From Psychrobacter sp. JCM 18900 (GTDB lineage Bacteria > Pseudomonadota > Gammaproteobacteria > Pseudomonadales > Moraxellaceae): DNA of 64,000 bases. Under the pieces are notes generated by a model. That model ran no database searches. It saw only the letters and a list, made by a program, of their open reading frames with translations, and was not told the origin of the DNA. The stretch is taken from the NCBI RefSeq assembly GCF_904846625.1, contig NZ_CAJHBL010000002.1:496001-560000 (forward strand), in the 5' to 3' direction. The translations under genes were made by a program, and so were the position numbers. Within the stretch, counting starts at the first letter, position 1, and each line of letters opens with the position of its first letter. Below, in pieces: positions 1 through 64,000 of the stretch.

Positions 1-807
1 TATCCAATGCCAGAAACACTTGCTCCATTGCCTGACAATATGCAGAGTAGGGACGAGTACTTTTTTGAATCGCAGTTGTCTAATCAGGCAGAGCTTGATA
101 AGCCATCGCAGCCGTCATCCAGTTTTAGAGGTGGAGAGTCAAATGGTGTCAAGCATTTAGATGCTTATTTTGATTCCGATGCGCCGAGCACTTATAAAAC
201 AACCCGAAATGCACTAGATGAGTGGGCGCATTCCACAAAGTTCTCCGCTTGGCTTGCAAACGGCTCACTGTCTGTAAACACAGTATTAAATCGTCTGCGT
301 CGCTATGAGCGCGATATTATCGCAAATGACTCTACCTACTGGATATGGTTTGAACTGCTGTGGCGTGAGTATTTCTACTGGTATGCTGTGACCCACCAGC
401 AAAAGTTATTTTGGTTTAAGGGCATCGCTCAGCACGCGCCTTCAACTCAATTGATTGAGAGTCTGTTAGCACAATGGAAAAATGGTACAACACCATATCC
501 TATCGTCAACGCATGCATGAACCAACTGAACGCGACAGGTTATATGTCGAATCGCGGACGACAACTGGTTGCCAGTTGCTTTATCCATGAGCTAGGCCTT
601 GATTGGCGTTACGGGGCAGCTTACTTTGAGCAACATCTTGTTGATTATGATGTCGGCAGTAATTGGGGCAATTGGCAATATCTGGCAGGCGTAGGCGCTG
701 ACCCAAGAGGATGCAGGCAGTTTAATCTCGACAAGCAAACCCAGCAATACGATCCAAACGGTGAGTTTATTCGTCAGTGGCAAGGCAACACTCAAAAGAG
801 CGATTAA
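1..807 (+). CDS. DASH-type cryptochrome/photolyase, C-terminal part
   Basis: The reading frame is open from the first base, so the gene starts upstream and the N-terminal chromophore-binding domain is missing. What remains (about 268 residues) is the all-helical FAD-binding domain. Family-typical segments are visible: [12 protein letters not shown], a [12 protein letters not shown] stretch, the [13 protein letters not shown] segment, and [18 protein letters not shown] followed by [20 protein letters not shown]. That last string is characteristic of CRY-DASH proteins. Family members use blue light to repair cyclobutane dimers in single-stranded or looped DNA, or act as photoreceptors. The next gene lies 69 bases downstream. 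Assignment to the superfamily is firm; the DASH subclass is likely. Confidence 0.9.
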
Positions 808-876
808 TGTATGTTGCAAACGCCCACTCGACAGGTGATAACTATTATTAGAGTAATCATAAGATAGGTTTAAACG

Positions 877-1314
877 ATGAAAAAGCCCAGTCCTTATTTA
901 ACTTTTGCAGGTGCTATTCCGTTTGTCGCCTGTGCATTTTTGCTGATGATAGACATTGTTACCGTGCCTATGCTTGGTTCAGTACTCGATGTATTGAGTG
1001 CTTATGGACTAGTGATTGGCTCATTTATGGCAGGTGCGCATTGGGGTAATCATTTAGATTTAGCTGAAGACAATAAGTGGGCAGTTAGGCTTCCATTATA
1101 TAGCAATGTCATTGCGCTTGGCCTTTGGCTTGGGTTTTTAATCTTATCAGCCAGCAGTTTTATTTGGCTATTAGTGATTGGGTTTATAAGTCTGTTGGTT
1201 ATTGATTATAGCCTTCATCAAGCGCAGATTATCAGTCACACATATTTTAAAGTTAGGCAGTATGTCACGGCGATAGTGGTCATATCGTTAGTCATCGCGG
1301 CATTACAGTTGTAA
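877..1314 (+). CDS. DUF3429 family inner-membrane protein
   Basis: A 145-residue, very hydrophobic protein with about five predicted membrane helices (roughly residues 8-28, 34-55, 70-88, 90-110 and 122-143). The segment GSFMAGAHWGNHL after the second helix resembles the conserved part of DUF3429 proteins, which have no established function. It follows the photolyase gene by 69 bases on the same strand. In related bacteria photolyase genes are often grouped with small membrane proteins, so co-transcription is plausible but not shown. Family assignment is from memory of the motif and moderately sure. Confidence 0.75.
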   Translation: MKKPSPYLTFAGAIPFVACAFLLMIDIVTVPMLGSVLDVLSAYGLVIGSFMAGAHWGNHLDLAEDNKWAVRLPLYSNVIALGLWLGFLILSASSFIWLLVIGFISLLVIDYSLHQAQIISHTYFKVRQYVTAIVVISLVIAALQL

Positions 1315-1489
1315 GTGAAATTAACTAAATAATGGCTAAAGAACAGCCAGCCTGATTTCTCTATTTTTATACTTGGGACGCTGATTTTAGAGATTTCCGT
1401 AAATGCTATCTCTAAATGTTATTACCAAAAATGCGACTTACTTTGTCGAGCTTAATATATAAAATTTATAAAAATAGGAGCGCAAGTAC

Positions 1490-2005
1490 ATGCGACTGAC
1501 CAATTATAGTGACTACGCGCTACGTTCGTTAATTTACTTAGCTGTGAGACCAGATCCGTCGCTACTAGCTAATATTAGTGATATCGCTGACAGCTATGGT
1601 ATTTCTAAAAGTCATTTGACCAAAATTATTCATCAGCTGGGTCAGCTTGGTTATATAGAAAGTGTGCGTGGCAAAAACGGTGGCATACGCTTGGCACGTG
1701 CGCCTAAGGATATCAACTTGGGCGTATTGATCAAACAGATAGAGCCTGATTTTAATCTGGTAGAGTGCTTTGCCGTACCAGTGTCTCATAATGATAGTGA
1801 GCAGTGCGCTCATCAGACGGATTTGCCAGTGATATTCATTGAGGAAAAAAAGAATAAATCACTAGGCTGCGTGATTAGTCCAGCCTGTCAGCTTAAAAGC
1901 GTGTTTTTTGAAGCACTCACCGCATTTTTCAATGTGCTTGAGCGTTATACGTTGGCAGATATTCTGAACAATGAAGATGAGTTAGCGACATTGCTGTTTC
2001 GGTAA
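1490..2005 (+). CDS. nsrR: Rrf2-family regulator, NsrR-like
   Basis: A 171-residue winged-helix regulator. The N-terminal MRLTNYSDYALRSLIYLA, the helix-turn-helix around ISKSHLTKIIHQLGQLGYI and the wing VRGKNGGIRLA are typical of NsrR, the nitric-oxide-sensing [Fe-S] repressor of NO detoxification genes. Candidate cluster cysteines are C93 (LVECF), C127 and C133 (GCVISPAC), with an additional C106. In usual NsrR proteins the first and second cysteines are only a few residues apart; here about 30 extra residues lie between C93 and C127. The start is supported by TAGGAG nine bases upstream. No hmp or ytfE gene is adjacent, so targets are elsewhere or unknown. Confidence 0.8.
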   Translation: MRLTNYSDYALRSLIYLAVRPDPSLLANISDIADSYGISKSHLTKIIHQLGQLGYIESVRGKNGGIRLARAPKDINLGVLIKQIEPDFNLVECFAVPVSHNDSEQCAHQTDLPVIFIEEKKNKSLGCVISPACQLKSVFFEALTAFFNVLERYTLADILNNEDELATLLFR

Positions 2006-2046
2006 CAGCTTCGATAATAGTTTCGATATGATTATAACCAGCTCAC

Positions 2047-2094
2047 AAAAATGGGTCACTACACTAGTAAATACAGTAATAGCGACCCATTTTT
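2047..2094. terminator. Bidirectional terminator between convergent genes
   Basis: An 11-base inverted repeat (AAAAATGGGTC and GACCCATTTTT) with a loop of about 26 bases, lying between the ends of the NsrR-like gene and the convergent metallo-hydrolase-fold gene. A T-run follows the stem on both strands. Confidence 0.6.
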
Positions 2095-2130
2095 ATGTTT
2101 ATTAAGAATATATGTCTAAAGTGTGAGAAA

Positions 2131-2877
2131 TTAGGCGTTTTCTAGTTTTGGACGTGCTTTCTTAACGGCTTTCACCAGTGCTTTCTCAAACCCGCCTTCT
2201 TTGAACTGAACAAGATAAGAATGTGCAGCGCAGAAGTTGCGAACGTCACGCCATTCATGAGCCAAATTGGTCGCCCAGTCGCAGTATTGCGCGCCAGCGT
2301 TGGGCTCGTTTTTCAGAGCTTTTTTGGTCGTAGGATGCAGTATTAGCTCAGGCAATACAGCTTCTAATAGCTTCGTTGGTGGACTCATAAAAGTATCATC
2401 TACGTGCAAGCTTTGGCTGGCAGGATGATAAGCCAATAAAGAACCTGCATGAATCATCTCATTGGGTGATATATAGTAAATGCCCTCTGATATTGAAAAC
2501 TTAAGTTCAGGATAGCGTGCAGCGACTACGTCACTTTCTACCAAATCATCTGCCCAGTTGATTTCTGGTACTTTTTTATGATGACGGCTACTGCCATAAA
2601 ATGTCGCTTGCGGAAAGTCTTTGGCCATTTGAGCACAGCTGACTGTATGAAACGGATGTACGTTCAGCACCGCTTCGACATCTTGACCATTATTGGTCAA
2701 TGCCATAACCTCATCTCGAACATCACCCGTTAGGGCGTAACTGTCCAAAAAGATAAATTTTCCTGATGGTAGCTTGACCAGCGAGCATTGAGTGCCGATA
2801 TTTAACACGCCACCGAGACGGAATGTTCCGCGTATGTTCCAAAATCCTGCACCTAAATCATGAATGTGATCAGTCAT
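2131..2877 (-). CDS. Degenerate metallo-beta-lactamase-fold protein, copy 1
   Basis: A 248-residue protein of the metallo-beta-lactamase-like fold: GTQCSLVKLPSGKFIFLDSY near residues 28-47, then AVLNVHPFHTV at 69-79, and HVDDTF near residue 160. The usual HxHxDH metal motif is replaced by H74-P-F-H77-T, so normal dinuclear zinc binding is doubtful. No signal peptide is seen, so it is probably cytoplasmic. It is the second of two tandem paralogues; the other ends at 2998, 120 bases upstream on the same strand. Function is unknown; hydrolase activity should not be assumed. Confidence 0.8.
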   Translation of the reverse strand: MTDHIHDLGAGFWNIRGTFRLGGVLNIGTQCSLVKLPSGKFIFLDSYALTGDVRDEVMALTNNGQDVEAVLNVHPFHTVSCAQMAKDFPQATFYGSSRHHKKVPEINWADDLVESDVVAARYPELKFSISEGIYYISPNEMIHAGSLLAYHPASQSLHVDDTFMSPPTKLLEAVLPELILHPTTKKALKNEPNAGAQYCDWATNLAHEWRDVRNFCAAHSYLVQFKEGGFEKALVKAVKKARPKLENA

Positions 2878-2997
2878 TTATAATTTTCCTCATCTAGTAA
2901 ATGAAATAAAATATGTAAATAAAACGAAGCTACTTTTTCACTGTAAGCTTCATCTTTCGAGTTGTTTTAGTAGTATGTTTTCTAAAGGTTCACGCTT

Positions 2998-3744
2998 TTA
3001 TGCTTTTTCAAGCTCAGGGCGAGCCAGATCAATCGCCGATATAAGTGCTGATTCAAATTGACCTTCTTCAAATACCACCAATCCCGAATGCGCACCGCAA
3101 AAATGACGACCATCACGCCACTCGTGTGCCAGCTCTACTGCCCAATCACAATAGTGCTTAGCTGCATTTGGCTCATCTGTGAGCGCTTTTTTGGTAGTAG
3201 GGTGTAAACCTAGGTTAGGCTGCACGGCGTTCAATAACTTGGAAGGGGGTATCTCAAAGGTATCATCGACATAAATGCTCTGGCTAGCAGGATGATAGAC
3301 CAATAAGGAGCTGGCATGAACCGTTTCATCCGGTGAGATGTAATGGATGCCTTGAGGTATAGAGAATTGGAGTTCAGGGTAACGCGCAGCAACGGCATCG
3401 CTTTCGACCAAATCATTTACCCAATTGACTTCAGGTACTTGCTCTGGATGTCGGCTACTGCCATAAAACGTCGCTTGCGGAAAGTCTTCTGCCATTTGAG
3501 CACAGTGTACTGTATGAAATGGATGAATATTGAGGACGGCTTCGACATTTTGACCATCATTGGTCAATGCCATGACTTGCTGACGCACATCACCAGTTAA
3601 TGTATAGCTATCTAAAAAGATAAATCGCTCTGATGATAGTCTTATGAGCGCACATTGGACACCGATATCAAGGATACCGTTTTTGATAAATGATCCTCGA
3701 ATACTCCAAAATCCTGCACCTAAATCATACATTTCATCAGTCAT
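2998..3744 (-). CDS. Degenerate metallo-beta-lactamase-fold protein, copy 2
   Basis: A 248-residue paralogue of the downstream gene, aligning end to end without large gaps (both open DLGAGFW, then IRG a few residues on, and share FYGSSRH, HPFHTV, VDDTF and LHPTTKKAL). An ATG six bases upstream is also in frame, but the ribosome-binding site AAGGAG is only two bases from it and eight bases from the ATG at 3744, and the latter start matches copy 1. The metal motif is HPFHT, as in copy 1. The high identity suggests a local duplication. Function is unknown. Confidence 0.8.
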   Translation of the reverse strand: MTDEMYDLGAGFWSIRGSFIKNGILDIGVQCALIRLSSERFIFLDSYTLTGDVRQQVMALTNDGQNVEAVLNIHPFHTVHCAQMAEDFPQATFYGSSRHPEQVPEVNWVNDLVESDAVAARYPELQFSIPQGIHYISPDETVHASSLLVYHPASQSIYVDDTFEIPPSKLLNAVQPNLGLHPTTKKALTDEPNAAKHYCDWAVELAHEWRDGRHFCGAHSGLVVFEEGQFESALISAIDLARPELEKA

Positions 3745-3805
3745 CAACATTGCTCCTTAATCGTTCATTTATTCAATCATTTTACTTGTTTGTAGCACCC
3801 TACAA

Positions 3806-3903
3806 TCGGTCCAATATAATTTGGATACAAGGAAAGCGAGTGAAAGTACTACAAGTTGTAGACTAAGCAGGCCTGACACCGTATCCAATTTATAGAGGAT
3901 TGA
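3806..3903. repeat. 98-bp element with imperfect terminal inverted repeats
   Basis: The left arm 3806-3828 and right arm 3881-3903 are inverted repeats that match at about 18 of 23 positions. The interior holds a small palindrome (CTACAA-G-TTGTAG, 3850-3862). No reading frame is present. It lies in the 309-base spacer between the metallo-hydrolase-fold genes and the PETase-like gene; the rest of that spacer (3904-4053) shows nothing recognisable. This shape fits a small dispersed non-autonomous element or repetitive palindromic unit, but no second copy was found in the window. Confidence 0.45.
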
Positions 3904-4053
3904 CTATATGATTATTAATTTTTATGACAGTAATGTCTGTAAGAAAAAAGATAGAAGCAATGTAAATGTGTAAAAATAAAAAAGTGTTGTTATTCAAATG
4001 TCATCATCAGCAGTGAAAGCTGTTCTTCCTTTCGTAACTAGGTTAAAAATAGC

Positions 4054-4998
4054 TTATAAACAGTCTTCGTAATCATAGGCAGATATACGAGGATTATCCT
4101 TGTAGCTTTCATTGCCACATAAGAATTTATCGAAACGTGTGTCACCGTTAATATAACGCTGCATCCATGCAATAGCAGGCTTACTTAATAGTTTCTCGTT
4201 AAAACGATGGCTGGCACAGAAATGACTGCCGTTGTTAATCTCGACCTTCATTTTTGGACCGTCAGCTTTTTGATAGAAAGTATTGGTATATTTTTTATTC
4301 GGGGCGATACGGTCATTTTCACAAGCGATGAATAGAGCAGGCGTATCCATCGCGCCATAGCTCGTATCGTGATAGGGCGTTTGTGCAATGATGGCTTGCA
4401 CCGTACTGCGCTCAGTTGCCAGTCGTAGCGCACCGCCGCCGCCCATTGACCAGCCAATAGCGCCCAAACGATTTTGATCTATCATATGACCCACTGTTTC
4501 ATCAGCGAGGAGATGATCGAGAGCTGCGCTCAATTGCTCAGCACGGCTATCTGGGTGATCGTAAATGGAGCTAGTATTAATAGTAATAACGACAAATCCC
4601 CAAGAGGCCAAACGCGGTCCCCACCATTTGATAGAAGACTCATAAGACACGTAACCTGGTACCACCGCGATGCCACCTAGCAGACCACAGCTAGCAGCAT
4701 CTGTTGGATAATGTATGGTACCGCCAGCGAAGCCATTGGCTGATTGGCGACTCACGTGCTTGGTACTGATAGAAAACGGACCGTTATCGCGTGTTTTAGT
4801 GAGCTCAGTAGCAGTGATAGTATCATCCTTTATACAGTCTACTGCCGCTAGTGAGTTTGTAGCGTCGAGTGTTGATCCAACTGGACTGAGACTTTTAACG
4901 CTAGTTTCGGATACAGTTATTTCTGCTACAGCCATTGTAGAGAAAACCAATGTACTCATTGCGATCATAAGTTTTGGAAGCATCATATTTTTTGTCAT
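4054..4998 (-). CDS. Secreted PETase/cutinase-like polyester hydrolase
   Basis: A 314-residue alpha/beta hydrolase of the dienelactone-hydrolase/cutinase type. A signal peptide ends near A25. The core closely resembles known PET hydrolases: VVPGY (113-116), WGPRLASWGFVVITI (126-140), the nucleophile elbow GWSMGGGG with S184, CENDRIAP with D229, and NGSHFCAS with H259 as the triad. Cysteine pairs C226/C261 and C294/C313 match the two disulfides of Ideonella-type PETases, and C55/C104 could form a third. The position of the wobbling tryptophan is tyrosine (Y209). About 50 residues separate the signal peptide from the core. Natural substrate is unknown: cutin-like polyester, lipid or other ester. 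No strong ribosome-binding site precedes the start. Confidence 0.9.
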   Translation of the reverse strand: MTKNMMLPKLMIAMSTLVFSTMAVAEITVSETSVKSLSPVGSTLDATNSLAAVDCIKDDTITATELTKTRDNGPFSISTKHVSRQSANGFAGGTIHYPTDAASCGLLGGIAVVPGYVSYESSIKWWGPRLASWGFVVITINTSSIYDHPDSRAEQLSAALDHLLADETVGHMIDQNRLGAIGWSMGGGGALRLATERSTVQAIIAQTPYHDTSYGAMDTPALFIACENDRIAPNKKYTNTFYQKADGPKMKVEINNGSHFCASHRFNEKLLSKPAIAWMQRYINGDTRFDKFLCGNESYKDNPRISAYDYEDCL

Positions 4999-5073
4999 AG
5001 TAAATTGTATTTTAAAAGGTTGTGTGGTCGTGCACGTCTCCAGATTAGAAAAGATAGACGTAGGTAGTGATTG

Positions 5074-5331
5074 TTAACTGTCATTGTTATCAATCGTTAA
5101 AGCAGTTAAATGCGTAGCAAATGCGTCAATAGCATCTAACCATACTATCCTGTATATGCGATAAACGTAACGTTGATCTTGACCTTGCGAGTCGAAAACT
5201 GTCTTCACCGTCTCAAGTCGAAATGTGATTCCTAGCCAAGTTTTTCTACGATAATCTTGAACCCGAATAAAGAATCTATCAAGCGTTAATAACACTTTTA
5301 AACCTGAGTATATTGATGAATGTGCTACCAT
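5074..5331 (-). CDS. Doubtful small open frame
   Basis: An 85-residue reading frame in the 434-base spacer between the PETase-like gene and the divergent MFS gene. It has no ribosome-binding site in front of its ATG, no recognisable motif and no membrane segment. The composition (many R, Y, T, V) does not argue strongly either way. It may be chance. Apart from this frame and the palindrome at 5367-5412, I see nothing in the spacer. Confidence 0.2.
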   Translation of the reverse strand: MVAHSSIYSGLKVLLTLDRFFIRVQDYRRKTWLGITFRLETVKTVFDSQGQDQRYVYRIYRIVWLDAIDAFATHLTALTIDNNDS

Positions 5332-5366
5332 AATTTGCTTGTCATTATGATGAGCATTTATCGTTT

Positions 5367-5412
5367 AATAACGGTGCTTTTGCTCATACATTTAGCATAA
5401 ATCACCGTTATT
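5367..5412. promoter_or_regulatory. Perfect 10-base inverted repeat upstream of MFS gene
   Basis: AATAACGGTG (5367-5376) and CACCGTTATT (5403-5412) form a perfect inverted repeat with a 26-base spacer, ending 20 bases before the proposed GTG start of the transporter. It could be an operator half-site pair or an RNA hairpin in the leader. No T-run follows, so it is not an obvious terminator. Confidence 0.35.
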
Positions 5413-5432
5413 TATCTCTATCATCCACGCCA

Positions 5433-6713
5433 GTGACGGTTATTATTTGCAGTCATGGTATAACCAATATAGTCAGATCCCCTGTGAATAATTCTAAAGA
5501 TCAGATTCAAGATATAACAGCTGTGCCACCAGTCACATCCAATCATTCAACGTCGTGGATATTGAAGCTCACAATTGGTTTGATAGGTATGTTTGCTTTT
5601 TTGCAAGTGTATTCTATTCAGGCAGTACTACCGGTCATGATGGTGGACTTTGCTGCGACCGAAGTACAGGCTGGCATGATCGTTGGTGCCACTGTGTTAG
5701 CCATTGCGATTATGTCACCATTTCTAGGCATGCTCTCAGATGCGGTCGGGCGCAAGTCTTTTATCGTTGGTGCTTTATTGTTTTTAGCGATACCAACAGC
5801 GCTTATTGCCCAGAGCTCGAGCATTGAATGGGTCGGCATTTGGCGCTTCATGCAAGGATTGTCTGTACCGGGTATTACGGTGGTGACAATTGCCTATATC
5901 GGTGAGGAGTTTGAGGGACGGGCGATGACTGAGCTGATGTCCTTTTATGTGTCAGGATGCGTGCTTGGTGGCTTTATGGGTCGGTTCTTGTTGGGGCATT
6001 TGCATGAGCTGATTGGCTGGCGTCATGGCTACTATGTGATGACGGCGATGACGCTATTGGGGGCAATATGGGTTGGCAAGATGCTACCGTCGTCTCGTCA
6101 TTTTGTGGCCAATCCTAATTTTCGCTCAGCGATCCAGACGCTGGGTGAGCATGTCACCAATCGCTATGTGGTAACAGCTTGTCTGCTTGGCGCTTGCGTG
6201 CTGTTCTCCCTTGTAGGCTGTTTCACTTTTATCAATTTACATTTGGCAGATAAGCCTTATGAGCTTGGTACTGGTGCGCTCGCCAATATTTTTGCGGTAT
6301 ATTTGCTTGGTGTTATTATCACGCCATTGTCTACGACATTGCTACGTCGGTTTGGCTCAGCGCGTACAGTACGGGTGGCTATTGTCGTATCCATGGTCGG
6401 AGTATTATTAACTTTGGTCACGCCATTATGGGGGGTGATTATAGGACTGGCTATTATGTCGTCAGGTGTATTTATTACGCAGTCAGCGACTATCAGCTAT
6501 ATCGCGGTCAATGTGAAAAAAGGCCGCTCATTAGCATCGGGTCTATATTATATGGGCTACTATACAGGCGGTACGCTAGGGGCATGGCTGGGTGGCATAG
6601 CTTATGCGCGAGGGCAGTGGTCTCTTACCGTATGGTTGTTATTGTTTGTGCAGGTACTGGCGTTATTAATAGCCAGTTTTGGGATGATTAAAACCACAGT
6701 ACGGGCAAAGTGA
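5433..6713 (+). CDS. MFS transporter, YnfM/arabinose-efflux type
   Basis: A 426-residue major facilitator with 12 predicted membrane helices from about residue 44 onward. The loop 2-3 signature appears as GMLSDAVGRKSFIVG, and FLQVYSIQAVLPVMM in helix 1 resembles the YnfM group of drug/metabolite exporters. It probably moves a small molecule by proton antiport across the inner membrane; the substrate cannot be read from sequence. The first in-frame ATG would cut into helix 1, so a GTG must be the start: 5433, 5484 or 5523. None has a convincing ribosome-binding site, so the first 30 residues are uncertain. Confidence 0.85.
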   Translation: MTVIICSHGITNIVRSPVNNSKDQIQDITAVPPVTSNHSTSWILKLTIGLIGMFAFLQVYSIQAVLPVMMVDFAATEVQAGMIVGATVLAIAIMSPFLGMLSDAVGRKSFIVGALLFLAIPTALIAQSSSIEWVGIWRFMQGLSVPGITVVTIAYIGEEFEGRAMTELMSFYVSGCVLGGFMGRFLLGHLHELIGWRHGYYVMTAMTLLGAIWVGKMLPSSRHFVANPNFRSAIQTLGEHVTNRYVVTACLLGACVLFSLVGCFTFINLHLADKPYELGTGALANIFAVYLLGVIITPLSTTLLRRFGSARTVRVAIVVSMVGVLLTLVTPLWGVIIGLAIMSSGVFITQSATISYIAVNVKKGRSLASGLYYMGYYTGGTLGAWLGGIAYARGQWSLTVWLLLFVQVLALLIASFGMIKTTVRAK

Positions 6714-6815
6714 TTGGCTGTCTGATGTAGCATATGTTTAGTTAGCTATCTTATGATACTTAATGTAAGACCACTTTACACAGCGTCACTTTTTTCTTAC
6801 TATCAATAACGATGC

Positions 6816-7084
6816 TAGGGTCTGTTGAACATTAAAATATTAGGGCTGCTGATTGCTAAAGGTGCACCAAACGAGGCGCAAGCCGACGATAATGTCGAGA
6901 CCTTAGCTAGGCTTGCAACAACGTTTGGGGTGATTTTAGCATCAGCCTTTCAGGGCAGTACTATTTTTTGCCAGTATATGGCGAAATTGTCTAACCTAGA
7001 ATGACTAGGCGTCAAAAATTGCACTGCATATTGTCTAAAAAATAGTGACTGCCAGCACCACATTTGAATGTTCAACAGACCCTA
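6816..7084. mobile_element. MITE-like non-autonomous element with 18-base perfect ends
   Basis: Positions 6816-6833 and 7067-7084 are perfect inverted repeats, reading TAGGGTCTGTTGAACATT from each side. The outer TA on each side is self-complementary and may be a duplicated TA target, giving an element of 265 bases (6818-7082). There is no transposase frame. The interior folds into two further imperfect hairpins: about 6842-6882 with 6922-6959, and about 6954-6977 with 7035-7056. A TA duplication fits the IS630/Tc1-mariner group or the IS427 subgroup of IS5. The element fills most of the 485-base gap between the MFS gene and the acyl-CoA ligase gene. Confidence 0.75.
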
Positions 7085-7198
7085 TCATTATAAAAATTAA
7101 AATGGTTAGCGCAGTAGATTTTATGCTGCTATTAACTTGATTGTTATTATTATTGTTATTTATCCCTTATCAGTACGACAAACAAGGAAGTCAGTTCT

Positions 7199-8869
7199 AT
7201 GTCAAACATTTACCACAGTGCACCATCTGCCTACGATTATCCATTACTGGTCAAGCAATTATTAAGCCGTGCAAAAACGGTATCGCAAGATCAAGAGATT
7301 GTGTATGCGGACAAAAAGCGCCTGACTTATAAAGAGTTGTTTGAGCGTATCAATCGCTTGGCCAATGTATTGGCAGACTTAAAGCTTGATGCAGGTGATG
7401 TGGTTGCCGTAATGGATTGGGACAGTCATCGCTATCTTGAGTCTTATTTTGCCGTACCAATGTCAGAGTACGTTTTACAGACCGTCAATATCCGTCTATC
7501 GCCTGAGAAAATCCTTTATACCATCAACCATGCCAAGCCTAAAGTGCTCATGCTCAACTCTGAGTTTGCGCCATTGGTTAAAGACTATCAGTTCGAGAAC
7601 TCAAGTATTGAGCATATTATCTGGCTTGATGACAATGGTGTCACTGCTGAAGGCATCTTTGGTAGCAATCAAAGCCGTGTCACAGGCGAGTATGAAGCAC
7701 TATTAGAAGCTGCCAATAGCAACTTTGATTTCCCAGATTTTGATGAAAACACTATTGCGACGACCTTTTATACGTCAGGCACGACAGGTGATCCAAAAGG
7801 GGTTTTCTTTAGCCATCGTCAGTTAGTTCTACATACGTTAGCAGAAGCGGCAACCTTGGGTATGCTGCCTGATAAGCAAGGCGTAAGCTATGGTGATGTC
7901 TATATGCCGATGACGCCAATGTTCCATGTGCATGCATGGGGTTTTCCGTTTACAGCAACGATGGTCGGTCTAAAGCAAGTCTATCCAGGTCGCTATGCGC
8001 CTGATACCTTGATGGACTTAATTGTCAATGAAAAGGTCAGTATCACCCATTGTGTACCAACGATTTTGCAAATGGTACTCAAAGAAGCACAAGATCGCGA
8101 CGCTAGCTTTAATGGTCTAAAAATGATTATTGGTGGTTCAAGACTGACAGAAGGTCTAGCAAAAACGGCGATGGCACAAGGCATTGAGGTCTATACAGGC
8201 TATGGTATGTCGGAGACAGCGCCGCTTATTAGTTTAACGGGATTTAGTCGCGATGAGCCTGAAATGACAGAGGAAGAAGACATTGCCCGTCGTTGTATGA
8301 CAGGTAAACCAGTGCTTATGGTTGATGCTCAGGTATGGGGTGAAGGCAATAAGTCAGTAGGAACTGGACCAGACAATACAGGCGAGCTGGTATTGCGTGC
8401 ACCTTGGTTGACCCAAAGTTACCTTAAAAACGACGACGCTGGCAAAGAGTTATGGGAAAATGGCTATATGCATACCCAAGATATCGCGTACATACGTCCT
8501 GATGGCTATATCAAAATCACCGATCGCTTAAAAGATGTGATCAAATCAGGTGGTGAGTGGATTTCATCACTAGAGATTGAGACGATCTTGTCATTGCATC
8601 CATCCGTAGCCGACGTATCCGTGATTGGGGTGCGTGATAAGCAATGGGGCGAGCGTCCGTTGGCGTTGGTGGTATTAAAGCCTGATGCTCAAAATACCAG
8701 TGCTGATGATATCAAAGCGATTGCAGAAAAAGCGGTAGAGCGCGGCATCATTCCTAAGTATGGTGTGCCAAGCCAGTTTAAATTCGTTGATGAGCTACCA
8801 AAAACTTCCGTTGGTAAACATGACAAAAAAGTCATGCGTGAGATGTATGCCAATCAAACTGAGATATAA
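7199..8869 (+). CDS. Medium/long-chain fatty acyl-CoA ligase (AlkK type)
   Basis: A 556-residue AMP-forming acyl-CoA synthetase that activates a fatty acid through an acyl-adenylate to acyl-CoA. The phosphate-binding motif YTSGTTGDPKG lies at residues 191-201, GYGMSETAP at about 336-344, the DRLKDVIKSGGEWIS hinge at about 441-455, and the C-terminal catalytic lysine in KTSVGKHDKK. Overall layout resembles AlkK-like medium-chain ligases. No signal or membrane segment is seen. The start is supported by AAGGAAG about ten bases upstream. It precedes the prpE and valine genes and may feed the same acyl-CoA pool; the chain length preferred is not decided by the sequence. Confidence 0.85.
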   Translation: MSNIYHSAPSAYDYPLLVKQLLSRAKTVSQDQEIVYADKKRLTYKELFERINRLANVLADLKLDAGDVVAVMDWDSHRYLESYFAVPMSEYVLQTVNIRLSPEKILYTINHAKPKVLMLNSEFAPLVKDYQFENSSIEHIIWLDDNGVTAEGIFGSNQSRVTGEYEALLEAANSNFDFPDFDENTIATTFYTSGTTGDPKGVFFSHRQLVLHTLAEAATLGMLPDKQGVSYGDVYMPMTPMFHVHAWGFPFTATMVGLKQVYPGRYAPDTLMDLIVNEKVSITHCVPTILQMVLKEAQDRDASFNGLKMIIGGSRLTEGLAKTAMAQGIEVYTGYGMSETAPLISLTGFSRDEPEMTEEEDIARRCMTGKPVLMVDAQVWGEGNKSVGTGPDNTGELVLRAPWLTQSYLKNDDAGKELWENGYMHTQDIAYIRPDGYIKITDRLKDVIKSGGEWISSLEIETILSLHPSVADVSVIGVRDKQWGERPLALVVLKPDAQNTSADDIKAIAEKAVERGIIPKYGVPSQFKFVDELPKTSVGKHDKKVMREMYANQTEI

Positions 8870-9180
8870 TTAGTATTAGTTAAATGTTCAAATATTTGTA
8901 TTCGTCAAAATGTAGCGCGTATTACACGCTTAATAGTTGACCTTTCCGATAGGCTCTGCTACATTTTAAACCGATACGATATGTATCGGTTTTTTAATTC
9001 TGGCAAGGATGACCAGTATTTACTAAGACATGGTTTTTTATAGTTGAAGCATTTTAGAGTTGGTATCAGCCAGTTGCACGTAGACAGTGCGTTGCGAGGT
9101 GAATACCGTTATAACTTATTGAGTGCCTTAACTATAAAATACTATTGCCTCATTTCTCGTTTATGCTAAGGACAGCTACT
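8870..9180. other. Spacer with inverted repeats between the two ligase genes
   Basis: This 311-base gap has no gene. It holds a perfect 10-base inverted repeat (AAAATGTAGC at 8907-8916 and GCTACATTTT at 8958-8967), a terminator immediately after it, and a second perfect 10-base inverted repeat (TTTTATAGTT at 9036-9045 and AACTATAAAA at 9130-9139) that brackets about 84 bases just upstream of the prpE-like gene. Confidence 0.5.
8968..8995 (+). terminator. Terminator after the acyl-CoA ligase gene
   Basis: The stem AACCGATAC/GTATCGGTT with a short loop is followed by a run of six T residues, about 100 bases after the ligase stop codon. Confidence 0.75.
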
Positions 9181-11202
9181 ATGAGCGACCATTCCCAATC
9201 CCCAGTTTCTACCCAAACGACAGACACGCCAAACTTCGCTGATATTTATCATGAGTCTATTACGGATCGAGAGCAGTTTTGGGCTGAGCAGGCGAAGCGT
9301 ATCTATTGGCATAAAGAGCCTGAGCAAATTCTAGATGACAGTAATCTGCCTTTTGCCAAATGGTTTGTCGGCGGTGAGACCAATCTTTGTTATAACTGTG
9401 TCGATCGTCATCTGGCAGACCGTGCAGAGCAAGATGCTTTTGTGTGGGTGTCATCAGAAATTAATCAAGAATTGATAGAAACCTTTCCAGCAGTTGTTGA
9501 TTCGTTTAAAGACCTTGGCAATAACGTTGAGTTTTATACAGACTATACCAAGCGCCGCCTGACTTATAATGACTTGTATAAAGAGGTTAATTATTTCGCC
9601 GATGTGCTACAGCGTCACGGTATTGGCAAGGGTGACCGTGTCATCATCTATATGCCAATGATATTAGAAGCAGCTTATGCCATGCTGGCGTGTGCGCGTA
9701 TTGGTGCCGTCCATTCAGTCGTATTTGGTGGGTTTGCCGCCCATAACTTGGCTATCCGTATGGATGATGCCGAGGCCAAAATGGTCATCACAGTGGATGC
9801 AGGGCTACGCGGTGGTAAGGTCGTCAATTATAAAAATCTAGTCAATCAAGGCGTCGAGCAAGCGACTGTCAAGCCAGAGCATGTACTGGTGGTCAATCGC
9901 GGCATATTGCCATTTGAAACCAAAGCGATCGATGTTGATTATGCGACCGAGCGTCGCCATAGCTGTGAGGCCAATGCAGTCGTGGATCCAATTTGGCTTG
10001 AGTCAAACACCCCGTCCTATTTGCTTTATACTTCTGGTACTACTGGCACACCAAAAGGGGTGCAGCGCGATACGGGTGGTCATGCCGTCGCGTTGACGAC
10101 GTCGATAGATTATGTCTATGACGGCAAGGCTGGCGAGACGTTCTGGGCAATATCTGATATTGGTTGGGCTGTCGGGCACTCTTATACGATCTATGCGCCG
10201 TTACTGGCGGGTATGACCAGTATTATGTATGAGGGCTTGCCGCATATGCCAAACCCTGGTATTTGGTGGCGTATTGTTGAAGCTAACAAAGTTAATATTT
10301 TGTTCACTGCACCCACAGGCGTGCGCATGCTCAAAAAACAAGACGAAAGCTGGATGACGCGTTACGATGTCTCCAGTGTGAAATCGTTCTTTTTGGCAGG
10401 TGAACCGCTTGATGAATCAACGGCTAGTTGGTTGACTCAGCACCTAGGCGTGCCAATTTTAGATCACTATTGGCAAACAGAATCTGGTTGGCCAATCTTG
10501 AGCCATACGCCAAAATTCAATCATAAGCCGCACAAGCAGGGGTCACCTGGTTACCCGATGTATGGCTATGAGGCACATGTCATCAACGAGGAAACGGGCG
10601 ATCCTTGTCAGGCTGGCGAAAAAGGATTGCTTGCAATTAAAGCACCATTACCGCCTGGTTGTCTCACCACGGTATGGCGTAACGACGAGCGTTTTATCAG
10701 CAGCTACTTTGGTCTGTTTAATGGTCAGCAGTACTCAACCTCGGACTATGCAGTGACAGACGAAGAAGGGTATTTTTATATCTTAGGGCGTACCGATGAC
10801 GTGATAAACGTTGCAGGACATCGTATAGGCACGCAAGAGATTGAAGAGGCAATCAGTACGCATCCAGAGATGGCAGAGTGTGCCGTAGTGGGTATTCAAG
10901 ACGAGCTAAAAGGTGAGCTACCTATTGCATTCTGTGTCCTAAAAGATCAGACGCAAATTGAAACTACCGAAAACCGTTTCCGTATCGAGCAACAAGTGAT
11001 AGGCGCTGTCGTCAAATCTTTGGGTGGCATCGCGCGACCAGCTGCTATCTACTTCCCGCAAGCACTGCCAAAGACTCGCTCGGGTAAAATCCTACGTCGA
11101 TCAATTCGTGCGCTAGCGGAAAACCAGCCAACAGGAGATATGTCAACACTTGACAATCCTTCGGCCATTGATGCGATCAAGCAAGCGATGAAGGACTATT
11201 GA
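9181..11202 (+). CDS. prpE: Propionyl-CoA synthetase-like acyl-CoA ligase
   Basis: A 673-residue AMP-forming ligase of the acetyl/propionyl-CoA synthetase family. It shows the N-terminal ACAS region (WFVGGETNLCYNCVDRHL), the motif YTSGTTGTPKG from residue 283, and the C-terminal acetylatable lysine in KTRSGKILRRSIR. VFGGFAAHNLAIRMDDAEAK and DIGWAVGHSYTIY agree better with PrpE than with Acs. The start at 9181 is chosen because AAGGA lies eight bases upstream; an ATG 36 bases earlier has no such site. PrpE turns propionate, ATP and CoA into propionyl-CoA, the same product as MmsA encoded next. Acetate use cannot be excluded. Confidence 0.85.
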   Translation: MSDHSQSPVSTQTTDTPNFADIYHESITDREQFWAEQAKRIYWHKEPEQILDDSNLPFAKWFVGGETNLCYNCVDRHLADRAEQDAFVWVSSEINQELIETFPAVVDSFKDLGNNVEFYTDYTKRRLTYNDLYKEVNYFADVLQRHGIGKGDRVIIYMPMILEAAYAMLACARIGAVHSVVFGGFAAHNLAIRMDDAEAKMVITVDAGLRGGKVVNYKNLVNQGVEQATVKPEHVLVVNRGILPFETKAIDVDYATERRHSCEANAVVDPIWLESNTPSYLLYTSGTTGTPKGVQRDTGGHAVALTTSIDYVYDGKAGETFWAISDIGWAVGHSYTIYAPLLAGMTSIMYEGLPHMPNPGIWWRIVEANKVNILFTAPTGVRMLKKQDESWMTRYDVSSVKSFFLAGEPLDESTASWLTQHLGVPILDHYWQTESGWPILSHTPKFNHKPHKQGSPGYPMYGYEAHVINEETGDPCQAGEKGLLAIKAPLPPGCLTTVWRNDERFISSYFGLFNGQQYSTSDYAVTDEEGYFYILGRTDDVINVAGHRIGTQEIEEAISTHPEMAECAVVGIQDELKGELPIAFCVLKDQTQIETTENRFRIEQQVIGAVVKSLGGIARPAAIYFPQALPKTRSGKILRRSIRALAENQPTGDMSTLDNPSAIDAIKQAMKDY

Positions 11203-11546
11203 TTGGTATAAATTAGCCTCATACAAAAATAGTGATGTTGTTCATCGCGTATCAAAGTCAGGTTAATCTCAAAAAGCTCATGAGTCATCATGGGCTTTTT
11301 TTGTTTTTGTTATTTAAACAATTTTTATAGGAACACGTGCCATCAAAATAAACTTAGATAAAATTTTGATAAAGCGCTTGACCATAAAAATGATTTATTG
11401 TTATAGTCAATAACGATACAAAATAAATCATTTTAAAATTCAATTTTTAACAATGTTTTATAGACAAACCCTCATCGCTTTTATTTTTCTAATAAATATC
11501 TAGGTGCCGTCACACGGTAGTCTCGCAAAAAAGATAAGGATATCTT
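11203..11546. promoter_or_regulatory. mmsA upstream region with promoter and palindrome
   Basis: The 344-base gap contains a terminator at 11271-11303 and a likely promoter for mmsA: TTGACC at 11378-11383, an 18-base spacer, and TATAGT at 11402-11407. A perfect 13-base inverted repeat (11387-11399 and 11422-11434, AAAATGATTTATT/AATAAATCATTTT) straddles the -10 box and expected start site, as an operator would. The IclR-type regulator encoded at 17711-18469 is one candidate ligand-responsive binder, but this is a guess. Confidence 0.5.
11271..11303 (+). terminator. Terminator after prpE-like gene
   Basis: The inverted repeat AAAAAGCTCATGA/TCATGGGCTTTTT (one wobble pair) is followed by T-rich sequence, about 70 bases after the stop codon. 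Confidence 0.7.
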
Positions 11547-13031
11547 ATGCATCACGTTCAACAGCTCATTAATGGTCAGTTCGTACAATCAAATACCGAC
11601 GAATGGATTGATATTACTGATCCAGCGACGCAAGAAGTCATCGCCAAAGTGCCACAAACCACCAATGATGAGATTAACCAAGCGGTCGCATCCGCACAGA
11701 CAGCGTTTGAGACATGGCGAAAAACGCCAATTACCACGCGTGCGCGTATCTTTTTAAAGTATCAATCTCTGATTCGTGATCATATGGATGAGCTGGCAGA
11801 AATCTTGACCGCAGAGCAAGGCAAAACGATTGCAGATGCGCGTGGTGATGTGTTCCGTGGCCTAGAAGTGGTCGAACATGCCGCTGGTATTGCCAATCTG
11901 CAAATCGGCGATTTTGTAGAAAACGTTGCCTCAGGTGTCGATACTTATAGCATTTGGCAGCCACTTGGCGTTTGCGCTGGTATCACACCCTTTAACTTCC
12001 CAGCGATGATTCCGCTATGGATGTTCCCAATGGCGATCGCTACGGGTAATACATTTATCCTAAAACCGTCTGAACAGGATCCGATGGTGACTATGCGTCT
12101 GGTAGAGCTAGCGATTGAAGCGGGCGTACCTGAAGGCGTGCTAAACGTCGTACATGGTGGCAAGGCAACCGTCGATGCAATTTGTGACCATCCAGATATC
12201 AAAGCCGTCTCTTTTGTGGGCTCTACTCATGTAGGCAAACACGTCTATGAGCGTGCCAGTCAATCAGGTAAGCGTGCCCAGTGCATGATGGGTGCCAAAA
12301 ACCATGGCGTTATCCTGCCTGATGCTAATAAAGAGCAAACGCTCAATCAGCTAGCAGGCGCAGCATTTGGTGCAGCGGGTCAACGCTGTATGGCGCTATC
12401 GGTCGTCGTACTAGTAGGCGCAGCTGGCGAGTGGATTGATGAGATTAAAGCCAAAGCAGAAAGTTTGGTCGTCTCAGCTGGTAAGCATGACAAAGACTTG
12501 GGTCCACTGATTTCGCCTGCGGCAAAAGCCCGTGTTGAGCATTTGATTAGAACTGGAGTAGAAGAGGGCGCGAGTTTAATTTTGGATGGTCGCGGAATTA
12601 CCGTTGAAGGGTTCGAAAAGGGTAACTTCGTTGGGCCGACTATCTTTGATAATGTCACAAGTGATATGCAAATTTATCAACAAGAAATCTTTGGCCCAGT
12701 ACTATGTATCATGCGTGCTAATAGCTTAGATGAAGCGATTGAACTACTGAATGCCAACCCACATGGCAATGGCACAGCGATATTTACTCAGTCAGGGGCG
12801 GCTGCACATAAATTCCAGCAAGACATTCAAGTAGGTCAAATCGGTATTAACTTGCCAATACCTGTGCCCCTACCAATGTTCTCATTCTCAGGCTCACGTG
12901 GTAGTAAGCTTGGTGACCTAGGGCCTTATGGCAAGCAAGCCGTCCAGTTTTATACTCAGACAAAGACAGTGACTGCGCGTTGGTTTGATGATGAAGCGAG
13001 CCGCGGTGTTAATACAACGATTTCAATTTAA
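11547..13031 (+). CDS. mmsA: Methylmalonate-semialdehyde dehydrogenase (CoA-acylating)
   Basis: A 494-residue aldehyde dehydrogenase. It oxidises methylmalonate semialdehyde with NAD+ and CoA to propionyl-CoA and CO2, the last step of valine breakdown. Family marks are [19 protein letters not shown], the cofactor-site [19 protein letters not shown], and the nucleophile C281 in [11 protein letters not shown]. The C-terminal [17 protein letters not shown] is a signature that separates MmsA from other aldehyde dehydrogenases. AAGGAT lies about six bases upstream of the ATG. It heads the valine gene group, separated from the next gene by 219 bases that contain a strong hairpin. Confidence 0.95.
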
Positions 13032-13072
13032 TCGTCAGCTCATTGTTTTATCAGTATGACATTTTGTGTTTT

Positions 13073-13132
13073 CGGTATGACGATAATGCGACTTGCGGTA
13101 ATGTTGAACGCAATTTTATTATCGTTATACCG
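13073..13132 (+). repeat. Strong hairpin between mmsA and acyl-CoA dehydrogenase gene
   Basis: Left arm 13073-13087 (CGGTATGACGATAAT) and right arm 13118-13132 (ATTATCGTTATACCG) pair at 14 of 15 positions, with a 30-base loop. It begins 41 bases after the mmsA stop. There is no T-run, so it looks more like an RNA-stabilising or processing hairpin, or a REP-like unit, than a terminator. Confidence 0.55.
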
Positions 13133-13250
13133 CTATCATGTCGCGCTAATGTCTTATAAAATCTCTGACCAACCTTTTTATTAGTATTTTTATTAATGTT
13201 TATCTGAGATTTAAGCCCTCTATTTGATCTATAAGAACAAGGATGACCCT

Positions 13251-14411
13251 ATGGATTTTTCATTGACCGATGACCAAGTCGCCTTTCGCCAAACGGCTCG
13301 TCAGTTTGCGCAAAAAGAGCTCAAACCAAATGCTGCTGAATGGGATCGCAACTCGCATTTCCCAGTCGATATAATTAAAAAATCTGGTGAGCTTGGCTTT
13401 TTGGGACTGTATGCTAATCCAGAGTATGACGGCTTGGGCTTACCAAGACTTGACTCAGCAATGGTATTCGAAGAGCTTGCATGGGGCGATACGGCTGTAG
13501 CAGCGTATATGAGTATTCATAACATGGCTGCATGGATGATTGGCGAATATGGCAGCGATACTTTGTGCAAAAAATATCTACCCAATATGGTCAGTGGTGA
13601 GTGGCTTGGCAGCTATTGCCTAACAGAACCAAATGCAGGGTCTGATGCAGCCTCCTTACGTACCAAAGCGGAAAAGCAAGACGATCATTATGTACTGAAT
13701 GGTGAAAAAACCTTTATTTCTGGCGCAGGCTCAACCGATGTATTGGTAGTGATGGCGCGTACGGGCGCGGCAGGGCCAAAAGGCGTGTCAGCGTTCGTCG
13801 TAGATGCCAATAGTACAGGTATCGAATATGGCAAAAACGAGCATAAAATGGGCTGGAAAGCACAGCCGACACGGACAATTAGCTTTAAAGATGTCAAAGT
13901 ACCAGTAGAGAACTTGATAGGTGAGGAAGGCCAAGGCTTTCGTATCGCGATGAAAGGACTAGATGGTGGTCGTATTAATATCGGTATTTGTGCGGTAGGT
14001 ACGGCACAAGCGGCGTTAGAGACCGCAACCAGTTACGTGCAAGAGCGCAGTCAATTTGGTAGCCCGATTGCTAGCTTACAATCGGTACAGTTTAAACTTG
14101 CTGATATGTTGACTCAGACCATTGCCGCGCGGCAAATGTTGTATCTAGCAGCTGATAAAGTCGATAACAACGATGGGCAAGCGTCTACCTACTGCGCGAT
14201 GGCAAAACGTTTATCTACGGATCTTTGTTTCGATGTTGCCAATGAAGCTCTGCAGTTGCACGGCGGCTATGGTTATCTAAATGAGTATCCGCTTGAGCGC
14301 CATGTGCGAGACTTGCGTGTCCATCAAATCTTGGAAGGCACCAATGAGATCATGCGAGTGATTATTTCACGTCAGGTCTTGCAAGATGAAGGGTTAAGTC
14401 AACTGCGCTAA
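13251..14411 (+). CDS. Isobutyryl-CoA dehydrogenase-like acyl-CoA dehydrogenase
   Basis: A 386-residue FAD-dependent acyl-CoA dehydrogenase. It probably oxidises isobutyryl-CoA to methacrylyl-CoA in valine catabolism. Motifs include the CLTEPNAGSDAASLRTKAE segment, FISGAGSTDVLVVMART, and the C-terminal LQLHGGYGYLNEYPLERHVRDLRVHQILEGTNEIMR, with E362 as the expected catalytic base. The ATG at 13251 has AAGGATG just upstream; an in-frame TTG 27 bases earlier is rejected. The gene stands 32 bases from the enoyl-CoA hydratase gene, and the substrate is inferred from this context. Confidence 0.9.
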   Translation: MDFSLTDDQVAFRQTARQFAQKELKPNAAEWDRNSHFPVDIIKKSGELGFLGLYANPEYDGLGLPRLDSAMVFEELAWGDTAVAAYMSIHNMAAWMIGEYGSDTLCKKYLPNMVSGEWLGSYCLTEPNAGSDAASLRTKAEKQDDHYVLNGEKTFISGAGSTDVLVVMARTGAAGPKGVSAFVVDANSTGIEYGKNEHKMGWKAQPTRTISFKDVKVPVENLIGEEGQGFRIAMKGLDGGRINIGICAVGTAQAALETATSYVQERSQFGSPIASLQSVQFKLADMLTQTIAARQMLYLAADKVDNNDGQASTYCAMAKRLSTDLCFDVANEALQLHGGYGYLNEYPLERHVRDLRVHQILEGTNEIMRVIISRQVLQDEGLSQLR

Positions 14412-14443
14412 TTTATCTGGATCTACTGAAACAAGGATGTTTT

Positions 14444-15226
14444 ATGACAGAGTATACAAATCTACAGCTCTCAATTGATGGCCATACCGCAACATTGACG
14501 TTGAATAACCCACCGGCACATACGTGGACGATGGACAGTCTACATGCACTTAAGCAGCTCATTACCGACCTCAATGCCAACGATGATGTTTACGCATTAA
14601 TCGTGCATGGAGATGGCGAAAAGTTCTTTTCAGCTGGTGCAGATTTAAATAATTTCTCAGACAGCGATAAAGGCCGTGCCATCAGCATGGCGATTGCATT
14701 TGGTGAGGCGTTTGAAGCATTGTCTGCCTATCGCGGTGTCAGTATTGCAGTTATCAATGGCTATGCGATGGGCGGCGGACTTGAGTGTGCGCTCGCATGT
14801 GATATCCGTATTGCAGAAGCGCACGCACGGATGGCATTGCCAGAGACAGGCGTAGGATTGTTGCCATGTGCTGGCGGCACACAAAATTTGCCTATGTTAG
14901 TAGGGGAAGGTTGGGCCAAACGCATGATACTGTGCGGTGAGCGGGTTGATGCAGATACGGCATTGCGTATTGGTTTGGTTGAAGAGGTCGCGCCCAAAGG
15001 TGATGGTTTGCAAATCGCTCAAGACTTAGCAAAAAAAGTCGCAAAGCAATCACCCGTTGCTGTCAGTTATTCCAAGCAACTCATTCAAGCGGCTAGAGAC
15101 ACTCCGCCTGCGCAAAATCTTATCCATGAGCGTGAAGCGTTCGTGAAGTTGTTTGATACCAAAGATCAGCGTGAAGGGGTACAGGCCTTTTTAGAAAAGC
15201 GTCAACCCAATTGGCAAAACAAATAA
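14444..15226 (+). CDS. Enoyl-CoA hydratase (valine pathway)
   Basis: A 260-residue crotonase-fold protein. Oxyanion-hole segments are FFSAGADLNNF and AMGGGLECALACDIRIA; MALPETGVGLLPCAGGTQ carries the catalytic-glutamate region. In this setting it should hydrate methacrylyl-CoA to 3-hydroxyisobutyryl-CoA. It is preceded by AAGGATG at a suitable distance and lies 55 bases upstream of the hydrolase gene, so the genes are probably co-transcribed. Other short enoyl-CoA substrates are possible. Confidence 0.85.
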   Translation: MTEYTNLQLSIDGHTATLTLNNPPAHTWTMDSLHALKQLITDLNANDDVYALIVHGDGEKFFSAGADLNNFSDSDKGRAISMAIAFGEAFEALSAYRGVSIAVINGYAMGGGLECALACDIRIAEAHARMALPETGVGLLPCAGGTQNLPMLVGEGWAKRMILCGERVDADTALRIGLVEEVAPKGDGLQIAQDLAKKVAKQSPVAVSYSKQLIQAARDTPPAQNLIHEREAFVKLFDTKDQREGVQAFLEKRQPNWQNK

Positions 15227-15281
15227 ACAGCGGTCAAAACGCTTAAGCCATTTTTATTATTTAATTTTGTAGGTCACTTTT

Positions 15282-16529
15282 ATGACAGCAGCTATGACAG
15301 CGACGAACGATACTAAACAAGAAGCACCTGTGTTATTTAATACTGAGTCGACAGATTGCGGGTATTTGATTGGTGTAATGACACTTAATACACCCAAATC
15401 ACTTAATGCACTCAGCGTTGATATGTGTCAATTGCTCTCAGCGCAGTTAGAGCAGTGGCAAGCGGACGAGCAAGTGGTAGCGCTTGTATTAAAAGGTGCA
15501 GGGGATAAAGCGTTCTGTGCGGGCGGCGATATTCGTAAGCTCTATGACAGCATGTCTACCAGTGCACCAATGCCAAACCCGTATGCTACTGAGTTTTTTA
15601 GTCACGAGTATTGTCTCTATCGTCAAATGCACTTTTATCCGAAACCACTGATACTTTGGGGCGATGGTATCATCATGGGCGGCGGAATGGGGCTGATGGC
15701 AGGATGCAGTCATCGTCTGGTCACTGAGCGCACACGTTTCGCCATGCCTGAGGTTACTATTGGACTGTTCCCTGATGCTTCAGGCAGTTGGTTTTTACAA
15801 CGTATGCCTGCCAAAGTGGGGTTGTTCTTAGGACTAACGGGAGCGATGTGCAATGGCAGCGATGCGCTATTGGCCAATCTGGCAGAGTATGCCGTTGCTA
15901 GCCATGATTATGACGCTGTCATGCAGCGCCTCAAACAGAGCGATTGGCAAACGGTAGATAGCGCTAGCCGTTCGAATAAGTGCCATGACAATAGTGCGCA
16001 TAGTATTGTTAGCCGTGCACTTGCTGAACTACCTATTGCCGAACTGCCTGATAGTAAGCTTGCAATATATTGGCAACCTATTCAGCAACTAATGAATAGT
16101 GGTGGTCTGGCTGATATCGATGCGTTGCTACAAAGCGATGAAGCACTCATGCAGCTCAATAAAGACTTTGCAGCAGACAGCTGGACGCAGCGCGCAGTCG
16201 CAACCTATCGTCATGGTTGCCCAGTAACGGCCGCATTAACCTATGCGCTGTATCACAAAGTCGCTGACCTATCGATCGAACAAGTCCTGTATTTAGAGAC
16301 CAATGTAGCAGTACATTGTGCGGCCAATCCTGATTTTAAAGAAGGCGTGCGGGCGCTATTGATTGATAAAGATAGAAATCCTAAATGGTCGCGTTCATTA
16401 GCAGACTGTCTAAGTGTAGAAGGACAAGCGTATATCGATGAACACTTTGTAAATCCTTATTCTAAAAACGAGCACCCTTTAGAAGGTTGGTTGGGTGATA
16501 ACGCACTAGCTAGTCAAAGTGTCCGCTAA
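15282..16529 (+). CDS. 3-Hydroxyisobutyryl-CoA hydrolase
   Basis: A 415-residue member of the crotonase superfamily, longer than ordinary hydratases and matching HIBCH. It shows FCAGGDIRKLYD, MGGGMGLMAGCSHRLVTERTRFAMPE and TIGLFPDASGSWFLQRMPAK, the latter close to the hydrolase-specific sequence. It would release free 3-hydroxyisobutyrate from its CoA ester, which the mmsB product then oxidises. The N-terminus has two nearby methionines (residues 1 and 5); the first is kept. The segment around residues 220-245 (DSASRSNKCHDNSAHSIVS) is a polar insertion. Confidence 0.88.
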   Translation: MTAAMTATNDTKQEAPVLFNTESTDCGYLIGVMTLNTPKSLNALSVDMCQLLSAQLEQWQADEQVVALVLKGAGDKAFCAGGDIRKLYDSMSTSAPMPNPYATEFFSHEYCLYRQMHFYPKPLILWGDGIIMGGGMGLMAGCSHRLVTERTRFAMPEVTIGLFPDASGSWFLQRMPAKVGLFLGLTGAMCNGSDALLANLAEYAVASHDYDAVMQRLKQSDWQTVDSASRSNKCHDNSAHSIVSRALAELPIAELPDSKLAIYWQPIQQLMNSGGLADIDALLQSDEALMQLNKDFAADSWTQRAVATYRHGCPVTAALTYALYHKVADLSIEQVLYLETNVAVHCAANPDFKEGVRALLIDKDRNPKWSRSLADCLSVEGQAYIDEHFVNPYSKNEHPLEGWLGDNALASQSVR

Positions 16530-16636
16530 CTGCCTAAAAGCACTCTATCAAGTAGAATATAAGCAAAATTCACTAATAAACACTGTTAAATAGTATGTAG
16601 CAATAGTTACATCATAAATCATCAAGGAGTGATGAG

Positions 16637-17581
16637 ATGGGTACAAAGGATATAAGTACAATGAATAATGACCCTAGCAAACCAAATATTGCCTTTATTG
16701 GGCTTGGTAATATGGGTGCGCCAATGGCAGAGAACTTATTAAAGGCAGGTTACACGCTATCTGTCTTTGATTTGTCTGAGGTTGCAACCCAGCGCCTAGC
16801 ACAAGCAGGGGCTAGTGTCGCAAAAAGTCCTAAAGATGCTGCAAGTAATGCTCAAGTTGTGATTAGTATGTTGCCTGCAGGTCAGCATGTACATTCGGTG
16901 TACTTGGGTGATAGTGGCTCTAATGGTCTGTTAGCAGAGTTACCAAAAGGCACGCTTGTGATTGACAGTAGTACGATTGCGGCAGCCGATGCAAGGACAG
17001 TAGCAGAGGCGGCAGATAAGCTTGGTATAGACTTCTTGGATGCACCAGTCTCTGGCGGTACAGGTGGGGCAGTTGCTGGTAGTTTGACCTTTATCATCGG
17101 TGGCGATGCTGCTGCTTTTGCTAAGGCTGAGCCAATACTTGCTGTGATGGGGAAAAATATCTTTCATGCTGGCGAGCACGGCGCAGGACAAGTCGCAAAA
17201 ATCTGCAACAATATGCTGCTAGGTATTCTGATGGCAGGAACGGCAGAAGCAATTAATCTAGGCGTCAAGAATGGTTTAGACCCCAAGGTACTATCAGACA
17301 TTATGCTACAGAGCTCAGGGCGTAACTGGACACTAGAAGTTTATAATCCTTATCCAAAAGTCATGGAAAATGTGCCTTCTAGTAATGGCTATCAAGGCGG
17401 CTTTATGAGCAAATTGATGCAAAAAGATCTGAACCTTGCGATGCAGACAGCTCAAGACACTGAAGTAGACACGCCAATGGGTGCCAAAGCAACAGAGCTA
17501 TACGCATCACATGCTGTAGAGAATGGTGATAAAGACTTTTCTAGTATTATCGGACGTCATGATGTCTCATTATTGTCTTAA
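16637..17581 (+). CDS. mmsB: 3-Hydroxyisobutyrate dehydrogenase
   Basis: A 314-residue NAD-dependent beta-hydroxyacid dehydrogenase. The Rossmann motif GLGNMGAPMAENL is near residue 22, the substrate-binding DAPVSGGTGGAVAGSL lies mid-protein, and the catalytic lysine is in GQVAKICNNMLLG. It oxidises 3-hydroxyisobutyrate to methylmalonate semialdehyde, the MmsA substrate. The ATG at 16637 has AAGGAG seven bases upstream; a second in-frame ATG at 16661 also has AAAGGA nine bases ahead, so the first eight residues may be optional. It lies 107 bases after the hydrolase gene and ends before a bidirectional terminator. Confidence 0.93.
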   Translation: MGTKDISTMNNDPSKPNIAFIGLGNMGAPMAENLLKAGYTLSVFDLSEVATQRLAQAGASVAKSPKDAASNAQVVISMLPAGQHVHSVYLGDSGSNGLLAELPKGTLVIDSSTIAAADARTVAEAADKLGIDFLDAPVSGGTGGAVAGSLTFIIGGDAAAFAKAEPILAVMGKNIFHAGEHGAGQVAKICNNMLLGILMAGTAEAINLGVKNGLDPKVLSDIMLQSSGRNWTLEVYNPYPKVMENVPSSNGYQGGFMSKLMQKDLNLAMQTAQDTEVDTPMGAKATELYASHAVENGDKDFSSIIGRHDVSLLS

Positions 17582-17653
17582 ACATACTAATATTAAGAAT
17601 TTTTCGTATCACTAGTAGGTGGCATTAATTAAGAGAATGCATTTGCTAAAAAG

Positions 17654-17692
17654 AAAAAGGTCTACGCTAAAATCATAGCGTAGACCTTTTTT
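17654..17692. terminator. Bidirectional terminator between mmsB and the IclR-type gene
   Basis: A near-perfect inverted repeat of about 16 bases (AAAAAGGTCTACGCTA/TAGCGTAGACCTTTTT) with a six-base loop and T-runs on both strands, lying between the two convergent genes. Confidence 0.9.
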
Positions 17693-17710
17693 AATGGGCA
17701 ATAGATAGTA

Positions 17711-18469
17711 TTAGCTTTGTAGATCGTAGACGAGCGTTTGAACGTCTTGCGCTGCTTTTTGTAGGCGTGGTACATGAGCTAGCAGATCGTCAAGTGATAC
17801 CCGTATGGTTGGTGCATGCAGATAGAGAGAAGCCAGATAGCGTTGCTTTTTATCCAAGATAGGTACAGCGACTGCGACCATCTCAGAGATAAACTCCTCA
17901 TTGTCGATGCCGATACCAGTATCAGCAATGCGATCAAGCTCGGCATTTAATACATCGATATCAGTAATCGTATTCTTAGTAAACTTATCTAATGGTAACC
18001 CTTGTAGTATTTTCATACGGCTAGTTGTAGATAGTTGGCTTAGATAGAGTTTGCCAGTCGCTGTACACCACATAGGTGACTTTGCCCCGACAGGAAGATA
18101 AATCTGTAGTGGCAAGGTCGTCTGAGCACGGTTGGTATAGATCATATTCATATGATAGGGAATGCCAATACCGCAAGTTTCTTTAAGCTCATCAACCAGT
18201 TTTTGCAAAATCATCTGTCGCTCGTTAAAGAACAGTCGTTGTTGCCATAGCTCAACGCTTAAATTACGTACGCGCTTACCAGGGATAATGCCGCCACCAA
18301 TATCAACAGTCAAAAAACCATCATCAACCAAGTTTTGAATCAATCTATGAATGGTTGGTTTAGGTATATCTAGCTCTTGTGAAAGCTCGAGTGGAGAAAG
18401 CGGTTTTGAAGCATAGGACACTGCTTCGATGATTTCTAGTACACGGGTAATCGACGATACTTTAGGCAT
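17711..18469 (-). CDS. IclR-family transcriptional regulator
   Basis: A 252-residue regulator with an N-terminal winged helix-turn-helix (SSITRVLEIIEAVSYASKPLSPLELSQ, then PKPTIHRLIQNLVDDGFL) and a C-terminal effector domain (SPMWCTATGKLYLSQL, GIGIDNEEFISEMVAVAVPI). IclR proteins respond to small acids and control catabolic operons. Its convergent position next to mmsB suggests it may regulate the valine or acyl-CoA genes, but the ligand and target are unknown. A small inverted repeat (CGCTTG-AGG-CAAGCG, 18598-18612) lies about 130 bases before its start. Confidence 0.88.
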   Translation of the reverse strand: MPKVSSITRVLEIIEAVSYASKPLSPLELSQELDIPKPTIHRLIQNLVDDGFLTVDIGGGIIPGKRVRNLSVELWQQRLFFNERQMILQKLVDELKETCGIGIPYHMNMIYTNRAQTTLPLQIYLPVGAKSPMWCTATGKLYLSQLSTTSRMKILQGLPLDKFTKNTITDIDVLNAELDRIADTGIGIDNEEFISEMVAVAVPILDKKQRYLASLYLHAPTIRVSLDDLLAHVPRLQKAAQDVQTLVYDLQS

Positions 18470-19062
18470 ATATATGGCTCATTAGGAGTAAAGAAATAGA
18501 CCAGGCAGCATCACAAGGTTTTCATAAATAAGACAAATAGTGACAATACTGACGTTCTATAACAAATCTATTATAACAACTAATTTAGCATAATATTCGC
18601 TTGAGGCAAGCGTTAGTCGCGTTATATGAGATCATTTATATCGTTTTATTTGTTAGCGTAGATTTTCTCATGTAAGTAACAATAGATACGTCAACTCACA
18701 AGGCACACTATTCTGTAAGGTTAAGCCATATAACTGTCATTGATTCAAAGTGCGTTCTAGACAATTATGTGGACATGTTTTGCAATACCCTTACATAAAC
18801 ATTAAGCAAGCGAAGTCTCATGTTTACGCTGTTTGGTTACTTTAAGGACGTTATGTAACATAAAGGCGAATTTTTGCAGATTGGTGTAGCAATTATTACA
18901 GTACCTATGCAATCTTTACATAATGGCAAATAAAAACAGCATCAGTAGGGGTGACTTTTTAAGTCAGAATTGTTTTAATCACCTCAACAAAATGATGGTT
19001 TAACAAAAGCACAATCATCGTTTTTTATGGGCGGGTTTATTTCACACTTTAGGAGAATAATT
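18470..19062. other. Divergent promoter region, about 590 bases
   Basis: An AT-rich gap between the IclR-type gene and the outer-membrane protein gene, with no reading frame I trust. It contains the small inverted repeats CGCTTG-AGG-CAAGCG (18598-18612) and TTATGT-A-ACATAA (18851-18863). The long leader in front of an abundant outer-membrane protein could carry regulation, but no confident promoter was assigned. Confidence 0.4.
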
Positions 19063-19935
19063 ATGAAATTGATTAAATTGACGGCAATCTCTGCTGCTGT
19101 TCTAGCATCAACTGCTGCATTAGCTGCTGATCCAGTTATCGTTGTTGATGACAATGCTGCAGTTGCATATGAAGCTGAGCCAGTCGCTGTAGCTTATCAA
19201 GCAGAACCTGCTTCTTATGCATACGATGCTAACGCTGGTGTAGTAAGCAACACTACTGGCGCTGTTGTTGGTGGCACTAAAGGCTTCTTCAATAAAGTAG
19301 TAAACCCAGCATCAGTTAGCGCTGAAGTTGGTACTCTAGGTTATGGTGCGAACATCGGTTGGTCACTTAACGAAAAAACTGAATTGCAAGCTGGTTGGGC
19401 AGGTGGCGATGTAGCTGACCTTTTCGGCGGTGATTTCGATGCAGACGACGTAAACTATGATGTAGATGCTGACTTTAGTAACCCATACCTAGGTGTACAA
19501 TTACGTCCTACTGGTAACTGGTTCACAGTTGGTGCTGGTATCATCGTTCCAGACAACGATTTTGATGTAACTGCTAACTCTGAAGGACCAAACTTCAGAA
19601 TCGACAACGTTGATTACAACGCTAGTGAAACTGGTACCCTACAAGGTACTATGGAGCATCGTAACAAACTAGCTCCTTATGCGACTGTTGGCTTCCGTCC
19701 AAACATCACAAATAACTTCGGTCTATTTGGTGAAATTGGCGCAGCTTATATGGGTAAAACAGATGCTACCGTTACTTCAAGTAATGCAGATGCAGATGTA
19801 ACAGCAACTACGGTAAATGGTACTACTACTGTTAAAGGTAGTGATGTAGCCAAAGCTGCTGAGCAAGAGCTAGAAGATAAAGACTGGTTAGAGTGGTTGC
19901 CAATCGTTAAAGTTGGTGCAACTTACCGTTTCTAA
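19063..19935 (+). CDS. Outer-membrane beta-barrel protein
   Basis: A 290-residue exported protein. The signal peptide runs to about residue 22 (AALAA then DPV), followed by an alanine/tyrosine/glutamate-rich stretch (VAYEAEPVAVAYQAEP) and then a region with alternating strand pattern ending in GATYRF, the aromatic C-terminus recognised by the BAM machinery. The low predicted number of strands suggests a small barrel rather than a trimeric porin. AGGAG precedes the ATG at 19063, so the upstream in-frame ATG at 19027 is rejected. The regular codon use suggests strong expression. The exact family is not recognised. Confidence 0.75.
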   Translation: MKLIKLTAISAAVLASTAALAADPVIVVDDNAAVAYEAEPVAVAYQAEPASYAYDANAGVVSNTTGAVVGGTKGFFNKVVNPASVSAEVGTLGYGANIGWSLNEKTELQAGWAGGDVADLFGGDFDADDVNYDVDADFSNPYLGVQLRPTGNWFTVGAGIIVPDNDFDVTANSEGPNFRIDNVDYNASETGTLQGTMEHRNKLAPYATVGFRPNITNNFGLFGEIGAAYMGKTDATVTSSNADADVTATTVNGTTTVKGSDVAKAAEQELEDKDWLEWLPIVKVGATYRF

Positions 19936-19972
19936 TCTAATCACAGTTTAAATACTGTCATTAGTAGAAAAC

Positions 19973-20004
19973 AAAAAAACGATCCTTTTTAGGGTCGTTT
20001 TTTT
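19973..20004 (+). terminator. Terminator after the outer-membrane protein gene
   Basis: The stem AACGATCC/GGGTCGTT with a short loop is followed by eight T residues, 38 bases after the stop codon. Confidence 0.85.
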
Positions 20005-20071
20005 ATGCCTAAAATAAAGTATTAAAAGGTATTCTAAAAATCAGGTTTGAACTTTACTGAAAAAACTCTGC

Positions 20072-20887
20072 TCAAAAAACGATGACAGTCTGCTGTGATT
20101 GTAACGTGGCAATATGATAAATAGATTGGTAATCTATGTTCTTAATATCAGTGATTACAGAAGAAGCGTTAATCTCTCTATTATTTTCAATCAAGCTAGG
20201 AATAAGGTGAGAGTAATCCATACCCAAACCTTGAGCTAATGTATATTGGTTCACTTTGATAAAGCTTTCTTTTATTTGCCATAACAGTTTGGCAGTGCGT
20301 TCTCTCTGATCTGTAGATAGCTCCTGTAAAATAGCCAACTCGCTCTTTGAATAGAAACGTTTGACTACATGCCATGCAATATTATTGGCCTCTATATCGA
20401 TACCAGCAGGGCGCTGACAACTAATAACGACCGCTATTTTACTGTGTAAACGCGTAAAATTTGTCTGATTCGATTCTGTAGTTTGCTTTGAGCTACCAGC
20501 TCCTGTATGGCTAAAGCATACATAATGCTGACTGTTGACGAGCCGATAGGGAAAGCTTGACTCATCCAAGGTGTCATCTATTTCTAATTTTTTGAGCAGC
20601 TTTTGCAATAGTTGCCTGACGCCTTGCCTCTGCTGCTGACGTTGTTTACGCGCTAGAGCAGGTACTGAGTGTCTAGGTGCTGCTGTCGCCACCTGATAGT
20701 ACCAATTTAGGCTATTGAACTTGATGATGTCTTTACATGGCGTATTACATGATGATAACCATAATGACTTGTTCCACAAGCTTCCAGTGATTAAATGACT
20801 CACTGACTCGCTCACTTGAGCCGTCACACACCATGTCGTGGTGTCGAGTTGAGTGTACTGTATCTGGGTAAGGTTGGAAGTCGGCAT
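20072..20887 (-). CDS. 4'-Phosphopantetheinyl transferase
   Basis: A 271-residue protein of the Sfp/EntD superfamily. It transfers phosphopantetheine from CoA to a serine on a carrier protein. The key motifs are YVCFSHTG (about residues 122-129), GIDIEAN with the two acidic metal ligands, and LLWQIKESFIKV with the W..KE..K signature. No synthase genes lie nearby, so it probably serves fatty-acid ACP or a distant siderophore or polyketide system. The N-terminal 100 residues are poorly conserved and rich in glutamine and arginine. Confidence 0.87.
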   Translation of the reverse strand: MPTSNLTQIQYTQLDTTTWCVTAQVSESVSHLITGSLWNKSLWLSSCNTPCKDIIKFNSLNWYYQVATAAPRHSVPALARKQRQQQRQGVRQLLQKLLKKLEIDDTLDESSFPYRLVNSQHYVCFSHTGAGSSKQTTESNQTNFTRLHSKIAVVISCQRPAGIDIEANNIAWHVVKRFYSKSELAILQELSTDQRERTAKLLWQIKESFIKVNQYTLAQGLGMDYSHLIPSLIENNREINASSVITDIKNIDYQSIYHIATLQSQQTVIVF

Positions 20888-21033
20888 ATATTACTAGTCA
20901 TCAAAAACGATTATTATAGAATTGAATATATAAGAATGTGTAAGTTTGAACGTAATGTATTTGAGATGTAGATAGTTATATCTCAATTGCTATATTTAAA
21001 TAGTTTATATCTAATTAACCTACTAAAAATCCA

Positions 21034-21066
21034 AAAAGCCCAGCAATATACTCTTGCTGGGCTTTT
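21034..21066. terminator. Terminator between phosphopantetheinyl transferase and pal regions
   Basis: A perfect 13-base inverted repeat (AAAAGCCCAGCAA/TTGCTGGGCTTTT) with a seven-base loop, 41 bases after the pal stop codon on the minus strand. Confidence 0.85.
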
Positions 21067-21106
21067 ATTAAATTATCGAACGCTATAAATAACGCTAAAT
21101 CACAAT

Positions 21107-21625
21107 TTAGTAAGACAGCTCAGCACGACGGTTTTGTGCATACGCGTCTTCTGTGTTGCCAGCTGCTGCAGGGCGCTCTTCGCCATAGCTAATGACACGG
21201 ATGTTGTTTGCAGTGACACCTTGAGCAGCAAGGTAGTTACGAGCAGCTTGTGCGCGTCGCTCACCTAGTGCCATGTTGTATTCACGGCTACCGCGCTCAT
21301 CAGTGTGACCTGCGATAACGACAGTCGCTGCTGGGTTTGAATTTAGCAGGCTTACGTGTTGGTTAAGGACGCTCGCTGATTGAGCAGTAATTTCGCTGCT
21401 ATCAAAGGCAAAGTAGACCACTGCTTGAATATTCTCAGCGCCTGTAATGACAGCGTTTGAGTTATCAACGATAACCGCACCATTGTAGCCAACTTGTCCA
21501 CCTGGAATACCTAGTGGGGCAACGACAACTTCTGAGGTAGAACGCTTGGTAGCACAACCGGTGGTTATTGCAACAGCGCTTGATAGCACAGCAAGAACAG
21601 CGATCTTAGAAAAACTGATTGACAT
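21107..21625 (-). CDS. pal: Peptidoglycan-associated lipoprotein Pal
   Basis: A 172-residue lipoprotein. The signal peptide ends in a lipobox with C24 (AITTGC). The C-terminal OmpA-like domain shows YFAFDSSEI and GHTDERGSREYNMALGERRAQAARNYL, which binds peptidoglycan. Pal anchors the outer membrane to the wall and works with Tol proteins during division. It is usually encoded after tolB, but here no tol gene is adjacent. It may therefore be a separately transcribed pal or a Pal-like paralogue. A sequence GAGCTC lies six to twelve bases before the start. Confidence 0.88.
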   Translation of the reverse strand: MSISFSKIAVLAVLSSAVAITTGCATKRSTSEVVVAPLGIPGGQVGYNGAVIVDNSNAVITGAENIQAVVYFAFDSSEITAQSASVLNQHVSLLNSNPAATVVIAGHTDERGSREYNMALGERRAQAARNYLAAQGVTANNIRVISYGEERPAAAGNTEDAYAQNRRAELSY

Positions 21626-21766
21626 GACGAGCTCCTAAAATTTTAATTAAATTTGTTTTTTTAAACTGCTTCCGATAAAACTTAGGCAATCTCTATCTAT
21701 AATATACTAAATGTTAATTTATGTAAGTATTTTTACTGTAAATTACGATAGATAAAATCGAGCGTA

Positions 21767-22375
21767 TTACCAGCGGTGCTTGCCCCAGTTTTCAGGGTTG
21801 GCCCAGTAGTCAGCATTGAGCCAATTTGGCAGTTGTTTGTAGTCATATAGATTAAATTGCCAAAGCGTCGCAGTAACGGTTGATGAGGTAATAGATTGAA
21901 TATCATCAATATTTAGAGATGGCTCACTCAATATATCAAATGGCGTAAAGCCATAAGGTTTCAAATCTATCGAGCTGTCCAATGCAATAAGCAAGTGCGC
22001 GGCATACAGGTCACGATAGCGCATGAGTAGCGGCACATAGTGTTGAGTCAGCTCTTCTGACAAGGTGGGTAGCCAAAAGCAAGCAAGCTCATAACGATCG
22101 GGTACGTGTTGTTTAGCAAGATCTGATAACGTTGATAATTTTTGTGCGTTCAGCCTCGCTTCAGTGTTCTCATTAGTAGATGTAGTATCGTCAAGTTGGG
22201 CTTGTAGTGCTAATAAGTCCGCATTGTTATGTGCTACCCATAATGCTTCACTATTATCTTTGCTATGTTCAGGTGATAGTTCTGTCTGAGTCGTCAGTGA
22301 GGGTAGTAGCGCGTCAACATACTCTATAAGCAAAGGTAGGGTAATGTCTGCGCGTTTCACCGTATTTTTTGTCAT
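21767..22375 (-). CDS. DUF6231-like hypothetical protein
   Basis: A 202-residue soluble protein without a signal peptide. Conserved-looking parts are LACFWLPTLSEELTQHYVPLLMRYRDLYAAHLLIAL in the middle, TATLWQFNLYDYKQLPNWLNADYWANPENWGKHRW at the end. I believe this is the DUF6231 family of gammaproteobacteria, whose function is not established. The region around residues 35-80 is variable and acidic. It stands upstream of pal on the same strand with a 141-base gap. Confidence 0.65.
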   Translation of the reverse strand: MTKNTVKRADITLPLLIEYVDALLPSLTTQTELSPEHSKDNSEALWVAHNNADLLALQAQLDDTTSTNENTEARLNAQKLSTLSDLAKQHVPDRYELACFWLPTLSEELTQHYVPLLMRYRDLYAAHLLIALDSSIDLKPYGFTPFDILSEPSLNIDDIQSITSSTVTATLWQFNLYDYKQLPNWLNADYWANPENWGKHRW

Positions 22376-22767
22376 ATAATAAGCCGTTAGTTAAATGATT
22401 GGTCATCAGTATGACTATTAAATCATTTTCAACGACATTATCCAATTGATAACGTATGTTTCATATTTAAATCATATTGAACCGACGATATCTTATTCTA
22501 CATACTTGAAATTTGGCGATTTAGGTCAATCTAGCTATAAGCTTGATGAGAAAATCAATTTAGTAATAAAAACTAGCTTAATCATTGCAAAGTTTTGTGT
22601 ATGTGCTTAGCTTATTAAGCGCTTAGCTGATTAGTTAACCTAGAGATAAAGCCTTTATTTACACTATTGCCTTTTGCAAATAGCGAAATGATACTACTCA
22701 TTATTATATTATTAACCCCTAGTAAAAATAACTTATAACCAAACCACCGATAATAATAGGACACCAT
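22376..22767. other. Spacer upstream of pepN
   Basis: A 392-base AT-rich gap between divergent genes. No gene or strong structure is seen, only repeats of AAGCTTAG-like words near 22608-22635. It presumably contains both promoters. Confidence 0.35.
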
Positions 22768-25410
22768 ATGTCTACTGTTGAAACTGATGCACAAATCATC
22801 AATCCTGAAATGCCAGATGTGCCGCCACATGCGCCAAGTAAGATTAACTTAAAAGACTATACGAAACCAAGTTTTGATGTCGAGACAGTACATTTAGATA
22901 TTAAGCTGTTCGAAGACTATGCGCAGGTAGACAGTACGCTTGAGATGGTACGTCAAACGGCAGGGGATATTGTCTTATTTGGTGAATCATTAGAGCTGCT
23001 AACGATTACGATGAATGGTAAGCCGTTGACCACTGAGGATTATCAGCAGGAAGTGGGTAAGCTGACGATTTATAATACCCCTGAGCGAGCTACTTTAGAT
23101 ATTCAGGTGCGTATCTGCCCACAGACTAATACGGCGCTTGAAGGCTTATATATGGCGGGCAGTGGCGACGACACGATGTTTGTGACGCAGTGCGAGCCAG
23201 AAGGTTTCCGTAAGATTACTTTTTATCCGGATCGCCCTGATGTGTTGGCGATATTTACCACACGACTTGAAGCAGATAAGCGCTATCCGACGTTATTGGC
23301 CAATGGTAACTTAGTCGAAGCAGGTGAAGTAGCCAATGAGCCCGACCGTCATTATGCCATCTGGCACGATCCAACCAATAAGCCAAGCTATTTATTTGCC
23401 TGTGTGGTTGCTGATTTAGATGTATTGACAGATTCTTATACGACTAGCGAAGGTCGAGAAGTGTTGCTTGAGTTGTATGCCAAGTCTGCTGATATCGATA
23501 AATGCGATGTCGGTATGCAAGCCCTAAAAGATGCTATGAAGTGGGATGAGGTCAATTACGGGCGAGCCTACGATCTAGATCGTTACATGATTGTGGCGGT
23601 CAGCCAATTCAATATGGGTGCAATGGAAAATAAGGGTTTGAATATTTTTAACACCGCTTGTGTGTTATCTAGCCCTGAAACAACCACCGATGCACGCAGT
23701 TTTAGCGTAAAAGCTATTATTGCTCATGAGTATTTTCATAACTGGACTGGCAACCGTATTACTTGCCGTGATTGGTTTCAGCTGTGCTTGAAAGAAGGCT
23801 TTACCGTTTACCGTGATCAGTCATTCTCAGCAGATCAACAGTCAAGTGCGGTACAGCGCATTGATGACGTAGCCACCCTACGTGCACATCAATTCAGCGA
23901 AGATGCAGGTCCATTAGCGCACCCAGTGCGTCCAGAAAGTTTTGTTGAGATTAATAACTTTTATACGACGACTGTCTATGAGAAAGGCGCTGAAATTGTG
24001 CGTATGATTGCCAATACGTTAGGGCCAGATGATTTCCGCAAAGGAACAGATGAGTATTTCCGTCGCTATGATGGACAAGCGGTAACAGTTGAGGACTTTT
24101 TATCAGCGCTGAGTATCACTGATGACAAAATCGAGAATTTCATTGATTGGTATCGTCAGCCTGGTACGCCAGTGGTATCAGGTTCTCAAACCTATGATAG
24201 CGCAGCACAGACGCTGACTATTACTTTGAATCAGCAAACACGCCATGTCAAAGGCTTTGATGCACCAAAACCATTGCCAATACCTGTAGCAACCGCCTTA
24301 TTTGACAAAGACTCAGGCGCTATCGTTGCTGAGCGTATGTTGTTGCTTGACGAGGCGACGCAAACCTTTGTCTTTGAAAATGTCGCAAGCGAGCCTGTTG
24401 TGTCATTACTGCGTGATTTTAGTGCACCAGTACAGCTCAGCTATGACTACCAAGATGCAGACTTAGCGTTTTTGCTTAAGCATGAAACCAATGGGTTTAA
24501 CCGCTGGCAGGTTACTCAAATGCTGGTAAATCGTATTTTGCTGCAAGGCCAAGGTACGAAGAGCAGCCCTGGTGTATACTTAGAAGCATTGGCGCAGACA
24601 TTACCTGTCTTAGCCGCTGACGATGCGATGCTAGCAGCACGATTGCTTGATATTCCATCAGCGCAAGAGTTGGCTTCTGCTATTTCTAAAGACTACGATC
24701 CAGTGTTGGTTAAAGAGCAGCGCGATGGGCTATACAAGCAAGTAGCTGATAAGTTAAAAGGCCAGTGGGCTGAGCTGTATAATAACCTGCCAATACAGTC
24801 TTATGAGGATAGCGCTGAAGCTCGAGGCATTCGTGCGCTGCGTAATGTCGTGCTTGATATGGCGTTGACTGCCAATGTAGATGATGCAGCAGACTGGGCA
24901 CAGCAGCAGTATGAGAATGCCAGCTGTATGACTGAGCGCTTTGGTGCATTGAAAGCCATGGTCAATCACCAATTGGTAGAAGCGGATGAGTACTTGGCTG
25001 ATTTTTACGAGCGTTTCCAAGCAAACGATCTGGTTATCGATTTGTGGTTTAGTATACAAGCTGCCGCTGACGATGTGACACCTGATATGGTCAAGTCACT
25101 ACTGACGCACACGGACTTTGATTGGAATACGCCTAACCGTGTCCGTTCGGTCATCAGTGCTTTTAGCTCGCAACCGACGGTACTTTGGACGGCAGAAGGT
25201 CTAGAGATGTATACAGGCGTGATTCAGAAATTAGATGATGCCAACCCTGTATTAGCATCGCGCTTACTGCAAGTACTGGCTCGCTGGAATACGTTGGCTG
25301 AGCCTCGTCGTCAAATGGCGCATGAGCAGCTGATAGATTTACAAAAGAATGTCTCATCTAAGCATGTGCTCGAAAGCTTGGAGAGTGTATTAGGTGCTGC
25401 AAATAGTTAA
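22768..25410 (+). CDS. pepN: Aminopeptidase N
   Basis: An 880-residue M1 zinc metallopeptidase, the normal length of the PepN family. The exopeptidase motif GAMEN lies about 30 residues before the zinc site H320-E-Y-F-H324, with the third ligand E343 in LKEG. The C-terminal helical domain is present. It removes N-terminal residues from peptides in the cytoplasm. AGGA lies seven bases before the ATG. It is monocistronic, ending at a strong terminator. Confidence 0.97.
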   Translation: MSTVETDAQIINPEMPDVPPHAPSKINLKDYTKPSFDVETVHLDIKLFEDYAQVDSTLEMVRQTAGDIVLFGESLELLTITMNGKPLTTEDYQQEVGKLTIYNTPERATLDIQVRICPQTNTALEGLYMAGSGDDTMFVTQCEPEGFRKITFYPDRPDVLAIFTTRLEADKRYPTLLANGNLVEAGEVANEPDRHYAIWHDPTNKPSYLFACVVADLDVLTDSYTTSEGREVLLELYAKSADIDKCDVGMQALKDAMKWDEVNYGRAYDLDRYMIVAVSQFNMGAMENKGLNIFNTACVLSSPETTTDARSFSVKAIIAHEYFHNWTGNRITCRDWFQLCLKEGFTVYRDQSFSADQQSSAVQRIDDVATLRAHQFSEDAGPLAHPVRPESFVEINNFYTTTVYEKGAEIVRMIANTLGPDDFRKGTDEYFRRYDGQAVTVEDFLSALSITDDKIENFIDWYRQPGTPVVSGSQTYDSAAQTLTITLNQQTRHVKGFDAPKPLPIPVATALFDKDSGAIVAERMLLLDEATQTFVFENVASEPVVSLLRDFSAPVQLSYDYQDADLAFLLKHETNGFNRWQVTQMLVNRILLQGQGTKSSPGVYLEALAQTLPVLAADDAMLAARLLDIPSAQELASAISKDYDPVLVKEQRDGLYKQVADKLKGQWAELYNNLPIQSYEDSAEARGIRALRNVVLDMALTANVDDAADWAQQQYENASCMTERFGALKAMVNHQLVEADEYLADFYERFQANDLVIDLWFSIQAAADDVTPDMVKSLLTHTDFDWNTPNRVRSVISAFSSQPTVLWTAEGLEMYTGVIQKLDDANPVLASRLLQVLARWNTLAEPRRQMAHEQLIDLQKNVSSKHVLESLESVLGAANS

Positions 25411-25453
25411 TTGAGAGCAGTATGAAGTGAGTTGAGACAGAGTGTTCATAAAT

Positions 25454-25492
25454 AAAAAGCCCCCTTCGTACTAATACGAAGGGGGCTTTTTA
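25454..25492. terminator. Bidirectional terminator between pepN and DAHP synthase gene
   Basis: A near-perfect inverted repeat of about 17 bases (AAAAAGCCCCCTTCGTA/TACGAAGGGGGCTTTTT) with a four-base loop; T-runs on both sides serve both convergent genes. Confidence 0.93.
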
Positions 25493-25527
25493 TTTTTTGC
25501 TCGACGATAAATTATCGTGAATAGCTA

Positions 25528-26610
25528 TTAGCGATTTGGTAGCACATCTTTTACCATATCACGTAAGTCACGTAATGCTGTGACGGTGCTATCCCAATCT
25601 AGGCAACCATCGGTGATCGATTTGCCGTACTCAAGCTGGCTTAAATCAGCAGTCAATTTTTGATTGCCGCCTTTCAAGTGACTCTCAATCATCATACCGA
25701 TAATTGATTTATTACCATTTTGGATTTGTTCAGCAACGTTTTTGATAACCATCGGTTGTAGGTAAGGGTCTTTACCAGAGTTGGCATGACTTGAGTCAAT
25801 CATAATCTTGCTATTGGTTTTGCCTTTTGCCAGCTCGTTTTCAACTTGGGCTACCGCAGTTTCATCATAGTTAGGTTTACCGTTACCACCGCGAAGTACC
25901 ACGTGCGCGTAAGGGTTACCTTTAGATTTGATGATAGAGACTTTACCATCTGACGACAGACCTAAAAAGCTATGACCTTCTTTAACCGCTTGCATGGCAT
26001 TGACAGCAACTGTCATGCCGCCATCAGTACCGTTCTTAAAGCCAACTGGGCATGATAAGCCAGAGCTCATTTCGCGATGCGTTTGGCTCTCAGTGGTACG
26101 TGCACCAATGGCTGACCAGCTGATTAGATCTTGTATGTACTGCGGTGTATTTGGATCAAGTGCTTCAGTCGCGCAAGGTAAACCCTTTTCATTCAAATCA
26201 AGTAGCAATTTACGAGCCGTGCGCAAGCCTTTTTCTATATCAAAGCTGTCATTCATGTCAGGGTCGTTGATCATGCCTTTCCAGCCAACCGTCGTACGAG
26301 GTTTTTCGAAATAAACACGCATGACCACAAATACACTGTCTTCGATTTCTTTTGCCAATACGGCTAAACGATCGGCATATTCGTGAGCGGCTTTGATATC
26401 GTGAATAGAGCAAGGGCCAATGACCACAAACAAACGCTTGTCTTTACCATCCAAGATATCTTGAATAGTATTGCGACCTTTTAGTACGGTGTTATACGCG
26501 TCGTCTGACAGAGGCAGCTCGGCTTTTAGCTCGGCGGGGGTAATCAAAGGAATAAATTTTTCAATATTCACGTCGTCAATATCTGCATTATGGGTAACTG
26601 ATGTTGTCAT
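25528..26610 (-). CDS. 3-Deoxy-7-phosphoheptulonate synthase, AroG class
   Basis: A 360-residue class I-alpha DAHP synthase, which condenses phosphoenolpyruvate and erythrose 4-phosphate at the head of aromatic biosynthesis. Motifs include VIGPCSIHD, MRVYFEKPRTTVGWKG, IGARTTESQTHRE, and IDSSHANSGKDP. The length and N-terminal extension match the E. coli AroF/G/H group, which is feedback-inhibited by one aromatic amino acid; which one cannot be decided here. No clear ribosome-binding site precedes the ATG. aroQ of the same pathway lies far away in this window. Confidence 0.93.
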   Translation of the reverse strand: MTTSVTHNADIDDVNIEKFIPLITPAELKAELPLSDDAYNTVLKGRNTIQDILDGKDKRLFVVIGPCSIHDIKAAHEYADRLAVLAKEIEDSVFVVMRVYFEKPRTTVGWKGMINDPDMNDSFDIEKGLRTARKLLLDLNEKGLPCATEALDPNTPQYIQDLISWSAIGARTTESQTHREMSSGLSCPVGFKNGTDGGMTVAVNAMQAVKEGHSFLGLSSDGKVSIIKSKGNPYAHVVLRGGNGKPNYDETAVAQVENELAKGKTNSKIMIDSSHANSGKDPYLQPMVIKNVAEQIQNGNKSIIGMMIESHLKGGNQKLTADLSQLEYGKSITDGCLDWDSTVTALRDLRDMVKDVLPNR

Positions 26611-27039
26611 GGTTATATATCGTCTAGCTGATTTATAGGAACATTCATTATGCGGACAAAAGTGTTGGTTGACAAGGGTAGTCGAACAGTTAATTGACTG
26701 ATAACTGGAATGAGAAAACTAAAACTTAGTTATACTTATAGAGACTTAGCGTGATATTTGACGTTCTAAATGCACGTTTAGCATTTGGTTTTTCTATCTA
26801 TTAATAAGAGTTGGTTGAGTTTTTGGTGCATAACGCTCAGATTTTATGCGTGAATTTAGCTATTTGTATCATCGTCACGTATGATAGCAACATTAGCGAT
26901 GGGTGGACCAAACTGTGGCATTAAAACAGTACGGATGAGTGCGCATATTATTCATAAGGCCATATCGCTGATTTATTACGTTATATTTTATAATAACGGT
27001 TTATTTTATTTTGTGTATTTCTAATATCGAGAGCTTGTC
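26611..27039. other. Divergent spacer between DAHP synthase gene and lpxB
   Basis: A 429-base gap with no believable gene and no strong hairpin. It should hold promoters for both divergent genes. I see nothing more specific. Confidence 0.3.
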
Positions 27040-28356
27040 ATGACAGATTCTGCTACGTCTCATCACTATACTGACCTCATTCATCAAGCCGGGACGGATT
27101 CTCAAGTAGCAAACATAAATGCTATGCCGCTAGTGATAGGTATCGTCGCAGGTGAGGTATCTGGTGACAGCTTAGGCGCAGATTTTATGCGGCAAATGAA
27201 TAATCTACGTGATGATATTGTCTGGGTAGGCGTAGGCGGTACAAAAATGCAGGCGCAAGGGCTACATAGTATTTTCCCATTAGAGCGCTTGGCAGTGATG
27301 GGTCTGGTTGAGGTCATGTCGCAGTTACCCGATTTGCTTAAAGCACGTCGCGAGCTATTGAGCGCATTTAAGGCTGCTAATATTGATTGGTTTGTCGGTA
27401 TTGATGCGCCTGATTTCAATTTGCGAGTATCCAAAAAATTAAAGCCCCAAGGCGTGTTCTGTGTGCAGTATGTCAGTCCTTCTATCTGGGCATGGCGCGA
27501 GTCGCGTATCCATAATATTAAGGCGGCGACCAATTTGGTGCTATGTCTATTCCCGTTTGAGTTGCCAGTTTATGAGCGACATAATCATCCGGCGATCTGT
27601 GTGGGTCATCCATTACTACGAACCATTGATCAGGTCCTGATCGATACACCAATCAACCAACGTCGCAGTGAGCTCGTTTGGGACAATGATGGGTTGCAGC
27701 AGTTTTTTATTGAACGCTTCGATGATGTGAGTCAGCTTATTTGTGTGATGCCAGGCTCTAGGCGCGGTGAAATTACAGCGATTCTGCCATTGATGCTTGA
27801 TGGTATCCAAAAGTTAATCCTATTAGATCCTAAGCTGTGCTTTATCATTCCAACGGTCGATCAAAACCATCAATATATCGTGCAAGAAGTGATCGACCAA
27901 CGCTCAGAGCAGCTACGTGAAGCAATTGTGGTGGTTTACGATGATACCCAGCCAGAATTTAGCCAACATGCCATGGCGGCATCAGATATCGTGATGCTGG
28001 CTTCTGGGACAGCAACGCTGGAGGCAATGCTGCTTGAACGGCCGATGGTAGTAGTCTATCAATTAAATCAGCTGACTTACCAAATAGCCAAGCGTCTGGT
28101 AAAAGTACCATATGTGGCATTGCCTAATATATTGGCTAATGCGCCAATCGTACCTGAGCTGATTCAAGAGCAGGCGAGTGGCGACAATATTTGCCGTACC
28201 GTAATGCGATTGCTGCAACCACGCGCTTATGCCGAGCAATTACATGACTTACTAGTGACAAAGCAGTCGCTACAACAGCAAAGTAACCATGAGCCTGCAA
28301 ACAGCGTGATTGAACAATGGTTTATCCAAAATACTAATACCGTCAATCCTAATTAA
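27040..28356 (+). CDS. lpxB: Lipid-A-disaccharide synthase
   Basis: A 438-residue GT19 glycosyltransferase, slightly longer than usual because of an N-terminal extension. It joins lipid X and UDP-diacylglucosamine to make lipid A disaccharide at the inner membrane. Visible signatures are [53 protein letters not shown] and [12 protein letters not shown]. It stands immediately before rnhB, as in many gammaproteobacteria, but lpxA and fabZ are not in front of it. Confidence 0.96.
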
Positions 28357-28378
28357 ACAAGAAAGACTGCCTAACATT

Positions 28379-29257
28379 ATGTATATTCAAAACAGTACAG
28401 AAAGCTCAGCTCAGATGATTGACATTAATATCGAGCATATTGATGTCAAAGGACAATATATTCAGTTAGCAGCGCCCATACGTTTATATGGGCAAATGAA
28501 TACCGCTGAGTTGCTTACTCAATATCTGACTAATGATAACCAAGAGACGGAGCAGTCAATACTACAAATCGGCGTTGATGAAGCAGGGCGCGGCCCATTA
28601 CTAGGCAGCGTCAATGTGGCGGCGGCAATATTACCTGCGACTTGGTCAGGGCTCATTGAAGAACAGCCGCTTAAAGACACGCCATTGTCGATACTGACAG
28701 ACTCCAAACAACTGAGTGAAAAAAAGCGCGATATCCTTTATCCATTGGTTCAGCAGCATGCTATCGGCTATATCGTCGCTGATATACCAGCAGCAGTAAT
28801 CGACCAGGTGAATATCTTGCAGGCAACAATGCTTGGTATGCGCTTATGTACTGAATCATTGCTAGAAGTGATTTTTGAAAAATTCTCGACTACTGGAAAT
28901 GATAACAGCACGTCGCTCAATCAATTAAAAATCGAAGTACTGTTTGATGGAAATCGTTGTCCTGATTTGAACTATAATAGCTTTGAAAATTTAGAGGTAG
29001 CGCCATCTGCGATTGATTGTCAAGCGTGGGTAAAAGGTGATGCGCGTCATACTAGTATTGCAGCGGCCAGTATATTGGCAAAAGTAAGTCGTGATGAATC
29101 GATGTATACACTGGATGCTCAATATCCGGAATACGGTATTGCTAAACACAAAGGCTATCCGACGCGCGCGCACATGGAAGCAATCGAAAAATATGGTGTC
29201 TTGCCAACGCATAGACGTAGTTTTGCACCAGTAAGAAAAGCGCTAGAAATACAGTAG
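28379..29257 (+). CDS. rnhB: Ribonuclease HII with N-terminal extension
   Basis: RNase HII removes RNA primers and single ribonucleotides from DNA. The catalytic D67-E68 pair is in [12 protein letters not shown]; later acidic residues sit in LFDGNRC and in the SRDES segment, preceded by [21 protein letters not shown]. At 292 residues it is longer than typical (about 200), mostly because about 60 residues precede the catalytic core and a polar insertion lies near residue 180. The ATG at 28379 is 22 bases after lpxB; a TTG 69 bases earlier inside lpxB is rejected. The ribosome-binding site is weak. Confidence 0.93.
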
Positions 29258-29591
29258 CTATAAACAAGTGACTATCACAAAGTAGTGATGAAAAAGCGAT
29301 TATGAAAAAGCGACTGTATAGTGGATACAAAAGAATCGTACTTTAGATGATATCTTTGCCTTAAAAATAGCCTAAGCTTAGTGTTGATTTATATACTTAA
29401 AAAGAAACCTGTTACTTGCAATTAGCGAGTAGTAGGTTTTTTTACAAAATAATGAGCAAAAGTTCATAATTTGTAATACAATAGATATTATATTGAAATA
29501 AAACACTGTTAAATCAACCACTAACTACCCTGTAGCTGATTTTTATTCTCATTGCTTTTCACAAGCAGGTTATTATTTTATAGGATGAGCG
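29258..29591. other. Spacer after rnhB
   Basis: A 334-base AT-rich gap. It contains the terminator candidate at 29404-29443 and presumably the promoter of the CAP-domain lipoprotein gene. No gene is seen. Confidence 0.35.
29404..29443 (+). terminator. Terminator candidate after rnhB
   Basis: An imperfect inverted repeat (AAACCTGTTACTTGC/GCGAGTAGTAGGTTT) followed by a run of seven T residues, about 150 bases after rnhB. Confidence 0.6.
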
Positions 29592-30845
29592 ATGACTTCT
29601 TATACTTCTCAAAAAAATCTTGCGGCAGTGCTATTTTTAACCATATTTCTCAGCGCGTGCGGCGGAGGCGGTGATTCTGACAGCAGTTCTACATCTGCTA
29701 ATACAACAGATAACTCACAAAGCGATGAAGCTGCCCAGCCAACAACGTCGGAACCTATTATTTCTGCTCCGATTATAGCGACACCAACTAGTCAGGGTGA
29801 CGAGCCAAGCGATGGTAATCCTAACGTTGATGGCAATGGGTCAGCTGATAATAATGTACAAGCAGCACTGAGTGCAAATAATCAGTTTAGTTTGGCAAGA
29901 ACCAGCTGTGGTCTAAATGGTTTATCCGTTGATACAGAACTAGATGATATTGCTATTCAGCACGCAAATTACATTAAATATGTATTTGCTAATAGCTCAC
30001 CAACTAGCTTTAACGCGCATTTTGAAAATGAAATCAGCGATATTGCTAGTGTGACAGGTTCTAACAATCCTTTTTTCAGTGGATTAGATCTGGCAGATCG
30101 ATTGATCAATGCAGACTATGGTAACTCTCAATATGGTGTCACTGAAAACATTGCCCAGTCTGTCTATTACAGTTCGGCAGGCAATTTTTTGAGTACAGAA
30201 GCTGTAGCAAGCTCTATGGCAAAGTCGCTGTTGTCAGCGCCTTATCATCTACGCTCTTTAATGTTGCCAACCTCAGGTGTAGTAGGAACAGGAGTGGTTA
30301 CCTATACGCCTAGTAGTAAAAATGCTGCTAACAATAAAGGCTATGTTTTGGTAAGCAATGCTGCAGGGACAAAAACCACGACAAATAAAACGCTTGAAGG
30401 TGTTTTTACGTACCCATGTCAAGATGTGACGGGAACAGTTACTGCACTTTATAACGAAACCCCAAATCCAGTCAGAGGCTCTGGGCGCAATTTACGTACT
30501 GAGCCTATCGGACAGCCTGTTTATATTAACATGCCATCCGCTGATAAAGTTAAAGTGAGTAACGTTAAATTCCGAGATGTGCAGCGTAATATAGATGTGC
30601 CGATTCAATTGCTTGATTCTGACAATGATCCGTACAAAGGTACGAATTATGCGCTACCAACGAATGAAGCATTTATTTTGCCATTAACTGATGCGTTGAA
30701 AAGCTGTGAATCAGGTAGTAATAAAGGTGGTAATTGTGGACTTTATGGCAATAGCCAATATAAGGTCAGCTTTGATATTTTGGTTGACGATAAAACATTA
30801 GAGCAGCAGTCATTTACGTTTACTACTGGTAAGGTAAATTATTAA
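29592..30845 (+). CDS. CAP/SCP-domain lipoprotein
   Basis: A 417-residue lipoprotein. A signal peptide ends in the lipobox LSAC with a GGGG stretch after the cysteine. A low-complexity Ser/Thr/Asn/Asp linker follows to about residue 95. Then comes a CAP-like domain starting ARTSCGLNGLSVDTELDDIAIQHANYIKY and continuing with TENIAQSV; this is typical of bacterial CAP-domain proteins. The remaining C-terminal 150 residues carry GSGRNLRTEPIGQPV and several cysteines. It is probably surface- or outer-membrane-attached. Function is unknown. Confidence 0.8.
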   Translation: MTSYTSQKNLAAVLFLTIFLSACGGGGDSDSSSTSANTTDNSQSDEAAQPTTSEPIISAPIIATPTSQGDEPSDGNPNVDGNGSADNNVQAALSANNQFSLARTSCGLNGLSVDTELDDIAIQHANYIKYVFANSSPTSFNAHFENEISDIASVTGSNNPFFSGLDLADRLINADYGNSQYGVTENIAQSVYYSSAGNFLSTEAVASSMAKSLLSAPYHLRSLMLPTSGVVGTGVVTYTPSSKNAANNKGYVLVSNAAGTKTTTNKTLEGVFTYPCQDVTGTVTALYNETPNPVRGSGRNLRTEPIGQPVYINMPSADKVKVSNVKFRDVQRNIDVPIQLLDSDNDPYKGTNYALPTNEAFILPLTDALKSCESGSNKGGNCGLYGNSQYKVSFDILVDDKTLEQQSFTFTTGKVNY

Positions 30846-30877
30846 TAATCATTTAATACGCTCTAAATATTGATCGT

Positions 30878-30922
30878 AAAAAAGAAGGTCTGAACCAGTG
30901 ATATGATTCAGACCTTCTTTTT
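30878..30922. terminator. Bidirectional terminator after the CAP lipoprotein gene
   Basis: A 16-base inverted repeat (AAAAAGAAGGTCTGAA/TTCAGACCTTCTTTTT) with a 12-base loop between two convergent genes; T-runs on both strands. Confidence 0.88.
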
Positions 30923-30996
30923 ATGTGATGATTTTTTTTGTAATAATTTTTTGTGTAATAACTTTAATTATCTTCATACAATACTAGGAGTCTCGC

Positions 30997-31662
30997 CTAA
31001 AACGATGAGTTAGGCTGTTTTAAAAAGTTTTTTTCATCTTCGGTTGAGTCGCGATTTAGTACCTCGTTGCGATGTGGGTATCGCCCGAATTGATCAATGA
31101 TTTGTTTGTGACGATGTTCAAAATCTAATGTATTTGCATCATCTAATTGCTCAAATAGCGGTAGATAACGCTTATGAATCATGGCCGACTCGGAGTGCAT
31201 AAACGGTATAATAATAAACCTACGCCATTGCATCGGTAGAGTATCAAAATAAGGCTGTTGAATGGCTTCTTGGGCGAGTGCTAAGGCCATACCATCTTGT
31301 GCAAATGAACTTGCTTGTCCGCGACATAAATTGCGTGAAAACTGATCCAGCACAATAATTTCTGCCAAGCGTCCTGCCAACGCCGTTATCGAGCTATTAC
31401 CATCCAATGAAGACTCTGCGATACGCCAACTGACACATTCGCCTTGTTTCGCTGCTTCCCAAATGTCGCCAAACTTATCTTGTATTTGCTTATCAAAACG
31501 ATCGTTTTGTTCAAACCAGTAAGCTTCATTGTTTTTATCAAACCAAAAATCCAACACGGCACGCGCATCAGGATCTAGATAAGTCAAATCTATGTTTTTC
31601 GGATCCAATTGTGATGAATGGGATCGACTGGCTGAGGTGGAATAATCGGTTGAGAGTGCCAT
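30997..31662 (-). CDS. DUF924 family protein
   Basis: A 221-residue soluble protein of the DUF924 family, a TPR-like helical fold with no known activity. Characteristic parts are VLDFWFDKNNEAYWF, LAGRLAEIIVLDQFSRNLCRG, and the pair RRFIIIPFMHSESAMIHKRYLPLF and DQFGRYPHRNEVLNRDST. The N-terminal 27 residues are serine-rich and variable. It is divergent from the carboxynorspermidine decarboxylase gene. Confidence 0.88.
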   Translation of the reverse strand: MALSTDYSTSASRSHSSQLDPKNIDLTYLDPDARAVLDFWFDKNNEAYWFEQNDRFDKQIQDKFGDIWEAAKQGECVSWRIAESSLDGNSSITALAGRLAEIIVLDQFSRNLCRGQASSFAQDGMALALAQEAIQQPYFDTLPMQWRRFIIIPFMHSESAMIHKRYLPLFEQLDDANTLDFEHRHKQIIDQFGRYPHRNEVLNRDSTEDEKNFLKQPNSSF

Positions 31663-31761
31663 AAGATATTCTAATTATGATGAATTTAGTCTACTATAGC
31701 GCAAATATTTATATCTGTCTGTCAAGATACCAACAGCAGAGTGTCTATTAGGTAATCTATT

Positions 31762-33003
31762 ATGAATGCTAAAAATCTAGAGAATTCTATCAACGCGACA
31801 TTGCCACCAACGCCTTACTATGTGCTTGATGAAGCGGCCATCGTTGCCAATATGAAAATCATTGCAAGGCTATGTGAGCTGTCTGGTGCAAAAGCATTAT
31901 TGGCACTAAAATGCTTTGCCACATGGGGCGTGTTTGATGTGATGCAGCCTTATCTGCATGGCACGACTTCATCTTCACTTAACGAAGTCAGATTGGGCTA
32001 TGAGACCTTTGGCAATAACGATGATGCCAGTAGCAGCGATAAAAAAGAAACGCATGCTTATAGCGTCGCCTATAGTGCAGACGAAATCCCTGAAGTGTTG
32101 AACTATGCGGATAAAATCATCTTTAACTCAATCTCACAGCTCAACGCTTTTAAAGCGCAAGCCGCCGCACAAAATATACCTGTAGGTCTACGACTCAACC
32201 CTAAGACCAGCAACTCATCGTTTTTGATTGCTGATCCTGCGCGTCCATTTAGTCGTCTTGGTGAACACGATAAAGATAAAATCGCAGCAGTACTTGGCGA
32301 TATCACTGGCGTCATGATTCATAACAATTGCGAAAATGACAGCTTTGAAGCCTTTAGTGAAAGCTTGGCTGATATCGAAGAAAGATTTGGTGATGTCTTA
32401 GCGCAGCTTGAATGGGTGAGCTTGGGCGGCGGTATCCACTTTATCGCGCCTGATTATCCATTAGAGAAGCTAGCTGCACGTTTGAAAGCGTTTAGCGAAA
32501 ACTATGGCGTGCAAGTGTATCTTGAGCCGGGTGAAGCCAGTATTCACGGTGCGGGCACGTTGGTAACTACTGTATTGGATACCATGCATAACGAAAAAAA
32601 CCTAGCAGTCGTCGATGCTTCTATCGAAGCGCATATGCTTGATCTATTGATTTATCGTGAGTCCGCACCGATTGCCGCGATTAACCATACAGCTGTCGAT
32701 ATTGCACCTATTGGTAATCCTGCAGAAGCTGCATCGTCTGAAGCTGATGCTGAGTCGGCAGACCATACCATTATCTATGGTCGTTCTTGCTTAGCAGGTG
32801 ATATTTTCGGCGAGTATGCATTACCGAGTAATCTTCAGATAGGCGATCAGATTGCCTTTGGCAATGCTGCTGGTTATACAATGGTTAAGAAAAACTGGTT
32901 CAATGGTGTCAACATGCCAGCGATAGTCATCTGTCGATTGGATGGCAGTATCGATATCCAACGTGAGTTTGATTATCAAGATTATAAAGCCAGCTTGTCT
33001 TAA
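31762..33003 (+). CDS. nspC: Carboxynorspermidine/carboxyspermidine decarboxylase
   Basis: A 413-residue PLP enzyme of the alanine-racemase fold. It decarboxylates carboxyspermidine (or carboxynorspermidine) to the free polyamine. The PLP lysine is in ALLALKCFATWGVFD near residue 50; SLGGGIHF, LEPGEASIHGAGTL and YGRSCLAGDIFGEY are as expected. The polar stretches at about residues 91-100 and 320-333 look like insertions relative to shorter homologues. The partner dehydrogenase gene follows after a 275-base gap with its own promoter-like signals. Confidence 0.92.
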   Translation: MNAKNLENSINATLPPTPYYVLDEAAIVANMKIIARLCELSGAKALLALKCFATWGVFDVMQPYLHGTTSSSLNEVRLGYETFGNNDDASSSDKKETHAYSVAYSADEIPEVLNYADKIIFNSISQLNAFKAQAAAQNIPVGLRLNPKTSNSSFLIADPARPFSRLGEHDKDKIAAVLGDITGVMIHNNCENDSFEAFSESLADIEERFGDVLAQLEWVSLGGGIHFIAPDYPLEKLAARLKAFSENYGVQVYLEPGEASIHGAGTLVTTVLDTMHNEKNLAVVDASIEAHMLDLLIYRESAPIAAINHTAVDIAPIGNPAEAASSEADAESADHTIIYGRSCLAGDIFGEYALPSNLQIGDQIAFGNAAGYTMVKKNWFNGVNMPAIVICRLDGSIDIQREFDYQDYKASLS

Positions 33004-33117
33004 AGCGTTACTTTTGCGCCTTTTCTACATTAGAAAACAAAGGCTTAGTCTTAATAATGGGTAATTTTAAGGTATCTACTATTGATACATTATTTTTTAC
33101 CGATAAGGGAATAAAAA

Positions 33118-33164
33118 TTGTTATAATCGCGTCGGGCAAATAATGGAGTATTATTTGCCCGACG
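33118..33164 (+). promoter_or_regulatory. Extended -10 promoter overlapping a perfect 15-base palindrome
   Basis: TGTTATAAT (33119-33127) is an extended -10 box. A perfect 15-base inverted repeat follows at once: 33130-33144 (CGTCGGGCAAATAAT) and 33150-33164, with a five-base spacer. Transcription would start inside the palindrome, which is where a repressor operator would sit. An alternative is a hairpin in the 5' leader. It lies 115 bases upstream of the carboxynorspermidine dehydrogenase gene. Confidence 0.6.
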
Positions 33165-33278
33165 GGTGCGTGGGTTTTCCTCGGTCTTCCTTTTTAATTC
33201 ACGCATATCATTCACTCGTTTCTGTTTTGCATAGCCGCTATCAATGGTATCGACAGGGACACAAAGGAGGATTGTTCA

Positions 33279-34553
33279 TTGAACACAAACCAACAAGCTA
33301 AGCCCAACAAAAAAGACGTACTGATCATCGGAGCAGGCGGTGTCGCTCAAGTGGTCGCGCATAAATGTGCGATGCACAATGATGTACTTGGTGAGATTCA
33401 TATCGCCTCACGTACAAAAGACAAATGCGACACCATCGCCCAAAGTGTAAAAGAAAAAGACAGCTTTAAGCAGGCTGCGGTCTTGCATACGCATCAAGTT
33501 GATGCGATGGACAGCCAAGCACTTGTGCAGCTGATACAAGACACTGGAATACAAATAGTTATCAATGTTGGTTCGGCATTTATCAATATGACCGTACTAG
33601 AAGCCTGCATTGAGACAGGTACTGCCTACATAGATACGGCTATTCATGAAGACCCACGTAAGATTTGTGAGACACCGCCGTGGTACAACAACTATGAATG
33701 GCAACGTAAAGAGCGCTGTGCAGACAACAATGTCACTGCCATTTTAGGTGCAGGGTTTGATCCTGGTATGGTCAACGCCTACGCGCGTCTGGGCTATGAC
33801 ATGATGGATGCAGGATCTGTGACGGATATCGATATCATTGATATCAATGCGGGCAGCCATGGCAAATACTTTGCGACCAACTTTGACCCAGAGATCAACT
33901 TCCGTGAGTTCACCGGTACGGTTTACTCTTGGCAGGATAGCAAGTGGCAGTCTAACAAAATGTTTGAAGTCAAACGTACGGACGATTTGCCAGTTGTGGG
34001 TGTGCAAAACAGCTATCTAAGTGGCCACGATGAAGTGCATTCATTGTCAGCCAATCTAGATGTACCAAACATTCGCTTTTGGATGGGTTTTGGTGAGCAT
34101 TACATCAATGTCTTCACTGTCCTACAGAGCTTAGGATTGTTGTCTGAGCAGCCAGTGATAACTGCTGAAGGCCAAGAAGTTGTACCACTAAAAGTTGTTA
34201 AAGCAGTACTACCAGATCCAAGCTCACTTGCACCGAACTATACAGGCAAGACCTGCATTGGTGATAAAGTCAAAGGCAAGATCAATGGTGTTGAGACTGA
34301 AGTGTTTATTTATAATGTTTCAGATCATAAAGATGCTTACAACGAAGTTGGTAGCCAAGGTATCTCTTATACCGCAGGCGTGCCACCTGTTGCTGCTGCG
34401 ATACTGGTCGCAACTGGCGAATGGGATGCAGGTAAGATGGTCAACGTCGAAGAGTTAGATGCCAAGCCATTTATCAATCTACTAAATAAGATTGGTCTGC
34501 CAACGCGTATCAAAGATAGCGAAGGTGATAGAGCGCTTGAGTTTGATATTTAA
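33279..34553 (+). CDS. Carboxynorspermidine/carboxyspermidine dehydrogenase (saccharopine-dehydrogenase family)
   Basis: A 424-residue NADPH-dependent dehydrogenase that condenses aspartate semialdehyde with diaminopropane or putrescine to the carboxy-polyamine. The Rossmann motif is VLIIGAGGVAQVVAHKCAMH near residue 14, followed by the saccharopine-dehydrogenase C-domain (ILGAGFDPGMVNAYARL and INAGSHGKYFATNF). The start is TTG: AAAGGAGG stands eight bases before it and there is no suitable ATG. With nspC this forms the SAM-decarboxylase-independent polyamine route. Terminator-like sequence follows. Confidence 0.92.
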   Translation: MNTNQQAKPNKKDVLIIGAGGVAQVVAHKCAMHNDVLGEIHIASRTKDKCDTIAQSVKEKDSFKQAAVLHTHQVDAMDSQALVQLIQDTGIQIVINVGSAFINMTVLEACIETGTAYIDTAIHEDPRKICETPPWYNNYEWQRKERCADNNVTAILGAGFDPGMVNAYARLGYDMMDAGSVTDIDIIDINAGSHGKYFATNFDPEINFREFTGTVYSWQDSKWQSNKMFEVKRTDDLPVVGVQNSYLSGHDEVHSLSANLDVPNIRFWMGFGEHYINVFTVLQSLGLLSEQPVITAEGQEVVPLKVVKAVLPDPSSLAPNYTGKTCIGDKVKGKINGVETEVFIYNVSDHKDAYNEVGSQGISYTAGVPPVAAAILVATGEWDAGKMVNVEELDAKPFINLLNKIGLPTRIKDSEGDRALEFDI

Positions 34554-34571
34554 TTAGCAAATTTTTTTTAG

Positions 34572-34604
34572 AAAAGCCTGTCTTATATAGATAGGCTTTT
34601 TTTA
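34572..34604 (+). terminator. Terminator after carboxynorspermidine dehydrogenase gene
   Basis: The stem AAAAGCCTGTCT/AGATAGGCTTTT (one wobble pair) with a short loop is followed by T residues, about 20 bases after the stop. Confidence 0.8.
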
Positions 34605-34730
34605 TGTCTAAGTAATGAGAGCTAGCGGTGACATTACGTTCTTGCTACTATCGATCGTGTTTGAATGCATGAGCGGCTTATAGAATGGATATAATTTCCG
34701 ATTGGATAGAAAATGTTTTACGATTTTACT

Positions 34731-35672
34731 TCATAAGTCGTGGTTATGAAACGCATGACGATAAGCTCTTCGATGTCCTTTCGCCACAGCATCAGCAACA
34801 GTACGTACATAAAAACGTCTTGAATCTTTATTGATGCCTATATTATCGTATTGTTGGTCAGTAGGGAGGTGATATATCTTTTCACCATTTTTGGTAGTTG
34901 TGCATTTTATCTTAGGATAGTTTTTATCTAAATTGAAATTTTCCGTAAATTTTACATCTAAAGTTTCAGCGCTATTTCTTGCAATTGCTCCTAGTGTTGT
35001 CGAGGTAATTATGTAGGCGTCTATTTTTTTAAAGCCAAATTCATTATTTTTAACTCGTAGCTGCCATGTACCGTATAATTGGAATATACTGTTTTCAAAT
35101 AAACTTTTGTTCTGTGACCAGTACTTACATTGAACTAAGCGCACTCTATCTTTTTTCATGCAAATTAGATCTATACCTTCATCTTGCTTTCCTTTTTTAG
35201 CTCCATGATATATTACGTGCCATCCTTTTTTTTCAAAAACATACCCTACATACCTCTCGTAGAATAAACCAATTTCTTCTTTAGAATGATTTTTACTAAT
35301 GTATCTATCAAGCTCTTTCTGATTTAGTTCGTTTTCATTAAATACCGTGTTTTTATGTTTATTATTATTCTCTTTTTCAGGTATGTCATGTATTTCTCTG
35401 TATGTAAAGCCGCGATGTGACTCCTGCTGCTTACTTTCAGTATTTTTATCAGTAGCTTTATCTTTTTCATTATGTTTGAAATATTTGTAAGCAAGAAAAA
35501 TACATATCGCTATCGAGGTTAGGCTAGCATAATCATCATTAAAACCAAGAACTTCCCTAAGAATCGAGTATATAAAGCTACCTAGAGCTACATTTAAGAT
35601 AATGGATAGAGCAATAATCCAGACAATGTTATTGCTGGGCTGTTCAGCTTCACCTTGTTTTTTGTCAGACAT
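34731..35672 (-). CDS. Membrane-anchored Mrr-like PD-(D/E)XK nuclease
   Basis: A 313-residue protein when started at the ATG at 35672; an in-frame GTG 51 bases earlier has no ribosome-binding site and is rejected. Two membrane helices lie at about residues 16-38 and 48-64, followed by a charged linker to about 125. The Mrr_cat/restriction-endonuclease domain follows: E139 in FYERYVGYVFEKKGW, D168 in DEGIDLI, and Q181/K183 in VQCKYW. The C-terminal 50 residues are basic. The gene is clearly AT-richer than its neighbours, hinting at transfer. Related domains cleave modified or foreign DNA; a defence role is inferred, not shown. Confidence 0.82.
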   Translation of the reverse strand: MSDKKQGEAEQPSNNIVWIIALSIILNVALGSFIYSILREVLGFNDDYASLTSIAICIFLAYKYFKHNEKDKATDKNTESKQQESHRGFTYREIHDIPEKENNNKHKNTVFNENELNQKELDRYISKNHSKEEIGLFYERYVGYVFEKKGWHVIYHGAKKGKQDEGIDLICMKKDRVRLVQCKYWSQNKSLFENSIFQLYGTWQLRVKNNEFGFKKIDAYIITSTTLGAIARNSAETLDVKFTENFNLDKNYPKIKCTTTKNGEKIYHLPTDQQYDNIGINKDSRRFYVRTVADAVAKGHRRAYRHAFHNHDL

Positions 35673-35771
35673 AAATATCTCAATATTGAGCCTTGGATTA
35701 ATAGAGACGGTATAAATCAGCACGTTTTAAAACTATGTTTATAGTAATTCATAAAAGAGGTAGTTCAATCA

Positions 35772-36686
35772 TCACCCCTCACTAGGATTATATTCTCGCA
35801 ACGCCACAATACGATCATCCAATGTTGGGTGTGAGCGGAATAGGTTGGCAATACTAAAGCCTTGAGTTTGTCCTGATGAGATCGCAAATGCTTTCATACT
35901 CTCAGACATTTGATCCGGTCGCTGTGCAGAAGGACGCAACGCATCAAGCGCACTGATCATTTTTTCGCGGCTGGCAAGTTTGGCACCCATTTGATCCGCA
36001 CGGAATTCACGTAAGCGTGAAAACCACATGACGATGGCAGACGCCAAAAATCCAAGCAAAATATCCATCACAATACTGGTAATAAAGTACCCAACACCTG
36101 GGCGATCACTGGTATTTTTGAACACAGTACGATCAACGAAACTACCGACAATGCGTGCAAAGAACATCACAAACGCATTGACCACGCCTTGAATGAGAGC
36201 GAGGGTTACCATATCGCCATTGGCCACATGACCAATCTCATGCGCCAATACGGCTTCGACTTCATCTTGATTCATATTTTGCAATAGACCAGACGAAACT
36301 GCCACTAGCGCTTTATTTTTATTCCAGCCAGTCGCAAAGGCATTTGGCTGCGAATTATTAAAAATACCAACCTCAGGCATACCGATATTTACGGCTCGTG
36401 CTTGTTTGGCGATTGTATCAACTAACCATTGCTCAGTAGCGGTGCGTGGCGATTCTATAACTACCGTACCAGTGGATCTTTTAGCCATCCACTTCGATAT
36501 AAATAGCGACACCATCGAGCCGACCATACCGTAGATACCACACATAACAGCAAGGCTAATGTAGTTAAGACCACCTGCGCTGTGCACGCCGCCAATCCCA
36601 AAAAACCTCGATAAAATACCAAACACAATGCTAAATACTACAATCACTGCTAAGTTGGTTAATAAAAATAATCCAATGCGCATCAT
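35772..36686 (-). CDS. htpX: Membrane zinc protease HtpX
   Basis: A 304-residue M48 peptidase of the inner membrane, involved in quality control of misfolded membrane proteins. Two N-terminal helices (residues about 5-25 and 40-62), the zinc motif [16 protein letters not shown], two further helices, and the third ligand glutamate in [19 protein letters not shown] are all visible. C-terminal [13 protein letters not shown] is typical. Length matches the family. It stands alone, divergent from a small YnfA-like gene. Confidence 0.96.
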
Positions 36687-36907
36687 GACGCTAGCTTCCT
36701 ATTTACAATGTCGGTATGGCCTCGATAGAGCGCTCTCTAAGAGGTTTGTTTGCTATGATAGATTTTACTGTGATTTTGACTGTAATGTCAGACAAAATAG
36801 CTTTTTATAAGAGGTGACAGAGATAGGGTGATTATTCTGGGAAATGCCGTACAATACCTGACTGGTTTTAGCAGGTTAGAACAGTAGTAGATGAGGAGTA
36901 GTAATTT

Positions 36908-37240
36908 TTGACAGAATTAAAGACGGTTGGGCTATTTGCGCTTACTGCATTGGCTGAGATAGCAGGATGTTATCTGCCTTATCTGTGGCTGCGAGAAGGT
37001 AAGTCAATCTGGCTACTGATACCTGGTGCGCTGAGTTTGGTTGTATTTGTTTGGCTGCTGTCATTACATCCGACTGCTGCGGGCAGGGTTTATGCTGCAT
37101 ATGGTGGTGTTTATATATGCATGGCGATTTTATGGTTATGGACGGTCAATGGTATACGACCAACCATGTGGGACATAGTGGGTTCGATAGTTGCGCTATT
37201 AGGAATGGCGATTATTATGTTTGCACCGCGCGGAGCTTAA
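36908..37240 (+). CDS. YnfA/UPF0060 family membrane protein
   Basis: A 110-residue protein with four membrane helices, matching the UPF0060 family ([28 protein letters not shown], and [20 protein letters not shown], ending [14 protein letters not shown]). The family is related to small multidrug-resistance transporters. The start is TTG with GAGGAG nine bases upstream; no in-frame ATG exists nearby. It stands alone on this strand. Confidence 0.93.
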
Positions 37241-37292
37241 TCAAAACCTAAGCTTAATAAGACAGTGCTTAGCTAAAGGCCAATGACGAACC

Positions 37293-37328
37293 AAAAAAAT
37301 ACCAATCAAACGGTTAGGTCAGATTGGC
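37293..37328 (-). terminator. Terminator candidate downstream of the 40-residue gene
   Basis: On the minus strand a seven-base stem (GCCAATC/GATTGGT) is followed by ATTTTTTT, about 20 bases after the stop of the small basic protein gene. Confidence 0.55.
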
Positions 37329-37346
37329 ATATTGATGTATTTATTA

Positions 37347-37469
37347 TTAATGTTTGCCTAAGATGCTACCATTGTCGTCTTTCTTGGCTTGTTTGGCAGC
37401 TTTCTTCTCTTTAGCAGTCAAAAGGGGCTTTTTCTTAACGTTCTTCTTGCTGTCTTGACCTTTGCTCAT
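37347..37469 (-). CDS. Small lysine-rich conserved protein, 40 residues
   Basis: A 40-residue frame beginning MSKGQDSKKNVKKKPLLTAK and ending in GSILGKH; about a third of the residues are lysine. AAGGAA lies six bases upstream of this ATG (three bases from an adjacent ATG), so this start is preferred. Small proteins beginning MxKGQxxKK with KEKKAAK are widespread in gammaproteobacteria and have no assigned function, as far as I recall. A terminator-like hairpin lies downstream. The remainder of the 390-base gap to the queD-like gene (37470-37862) shows only a promoter-like site. Confidence 0.75.
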   Translation of the reverse strand: MSKGQDSKKNVKKKPLLTAKEKKAAKQAKKDDNGSILGKH

Positions 37470-37769
37470 CATCGTTTCCTTTTTTACAGCACACTACTCA
37501 TTACGCAAAGTTCAGCGAATTCAAGATAGTGTGAGTACAGCTAACATAGCTGTTTACTGAATAGAGTATAGGCTTAAGCTTTAGTAATAGATAGCGCTCG
37601 CACAATTCGTCTACGATTCAATTATCATTCAAATCGTTTATGGTTTTCGCTAAGTGTTCTCTGCGCAGAATGACGAGCAACCCCAATACGGTTAGTCCTA
37701 GTTTATCAATTGATTCGTTCAATCAATCATTGTATTAATAAGTGCTTACTTACGGATACATGGCGATTT

Positions 37770-37777
37770 GCTATAAT
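37770..37777 (+). promoter_or_regulatory. Extended -10 promoter upstream of the queD-like gene
   Basis: The sequence TTGCTATAATGG contains an extended -10 box (TG-C-TATAAT, TATAAT at 37772-37777). The -35 position (CTTACG) is weak. Transcription would start near 37784, giving a leader of about 80 bases with no evident preQ1 riboswitch. Confidence 0.5.
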
Positions 37778-37862
37778 GGACTATAAACCGATTCATAAAC
37801 ACGGCAAACTCTTATTTATTAACATTTAGCACCATAGTGCTTACTGTTTTGGTCAAATTATT

Positions 37863-38480
37863 ATGCGTATTCGTAAACTGTTCAAATTTGAAAATGCTCA
37901 CATCGTTCGTAACTGTAGTTCTGAGCGTTGTAAGCACTCGATTCATGGTCATAGCTATCAAATTGAGCTGATCCTTGAGGCCACTCGTTTAGACCATGGG
38001 CAAATGGTTTATGACTTTGGTCTACTAAAGTCTTCTATCAAAGACATTATTGATAGCTTTGATCATGCCATTTGCTTTTGGAACAAAGATGATCCTGAGT
38101 ATGTCGCAGCGTGTAAGAAATTTAGCGCACGTTGGATAAGCCTACCAGTTTCGCCATCGGCAGAGCAGTTTTCACGAGTAATATTCTTTTGGGCGCAAGA
38201 AATACTGCGCCAGACACAAATGCAAAATGGTGAAGCAGATGTCAGCGTGTACTCAGTAATTGCTCACGAGACGGCGACAGGGTATGCGCAGTGTTTTGCT
38301 GATGATGTTGCAAACGATCAAATGGGTAAGCTGGTCTTAGAAGATTTTGAATTCAGTGAGCAGGTTCGTGCTGAGTGGACTGACTCTGAGCTGTATGCCA
38401 AACTGATTCGCGGTGAAAGCTTTACCAATCCAACTGTGACCATGCAGGTACAGACAGAGCAGGTTCAGTCTGATGTGTGA
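37863..38480 (+). CDS. queD: 6-Carboxytetrahydropterin synthase-like protein
   Basis: A 205-residue member of the 6-pyruvoyl-tetrahydropterin synthase family. Zinc ligands appear as H13, H28 and H30, the latter two in SIHGHSY. The catalytic cysteine is probably C23, but the spacing is C-x4-HGH, not the C-x3-HGH of E. coli QueD. A C-terminal extension of about 60 residues goes beyond the usual 120-140. It probably acts in queuosine synthesis, though another pterin role is possible. It overlaps the tsaE start by eight bases. Confidence 0.8.
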   Translation: MRIRKLFKFENAHIVRNCSSERCKHSIHGHSYQIELILEATRLDHGQMVYDFGLLKSSIKDIIDSFDHAICFWNKDDPEYVAACKKFSARWISLPVSPSAEQFSRVIFFWAQEILRQTQMQNGEADVSVYSVIAHETATGYAQCFADDVANDQMGKLVLEDFEFSEQVRAEWTDSELYAKLIRGESFTNPTVTMQVQTEQVQSDV

Positions 38481-39003
38481 TGGTCAATCTATAGAAAATA
38501 GCAAATACTTAAAGACTCTGATACTCAATTCTGAGCAAGATACTCAAGCATTAGCTAAGCAATTAGCGACATTGCCGCTGACAGGTAGCGTGTGGCTGGC
38601 AGGTGACTTGGGCGCTGGAAAGACTACATTGACGCGTTATTGGTTACAAGCGCTCGGTCATACAGGTGCAGTGAAAAGTCCAACCTATACTTTGGTTGAG
38701 CCTTATAGTATTCAGCGAAAAGATGGTTCGATCAAGCCAGTTTATCATGCAGATTTATATCGTCTGCAAGATCCAGAAGAACTGTCTTTTATTGGATTTG
38801 ACGAGTATCTGGATGAGCCTGAAGCATTAGTCATCATCGAATGGGCTAGCCGTGCTGATAGCTATCTTCCGCCGCCCACGTTATTTATCGATATGACTCA
38901 AAGTGTAAGCGATGATAACGGCACTGAAGCTCGCCAAGTGCAGTTGAGACTGTCAAAGGCAGGTCAAGCGCAGGGTCTGGATCTATCGCAACTTATCATC
39001 TAA
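38473..39003 (+). CDS. tsaE: tRNA t6A biosynthesis ATPase TsaE
   Basis: A 176-residue P-loop protein required with TsaB, TsaC and TsaD for threonylcarbamoyladenosine at tRNA position 37. The Walker A motif is GDLGAGKTT and the following KSPTYTLVEPY, HADLYRL and VIIEWASRA segments are family hallmarks. It overlaps the preceding queD-like gene by eight bases, and mutL follows after 53 bases, matching the common tsaE-mutL-miaA-hfq order. Confidence 0.95.
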   Translation: MCDGQSIENSKYLKTLILNSEQDTQALAKQLATLPLTGSVWLAGDLGAGKTTLTRYWLQALGHTGAVKSPTYTLVEPYSIQRKDGSIKPVYHADLYRLQDPEELSFIGFDEYLDEPEALVIIEWASRADSYLPPPTLFIDMTQSVSDDNGTEARQVQLRLSKAGQAQGLDLSQLII

Positions 39004-39056
39004 ATGAATATCTAAATTACACCAATCGCTACTTTCCAAAAACATGACATATATCT

Positions 39057-40826
39057 ATGCCAGATAATCATCCTAATAAACGCATTAAAAAACTATCGCC
39101 GTTGCTGATCAATCAATTAGCAGCAGGTGAGGTGGTGACACGTCCAGCAGCAGTGGTCAAGGAGTTGCTTGAGAATGCCATCGATGCTGGCGCGACCAAT
39201 ATTGAAGTGCGCATCACTCAAGGCGGTATGGGTTTGATTGAAGTGGTGGATAATGGGGTCGGTATTCATCCTGATGACATGGTTATGGCCATTACTCGTC
39301 ATGCGACCAGTAAGGTTGCTGACGTTGCTAATTTGCATGGTATTACGACGTTGGGTTTTCGCGGTGAGGCGTTAGCGGCCATGGCTGCTGTCTCGCGTTT
39401 AACCTTAACCAGTAGTCATGATGAGAGCGGTATCGGTCGTCAATTACAGGTCGCTGGCGTATTGGATGACACACCGAAACTGTTACCAGTTGTCCATAAC
39501 CGCGGTACTACGATTGTCGTAAAAGATTTGTATTTCAATGTGCCTGCCCGCCGTGGCAACCTAAAATCTATTGCTACTGAATTCGGTCATATTGAAACCA
39601 TTGTTCGTGAAGTCGCACTGGCGCGTGCCGATGTTGCTTTGACACTTTTTCATGACAATAAACAGCGGCTATCATTATCTGCAAGTGCTACGGGTATTAA
39701 TGGTGACAATGACAGTCGCTTGCCACTGCCGCGGTTGGAACAAGCAACGGGTATGGCATTGACAGATAATGCATTAGCAATATCGATAGATTTGTCGAGT
39801 CTGGTACAGTCGTCTGTAGCGTACGATGATAGCAATGTTAATCAGGCAGCGATTAGTGGTTGGTTATGGCCATTGCATCATGAAAAATCTGACTTACCAA
39901 AGCTGATTTATGTAAATGGCAGACTGGTAAAAGAAGCGTTGATTAGCAATCAGATACGTCAACTGGCACAAGGTGCGCAGCTAGCAGGTATGGGGTATGC
40001 ACTGTATTTTGATTTACCAACTCAATGGTTAAATATCAATGTACATCCATCTAAACAACGTATCAAAATCAGTCCATTGAATAATATTATGGCGCACTTA
40101 GGCCATACAGTTCGTGCGCAGTTGAAAACGATCGATGTAGCTAAGTTTGGGTCTGAGTCTGCATCTGCGTCCGTAGCGACGACAGAAACTGACAGCCAAT
40201 ATACTTCTGTGGCAAGAACAAGTAATGATGTTCCTCTAAGTCGTTCTTCTGGAATACCCATCTCAAGTAGTCAGTCTAGCAATAACCAAAGGCAGAATAA
40301 TCAAGTAGAAGCTACTAGACAGGCTTATCAGCCTACTGCAAACCAATCATCTTCAAATAATCCTTTATTGCAAGAGTCATTGCGATCTCATATCAATGAG
40401 CGGTCAGATCAAAGTAACAACAGCTCGTCACATTATTCCGTTGTAGCAGCTACTTCTGTCTCTTTACCAATTTGCTTAGATATTATTGAAAACGTAGAGA
40501 CTATTGGTATTGACTCAAGTACAGATAATAAAAAGCTACCTTGGCTATTATTTTATCACCAAGGGCAGTGTGTACTGATAGGTGCTAAAGACTGGCAGTC
40601 TAAAATAAACCAGTTGTTTGAATCACTTACCTCTAGTCAGCAAGTATTCAAAAAATATAGATTGCTAAGCAGTGCTACTAAGATTAATCAGCAACTTATG
40701 ACGGTTAATACGCAAATGTCTGCGCAAGATTCAATAGTTTTTGCAAATGATCTTACCGAAATAATCATGAGCAATGCTATTAAAGCGATAGATAGCCACC
40801 ACTTAGTAAAGCTAATGCTATCCTGA
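39057..40826 (+). CDS. mutL: DNA mismatch repair protein MutL
   Basis: A 589-residue GHKL ATPase of mismatch repair. The N-terminal domain is well preserved: INQLAAGEVVTRPAAVVKELLENAIDAGA, DNGVGI, TLGFRGEALAAMAAVS. A serine/asparagine/glutamine-rich linker runs over about residues 355-465. The last 120 residues are a poor match to the usual dimerisation domain, with no DQHA(x)2E(x)4E endonuclease motif. Lack of the nuclease motif is normal where MutH is used, but the short C-terminus is unusual. It lies between tsaE and miaA. Confidence 0.95.
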   Translation: MPDNHPNKRIKKLSPLLINQLAAGEVVTRPAAVVKELLENAIDAGATNIEVRITQGGMGLIEVVDNGVGIHPDDMVMAITRHATSKVADVANLHGITTLGFRGEALAAMAAVSRLTLTSSHDESGIGRQLQVAGVLDDTPKLLPVVHNRGTTIVVKDLYFNVPARRGNLKSIATEFGHIETIVREVALARADVALTLFHDNKQRLSLSASATGINGDNDSRLPLPRLEQATGMALTDNALAISIDLSSLVQSSVAYDDSNVNQAAISGWLWPLHHEKSDLPKLIYVNGRLVKEALISNQIRQLAQGAQLAGMGYALYFDLPTQWLNINVHPSKQRIKISPLNNIMAHLGHTVRAQLKTIDVAKFGSESASASVATTETDSQYTSVARTSNDVPLSRSSGIPISSSQSSNNQRQNNQVEATRQAYQPTANQSSSNNPLLQESLRSHINERSDQSNNSSSHYSVVAATSVSLPICLDIIENVETIGIDSSTDNKKLPWLLFYHQGQCVLIGAKDWQSKINQLFESLTSSQQVFKKYRLLSSATKINQQLMTVNTQMSAQDSIVFANDLTEIIMSNAIKAIDSHHLVKLMLS

Positions 40827-40908
40827 ATATCTTAAAATAATTACAACATCTTAAAGCAATTAAACCAATTGATATCTGAGTTATCCATATATTATGAAAG
40901 GCCACTTT

Positions 40909-42072
40909 ATGCAACATTCGTCTGATAGCCTACCTCACAAACTGACGGATAACAGCGTGGTTTGTCTTATGGCACCAACCGCTAGTGGCAAAACGTCACT
41001 GGCATACGAGCTATACGATACTGGCCGTTTTGAATTAATTTCTGTGGACTCAGCGCTGATATATCGTGACATGAATATTGGCACAGCCAAGCCAACAGCG
41101 GCTGAACTGGCGCGTTATCCACATCATTTGGTCGATATCATTGATCCTAAGCAAAGCTATAGCGTGGCTGAGTTTGTCAGTGATGTTGCCCGTCTAATTG
41201 ACGAATGTCACAGAAATGGCAAGATACCACTATTAGTAGGCGGCACCATGATGTATTACATGGCGCTACTCGATGGGTTGTCTCCTGTGCCCGATAGCGA
41301 TGACAGCGTACGGGCGCGCGTAGAGCAGTGGCGTCAAGAGGAAGGTATTAGCGCTCTATATGATTATTTGGGGAGTATAGACCCCATAAGTCATGAGCGT
41401 TTGAATGCTACTGATACTCAGCGTATCACGCGAGCAATTGAGGTCTACCTACAAACAAATATTCCAATAAGTGACTGGCAGCGCAAGCCAAAGCAAGCCC
41501 TAGCCCACAACCCAGAGCAGCAGTGGCACGCGCTATCGGTAATGCCAGATCGTTCATGGCTACATAATCGTATCGAACAACGTCTAGATATCATGTGGAA
41601 TGAAGGACTAGTGACTGAAGTCATAGACTTACTAAAAAAGTATCCGCTCACGCCTAATATGCCTTCGATGCGCTGTGTGGGCTACAGGCAAGTACTAGAA
41701 TACTTGGTGCATATTGATCATCCGATATTTGACGAAACTCATCTGAATAAAGCTCAATTTTATGAAGCTTTTGGCAAGCATACAGCTGTCAACGGAGAAG
41801 AAATCCCAGCTAATGTTGCTCAGTCAGCTGCTCAACCAAACATGGCTAACCAAGAGACCGAGGCGCTTGCTTGTCAGGAAATGCAAAATAAGGCATTATA
41901 TGCTACAAGACAGCTAGCAAAACGTCAGTACACATGGCTGAGAAAGGTAATGCAATTGCCTAGCGCACCATCAAATGGGATAGCAGAATCTGAGAGCAAG
42001 GCTGATGCTAGCAGTCGTATGATATTACAAACGTTTAAAACCATGGCCGAAGCACGAGAGTACTTGTCTTAA
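40909..42072 (+). CDS. miaA: tRNA dimethylallyltransferase MiaA
   Basis: A 387-residue enzyme that adds a dimethylallyl group to A37 of tRNAs. It has the P-loop MAPTASGKTSLAYEL, the SVDSALIYRDMNIGTAKP motif, the DTQRITRAIEVY segment and MRCVGYRQVLEYL. A stretch of roughly 55 residues near positions 275-330 (VNGEEIPANVAQSAAQPNMANQ and onwards), before LAKRQYTWLR, is an insertion relative to the E. coli protein. The ATG at 40909 has AAAGG seven bases upstream, better than the ATG 15 bases earlier. Confidence 0.94.
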   Translation: MQHSSDSLPHKLTDNSVVCLMAPTASGKTSLAYELYDTGRFELISVDSALIYRDMNIGTAKPTAAELARYPHHLVDIIDPKQSYSVAEFVSDVARLIDECHRNGKIPLLVGGTMMYYMALLDGLSPVPDSDDSVRARVEQWRQEEGISALYDYLGSIDPISHERLNATDTQRITRAIEVYLQTNIPISDWQRKPKQALAHNPEQQWHALSVMPDRSWLHNRIEQRLDIMWNEGLVTEVIDLLKKYPLTPNMPSMRCVGYRQVLEYLVHIDHPIFDETHLNKAQFYEAFGKHTAVNGEEIPANVAQSAAQPNMANQETEALACQEMQNKALYATRQLAKRQYTWLRKVMQLPSAPSNGIAESESKADASSRMILQTFKTMAEAREYLS

Positions 42073-42399
42073 GGTACAATGATAGCTAACACAATTAGTT
42101 TCAAAAATTGACATAGATAGCTGTTATAATTTGGCTCAGTGCTTTGAGCATTGTTATTATGTCTGGTTTATGAACTTTTGTAGACAGAAAATATTAACGA
42201 AACAACTAGTTACTTAATTATTTACAATAATAACGTATTCGCGATAAAGTGGAATCACTTAAGAGCAACGAATATTTATTTAGATACGTTTTATAAAGAA
42301 AACACCTTATTGTATCTACCTTTTAGCCATTATAATTAAATTAACACTTAAAATAATTGGCACTCAAAACATAACTATATAATATTTAGGAGAGATTTC
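42073..42399 (+). promoter_or_regulatory. hfq leader with extended -10 promoter
   Basis: The 327-base gap contains an extended -10 box TGTTATAAT (42122-42130). The nearby TTGACA at 42108-42113 is only 11 bases away, too close to act as its -35. Transcription from there gives hfq a leader of about 260 bases, with a small hairpin (GCTCA/TGAGC near 42134-42149). A long leader suits autoregulation. No gene is present in the gap. Confidence 0.45.
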
Positions 42400-42927
42400 A
42401 TGTCAAAAGGACAAACTTTACAAGATCCGTTCTTGAACTCGCTGCGCAAAGATCGCATTCCTGTCTCTATTTTTTTGGTAAATGGCATTAAATTACAAGG
42501 CCAAATTGAATCATTTGATCAATATGTCGTTCTCTTAAAAAACACAGTGAGTCAAATGGTATATAAGCATGCTATTTCAACAGTCGTGCCAGCGCGTAAC
42601 CCGCGTAGTAGTACGACGACAGGTACAAGTGCTCAGCCTCAGAGCGCAGCACCGACTGGATATCAAGGCGGTGGTTTTGAACGTGGTAGCAACCCTGCTG
42701 CTAGCGGCTTTGAAGAGCGCGGATTTGCATCGAGTCGTAGTGGATTCAATCGTGGTGGTTTTAGCCAAGGTCAGGATCGCGGCTTTGAACGCGGTAGCTT
42801 TGGTCAAGGTCAAGAGCGCGGGTTTGAGCGTGGTGGCTTCGGTCAAGATCGTGGGTTTGATGCCACGGCAGATAATACAGGCTTTGAAGATAAGCCAAGC
42901 GATGGTTCTAATGATAGCAACAGCTAA
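42400..42927 (+). CDS. hfq: RNA chaperone Hfq with long glycine-rich tail
   Basis: A 175-residue Hfq, against about 100 in E. coli. The Sm-fold core occupies residues 1-70: [30 protein letters not shown], then [10 protein letters not shown] and the Sm2 motif [12 protein letters not shown]. The tail from about residue 76 is rich in glycine, arginine, phenylalanine and glutamine with repeated [10 protein letters not shown] and FSQGQDRG units. Such tails are known in Moraxellaceae and may promote RNA binding or condensate formation. The start has AGGAGAG upstream. Confidence 0.96.
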
Positions 42928-42987
42928 CTCATTGCCCTAATCGAGCATGTTGTCTGAACAAAGTGTTAAGACATGATTTATTCGTTT

Positions 42988-43016
42988 AAAACCTGCTGAT
43001 ATAGTGGGTTTTTTTT
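42988..43016 (+). terminator. Terminator after hfq
   Basis: An imperfect stem (AAACCTGCT/AGTGGGTTT) with a five-base loop is followed by eight T residues, 60 bases after hfq. Confidence 0.65.
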
Positions 43017-43146
43017 GTATAGATAGCAGCAAGTTCTTTGTTCAGTACGAAGTGCTATATTAGTGTAGATTTTGTAGACCATTACTAATATGAAACATAG
43101 TGTAGTAAAATAGCGTATTGATTCATTATAAAAACAGAGCGGATGC

Positions 43147-44139
43147 ATGAGTGATACCAAAAACAACTTAACCCATGAGCAATTTATTACCACTGCTATC
43201 GAGGCCATTAACACAGAGATATCTGCGTTAGCACTACTAACAGAGCAGATTGATGACAGATTTGCACAAGCATGTGACATCATTCTGACTTGTAAGGGTC
43301 GAGTAGTGGTTACGGGCATGGGTAAGTCAGGGCTAATTGGACGCAAAATTGCAGCGACCTTTGCCTCAACTGGTACGCCTGCTTTTTTTATGCATCCTGG
43401 TGAAGCAGGGCATGGTGATTTGGGGATGCTTGTGAAAGGCGATGTGCTGCTTGCTATTTCAAACTCAGGTGAGTCAGATGAAATTAAGATGCTACTGCCA
43501 GTTGTTAAGCATCTAAATATCCCTCTCATCAGTATCAGTCGTGATAAGCGCGGTATGCTACCGCGAGCAGCTGATATTGTATTGACACTCGGTCAATCGC
43601 AAGAGGCTTGTCCACTTAATCTAGCGCCTACCTCCAGTACGACGGCTACTTTAGCGCTTGGAGATGCATTGGCGGTTGCTTTAGTACATGCCCGTAATTT
43701 CACTTCTGAAGATTTTGCATTATCGCATCCTGCTGGTGCCCTGGGTCGTCAGCTATTAACGCGTGTTGAAGATTTGATGCATACCAACTCAGAAGACTTG
43801 CCTTTGATTCATCAGCAGGCCCCATTGCAACAAGCTTTATTTACCATGTCTGCTGGGCGATTGGGCATGACCGTAGTGACTGATGATAACAATAAGGTCG
43901 TCGGTGTGTTCACAGATGGTGACTTACGCCGAGGGTTAGAAAAAGGCATCGATCTACAAACGCCAATGCATGAAGTAATGGTCAGCAATCCACGCCATAT
44001 CAGTAAAACCATGCGTGCGTCAGATGCGCTGAGTGTTATGAATGAAAGTGGTATTAGCCAGTTATTGATTATTGATGATGAAGATCGTTTAGAAGCTATT
44101 ATTACCGTGCATGATTTGCTGCAAGCTGGGGTCAAATAA
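43147..44139 (+). CDS. kdsD: Arabinose-5-phosphate isomerase
   Basis: A 330-residue KpsF/GutQ-type isomerase converting ribulose 5-phosphate to arabinose 5-phosphate, the first step to Kdo. It has an N-terminal SIS domain (GKSGLIGRKIAATFASTGTPAFF, GEAGHGDLGML) and two C-terminal CBS domains (about residues 205-265 and 275-330). The length is standard. It heads a five-gene group for Kdo and LPS transport with kdsC 77 bases downstream. Confidence 0.96.
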   Translation: MSDTKNNLTHEQFITTAIEAINTEISALALLTEQIDDRFAQACDIILTCKGRVVVTGMGKSGLIGRKIAATFASTGTPAFFMHPGEAGHGDLGMLVKGDVLLAISNSGESDEIKMLLPVVKHLNIPLISISRDKRGMLPRAADIVLTLGQSQEACPLNLAPTSSTTATLALGDALAVALVHARNFTSEDFALSHPAGALGRQLLTRVEDLMHTNSEDLPLIHQQAPLQQALFTMSAGRLGMTVVTDDNNKVVGVFTDGDLRRGLEKGIDLQTPMHEVMVSNPRHISKTMRASDALSVMNESGISQLLIIDDEDRLEAIITVHDLLQAGVK

Positions 44140-44216
44140 GGTTTGTGAGTTGCCGTTGAAATAGTTAAGCTATATAGAATAATGCTTCGAAAATAAATAT
44201 TAAAAAGAGACAAATA

Positions 44217-44783
44217 ATGCAGGACTTGATACAGAAAGCCGGACAAGTAAAACTATTGGTCATGGATGTTGATGGTATTTTATCCAATGGTCAAATTATC
44301 TATGATGCCAATGGTGTTGAGACCAAAGCGTTCTCCGTACAGGATGGTGTGGGTGTTAAGTCTCTAGCGCGCTACGGTATTTTGACAGCCATTATTACCG
44401 GCCGTAGTAGTGCGATGGTGAATAAGCGAGCAGCAGAAATGGGCGTCGACCATGTGGTGCAAGGCCGTGATGATAAGCTCATTGCACTAAACGAGCTGCT
44501 ATCGTCTCTAGATCCTGCCCTGAATATCACTGCTGCCGACTGTGCCTATATGGGCGATGATTTACCAGACATTAAAGCGATGCAAACAGTAGGGTTTGCG
44601 GCCACCGTACCTAACGCGCATGCTGAAGTCATCAAGCGCAGTGACATGGTAACGACTCGTGCTGGCGGTACTGGTGCAGTACGTGAGATATGTGATCTTA
44701 TTTTAAAAGGTCATGGACATTATCAAGACTTTATCGCGCATTACACGCTTGATGAGGCGCAAACTCAGGATAAACAGTCGTGA
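44217..44783 (+). CDS. kdsC: 3-Deoxy-manno-octulosonate-8-phosphatase
   Basis: A 188-residue haloacid-dehalogenase-type phosphatase releasing phosphate from Kdo 8-phosphate. The catalytic DVDG (VMDVDGILSNG) is near residue 18, IITGRSS in the middle, and GDDLPD near residue 118. The compact form lacks a cap and works as a tetramer. It overlaps the lptC start by four bases, indicating coupled translation. Confidence 0.96.
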   Translation: MQDLIQKAGQVKLLVMDVDGILSNGQIIYDANGVETKAFSVQDGVGVKSLARYGILTAIITGRSSAMVNKRAAEMGVDHVVQGRDDKLIALNELLSSLDPALNITAADCAYMGDDLPDIKAMQTVGFAATVPNAHAEVIKRSDMVTTRAGGTGAVREICDLILKGHGHYQDFIAHYTLDEAQTQDKQS

Positions 44784-45364
44784 ATACACGTGTCTTAATT
44801 GTATTAGCCTTAATTATTGCTGGTATCGCGGGTTGGTTTTTTCAGCAGCAAGGCGACGTAACGCCGCCAGTCAATATTGAAACGACAGATGTCGATTATG
44901 AAGCTACCGATATCAAAGCTGTACAGACTAATGAACAAGGTGAAACCGAATACGAGCTTACTGCTGAGTCTTTGACGCATAATCCTGAGACCAATCAGGA
45001 TGAAATGTCAGGCATTACCATGAATTGGGAACCATCTGCAGAGCAACGTTATCGTATTCAAGCGGGCAGTGCAGCCATCAGTCAACAGACAGGGGAGCTT
45101 AGTTTATCAGGTGGATTTACACTGGTTAGCGAAGGCAATAAGAGTACCCCCGATATCGAACCAATAAAAGTAACTGGTAGTACGCTAAAGGGCAATACGA
45201 AATCAGGCAAGGTATACAGTGACGCGCCTGTGAAAATCGAACAAGGCATGAATCGATTTGAAGCCTCTAGTATGACTGCCAATCTTGAGACGGGAGAGTA
45301 TGAATTTGGCCAAGTTGCTGTTGCCTTTTCTCCATCTGAACGCCAAGATAAAGCATTGTTTTAA
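44780..45364 (+). CDS. lptC: LPS export protein LptC
   Basis: A 194-residue bitopic protein of the inner membrane: a helix at residues 4-22 followed by a periplasmic beta-jellyroll with TDVDYEATDIKAVQTNEQGETEYELTA typical of LptC. It receives LPS from LptB2FG and passes it to LptA. The start is GTG, overlapping the kdsC stop (GTGA). lptA and lptB follow. Confidence 0.93.
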   Translation: MNTRVLIVLALIIAGIAGWFFQQQGDVTPPVNIETTDVDYEATDIKAVQTNEQGETEYELTAESLTHNPETNQDEMSGITMNWEPSAEQRYRIQAGSAAISQQTGELSLSGGFTLVSEGNKSTPDIEPIKVTGSTLKGNTKSGKVYSDAPVKIEQGMNRFEASSMTANLETGEYEFGQVAVAFSPSERQDKALF

Positions 45365-45453
45365 TCAAAGTACTTCTTATTTACTGTGTTAAAAAATAGC
45401 AGCTAGCATAAAGTTTGCAAATCCTACCACCTATTATGAAATGAGTTATTTAT

Positions 45454-46011
45454 ATGAAACTTAAATTTTTGCCTACTTTACGCGCATCATCACTCTGCTT
45501 GCACAAATTGCGCGCACTGCCAATGGTAATGTTATTGGCGCTACCGCTATATAGTCATGCATTGCCATCAGACTCTAATCAGCAGATTAAATTGCTAGCA
45601 GATAAAGCCACTTATAGTGAGCGTACTGGCGTGACCAGTTATGCAGGTAATGTCATTATTACTCAAGGTACGTTTAAGATGACGGCCGATAACATCACGG
45701 TCAATCTTTCTCAGCAGCGCAGCATTAACTCAGCGGTAGCAACTGGCCGTCCAGCGACTATGCAGCAAGTAGTCACACAAGAGAAAGGCTTGGCAAAAGG
45801 GCAGGCTAATAAAATTGACTACAACGCAGTGTCTGGGATTATTACACTAACTGGTAATGCAAAACTGGTTCAGAATGGTGCAAGCTTTGCTGGTAATGTT
45901 ATCCGTTATAGCCTAAAAGCAGGTGATGTTGAAGCAACTGCTGGTGGCAATCAGCGCGTTGAATTGGTATTCCCGCCTAATAACGGTACAAACCAAAGTG
46001 GCGTACGTTAA
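45454..46011 (+). CDS. lptA: LPS transport periplasmic protein LptA
   Basis: A 185-residue periplasmic protein with a cleavable signal peptide (to about A36, ending SHALP). The OstA/LptA fold is seen in LLADKATYSERTGVTSYAGNVIITQGTFKMTADNITV, with a repeated strand pattern. It bridges LptC and LptD in LPS export. It lies 89 bases after lptC and 74 bases before lptB. Confidence 0.94.
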   Translation: MKLKFLPTLRASSLCLHKLRALPMVMLLALPLYSHALPSDSNQQIKLLADKATYSERTGVTSYAGNVIITQGTFKMTADNITVNLSQQRSINSAVATGRPATMQQVVTQEKGLAKGQANKIDYNAVSGIITLTGNAKLVQNGASFAGNVIRYSLKAGDVEATAGGNQRVELVFPPNNGTNQSGVR

Positions 46012-46085
46012 TCCAAATAAACAGGCTATGAGTAAATAAGTCTGCCTTTAGCAATGCTTAAATTTTGTGAAAGTAAGAGTAAGTT

Positions 46086-46865
46086 ATGAGCGATGATAAA
46101 AATCTAGACCTATCGGCATCAAACACCAATACGGCGCCTGTCGCTCGATTGACTATGCAAAATCTAGGCAAACGCTATGGTAAACGTTGGGTAGTCAAAG
46201 ACGTTTCATTTTCTGTCGAACAGGGTCAAGTCGTCGGATTGTTGGGGCCTAATGGTGCTGGTAAAACGACTAGCTTCTATATGGTGGTGGGACTGGTCAA
46301 TATGGATAAAGGCCGCGTTACATTAGGTAAAATGGATTTATCTAAATACGCAATGCACGAGCGTGCGCGTGCGGGTATCGGCTATCTACCGCAAGAGGCA
46401 TCAATCTTTCGTAAATTATCTATCGAAGATAATATCTTAGCTATCCTGCAGACTCGCACAGAATTAAATAAAGCTGAACAACAGCAAGAACTTGAAAAGT
46501 TGATTGGCGAGTTTCATTTAGAACATGTGCGCAAGTCTCAGGGTATGAGCGTGTCAGGCGGTGAGCGTCGTCGCTGTGAGATTGCGCGAGCATTGGCTGC
46601 TGATCCTAAGTTTATCTTATTGGATGAACCTTTTGCAGGGGTAGATCCTATCTCTGTTGGCGATATTAAAGATGTTATTTTGACGCTTAAAAATCGCGGT
46701 ATTGGCGTTTTAATCACCGATCATAATGTTCGAGATACACTGGCTATTTGCGAAAAGGCTTATATTGTATCAGAAGGCGCTATCATTGCAGAAGGCACTT
46801 CAGCTGAAGTGTTAGAAAATGATTTAGTGAAATCTGTTTATCTAGGTAAAGACTTCCAAGTATAA
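46086..46865 (+). CDS. lptB: LPS export ABC transporter ATPase LptB
   Basis: A 259-residue ABC ATPase that drives LPS extraction. The Walker A motif is [10 protein letters not shown], the signature [15 protein letters not shown], and Walker [14 protein letters not shown]. It begins with a Ser/Asn/Asp-rich 20-residue extension. In many gammaproteobacteria rpoN follows lptB; here no rpoN is present and radA comes after a 393-base gap. Confidence 0.96.
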
Positions 46866-47258
46866 GTTAGAACGTTAAGTTGCTTATCTCATACTCTATT
46901 TTATATAGTGCGCTTAAAACAAAAAGGTGCCGTTAAAGTAGAGTTATGCTGGTATGGATTTTCCTTACTTTCTATGCATTCTGCTTTCCAAATGCTGCGT
47001 AAAATTTATACCAACAGTTTTGTATTTTCTGATTAACTAATAGATCTGGTTAACACTATTCTATATAGAGCCTGTAAGCCAGTTACTATTTATATCTACA
47101 ATTAATATCTCTACAATTAACATCATCCTCTTTCAAGTACAGCTTGCAAAACCAATGGCTGACTTATCATAACAAATATTTTTGAATCAGCGCTTATAAA
47201 GCGTGACATTATTACCTTCATTATTCTCGATTGATCCTCTGAATAAGGCTTATAAGCT
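46866..47258. other. Spacer between lptB and radA
   Basis: A 393-base AT-rich gap. I see no gene, no convincing terminator and no repeat in it. Confidence 0.3.
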
Positions 47259-48695
47259 ATGGCAAAAAATAAAAGCAGCTATGTCTGTCAGCATTGCGGT
47301 GCGCATTTTGGTAAATGGGCTGGGCAGTGTACGGATTGCGGGGAATGGAATAGCTTGGTCGAAGCCCCAAATGTCAGCATGCCACATCATAATAAGAGTA
47401 CCGCGAAGCCTAATAACGCACGAGCTGCTACTCGTGGTACCAGTGCGCCAGCTGGTAACTACTCTGGTACTCACAGTGCTGTCATGCCGCTTAATGCAGT
47501 AAGTGTGACGCTCGACACGCGCCTACCAACCGGTATCAGTGAGTTTGATCGCGTACTCGGCGGTGGGTTAGTAGCGGGTTCCGTAGTGTTAATCGGTGGT
47601 GATCCAGGTATTGGTAAATCAACTATCTTGCTGCAAACGGCGACCAATATGGCACGGGCGGATTCACTAGCAGGTAGTGCATTATACGTGACGGGTGAAG
47701 AGTCACTTGCACAGGTGGCCATGCGAGCCAAACGTTTAGACTTGCCTGCTGATAGACTGCGTGTACTGGCCGAAACTAACGTAGAAACCATTTGTGCTGC
47801 ATTAACGCAAGAGCAGCCAGCCATCGCTATTATTGATTCTATTCAGACAATTTATACGGACGCTATCAACTCTGCACCAGGTGGTGTCAGTCAGATTAGA
47901 GAGTCTGCAGCGATTTTGACTCGCTATGCTAAGCAAACAGGGACAGCGCTATTTTTAGTAGGACATGTGACCAAAGAAGGTACGCTAGCGGGTCCGCGAG
48001 TATTAGAGCATATGGTTGATACCGTACTTTATTTCGAAGGCCAGTCTGACTCGCGTTTTCGTATGATTCGTGCGGTCAAGAATCGCTTTGGTGCGGTTAA
48101 TGAGTTGGGTATCTTTGGTATGACCGATATGGGGCTCAAAGAAGTCGCTAATCCATCAGCGATATTTTTGAGTCGTTATGACAAACCTGTTGCTGGATCT
48201 GTAGTAATGGTCAGCCGTGAAGGTACAAGGCCGTTACTAGTAGAAGTGCAGGCCTTGGTCGATGATTCACAGGGCTCGCCTAGAAGGATGGCATTGGGTC
48301 TAGATTTCCAACGTTTATCCATGCTACTAGCAGTGATGCATCGTCACGGCGGGATACATACCAGTGGACAAGATGTCTATGTCAATGTCGTTGGTGGCGT
48401 TAAAGTCATAGAAACAGGATCTGATTTGGCCGTACTGTTGGCTTGTGCTTCAAGTATTAAAGAGAGAGCGTTACCATCTTCATTAGCCGTATTCGGAGAA
48501 GTGGGTCTGTCAGGCGAGATACGCCCAGTACCTAATGGACAAGAGCGCCTAAAGGAAGCGATGAAACATGGGTTTAAGCATGCCATCATTCCAAAGGCCA
48601 ATGCACCTGCTAAGAATGCGCCTCAGTTTAAAGGTATCAATGTGATTGCTGTTGAGCGTCTGGATGATGCTATTGAAAGCGCATTTGAGTTATAA
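47259..48695 (+). CDS. radA: DNA repair protein RadA
   Basis: A 478-residue ATPase that promotes branch migration in recombination. An N-terminal four-cysteine zinc finger (CQHCGAHFGKWAGQCTDCGEW), Walker A GGDPGIGKST, the RadA-specific KNRFG motif, and the C-terminal Lon-like domain (GEVGLSGEIRPV) are present. A low-complexity stretch at about residues 40-75 separates the finger and core. It is transcribed alone. Confidence 0.96.
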   Translation: MAKNKSSYVCQHCGAHFGKWAGQCTDCGEWNSLVEAPNVSMPHHNKSTAKPNNARAATRGTSAPAGNYSGTHSAVMPLNAVSVTLDTRLPTGISEFDRVLGGGLVAGSVVLIGGDPGIGKSTILLQTATNMARADSLAGSALYVTGEESLAQVAMRAKRLDLPADRLRVLAETNVETICAALTQEQPAIAIIDSIQTIYTDAINSAPGGVSQIRESAAILTRYAKQTGTALFLVGHVTKEGTLAGPRVLEHMVDTVLYFEGQSDSRFRMIRAVKNRFGAVNELGIFGMTDMGLKEVANPSAIFLSRYDKPVAGSVVMVSREGTRPLLVEVQALVDDSQGSPRRMALGLDFQRLSMLLAVMHRHGGIHTSGQDVYVNVVGGVKVIETGSDLAVLLACASSIKERALPSSLAVFGEVGLSGEIRPVPNGQERLKEAMKHGFKHAIIPKANAPAKNAPQFKGINVIAVERLDDAIESAFEL

Positions 48696-48728
48696 GGTAT
48701 ACAGAATTAATAGTACTTCGTTTTGAGT

Positions 48729-48800
48729 AGCTTAGTCGCTACTATTAGCTTAGTCGCTACTATTAGCTTAGTCGCTACTATTAGCTTAGTCGCTACTATT
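48729..48800. repeat. Four perfect 18-base tandem repeats
   Basis: The unit AGCTTAGTCGCTACTATT is present four times without spacers (48729, 48747, 48765, 48783), followed by a partial fifth (AGCCTAG). It lies 33 bases after radA and just before a terminator. No coding frame covers it. Such arrays arise by slippage and may vary between strains. Confidence 0.9.
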
Positions 48801-48826
48801 AGCCTAGAGAGATAAATATAAACCAT

Positions 48827-48863
48827 AAAAAAAGCCTAATTAATGATTAGTTAGGCTTTTTTT
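48827..48863. terminator. Bidirectional terminator between radA and the RlpA-like gene
   Basis: The inverted repeat AAAAAAAGCCTAA/TTAGGCTTTTTTT, 13 bases with an 11-base loop, carries T-runs on both strands between two convergent genes. Confidence 0.85.
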
Positions 48864-48911
48864 GTTATATGGGCTAGCAATATTATTGGTCTCTAAAGCC
48901 GATACTTAAAA

Positions 48912-49526
48912 TTAAGGTCCTGCAACGCGCTCAATAGCAACGTTACCCACGCCTTTACTCGTAATACCAAGTTTTTTGGCAGCACCATAAGATAAATCTA
49001 AAACACGGTTACCATGGAATGGTCCGCGATCGTTCACTTTTACCACGACACTTTTGCCATTGGTCTTGTTAGTGACTTTGACATAGCAGTTCAATGGTAA
49101 TGAGCGATGCGCTGCAGTTAAACCGTTCATGTCGAAAGTTTCGCCACTGGCAGTCTTGCGACCATGAAACTTACGGCCATACCAAGAAGCAAGACCAGTC
49201 TGCTTAAATTTGCTGACAGAGTTAGAGGCAACAGCTGTTAGGCGCTCTAGTACATCTTCATCATTGGTGACTTGTGTCGTATCATTGGCTAACAATGAGC
49301 TGCTAAGTGCCAATGAAGTCGGCTGACGGGCTGATTTTACCAAGCTTGATGCACCATCATGTTGACGGCTTAATTCACCAAGTACACGGTCGATGTGGGA
49401 GGCGTTATCTTGCGAAATCATAGCAAGTGTGGTCTTTGCTTCTACAGCATTTGCATTGGTAGCGACTGCAGAGCCAGCAAATAACATTGCTGACATTGTA
49501 AGTAAACCAGATAAACGCTTGTTCAT
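48912..49526 (-). CDS. RlpA-like double-psi beta-barrel protein
   Basis: A 204-residue exported protein with a signal peptide ending near A27 (ATNANA). The C-terminal 95 residues are the RlpA-type double-psi beta-barrel: GLASWYGRKFHGRKTASGETFDMNGLTAAHRSLP, and VNDRGPFHGNRVLDLSYGAAKKLG. RlpA proteins are septal lytic transglycosylases or bind septal peptidoglycan. There is no lipobox and no SPOR domain, so septal targeting must occur otherwise, if at all. The linker 30-105 is variable. Confidence 0.88.
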   Translation of the reverse strand: MNKRLSGLLTMSAMLFAGSAVATNANAVEAKTTLAMISQDNASHIDRVLGELSRQHDGASSLVKSARQPTSLALSSSLLANDTTQVTNDEDVLERLTAVASNSVSKFKQTGLASWYGRKFHGRKTASGETFDMNGLTAAHRSLPLNCYVKVTNKTNGKSVVVKVNDRGPFHGNRVLDLSYGAAKKLGITSKGVGNVAIERVAGP

Positions 49527-50362
49527 AAATACCTCTATAACTTATACATCAAAACCTAACTCTAAATATTTTAGATTGAGCATGGCATTAATCTCTTATT
49601 TTCATATTGATTAATGAATAGCTCTTATAGGTATTAATATATGGTAATTTTTCATTTCATTATCATCAGTGTTCAGCAGAAATAGAGCTAAAGTGACTAA
49701 CGATACGCTCAAATGATAGTTAGCGATAAGCATTGAATACAAAGTCCAAAATCAGGACTAAGTGACAATGTCACTATATGTCGTATTTACATGATGTGCG
49801 ATATACAAACTTCTTTAGAATGCTACTTTAATAAAAGGTTTAGAGGATATCGCGTATTGCTTTGTTATCAAACCGTTAATTAAGTAGTGTATTTGAAAGT
49901 CTGGAATCTACAAGATGCTAACTATACGGCTACGCTACAACCTAAATATATTTAAATGCAAAGTTTATTAGTAGCTATGTACGGGTTATGTATCAGAGTA
50001 CAGTAAAACGAGGTTAACGCAATTTTTTGTAAAAAACAAGGAATAAAATCTTTCTGAACTTATAGGTGGTTAACTTATATTGGAAATTATGCCTGTTTAC
50101 TATTAAAAATAAGAGGCGCTAAAACGAACAATTATTTCAGATTTGTAACTATTATTGTTATCTATACGAACATAAATTATATGAAAACCATTAAAATAAA
50201 AAAGCCATAGCGCTAAGGATAAAACTCTTCTTCGCGCCATGGCTGCTCATTGTCTTTTATCAAATTATTAGTAGTACAAAACAATTTATCTTAATGGTAC
50301 TACCATAATTATTACAACGACTTACTTTAAAGTTGGTTTGTATAAAAAGTACCTGATACAAA
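49527..50362. other. 836-base gene-free region
   Basis: An unusually long AT-rich spacer between RlpA-like and RodA genes, both on the minus strand. It has no trusted gene. It contains a perfect palindrome AGTGACA-A-TGTCACT (49761-49775), next to AGTCC-AAAATC-AGGACT near 49743-49758, and a terminator for rodA near 50197-50244. Confidence 0.5.
50197..50244 (-). terminator. Terminator after rodA
   Basis: On the minus strand an 11-base stem (AGCCATGGCGC/GCGCTATGGCT, one wobble pair) with a 20-base loop is followed by a T-run, about 120 bases after rodA. Confidence 0.6.
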
Positions 50363-51505
50363 TTAGCCGGATTTATGTGTATGAATAGACATGAGCAAGC
50401 CAAATCCTGCCATCAGAGTCACGATAGCCGTACCCCCATAACTAATAAATGGTAGTGGAACACCTACGACAGGCAAAATGCCGCCAACCATGCCGACATT
50501 GACGAATATATAAACAAAGAAAGACATGGCGATAGCACCAGCCAACAATCTACTATAAACATCAGGATGAGTGAAAGCGATATATAAGGCACGTGATAAA
50601 AGGCAGAAATAAATGAACATCAGTAGCATCACACCGAGCAAACCAAACTCTTCGGAGAAGGCAGCAATAATAAAGTCAGTATGGCCTTCTGGTAGGAAAT
50701 GTAGGTGTGATTGCGTGCCTTCTAAATAGCCTTTTCCAGTGAGGCCACCAGAACCAATGGCTGTCTTCGATTGAATGATGTTCCATCCAGCGCCTTGTAC
50801 ATCTGCTTCAGGATTAAGGAGTGTCAATACCCGCGTACGCTGATAGTCATGGAGCAAAAAGTTCCAAGCAAAAGCAATAAACGGCACAGCCAAAATTACA
50901 GCAGCAGAAATCAATCGCCATGAAAGGCCCGCTAAGAAAAGCACAAATATGCCACTAGCAGCGACCAGTAGTGACGTACCAAGATCAGGCTCTTTAGCAA
51001 TTAATAGCACCGGTACAATGATCAATGCTAAGGTAATAGCAATGCTAGACGCTGACGGTGGCAAATCACGCTTAGATAAAAACCAAGCACACATCATTGG
51101 CATGCCCAGCTTCATGAACTCTGAAGGCTGCACACTACCGAACCCAGGCAAATTGATCCAGCGCTGAGCACCCATACGTACTTCACCGATAATATCTACC
51201 AGCACTAATAATATAAGCCCTAAGACATAAAATATAGGCGTAAAAGTACGATAGAGACTAGGCGGTATCTGCGCCATGGTAAACATCACAGCGAATGCCA
51301 CACCGTAACTGACCATTTGGCGAATAACCATACCAATATCTTGGCTGGCGGCGCTGTATAGAATCGTCAGACCAATACAACAAACCGTCAATAACAGTAA
51401 AGTTAACCATGGGTCGATATGAATGCGTTGCCATAGTGTCGGTGCATGACCTTGACCCAAATGATGGCTTTGACGTGAAAAACGATATTGCAGGTTAGAA
51501 GACAT
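50363..51505 (-). CDS. rodA: Peptidoglycan glycosyltransferase RodA
   Basis: A 380-residue SEDS protein with about ten membrane helices. Family signatures include GSVQPSEFMKLGMPM and FTFLPEGHTDFI-like FLPEGHTDFIIAAFSEEFG, and GGILPVVGVPLPFISYGGTA near the C-terminus. It polymerises peptidoglycan in side-wall growth with a class B penicillin-binding protein, which is not encoded here. It stands alone on the minus strand. Confidence 0.95.
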   Translation of the reverse strand: MSSNLQYRFSRQSHHLGQGHAPTLWQRIHIDPWLTLLLLTVCCIGLTILYSAASQDIGMVIRQMVSYGVAFAVMFTMAQIPPSLYRTFTPIFYVLGLILLVLVDIIGEVRMGAQRWINLPGFGSVQPSEFMKLGMPMMCAWFLSKRDLPPSASSIAITLALIIVPVLLIAKEPDLGTSLLVAASGIFVLFLAGLSWRLISAAVILAVPFIAFAWNFLLHDYQRTRVLTLLNPEADVQGAGWNIIQSKTAIGSGGLTGKGYLEGTQSHLHFLPEGHTDFIIAAFSEEFGLLGVMLLMFIYFCLLSRALYIAFTHPDVYSRLLAGAIAMSFFVYIFVNVGMVGGILPVVGVPLPFISYGGTAIVTLMAGFGLLMSIHTHKSG

Positions 51506-51789
51506 AGGCAGAATTTGGCTAACAATTGGTGTAGGAGGGAAGTACTAACTAAATTAACTCATTATAAATAATGATGATAAACGTACTAAAAAGTACCGAC
51601 TTTAATAAAAGTATGCGAGCACGCGATGGCTATATCATTCACAAATAATAATAAAGTCACTCAATTATAAAAGTTGTAAGGATAAGTGTTAATTATCAAT
51701 ATTGGACTTTAAATTAGAAGCGATAGTTTAGCCTGCTTGTTGAAAATTTGATAGTATCGATAAAACGTTTTTAGCGGTAGTTTCTTGCA

Positions 51790-52737
51790 ATGATAAAATC
51801 AAAAATCCATGCGTATAGGCAAATTTGCCAACCTATTATTACTCTTATCCTATGTGCTGGCAGTGTCAGTGCTCATGCCGTTATTATCAGTGACGATAGT
51901 GAACGCCGTATTCAAATACGTCAAAGTAGCAGTACAAGCAATAACAATAATGCGTATATAACACCTTCTACTAACAGCTCAAGTCAGCGTCCTGGTGTCA
52001 CCATGTTGAGTGGGGCGAATACATCAAGTGGCGACAGTATTCAAAACTTGATTGTACAAAAACAGCGTGATTTCGAGATTGATGCTAGGTTGTCCATTGA
52101 AGAAAACAAACGTGTGAATGTAGTGAGACGCGGTACTACTTATAGTACAGCAAACAACACCTATAATGGTGCTTATAACGATTCTATGAATATGGACTTT
52201 AACGCATGGTTAAATAGCAATAGCTATCGTGCCAGACAAGTAGCAGAGTATGAGCGTTATCTTAGCGCACGAGTTGGATCACAGAATGTACCGCCATTGT
52301 CTCAACTGCTGACGACTGCCCGTAGTTGGAGTAAATGCGGGTATGAGCCGTATCAACTGCCGCCTCAAGAGCTATGGTCTAACATTGTACCAACATTGCG
52401 CCTTTATAGTGAGTTGAAAAACCAAGGTGTTTTACCACTCAGCAGTGAGATACGTTCGGTATATCGTAACCCAGGTTTGAATGACTGTGCAGGCGGGGCA
52501 GACGGTAGTAAGCATATGAATGCAAGTGCTATGGATATCTGGGTACCTGAGTACGAAGACAATTTATGGCGCTTGAGTACCATGCATGATGGCTTATGTC
52601 AGTTTTGGCAGTATCAAGGACAGCCTTATAACTTTGGCTTAGGATTATATGCGACAGGGGCTATTCATTTAGATACTGATGGTTATCGTAAGTGGGGGTT
52701 CAATCACGCTAGTAGTTCTTCTTCTTGCCGTTATTAA
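51790..52737 (+). CDS. Periplasmic M15-type D-Ala-D-Ala peptidase-like protein
   Basis: A 315-residue exported protein with a signal peptide to about A30 (SVSAHA). After a serine/asparagine-rich section comes a metallopeptidase M15 domain: SEIRSVYRNPGLNDCAGGADGSKHMNASAMDIWVPE holds the first zinc ligands (H and D), and AIHLDTDGYRKWG a later one. These enzymes cut peptidoglycan peptides; this one may be a wall hydrolase. No clear ribosome-binding site is visible. It stands divergent from rodA, a plausible functional link. Confidence 0.82.
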   Translation: MIKSKIHAYRQICQPIITLILCAGSVSAHAVIISDDSERRIQIRQSSSTSNNNNAYITPSTNSSSQRPGVTMLSGANTSSGDSIQNLIVQKQRDFEIDARLSIEENKRVNVVRRGTTYSTANNTYNGAYNDSMNMDFNAWLNSNSYRARQVAEYERYLSARVGSQNVPPLSQLLTTARSWSKCGYEPYQLPPQELWSNIVPTLRLYSELKNQGVLPLSSEIRSVYRNPGLNDCAGGADGSKHMNASAMDIWVPEYEDNLWRLSTMHDGLCQFWQYQGQPYNFGLGLYATGAIHLDTDGYRKWGFNHASSSSSCRY

Positions 52738-53005
52738 TTGACTTGTCAAGAATCGAAAGTTCGAATAAATATAAAGTTAGCCGAGATAACACTAGATATA
52801 TATTCATTTTTATATATACTGTTCCGGTGTTTACTAAAAATAATAATATTGTAATTATTTGGTAGGATTCATAGGTTAGACGCATGAGTTCATTAAAAAT
52901 TTGTTTGGTATTTGAAAACTATGCTTTAATAATATGTCTTATCAATCGCCTTTATATTTTCATGGCTTATAAAGAAAACCACCAAATTTACTTTAAGCGA
53001 AAACT

Positions 53006-53581
53006 ATGAAAAATCAGCGCTCGACAATGAAAAGCTATCATAAATTAAATAACAAGAAGCAAGGTCTTTTGCACTCGAACTATAAGTATGGCGCTTTGTT
53101 TACTTCTGCACTTATGTCGGTATTGCTGATTAGTGCGTGTAGTACAGAAATGTCCTCTGAAAACAATATGATAGTGACGGATAAGGCTGATAGACATATA
53201 CAAAGCTCTAAAGAGATAGAAGACAGTATCAAGAACTCTTATGCTCGTTTGGCCTCTAAGCGCTCTGATGTCTGTCCAAAATTAATTCAAGAAGAAACAG
53301 GTAATCAGGTTATCGAACGTATATCAGAGGTCATGGTAAATGACTACTGTGATTATTTTTTATATCCGCGAGAGGGTCAGCGCCTCAATGTTAAAGTAGA
53401 TAACCGTCAAATAGAAGCGCTATTAATTGTGCCGACGCTACATAACTTTGCCAATGGTAATTATAAAGTGACGTCTTATGATAAGCATGTTATCCGTTTG
53501 AGCTATAACGGGGCCACCCATAAGCCAGAACATTTTGTCTATGATGTTGCGCTAAAAATTTCTGACGCCAAGCATTCCTAA
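53006..53581 (+). CDS. Hypothetical lipoprotein
   Basis: A 191-residue protein with a 28-residue charged leader, then a membrane segment ending at LLISAC, a lipobox at about residue 45. The mature part has paired cysteines (VCPKLIQ and DYCDYFLYP) and a charged middle. A methionine at residue 8 (MKSYHK) is an alternative start that gives a more usual signal length. No family is recognised. It lies downstream of the M15-type gene, separated by 268 bases. Confidence 0.65.
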   Translation: MKNQRSTMKSYHKLNNKKQGLLHSNYKYGALFTSALMSVLLISACSTEMSSENNMIVTDKADRHIQSSKEIEDSIKNSYARLASKRSDVCPKLIQEETGNQVIERISEVMVNDYCDYFLYPREGQRLNVKVDNRQIEALLIVPTLHNFANGNYKVTSYDKHVIRLSYNGATHKPEHFVYDVALKISDAKHS

Positions 53582-53732
53582 TGCCAAGCATTAAGAATTT
53601 TCTGCTTCTTATTAATGCATCATAGTAATTCAAATATTTAAATGGACATGTTATAAGCAGTATTCTTTACCACTTATAATACGTTCACAAAATTAATGAG
53701 CCTTAACTTTTCTAAACTACTTTCCTAGCAAC

Positions 53733-55310
53733 TTATTTCTTACTGGATTTTTTTGCCGCTTTATTTTCTTTCCACGGATCTTCTTGCCCAACCGTAACTA
53801 TCAAAAAGTTATCAGGTTTTAGCGTATTTCGCATGGTTTGATTGACCTCTGAAAGAGTGACTTGATCAATGCGATTGGTATAGTCAGCTAAGTAATTATT
53901 CGGTAATTGGTAAAAGTTCATCATTCCGAGTAAGCCATTAATACCTGCATTGCTTGCAAATCCCATCGGGAAGCTGTTTTTCAAATTATCTGTAGTCAGG
54001 CGCATCTCATTATTAGTAATGCCCTTTTCCAACGTTTCATTGATAACCGCTAAGCTTGCACCAATAGCCGCACGAGCCTTGTCATTACGTGTCGAAAAAC
54101 CAATCTGATAGGGACCTCGAGAGAGCATTGGGTTCATCGACCCCGAGATACCATAAGTATAGCCAAGGTTTTGTCTTACCTCCGTCATTAACCGCGCATT
54201 AAAGTCACTGCCTGCCATGACTTCATTTCCAACAGCAAAGTTGGTCTGCTGCTGCTGTGCTATTGGGTCAGTTGCCCGTTTGCTACCCAATTGTCCCATA
54301 AGGACAGTGGTTTGAGTGCTTGGGAATGGAATATGAACATGCTGCGCTTTAGTCAGCGGTTTCGGCTCAGGTAAATCAGTGGCAGCTTGGCCAGTAGGCA
54401 ATTTAGCAGTGATGTCTTCTGCCAGTTTTTTGGCTTGTTCTAGTGTCAGGTTACCTGTCATAGCAACAGATGCGTTTGCTGCTACCAGATATTTGTTTTT
54501 AAAGTCTATCAGTTGCTGTTTCTCAATCGTAGGAACGCTTTCTAGTGTGCCGACTGATGGATGCGCGTAAGGGTGAGTACCGTACAAAGCATCATTGAAA
54601 GCGATACTTGCTAGACTATTGGGATCTTGTTTTTGTTGCTGCAGGCCTACCAACAGTCTTGCTTTATTGCGAGCTAGAACTTGCTCGTCAAACGTAGGCT
54701 CACTTACCATCTGTGTCATTAAGTCAATGGCTGGCAGAAGATGCTTGTCATCAGATAGGCTACGCAGTGAAACGATAAACATATCTTTATACGCGCTACT
54801 GCTTAGGTTGATACCCAACGTTTCCACTGCACGTGTAAATGCGTTTTCATCTAGGCTTTTTGAGCCCTGTTCGAGCATCGTCGCTGTCATATTAGCAATA
54901 CCAAAACCATCCTTTTTGATACTACCATCACGCGCGCTACCCGCATTAAAACGCAAATCAACATCGACGATTGGCAAGGTGGTCGTTTGTACAAACATAA
55001 CAGGTACGCCAGACTTGGTCTTAAACTGTTGAATGGTCGGTACGGTGACTTTTAAAGGTTTGTCATCGTTTAAGCTGGTTAGCTTAGATAGAGCAGCAAT
55101 TGGCGCACTTGCATCGACTGCAGCAGGTGCGCGGTAATCTTCAGCAGCTGTTGTATCTGCCTGCGCAGTAGTAGCTAAGACGCTAAAAGCAAAAACTACG
55201 CTAGCACTGAGGTAGGCTCGCTTTGTAGATGCGATAGTGCCTTTTATAGAGGATGAAGCAGTCTTAAAAGATTTTTGTCTTGCTTTAGAGTCGTATTTAT
55301 TCTGAATCAT
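53733..55310 (-). CDS. M16-family peptidase-like protein lacking the zinc motif
   Basis: A 525-residue exported protein of the pitrilysin/M16 fold. A long N-terminal leader ends with a signal peptide (VLATTAQADT). The position of HxxEH reads NMTATMLEQG, so the zinc site is missing. The C-terminal part has NLGYTYGISGSMNPMLSRGPYQIGFSTRNDKA. It is the inactive partner expected in a two-subunit M16 peptidase. The active copy is encoded 67 bases upstream. Confidence 0.9.
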   Translation of the reverse strand: MIQNKYDSKARQKSFKTASSSIKGTIASTKRAYLSASVVFAFSVLATTAQADTTAAEDYRAPAAVDASAPIAALSKLTSLNDDKPLKVTVPTIQQFKTKSGVPVMFVQTTTLPIVDVDLRFNAGSARDGSIKKDGFGIANMTATMLEQGSKSLDENAFTRAVETLGINLSSSAYKDMFIVSLRSLSDDKHLLPAIDLMTQMVSEPTFDEQVLARNKARLLVGLQQQKQDPNSLASIAFNDALYGTHPYAHPSVGTLESVPTIEKQQLIDFKNKYLVAANASVAMTGNLTLEQAKKLAEDITAKLPTGQAATDLPEPKPLTKAQHVHIPFPSTQTTVLMGQLGSKRATDPIAQQQQTNFAVGNEVMAGSDFNARLMTEVRQNLGYTYGISGSMNPMLSRGPYQIGFSTRNDKARAAIGASLAVINETLEKGITNNEMRLTTDNLKNSFPMGFASNAGINGLLGMMNFYQLPNNYLADYTNRIDQVTLSEVNQTMRNTLKPDNFLIVTVGQEDPWKENKAAKKSSKK

Positions 55311-55377
55311 GAGTTTCTTCTTATTAAGAATACGGTGTTATGGCCATTTTTATGAGACGTTTGATAATAGGCAGCGA

Positions 55378-56874
55378 CTATTTCGCTGAGGTTTTATTGT
55401 CTTTAGGTGGCACGACATGCATCACCGTCAAGTTATCCTTGACCAAATATTTGTTACTGGCAGCCTGAATATCAGCCACACTGATACCATTGAGCTTAGT
55501 TGGCAGTTTAGCAAGTAATCTATCATCTAGACCGATAGATTGTAACGAGCCAATCATACGTGCTCGTCCTTCCATGCTGTCTTGCGCATAAATCAAACCA
55601 GTAACCGTATTGGTCTTGGCGCGACTAATTTCATCATCGGCAATAGGATCTGTTTTTAGCTTTTCCATTTCTGAGGTTATGGCTTGCTGTGCTTGCTCTA
55701 AGCTGACGCCTTCACGAGGTGTTGCTTGAATCAAAAACAGCCCATCACCGCGATCTAGCAAGTCGTAAGAAGTACCAACCGTCGTCAATATACCTTGCTC
55801 ACGTATCAGTCGACTCTCTAAACGTGCAGATAAGCCACCATCGAGCACATCTTGCGCAAGTGACAGGGCATAAGCTTGTTTTTCATTGTTTGAGCCTGCC
55901 GTGGCAAGGCTTGGCACGTTGTAACCCATCAGTAGAACGGGCACTTGTACGGCTTGCTCAGAGTCTACCTTTTGATAACCACGGAAGCCTTTTTGAGTCA
56001 CAGAAGTACGTTTGGGTAGGTTGCTTTTTTCTAAATCACCAAAGTAACGTTTGACTTGAGTAAGTACTTCTTGTGGTTGCACGTCACCGACGATGACTAA
56101 CGTCGCATTATTTGGTGCATACCATGTCTTATACCAGTCTTTTAAATCTGAAAGTTTAATCGATTCTAGCTCGTTCATAGGCCCAATGACAGATTCACCT
56201 TTTGGGCTATCAGGTAAGGCCAGCAGACGAAACGACTCATACGCTTTGGCAAGCGGATTGTCATCAGTACGTTGGCGACGCTCTTCCATGACCACTTGAT
56301 GCTCTTTGGCAAATTCTTTTTCATCGAATATAAGATTTTTCATGCGATCTGCTTCAAGCTCTAGCGCTAACGGCATACGATTGGCAGGGAATAGCTCGTA
56401 GTATCCGGTATAGTCATAGCTGGTAAAGGCATTGTTGACGCCGCCAAACTTAGCAATTAGCCGCTCATAATCATCACTAGAGACATTGGTCGTGCCTTTG
56501 AACATCATATGCTCGAGTAAGTGAGAGATACCACCTTTATCAAGAGGCTCATCTGCCGAGCCCACTCGGTACCAGATTTGTGTCATAGCGACTGGGGCAC
56601 GGTGGTCTTCTTTTATAACGACTTTTAGACCATTTTCTAACTGATATTCATGTCGACCTGACATGTCCATTGTCAACTCAGACGACTGTGTGTCTTTGCT
56701 CGTTTTATTTTCATCTGATATGTTTTGAGCCAAGCTATTTTTTGCAATTGAGCTTGTCGCAGTTGCAGAGTCAGTAGGCATCGTATTGGTTTGACATGCA
56801 GCAAGTGAGGCTGCTACTGCTAAGGCACAAGCAATGCGTAATGGCGCAGCTGCTAGAGGTAAAGACAATGGCAT
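55378..56874 (-). CDS. M16-family zinc peptidase, lipoprotein
   Basis: A 498-residue M16 peptidase with the inverted zinc motif HLLEH in GGISHLLEHMMFKGT and the third ligand in EHQVVMEERRQRTDDNP. A signal peptide ends in a lipobox LAAC with C27, so it should sit on the periplasmic side of a membrane. A low-complexity linker precedes the domain. With the downstream partner it likely forms a heterodimer that cleaves small peptides. A 49-residue lipoprotein gene lies just upstream. Confidence 0.93.
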   Translation of the reverse strand: MPLSLPLAAAPLRIACALAVAASLAACQTNTMPTDSATATSSIAKNSLAQNISDENKTSKDTQSSELTMDMSGRHEYQLENGLKVVIKEDHRAPVAMTQIWYRVGSADEPLDKGGISHLLEHMMFKGTTNVSSDDYERLIAKFGGVNNAFTSYDYTGYYELFPANRMPLALELEADRMKNLIFDEKEFAKEHQVVMEERRQRTDDNPLAKAYESFRLLALPDSPKGESVIGPMNELESIKLSDLKDWYKTWYAPNNATLVIVGDVQPQEVLTQVKRYFGDLEKSNLPKRTSVTQKGFRGYQKVDSEQAVQVPVLLMGYNVPSLATAGSNNEKQAYALSLAQDVLDGGLSARLESRLIREQGILTTVGTSYDLLDRGDGLFLIQATPREGVSLEQAQQAITSEMEKLKTDPIADDEISRAKTNTVTGLIYAQDSMEGRARMIGSLQSIGLDDRLLAKLPTKLNGISVADIQAASNKYLVKDNLTVMHVVPPKDNKTSAK

Positions 56875-56939
56875 AGTATGGTCTACTTATATAAAATAAT
56901 GATAGAAGAATTAGATACTAATCATAGTAATAAATGGCA

Positions 56940-57089
56940 TTACAAAGAGGTCTGAGCACCAACCATAACGCTAGCAGTCGGTCTAAACTCTTGCGTCGTG
57001 GTGCAACCGGTCACTAATATAGTCGTCGTTAATAAAACCGCTACACTGATGCTGCTGATTTTCTTATAGTGCTTAGAGAATAATGACAT
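56940..57089 (-). CDS. Small lipoprotein, 49 residues
   Basis: A 49-residue frame beginning MSLFSKHYKKISSIS with a membrane segment ending in the lipobox LVTGC (C29), and then TTTQEFRPTASVMVGAQTSL. AGGA lies eight bases upstream of the ATG, supporting translation. The mature part is only 21 residues. It lies 65 bases upstream of the M16 lipoprotein gene on the same strand, and may be co-transcribed with it. Similar FRPTASVMVG-ending lipoproteins occur in Moraxellaceae as far as I recall. Confidence 0.7.
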   Translation of the reverse strand: MSLFSKHYKKISSISVAVLLTTTILVTGCTTTQEFRPTASVMVGAQTSL

Positions 57090-57383
57090 AACGGATTCCT
57101 AATAAGTATGTATCGAATAAGTCTTGGTAGAGTAGGCGAAGTCTGACGAGTAACAGGTCAGAATTTTGTGTCTAAACCTTAAGCAAAACTTTCTCAAATC
57201 ACTGAGTGATTTTTTAAACAGATAAATTTTGACGATAGTCTAATAGGGTAAGGGCTGAGCATGACTTGAATTATGCTAAAATAGATAAAAATTAAGCGTC
57301 ATGTCGCTCGTAGCCAGATGACAACCTATAAATCCATTAACAATAAACAAATAATTAATCGTGATAACTTTTAGGGCAAACTT

Positions 57384-58766
57384 ATGAACAACCCAAACAA
57401 TAGCAACCGCGTAGTCATTAACCTTGATGCTGGTCTTGACGACTTAGATGACGATGATATTACCTTACCCAGTCTACCGGTGCAATCTGTGCCCATTATT
57501 GATGAAACAGAGAGTGTTGCTCCGCAAAAGGACAGTACGGTAAACCAAGACGTCTCTAGTAATGATGCTGCAGACAATATTGCTTTAGCGACGCCAATTG
57601 TAATGACAGAAGAGCATAATGTCCCTAAAGGTAATTCTGAAAGCTTTTCGAGCGCTACAGAGACAGCCGCCGCTACAAGTCAAACTAATACTGCGTCAAC
57701 CATTCCTGCTATGCCGTTGCAAGAGCAATTGGGTGATACGCCAAGTGTAAATCCGGTAGCTGACAGCGACACACAGGTAGCTACTAGCAAAGAGCCTGCT
57801 ACAGACTCACAAGAGACAAAAGAGAATAAGAAAAAGGGCAGCTGGTTTAACCGTATGAAAACGGGACTCAGTAAGTCACGCAAAAACTTAGCCGAAGGCA
57901 TGGTCAGTATCTTAATCGGTGGTAAAGAGATTGATGACGAGCTATTAGAAGAAGTTGAAGATCAGCTATTGGTGGCCGATATCGGCGTCAACGCGACGAA
58001 CCGTATCATCAAGAGCCTCACCGAGCAAACAGATCGTGGTGACTTGATCTATGCACATTCTTTATATAAAGCATTGCAAAGTGAATTGGTTGATATCCTC
58101 ACACCAAAAGTTGAGCCATTGGTGATTGATACTAGCAAAAAGCCGTTTGTTATATTGGTAGTAGGGGTCAATGGCGTAGGGAAAACCACAACGATTGGTA
58201 AGCTTGCCAAGCGTCTACAAGGCGAGGGCAAGTCAGTCATGCTGGCAGCGGGTGATACATTCCGTGCGGCAGCTACTGAGCAGCTACAGATTTGGGGCGA
58301 GCGCAATCATATTCCAGTAGTGGCGCAAGGTCATGGTTCTGACAGTGCTTCTGTCATTTTTGATGCGATGCAGTCAGCCAAAGCAAAAAATATCGATGTG
58401 CTCATCGCTGATACTGCGGGACGTTTGCAAAACAAGACACATTTGATGGCAGAGTTAGAGAAAGTCGTACGTGTCATGCGTAAAGCGGATCCAAGTGCCC
58501 CGCATGAAGGTATGATTGTGCTGGATGCTGGCACGGGTCAAAATGCTATCAACCAAGTTGAGCTGTTTAACAAGGTTGTGCCGCTGACAGGTATTACTAT
58601 TACCAAACTAGATGGTACTGCTAAAGGTGGTGTGGTGTTTAATATTGCCGAAACGACAGATGTGCCTATCCGCTATATTGGTGTGGGTGAGTCGATTGAC
58701 GACTTGCGTTCTTTTAGTCCGAAGCAATTTGTCGCTGCTTTGTTCGAGACCGACGATAAAGAATAA
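57384..58766 (+). CDS. ftsY: Signal recognition particle receptor FtsY
   Basis: A 460-residue GTPase that docks SRP-bound ribosomes at the membrane. The first 150 residues are an acidic, low-complexity A domain. The NG domain follows: KKGSWFNRMKTGLSKSRKNLAEG, GVNGVGKTTTIGKLA, DTFRAAATEQL, DTAGRLQNK, TKLDGTAKGGVVF. Length is near that of E. coli FtsY. It is not followed by ftsE/ftsX but by an alkyltransferase gene 54 bases later. Confidence 0.96.
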   Translation: MNNPNNSNRVVINLDAGLDDLDDDDITLPSLPVQSVPIIDETESVAPQKDSTVNQDVSSNDAADNIALATPIVMTEEHNVPKGNSESFSSATETAAATSQTNTASTIPAMPLQEQLGDTPSVNPVADSDTQVATSKEPATDSQETKENKKKGSWFNRMKTGLSKSRKNLAEGMVSILIGGKEIDDELLEEVEDQLLVADIGVNATNRIIKSLTEQTDRGDLIYAHSLYKALQSELVDILTPKVEPLVIDTSKKPFVILVVGVNGVGKTTTIGKLAKRLQGEGKSVMLAAGDTFRAAATEQLQIWGERNHIPVVAQGHGSDSASVIFDAMQSAKAKNIDVLIADTAGRLQNKTHLMAELEKVVRVMRKADPSAPHEGMIVLDAGTGQNAINQVELFNKVVPLTGITITKLDGTAKGGVVFNIAETTDVPIRYIGVGESIDDLRSFSPKQFVAALFETDDKE

Positions 58767-58820
58767 GAGAGCCAGTTTTATCTGGTAAATCATTTTTAAA
58801 AGAATAGGGAAGTAGACGCT

Positions 58821-59387
58821 ATGATAGTTACCACAGCATCCTTTGGGTCACATCGATTAACACTGATTGCTCGTGACAATGCGCATGGTCAGCCTATGCT
58901 CGTTGAAGCCAACTGGCTGCTGCCAGGTAACTCATGGCATAGCTCAAAATCTGTACCCAAACTTAAAAAGTACTATGGCCTGACAGATGAAGACTTTACT
59001 TTTATAGATAAAAATAGCCTAAGCATAAATGAACCTGATCAAGCGTTATTAATAGAAACGATTTTCCAACTCAAAGACTATGCTGATGGTAAACGTAAGA
59101 CGTTAGACTTGCCTTTAGACTTCTCTATGGGTACTGATTTTCAGCAAAGAGTATGGCAGGCACTACAAGGTATTGAGTATGGCGAAACCATCAGCTATGC
59201 CACGCTCGCGCAGCGTGTCAACAGTCCAAAGGGATTCCGTGCGGTTGCGCAGGCCAATGGCAAAAATCCTTTTAGCATTATCGTGCCTTGTCATCGAGTG
59301 ATTGCAAGCGACGGTAAGCTCGGTGGCTATACAGGCGGGCTAGATAAAAAAGAGTATTTACTAGCACTAGAAGGAAGTTGGACGTAA
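58821..59387 (+). CDS. ogt: Methylated-DNA--protein-cysteine methyltransferase
   Basis: A 188-residue suicide repair protein that takes alkyl groups from O6-alkylguanine onto its own cysteine. The active site is IIVPCHRVIASDG, and the DNA-binding helix is at RAVAQANGKNPF. The N-terminal 80 residues form the smaller RNase-H-like domain. Its length fits Ogt rather than the Ada C-terminal alone. It lies 54 bases after ftsY. Confidence 0.92.
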   Translation: MIVTTASFGSHRLTLIARDNAHGQPMLVEANWLLPGNSWHSSKSVPKLKKYYGLTDEDFTFIDKNSLSINEPDQALLIETIFQLKDYADGKRKTLDLPLDFSMGTDFQQRVWQALQGIEYGETISYATLAQRVNSPKGFRAVAQANGKNPFSIIVPCHRVIASDGKLGGYTGGLDKKEYLLALEGSWT

Positions 59388-59405
59388 AACTAAATTTATC
59401 TTAAT

Positions 59406-59443
59406 AAAAAAGGGCCAAATACTTTTAGTATCTGGCCCTTTTT
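59406..59443. terminator. Bidirectional terminator between ogt and yebC
   Basis: A stem of about 15 bases (AAAAAGGGCCAAATACT/AGTATCTGGCCCTTTTT, one bulge/mismatch) with a short loop and T-runs on both strands. Confidence 0.88.
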
Positions 59444-59461
59444 ACTGAACAATTAATAAGT

Positions 59462-60211
59462 TTATGCTTCAAGCTGAGCCATGACTTCAGCAGAGAAGTT
59501 CACGTTAGTATAAACTTCTTGCACATCATCAGCATCTTCTAGCATATCAATCATCTTCATGATCTTTTCAGCATCATCAACATTGTCGATCTCAGCCGTG
59601 GTAGATGGTGACATAGTGACCTCGGCGTTGTCAGAAATAAGACCAGCCGCATTAAGGGCATCTTGGACTTGACCGAAACTTTCCCATTCAGTGATAACAA
59701 GCAAGCTTTCGCCATCATTTTCGATATCAACGGCGCCCGCATCTAGTGCAACGAGCATGACCTCATCTTCTAAGCTGACATCGTTAAAAGTGATTTCGCC
59801 ACGTTTAGTGAATAGGTACGCCACTGAGCCTGATGTGCCAAGATTACCATCATTCTTGGTAAAAGCATGACGTACTTCGCTGACCGTACGATTAAGGTTA
59901 TCCGTCATGGTTTCGACCAGTACAGCCACACCACCAACACCATAACCCTCGTAACTGACTTCTTCCATATTCTCATTATCGCCGCCACCTGTACCACGAT
60001 CGACAGCACGATTAATCGTGTCGCGCGTCATATTGACTGATAGGGCTTTTTCGATAACGGCACGTAAGCGTGGGTTTTTGTCAGGATCGGGATCGCCTTG
60101 TTTGGCAGCTGAAACGATTTCGCGAATAATCTTGGTAAATATCTTACCCCTTACTGCATCCTGACGGGCTTTGCGGTGTTTAATATTTGCCCATTTTGAA
60201 TGGCCTGCCAT
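59462..60211 (-). CDS. yebC: YebC/PmpR family regulatory protein
   Basis: A 249-residue member of the YebC/TACO1 family, beginning [19 protein letters not shown], with [24 protein letters not shown] and [12 protein letters not shown]. The family has been linked to transcription regulation and, more recently, to translation of difficult peptide sequences. It is usually beside ruvC, but no ruvC is present here. ATG is preceded by AGGATG. Confidence 0.95.
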
Positions 60212-60528
60212 ATAACATCCTTAAGTTCTACGTACTATTTTTATGGGTAAAAAAAGTGATCAACAACAACCTTCGATATCTGATTGCCTAATTTTATACT
60301 ATCATTACTTTGTCTATTTTAGGTAGTAGCGCTACTGGCACGTTAACGATTTGTATGTTGTTGAGAGTGCTTTTTTGCTACACTGTGGCAACTTATAGAT
60401 TGTATTCACTGTGATAGGTGAGCGATATTATAAACCAGTTTTAGCTATTTTGACCAACTTGCCCTTATCCATCACATTTTAAGTCATTGCGTGCTATCAA
60501 GCCATTGATTTTATAAAGTACTGATTCT
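60212..60528. other. Divergent spacer between yebC and the channel gene
   Basis: A 317-base AT-rich gap between divergent genes with no recognisable gene or strong structure. Confidence 0.3.
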
Positions 60529-61359
60529 ATGAAGCAACCAACCGCCGAAGCTCTTACACACTTGCGTAACCGTACGCATATCATTATTGAAGGCACAGAT
60601 ACTCGTCTGGGTAAGCTCTTTGATATTGTATTGCTGATTGCAATTTTAGCCAGTGTGGCCGTCGTCATGCTTGATAGTGTGCTATATATGCGTTTGCAGT
60701 ATGGCACGTTGTTCTTTTATGCAGAGTGGTTTTTTACCATTTTGTTTACCATTGAGTATGCGTTAAGACTATTCTCAGCACCCAACCGCTTACGCTATGC
60801 TTTTAGCTTCTTTGGGATAGTAGACTTACTATCTGTATTACCAAGTTATTTGAGCTTAATGTTTGTAGGTGTGCAGTATCTACTCGTGATACGGGTATTA
60901 CGTATTTTACGTGTGTTCCGTGTTCTTAAGCTCAAAGCCTATATGCAACAGGCTGGGTTCTTGGCGTCGGCATTAAAAACCAGTCAACAGAAAATTACGG
61001 TCTTTTTCTTATCGCTTGTATTATTGGTAACCATCTTTGGTTCAATTATTTATGTCGTAGAAGGGCCGGAAAATGGATTTACCAGTATTCCATTGTCTAT
61101 CTACTGGGCCGTTGTTACGATGACGACGGTTGGCTATGGTGATATGTCACCCAAGACACCGCTCGGCCAAGCAATTGCAACCATGGTCATGATCACGGGT
61201 TATTCGATTATTGCGGTACCAACAGGTATTTTTACGTCAGAGTTAGCACGTAATATGCGTCCACAACTTAACCCAGTGACTTGCCCCAACTGTGGTAAAT
61301 TCGGTCATGCAGTAGGGGCAGACTTTTGCGATCGTTGTGGTCACGCGCTACATATCTAG
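60529..61359 (+). CDS. Voltage-gated potassium channel with C-terminal zinc ribbon
   Basis: A 276-residue six-helix ion channel. The voltage-sensor helix S4 is rich in spaced arginines (LLVIRVLRILRVFRVLKLK), and the pore holds the selectivity filter TVGYGD (MTTVGYGDMSPKTP). After the last helix, the final 35 residues are a zinc-ribbon-like tail, CPNCGKFGHAVGADFCDRCGH. Such tails on channels are less common and may mediate assembly or metal sensing. It stands alone. Confidence 0.93.
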   Translation: MKQPTAEALTHLRNRTHIIIEGTDTRLGKLFDIVLLIAILASVAVVMLDSVLYMRLQYGTLFFYAEWFFTILFTIEYALRLFSAPNRLRYAFSFFGIVDLLSVLPSYLSLMFVGVQYLLVIRVLRILRVFRVLKLKAYMQQAGFLASALKTSQQKITVFFLSLVLLVTIFGSIIYVVEGPENGFTSIPLSIYWAVVTMTTVGYGDMSPKTPLGQAIATMVMITGYSIIAVPTGIFTSELARNMRPQLNPVTCPNCGKFGHAVGADFCDRCGHALHI

Positions 61360-61392
61360 GAATAGATTTAATCGTGACAGTCAATACATCTA

Positions 61393-62694
61393 CTACGCAT
61401 CGATATATTCATCAACCAGTGGTGACAGGTCGATCTCGACGCCTAGATTGACCAGATTCCAATATTGTCCTGATACAGTACGGTCTAGCATCATAGTGGT
61501 GGCTGAGGGTTGAAACTGACCAAAGTACTTCAAAGACGTACGCATCTGTGCAATGGCCTCGTGATGGACTTGGCTACTCCCAAAATCAAATTCGCCTTCT
61601 TGATAAGGACTAATGGATAAAGGTTTGAGTCCAATTGATAACCACTTTTCATAAAACTCACCAGGGATGTTTTTGTCATCTTCGCGGCGAATATCTAGCG
61701 CAATCAAATCTTGCTCAAGTGCAGTGACGTCACCTCTTAGTGCATGTTTGACAAAGCGTTTGAATAGCTGCACTTCGCTATCACTATAACTTCGGATACC
61801 GCCAAAGTCATAAGCCACGACACTACCGTCATGACGGAAAGCGAAGTTACCTGGATGAGGATCGCAGTGCATACGGTATAATCCAAATAGCTGGCCTGCG
61901 GTAAAATGAAACAGACGCTCTGCTATTTTTTGTTTGACGTCATTGTCCCATGTCGCAGCGACAGTCAATGTCTCTCCCATCTCTTCGGTCAGCGTTAAAA
62001 TCCGTCTAGACGAATGGCTGCTAATCACTTTTGGAATAATAAGGCCTTCATCTTCTGCATGAAAAGCGCCGAATACGCGTAAGTTATGAGCTTCTTTAAC
62101 ATAGTCCAATTCATCGTGCAGACTCTGGCGAATCTCATTGAAAAGCTGCTCTTGTAGTTGCTTACTCATATTGAGCACGCCAGCGATTTTTAATGCCATA
62201 CGCACTTGTTTGAGATCGCTATCGCAGTTTTCATCGACATCAGGATACTGGACTTTAACTACCACTTTTTGACCCGATGGCAACGTCGCTTTGTGCACTT
62301 GTCCAATAGATGCTGCGGCAAAGGGTTTCTCTTCAAACTCGCTGAATAATTCTAAGATTGGCGCTTTCAGTTCGCGTTCAACTTGAGCTCGTATCTGCGC
62401 ATATGGCATTGGCGGCGCATCTTTCTGTAGCTTTTCGAGCGCTGACGCAACCTCAGGCGGGAACACATCCTTATATTGTGAAGCAATCTGTCCGACCTTC
62501 ATCACTGCGCCTTTCATCTCACCCAACGTTTCGGCAATTTGAACGCCCACGTCTTGCATCAGATCTGAGCGAGCTTGCAGACGTTTTTCTTCGTCACTTG
62601 AGAGATGCTTAAATGAGTTTTTAGCGGCTTTGCCAGCAATACTCGCTGTCATGCCAGCGAGTTTCATAAAGCGTTTTCCGGACGATTTTGCCAT
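61393..62694 (-). CDS. ABC1/UbiB-family kinase-like protein
   Basis: A 433-residue member of the ABC1/ADCK/UbiB atypical kinase family. The KxGQ motif is MKVGQIASQYKDVFPPEV, the nucleotide lysine is in KVVVKVQYPDVDEN, the catalytic loop YRMHCDPHPGNFAFR, and the metal-binding YDFGGIRS. The C-terminal membrane helices of E. coli UbiB are absent. It may support ubiquinone synthesis or lipid metabolism. The gene is separate from other ubi genes. Confidence 0.88.
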   Translation of the reverse strand: MAKSSGKRFMKLAGMTASIAGKAAKNSFKHLSSDEEKRLQARSDLMQDVGVQIAETLGEMKGAVMKVGQIASQYKDVFPPEVASALEKLQKDAPPMPYAQIRAQVERELKAPILELFSEFEEKPFAAASIGQVHKATLPSGQKVVVKVQYPDVDENCDSDLKQVRMALKIAGVLNMSKQLQEQLFNEIRQSLHDELDYVKEAHNLRVFGAFHAEDEGLIIPKVISSHSSRRILTLTEEMGETLTVAATWDNDVKQKIAERLFHFTAGQLFGLYRMHCDPHPGNFAFRHDGSVVAYDFGGIRSYSDSEVQLFKRFVKHALRGDVTALEQDLIALDIRREDDKNIPGEFYEKWLSIGLKPLSISPYQEGEFDFGSSQVHHEAIAQMRTSLKYFGQFQPSATTMMLDRTVSGQYWNLVNLGVEIDLSPLVDEYIDA

Positions 62695-62817
62695 TCATGT
62701 CACCGTATAATGGGTTATTTGCTCAGTCGTAATTCTATTATTTTAATTGCAAGATTACTGTTTGACTAATGTGTGAAGACGCGAGTAATCATTTATAAAA
62801 AAGTAAGCACAGTCATA

Positions 62818-63354
62818 TTATCTATTTGTGTCAACTGCATACATATTGCTCAACCAGTAATCAAGCGCCATTTGATAGCCTAATTGTCCCAAGCCGCAAA
62901 TGACTCCGACCGCAACGTCACTTAGATATGAATGATGACGGAAAGGCTCACGGGCATGAACATTGGATAAATGTACTTCTATAAATGGCTTTTGGGTAGC
63001 CAATAGCGCATCGCGCAGAGCCACTGAAGTATGCGTAAATGCAGCCGGATTGATGATGATAGCATCGACTTGAGCAGATTTGTTCGCCAATAATCCATGA
63101 TACTGAATGTCGTCTACTAGCTTACCCTCATGGTTGGACTGTATACATGTTAACTCTACACCGTGGCGTGCGGCGCGCTTGACTAGTTGCTTTTCTATAT
63201 CAGCAAGCGTCGTATAACCATAAATATGCGGTTCTCGCTTGCCTAGTAAATTCAGATTCACTCCATTTACCAGTAGTAATTTATGAGTCAGTATTTGATT
63301 TGAATTTTCGTTAGTCGGTTGTTCGGCTGCTTTTATCGAAGTAGAGGAGGTCAT
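62818..63354 (-). CDS. aroQ: 3-Dehydroquinate dehydratase, type II
   Basis: A 178-residue type II dehydroquinase acting in the shikimate pathway. Visible are [17 protein letters not shown] (catalytic tyrosine region), [27 protein letters not shown] (catalytic histidine), and [30 protein letters not shown]. The N-terminal 25 residues are an extension with no motif. It is commonly paired with accB/accC, which are absent here. Confidence 0.95.
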
Positions 63355-63799
63355 AATGGTCTCGGTAACTATTGAGCAATGTTAATAATTTATTATAGTA
63401 TAAGAATAATCTAAGGTGCGCGGCGTTAAGCTAAAATGGCTTCGACGCATTTTGCTCTTTATCATAACAGCTTGATAGCTAGGTTATAAAAATTTGTTTA
63501 AAAAATTATTTAGATATCAAAAAGCATATTAAAAGTCTTTATGTTGCTAAAAACCCGTGCTATGATATTTTTTATGCAATAAATATTGCAAGTTTGTTGC
63601 TATCATCAAATTTCATTACGATAAGTGTGTTTGGCGAATTCGTTATGGAAACACTATGTAGGTAATTAAAGCACTGCATAGATGATGGTAAGTAGAGTAG
63701 TAATACTCTTAATTTTTGATTTCATAATCTTAGACCCTGTTTATATGCAATGTCGCAAAGGAAGCTAGGGCTAAGCGGACTTTTTTAGGAAGTAATATT
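63355..63799. other. Long upstream region of the cold-shock gene
   Basis: A 445-base AT-rich gap. The part just before the cold-shock gene may be a long regulatory leader as in cspA, but no clear cold box or promoter was identified. The start codon is preceded by AGGAAG eight bases upstream. Confidence 0.4.
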
Positions 63800-64000
63800 A
63801 TGTCAGCTCGTGAGCAAGGTATCGTTAAGTGGTTTAATGACTCAAAAGGCTTTGGTTTCATTCAACGTGACAGCGGAGAAGATATTTTTGTCCATTTCCG
63901 CGCGATTCAGGGTGATGGCTATCGTTCTCTAAAAGATGGCGAAAAAGTTGAGTTCAGCGTAGTAGAAGGTGACAAAGGTCTGCAAGCTGAAGAAGTCAGA
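63800..64000 (+). CDS. Cold-shock domain protein, N-terminal part
   Basis: The first 67 residues are present; the rest lies outside the window. It has the cold-shock fold RNA-binding motifs [17 protein letters not shown] (RNP1) and DIFVHFRAI (RNP2), followed by [23 protein letters not shown]. Proteins of this family bind single-stranded RNA and act as RNA chaperones. Whether there is a C-terminal membrane domain as in some Moraxellaceae cold-shock proteins cannot be seen. Confidence 0.93.

Follow-up and report, generated by a model that had tools for sequence, protein, structure and literature searches.

The closest characterized relative of the protein considered here is Mors1 (Lipase 1; UniProt P19833, PDB 8spk) of Moraxella sp. 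TA144, which is reported to hydrolyze PET: at 25 °C, amorphous material lost 1.98% of its weight over 6 days (PMC11509169). Its crystal structure contains a third disulfide, Cys60-Cys109, along with an active-site disulfide, Cys231-Cys266, and its Tyr214 and Asp153 are described as replacing two conserved subsite I residues (PMC11509169). In UniProt, Mors1 is annotated as a triacylglycerol lipase, and its source strain appears as Psychrobacter sp. TA144 in one table of PMC10312091 and as Moraxella elsewhere in the same article. Three disulfides are also present in PET6, a PET hydrolase of Vibrio gazogenes (PDB 7z6b), where the third joins residues 27 and 30 (PMC9679969). One review equates the third disulfides of PET6 and Mors1, while the relevant passage of PMC11219463 mentions them side by side and does not equate them. 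Psychrobacter proteins have already entered this literature: a homolog from P. nivimaris LAMA 639 was named a candidate PET hydrolase, by sequence only (PMC8857425), and the candidate table of a review (PMC8540959) includes a 313-aa Psychrobacter protein as PET9 and P19833 as PET8.

The window analyzed here is a 64,000-nt stretch of Psychrobacter sp. JCM 18900 (contig 2, positions 496001-560000, of a 3.28-Mb genome). The minus strand at 4054-4998 holds an intact frame of 314 codons that starts with ATG and encodes 314 aa. A preliminary description, based on the letters of the window, had assigned it a S184/D229/H259 triad, Y209, and six cysteines, and a script run on the translation placed every one of these where it had been reported, with cysteines at 55, 104, 226, 261, 294, and 313 and at no other position. 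The motifs quoted in that description were all found in the translation as well. The features of the gene are as follows:

4054..4998, minus strand: complete CDS, 314 aa, for a PET-hydrolase-family esterase close to Mors1, putatively secreted
4924..4998, minus strand: putative Sec signal peptide, residues 1-25, cleavage after AVA (by eye from the translation)
4834..4836, minus strand: Cys55, predicted N-terminal partner in the third disulfide, equivalent to Mors1 Cys60 (bond taken from Mors1)
4687..4689, minus strand: Cys104, predicted core partner in the third disulfide, equivalent to Mors1 Cys109 (bond taken from Mors1)
4555..4557, minus strand: His148, subsite I position, equivalent to Mors1 Asp153 (by alignment; Mors1 residue from a review)
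4447..4449, minus strand: Ser184, catalytic nucleophile (by script and alignment)
4372..4374, minus strand: Tyr209, at the clamp Trp position, equivalent to Mors1 Tyr214 (by alignment and a review)
4312..4314, minus strand: Asp229, catalytic (by script and alignment)
4222..4224, minus strand: His259, catalytic (by script and alignment)
4321..4323, minus strand: Cys226, predicted active-site disulfide to Cys261 (Cys231-Cys266 in Mors1)
4216..4218, minus strand: Cys261, predicted active-site disulfide
4117..4119, minus strand: Cys294, predicted C-terminal disulfide to Cys313 (bond taken from the family)
4060..4062, minus strand: Cys313, predicted C-terminal disulfide (bond taken from the family)

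The translation matched the Pfam PETase model (PF12740) with 280 bits (E 2.4e-83) against a cut-off of 28. In a phmmer search of PDB sequences, 8spk ranked first (E 6.5e-140), far ahead of 7z6b in second place (6.4e-71). Such resemblance to PET hydrolases is well outside what chance would produce. Using an AlphaFold2 model as query, Foldseek likewise placed 8spk_A first (TMt 0.88), under the title "Crystal structure of Antarctic PET-degrading enzyme". This model was built from 26 sequences of a single genus, including 25 of the 27 named loci with a relative of the protein (the broken L045 and L049, which has a run-on end, were left out), and had a mean pLDDT of 63.3, with residues 208-211, 226-240, and 254-265 under 50. 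The Pfam, PDB, and fold matches thus agree on the PETase/cutinase-like hydrolase that had been proposed, its secretion being suggested by the signal peptide seen by eye. The score against the NCBIfam BHET hydrolase equivalog (NF051441) was 231.7 bits, where its cut-off requires 520. It is exceedingly improbable that the protein belongs with the dienelactone hydrolases or is some other non-cutinase alpha/beta hydrolase: the Pfam dienelactone hydrolase and Peptidase_S9 models did score narrowly above their cut-offs (23.2 and 24.1 bits, respectively), and a few PDB relatives among the matches listed carry dienelactone-hydrolase names (8otu, 7dzt-7dzv, 7cwq), but these weak scores stand against 280 bits for PETase, the top two PDB matches are both published PET hydrolases, and most names among the 60 matches listed, out of 178, are those of PET hydrolases, polyester hydrolases, or cutinases. 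A dienelactone hydrolase identity, the outcome against which the preliminary description had set its own reading, was accordingly rejected on the family scores.

Under the classification used in PMC12442448, PMC11509169, and PMC11219463, the protein would fall into type IIa. It has a predicted Ser-Asp-His triad within the PETase family, its cysteines 226, 261, 294, and 313 are present and aligned for the two disulfides predicted from relatives, and its subsite II residues are W183 and F260; according to PMC11219463, Trp with Phe denotes type IIa, and Trp with Ser denotes type IIb. The active-site loop aligns with that of type II relatives, though with one residue fewer in the Psychrobacter rows shown, and the same review counts Mors1 among the enzymes with an extended active-site loop. 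The resemblance to an Ideonella-type PETase that had been noted earlier holds for the fold, the triad, and the two disulfides conserved in type II enzymes (IsPETase; PDB 6eqe and others). IsPETase, however, is a type IIb enzyme with ~41% identity to our protein in the fold alignment with 6eqe, and the nearest characterized enzyme is Mors1.

The alignment with 8spk ran ungapped from residue 53 to residue 313, with 77.0% identity over 261 residues, so that Mors1 numbering minus five gives the numbering of the Psychrobacter protein. By this correspondence the Mors1 features fall on C55-C104, C226-C261, Y209, and H148. The two proteins share the triad, all six cysteines, and a Tyr at the clamp Trp position, and they are identical at residues 115-118, 183-185, 209, 229, 231, 259, and 260. 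They differ, from residue 53 onward, at H148 (Asp153 in Mors1) and A262 (Pro in Mors1), among others; 23% of the compared residues differ in all, which, with the change at Asp153, counts against reading our protein as a Mors1 counterpart. In a tree from which 14 of 80 rows were omitted (13 distant matches, L071-L083, with <31% identity, and the broken L045), Mors1 nested within the Psychrobacter branch (100/100; 51 of 66 rows). Relative to the Mors1 subgroup, the third-disulfide cysteines align without gaps, with the same pairing predicted, and the clamp Trp position holds Tyr; the Asp at subsite I is replaced by H148, a trait that is not fixed in the subgroup, as Asp occurs in 24 of 50 Psychrobacter rows. 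The P. nivimaris LAMA 639 protein (L038), presumably the 314-aa candidate of PMC8857425, is 92% identical and likewise 314 aa long, but has N148 and G91 in place of H148 and A91. Ala91 (4726-4728) is private to the protein studied here; Gly occupies the position in all 49 other Psychrobacter rows.

The preliminary description had suspected that C55 and C104 form a third disulfide, and the equivalent Cys60-Cys109 bond in the Mors1 crystal (PMC11509169) supports this. Both cysteines occur in Mors1 and in each of the 50 distinct Psychrobacter proteins, ours included, as well as in the broken copy L045, which lies outside that count; C313, by comparison, is missing from a single row, L088, which has a run-on end. 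The low confidence of the structure prediction (mean pLDDT as above) leaves some room for C55 and C104 being unpaired or paired otherwise, but given their occurrence in 50/50 rows and Mors1, together with the bond reported from the crystal, we consider this very unlikely. Cys104 sits on a two-residue insertion that the rows outside Psychrobacter lack, and it is absent from 15/15 of those rows, among them the PET6 row, which is partial but spans the position. On the tree, with PET6 not counted, its state changed once. Instead, in 12/14 of the outside rows that include the N-terminus, the N-terminal linker holds a pair of cysteines spaced by 3 to 5 positions; the remaining two, tandem PETase genes of one other genome of the order (L060), have neither of the N-terminal cysteines. 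PET6 is itself 51.5% identical to our protein over the compared part, but its third disulfide is local (residues 27-30), it has a gap at the C104 position, and it retains Trp and Gln in subsite I. By position, then, the third disulfides of PET6 and Mors1 are different bonds. Neither the predicted C55-C104 bond nor Tyr209 is new here, since the equivalents of both have been described in Mors1.

Subsite I was compared at positions 148 and 209 in rows from which L071-L083 and L045 were omitted, as they were for the counts at position 91. Position 209 was Tyr in 50/50 Psychrobacter rows; of the 15 rows outside the genus, 12 had Trp and three had Tyr. The position changed at least four times on the tree, so that Tyr209 is not special to Psychrobacter. 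The earlier observation that Y209 takes the place of the clamp Trp is therefore correct, but the caution about polyester activity that was attached to it is weakened, since Mors1, with Tyr214, hydrolyzes amorphous PET at 25 °C and Tyr is thus compatible with PET hydrolysis. Position 148 corresponds, as we infer from the remark on D153 and the DxP motif, to Gln95 of PHL7, which equals Gln119 of IsPETase and is described (PMC10076380) as lying in the second shell of subsite I and as being conserved in most polyester hydrolases. Gln was found in 15/15 rows outside Psychrobacter, while the 50 Psychrobacter rows contained D (24), N (20), R (3), Q (1), K (1), and H (1), with at least seven changes on the tree. 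Counted from residue 70, the position ranks 30th in variability among 245 positions and is hence variable but not extreme. His148 is unique to the protein studied here among the 50 Psychrobacter rows, its nearest relatives having Asn.

This variation, along with the UniProt annotation of Mors1, could be taken to mean that the protein is mainly a cold-active lipase or esterase in which polyester hydrolysis is weak or was lost in this branch through the subsite I changes (Y209, H148). Such a reading overlaps with our own and differs from it in the strength of polyester activity. We regard it as rather unlikely, because Tyr214 and Asp153 do not keep Mors1 from degrading amorphous PET at 25 °C, and because our protein has the same residues as Mors1 at 115-118 and the other positions listed with them above. 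With high confidence as to family and mechanism, though not as to strength on PET, we consider the protein to be the Psychrobacter counterpart of Mors1, that is, a putative secreted, cold-active polyester hydrolase/esterase of type IIa, which probably cuts polyesters. Its cold activity, polyester activity, and disulfide pairing are read across from Mors1 and the family. After export by the Sec pathway, the mature enzyme would fold as an alpha/beta hydrolase, in which Ser184, His259, and Asp229 would cleave ester bonds in a cleft open at the surface. The active-site loop would be tied by C226-C261 and the C-terminus by C294-C313, while C55-C104 would staple the N-terminal segment onto the core. 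In nature, we infer, it probably acts on lipids and natural polyesters, and its hydrolysis of PET would be a modest side activity.

Searches of other genomes gave a PETase match in 50 of 105 Psychrobacter genomes, and all 27 named loci encoding relatives belong to Psychrobacter. The genome studied here has one PETase-family match. Outside the genus, 58 genomes in a family search of 348 matched weakly at E ≤ 0.001, the best of them with E 3.3e-11 and 27% identity; an order sample of 390 genomes contained 11 with matches at E < 1e-50, and a class sample of 369 contained two, besides the studied genome, at E ≤ 1e-30. One genome (G019) has two PETase copies, L090 and L091; L091 branches deepest within the genus group and is the sole Psychrobacter row to keep Q148. 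In Psychrobacter sp. JCM 18901 (L045/L020), the PETase frame is broken; the neighbor matches are partial too, so an assembly error is the likely cause.

In 26 of the 27 named loci, P. frigidicola (L043) being the sole exception, the PETase gene lies between a gene for an MFS transporter (5433-6713 in the window) and at least one gene resembling the following pair:

2131-2877 and 2998-3750, minus strand: adjacent genes encoding ~250-aa proteins that resemble each other

No Pfam or NCBIfam family matched this pair at 1e-3, and no PDB match was obtained for the protein at 2998-3750 at E up to 5; by eye, the pair is metallo-hydrolase-like. Among the 55 Psychrobacter genomes without a PETase match, 20 were examined at the MFS locus. 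The MFS gene was present in all 20, and no PETase was found beside it in the 6-8 kb examined. A 250-aa gene was kept beside the MFS gene in 11 of them (in seven, the gap to the MFS gene was <600 bases, too short for a PETase), and the other nine had neither a 250-aa gene nor a PETase. These observations suggest that the PETase is present or absent at one fixed chromosomal slot. An operon was rejected, although the neighbors are conserved: four promoter-like sites occurred in 3700-5500 against a shuffle mean of 5.3. Neither of the two terminator-like sites was on the minus strand.

Among close relatives (L031-L042, L053, L055), the median pairwise dN/dS of the PETase gene was 0.151 (14 pairs), compared to 0.104 for the 250-aa gene at 2998, 0.062 for Rrf2, 0.022 for the AMP ligase, and 0.019 for the MFS gene; these are simple Nei-Gojobori estimates in which every pair shares the studied genome as reference, and they do not constitute a test of selection. 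Pairs with <90% coverage were dropped (leaving 11 for Rrf2, 13 for the AMP ligase, and 14 for the others), and one 250-aa gene has no median, one of its pairs being saturated. Median dS was 0.209 for the PETase gene and 0.213 for the MFS gene. The values point to purifying selection on the PETase gene, which is constrained yet changing faster than its neighbors.

A plastic-eating lifestyle found no support in the genome. A search for a tannase-type MHETase was empty in the studied genome and also in 14/14 control genomes, so that its result is no evidence of absence. A single ring-hydroxylating oxygenase is encoded beside a frame that resembles an aldehyde dehydrogenase by eye, and nothing ties the oxygenase to terephthalate.

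Taken as a whole, these results support the preliminary description in substance, and a known enzyme family gains a member. We further propose, with as much doubt as conviction, that the Mors1-type enzymes of Psychrobacter constitute a subclass of their own within type IIa, which would have arisen by one ancestral gain of the C55-C104 staple, a bond distinct from the PET6-like local pair, after which a subsite I Gln that is fixed elsewhere would have been replaced repeatedly by D, N, R, K, or H. If this is true, the third disulfides do not represent a single device for cold adaptation that these enzymes share, and substrate preference has been drifting inside Psychrobacter, the His of the studied protein being found in no other row compared. 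The contribution of the protein is one more natural variant among the 50 distinct Psychrobacter homologs of a low-temperature PET hydrolase whose structure is solved. Though no surprise, this homolog set, with its natural subsite I substitutions and two contrasting N-terminal disulfide designs, is of use in enzyme engineering.
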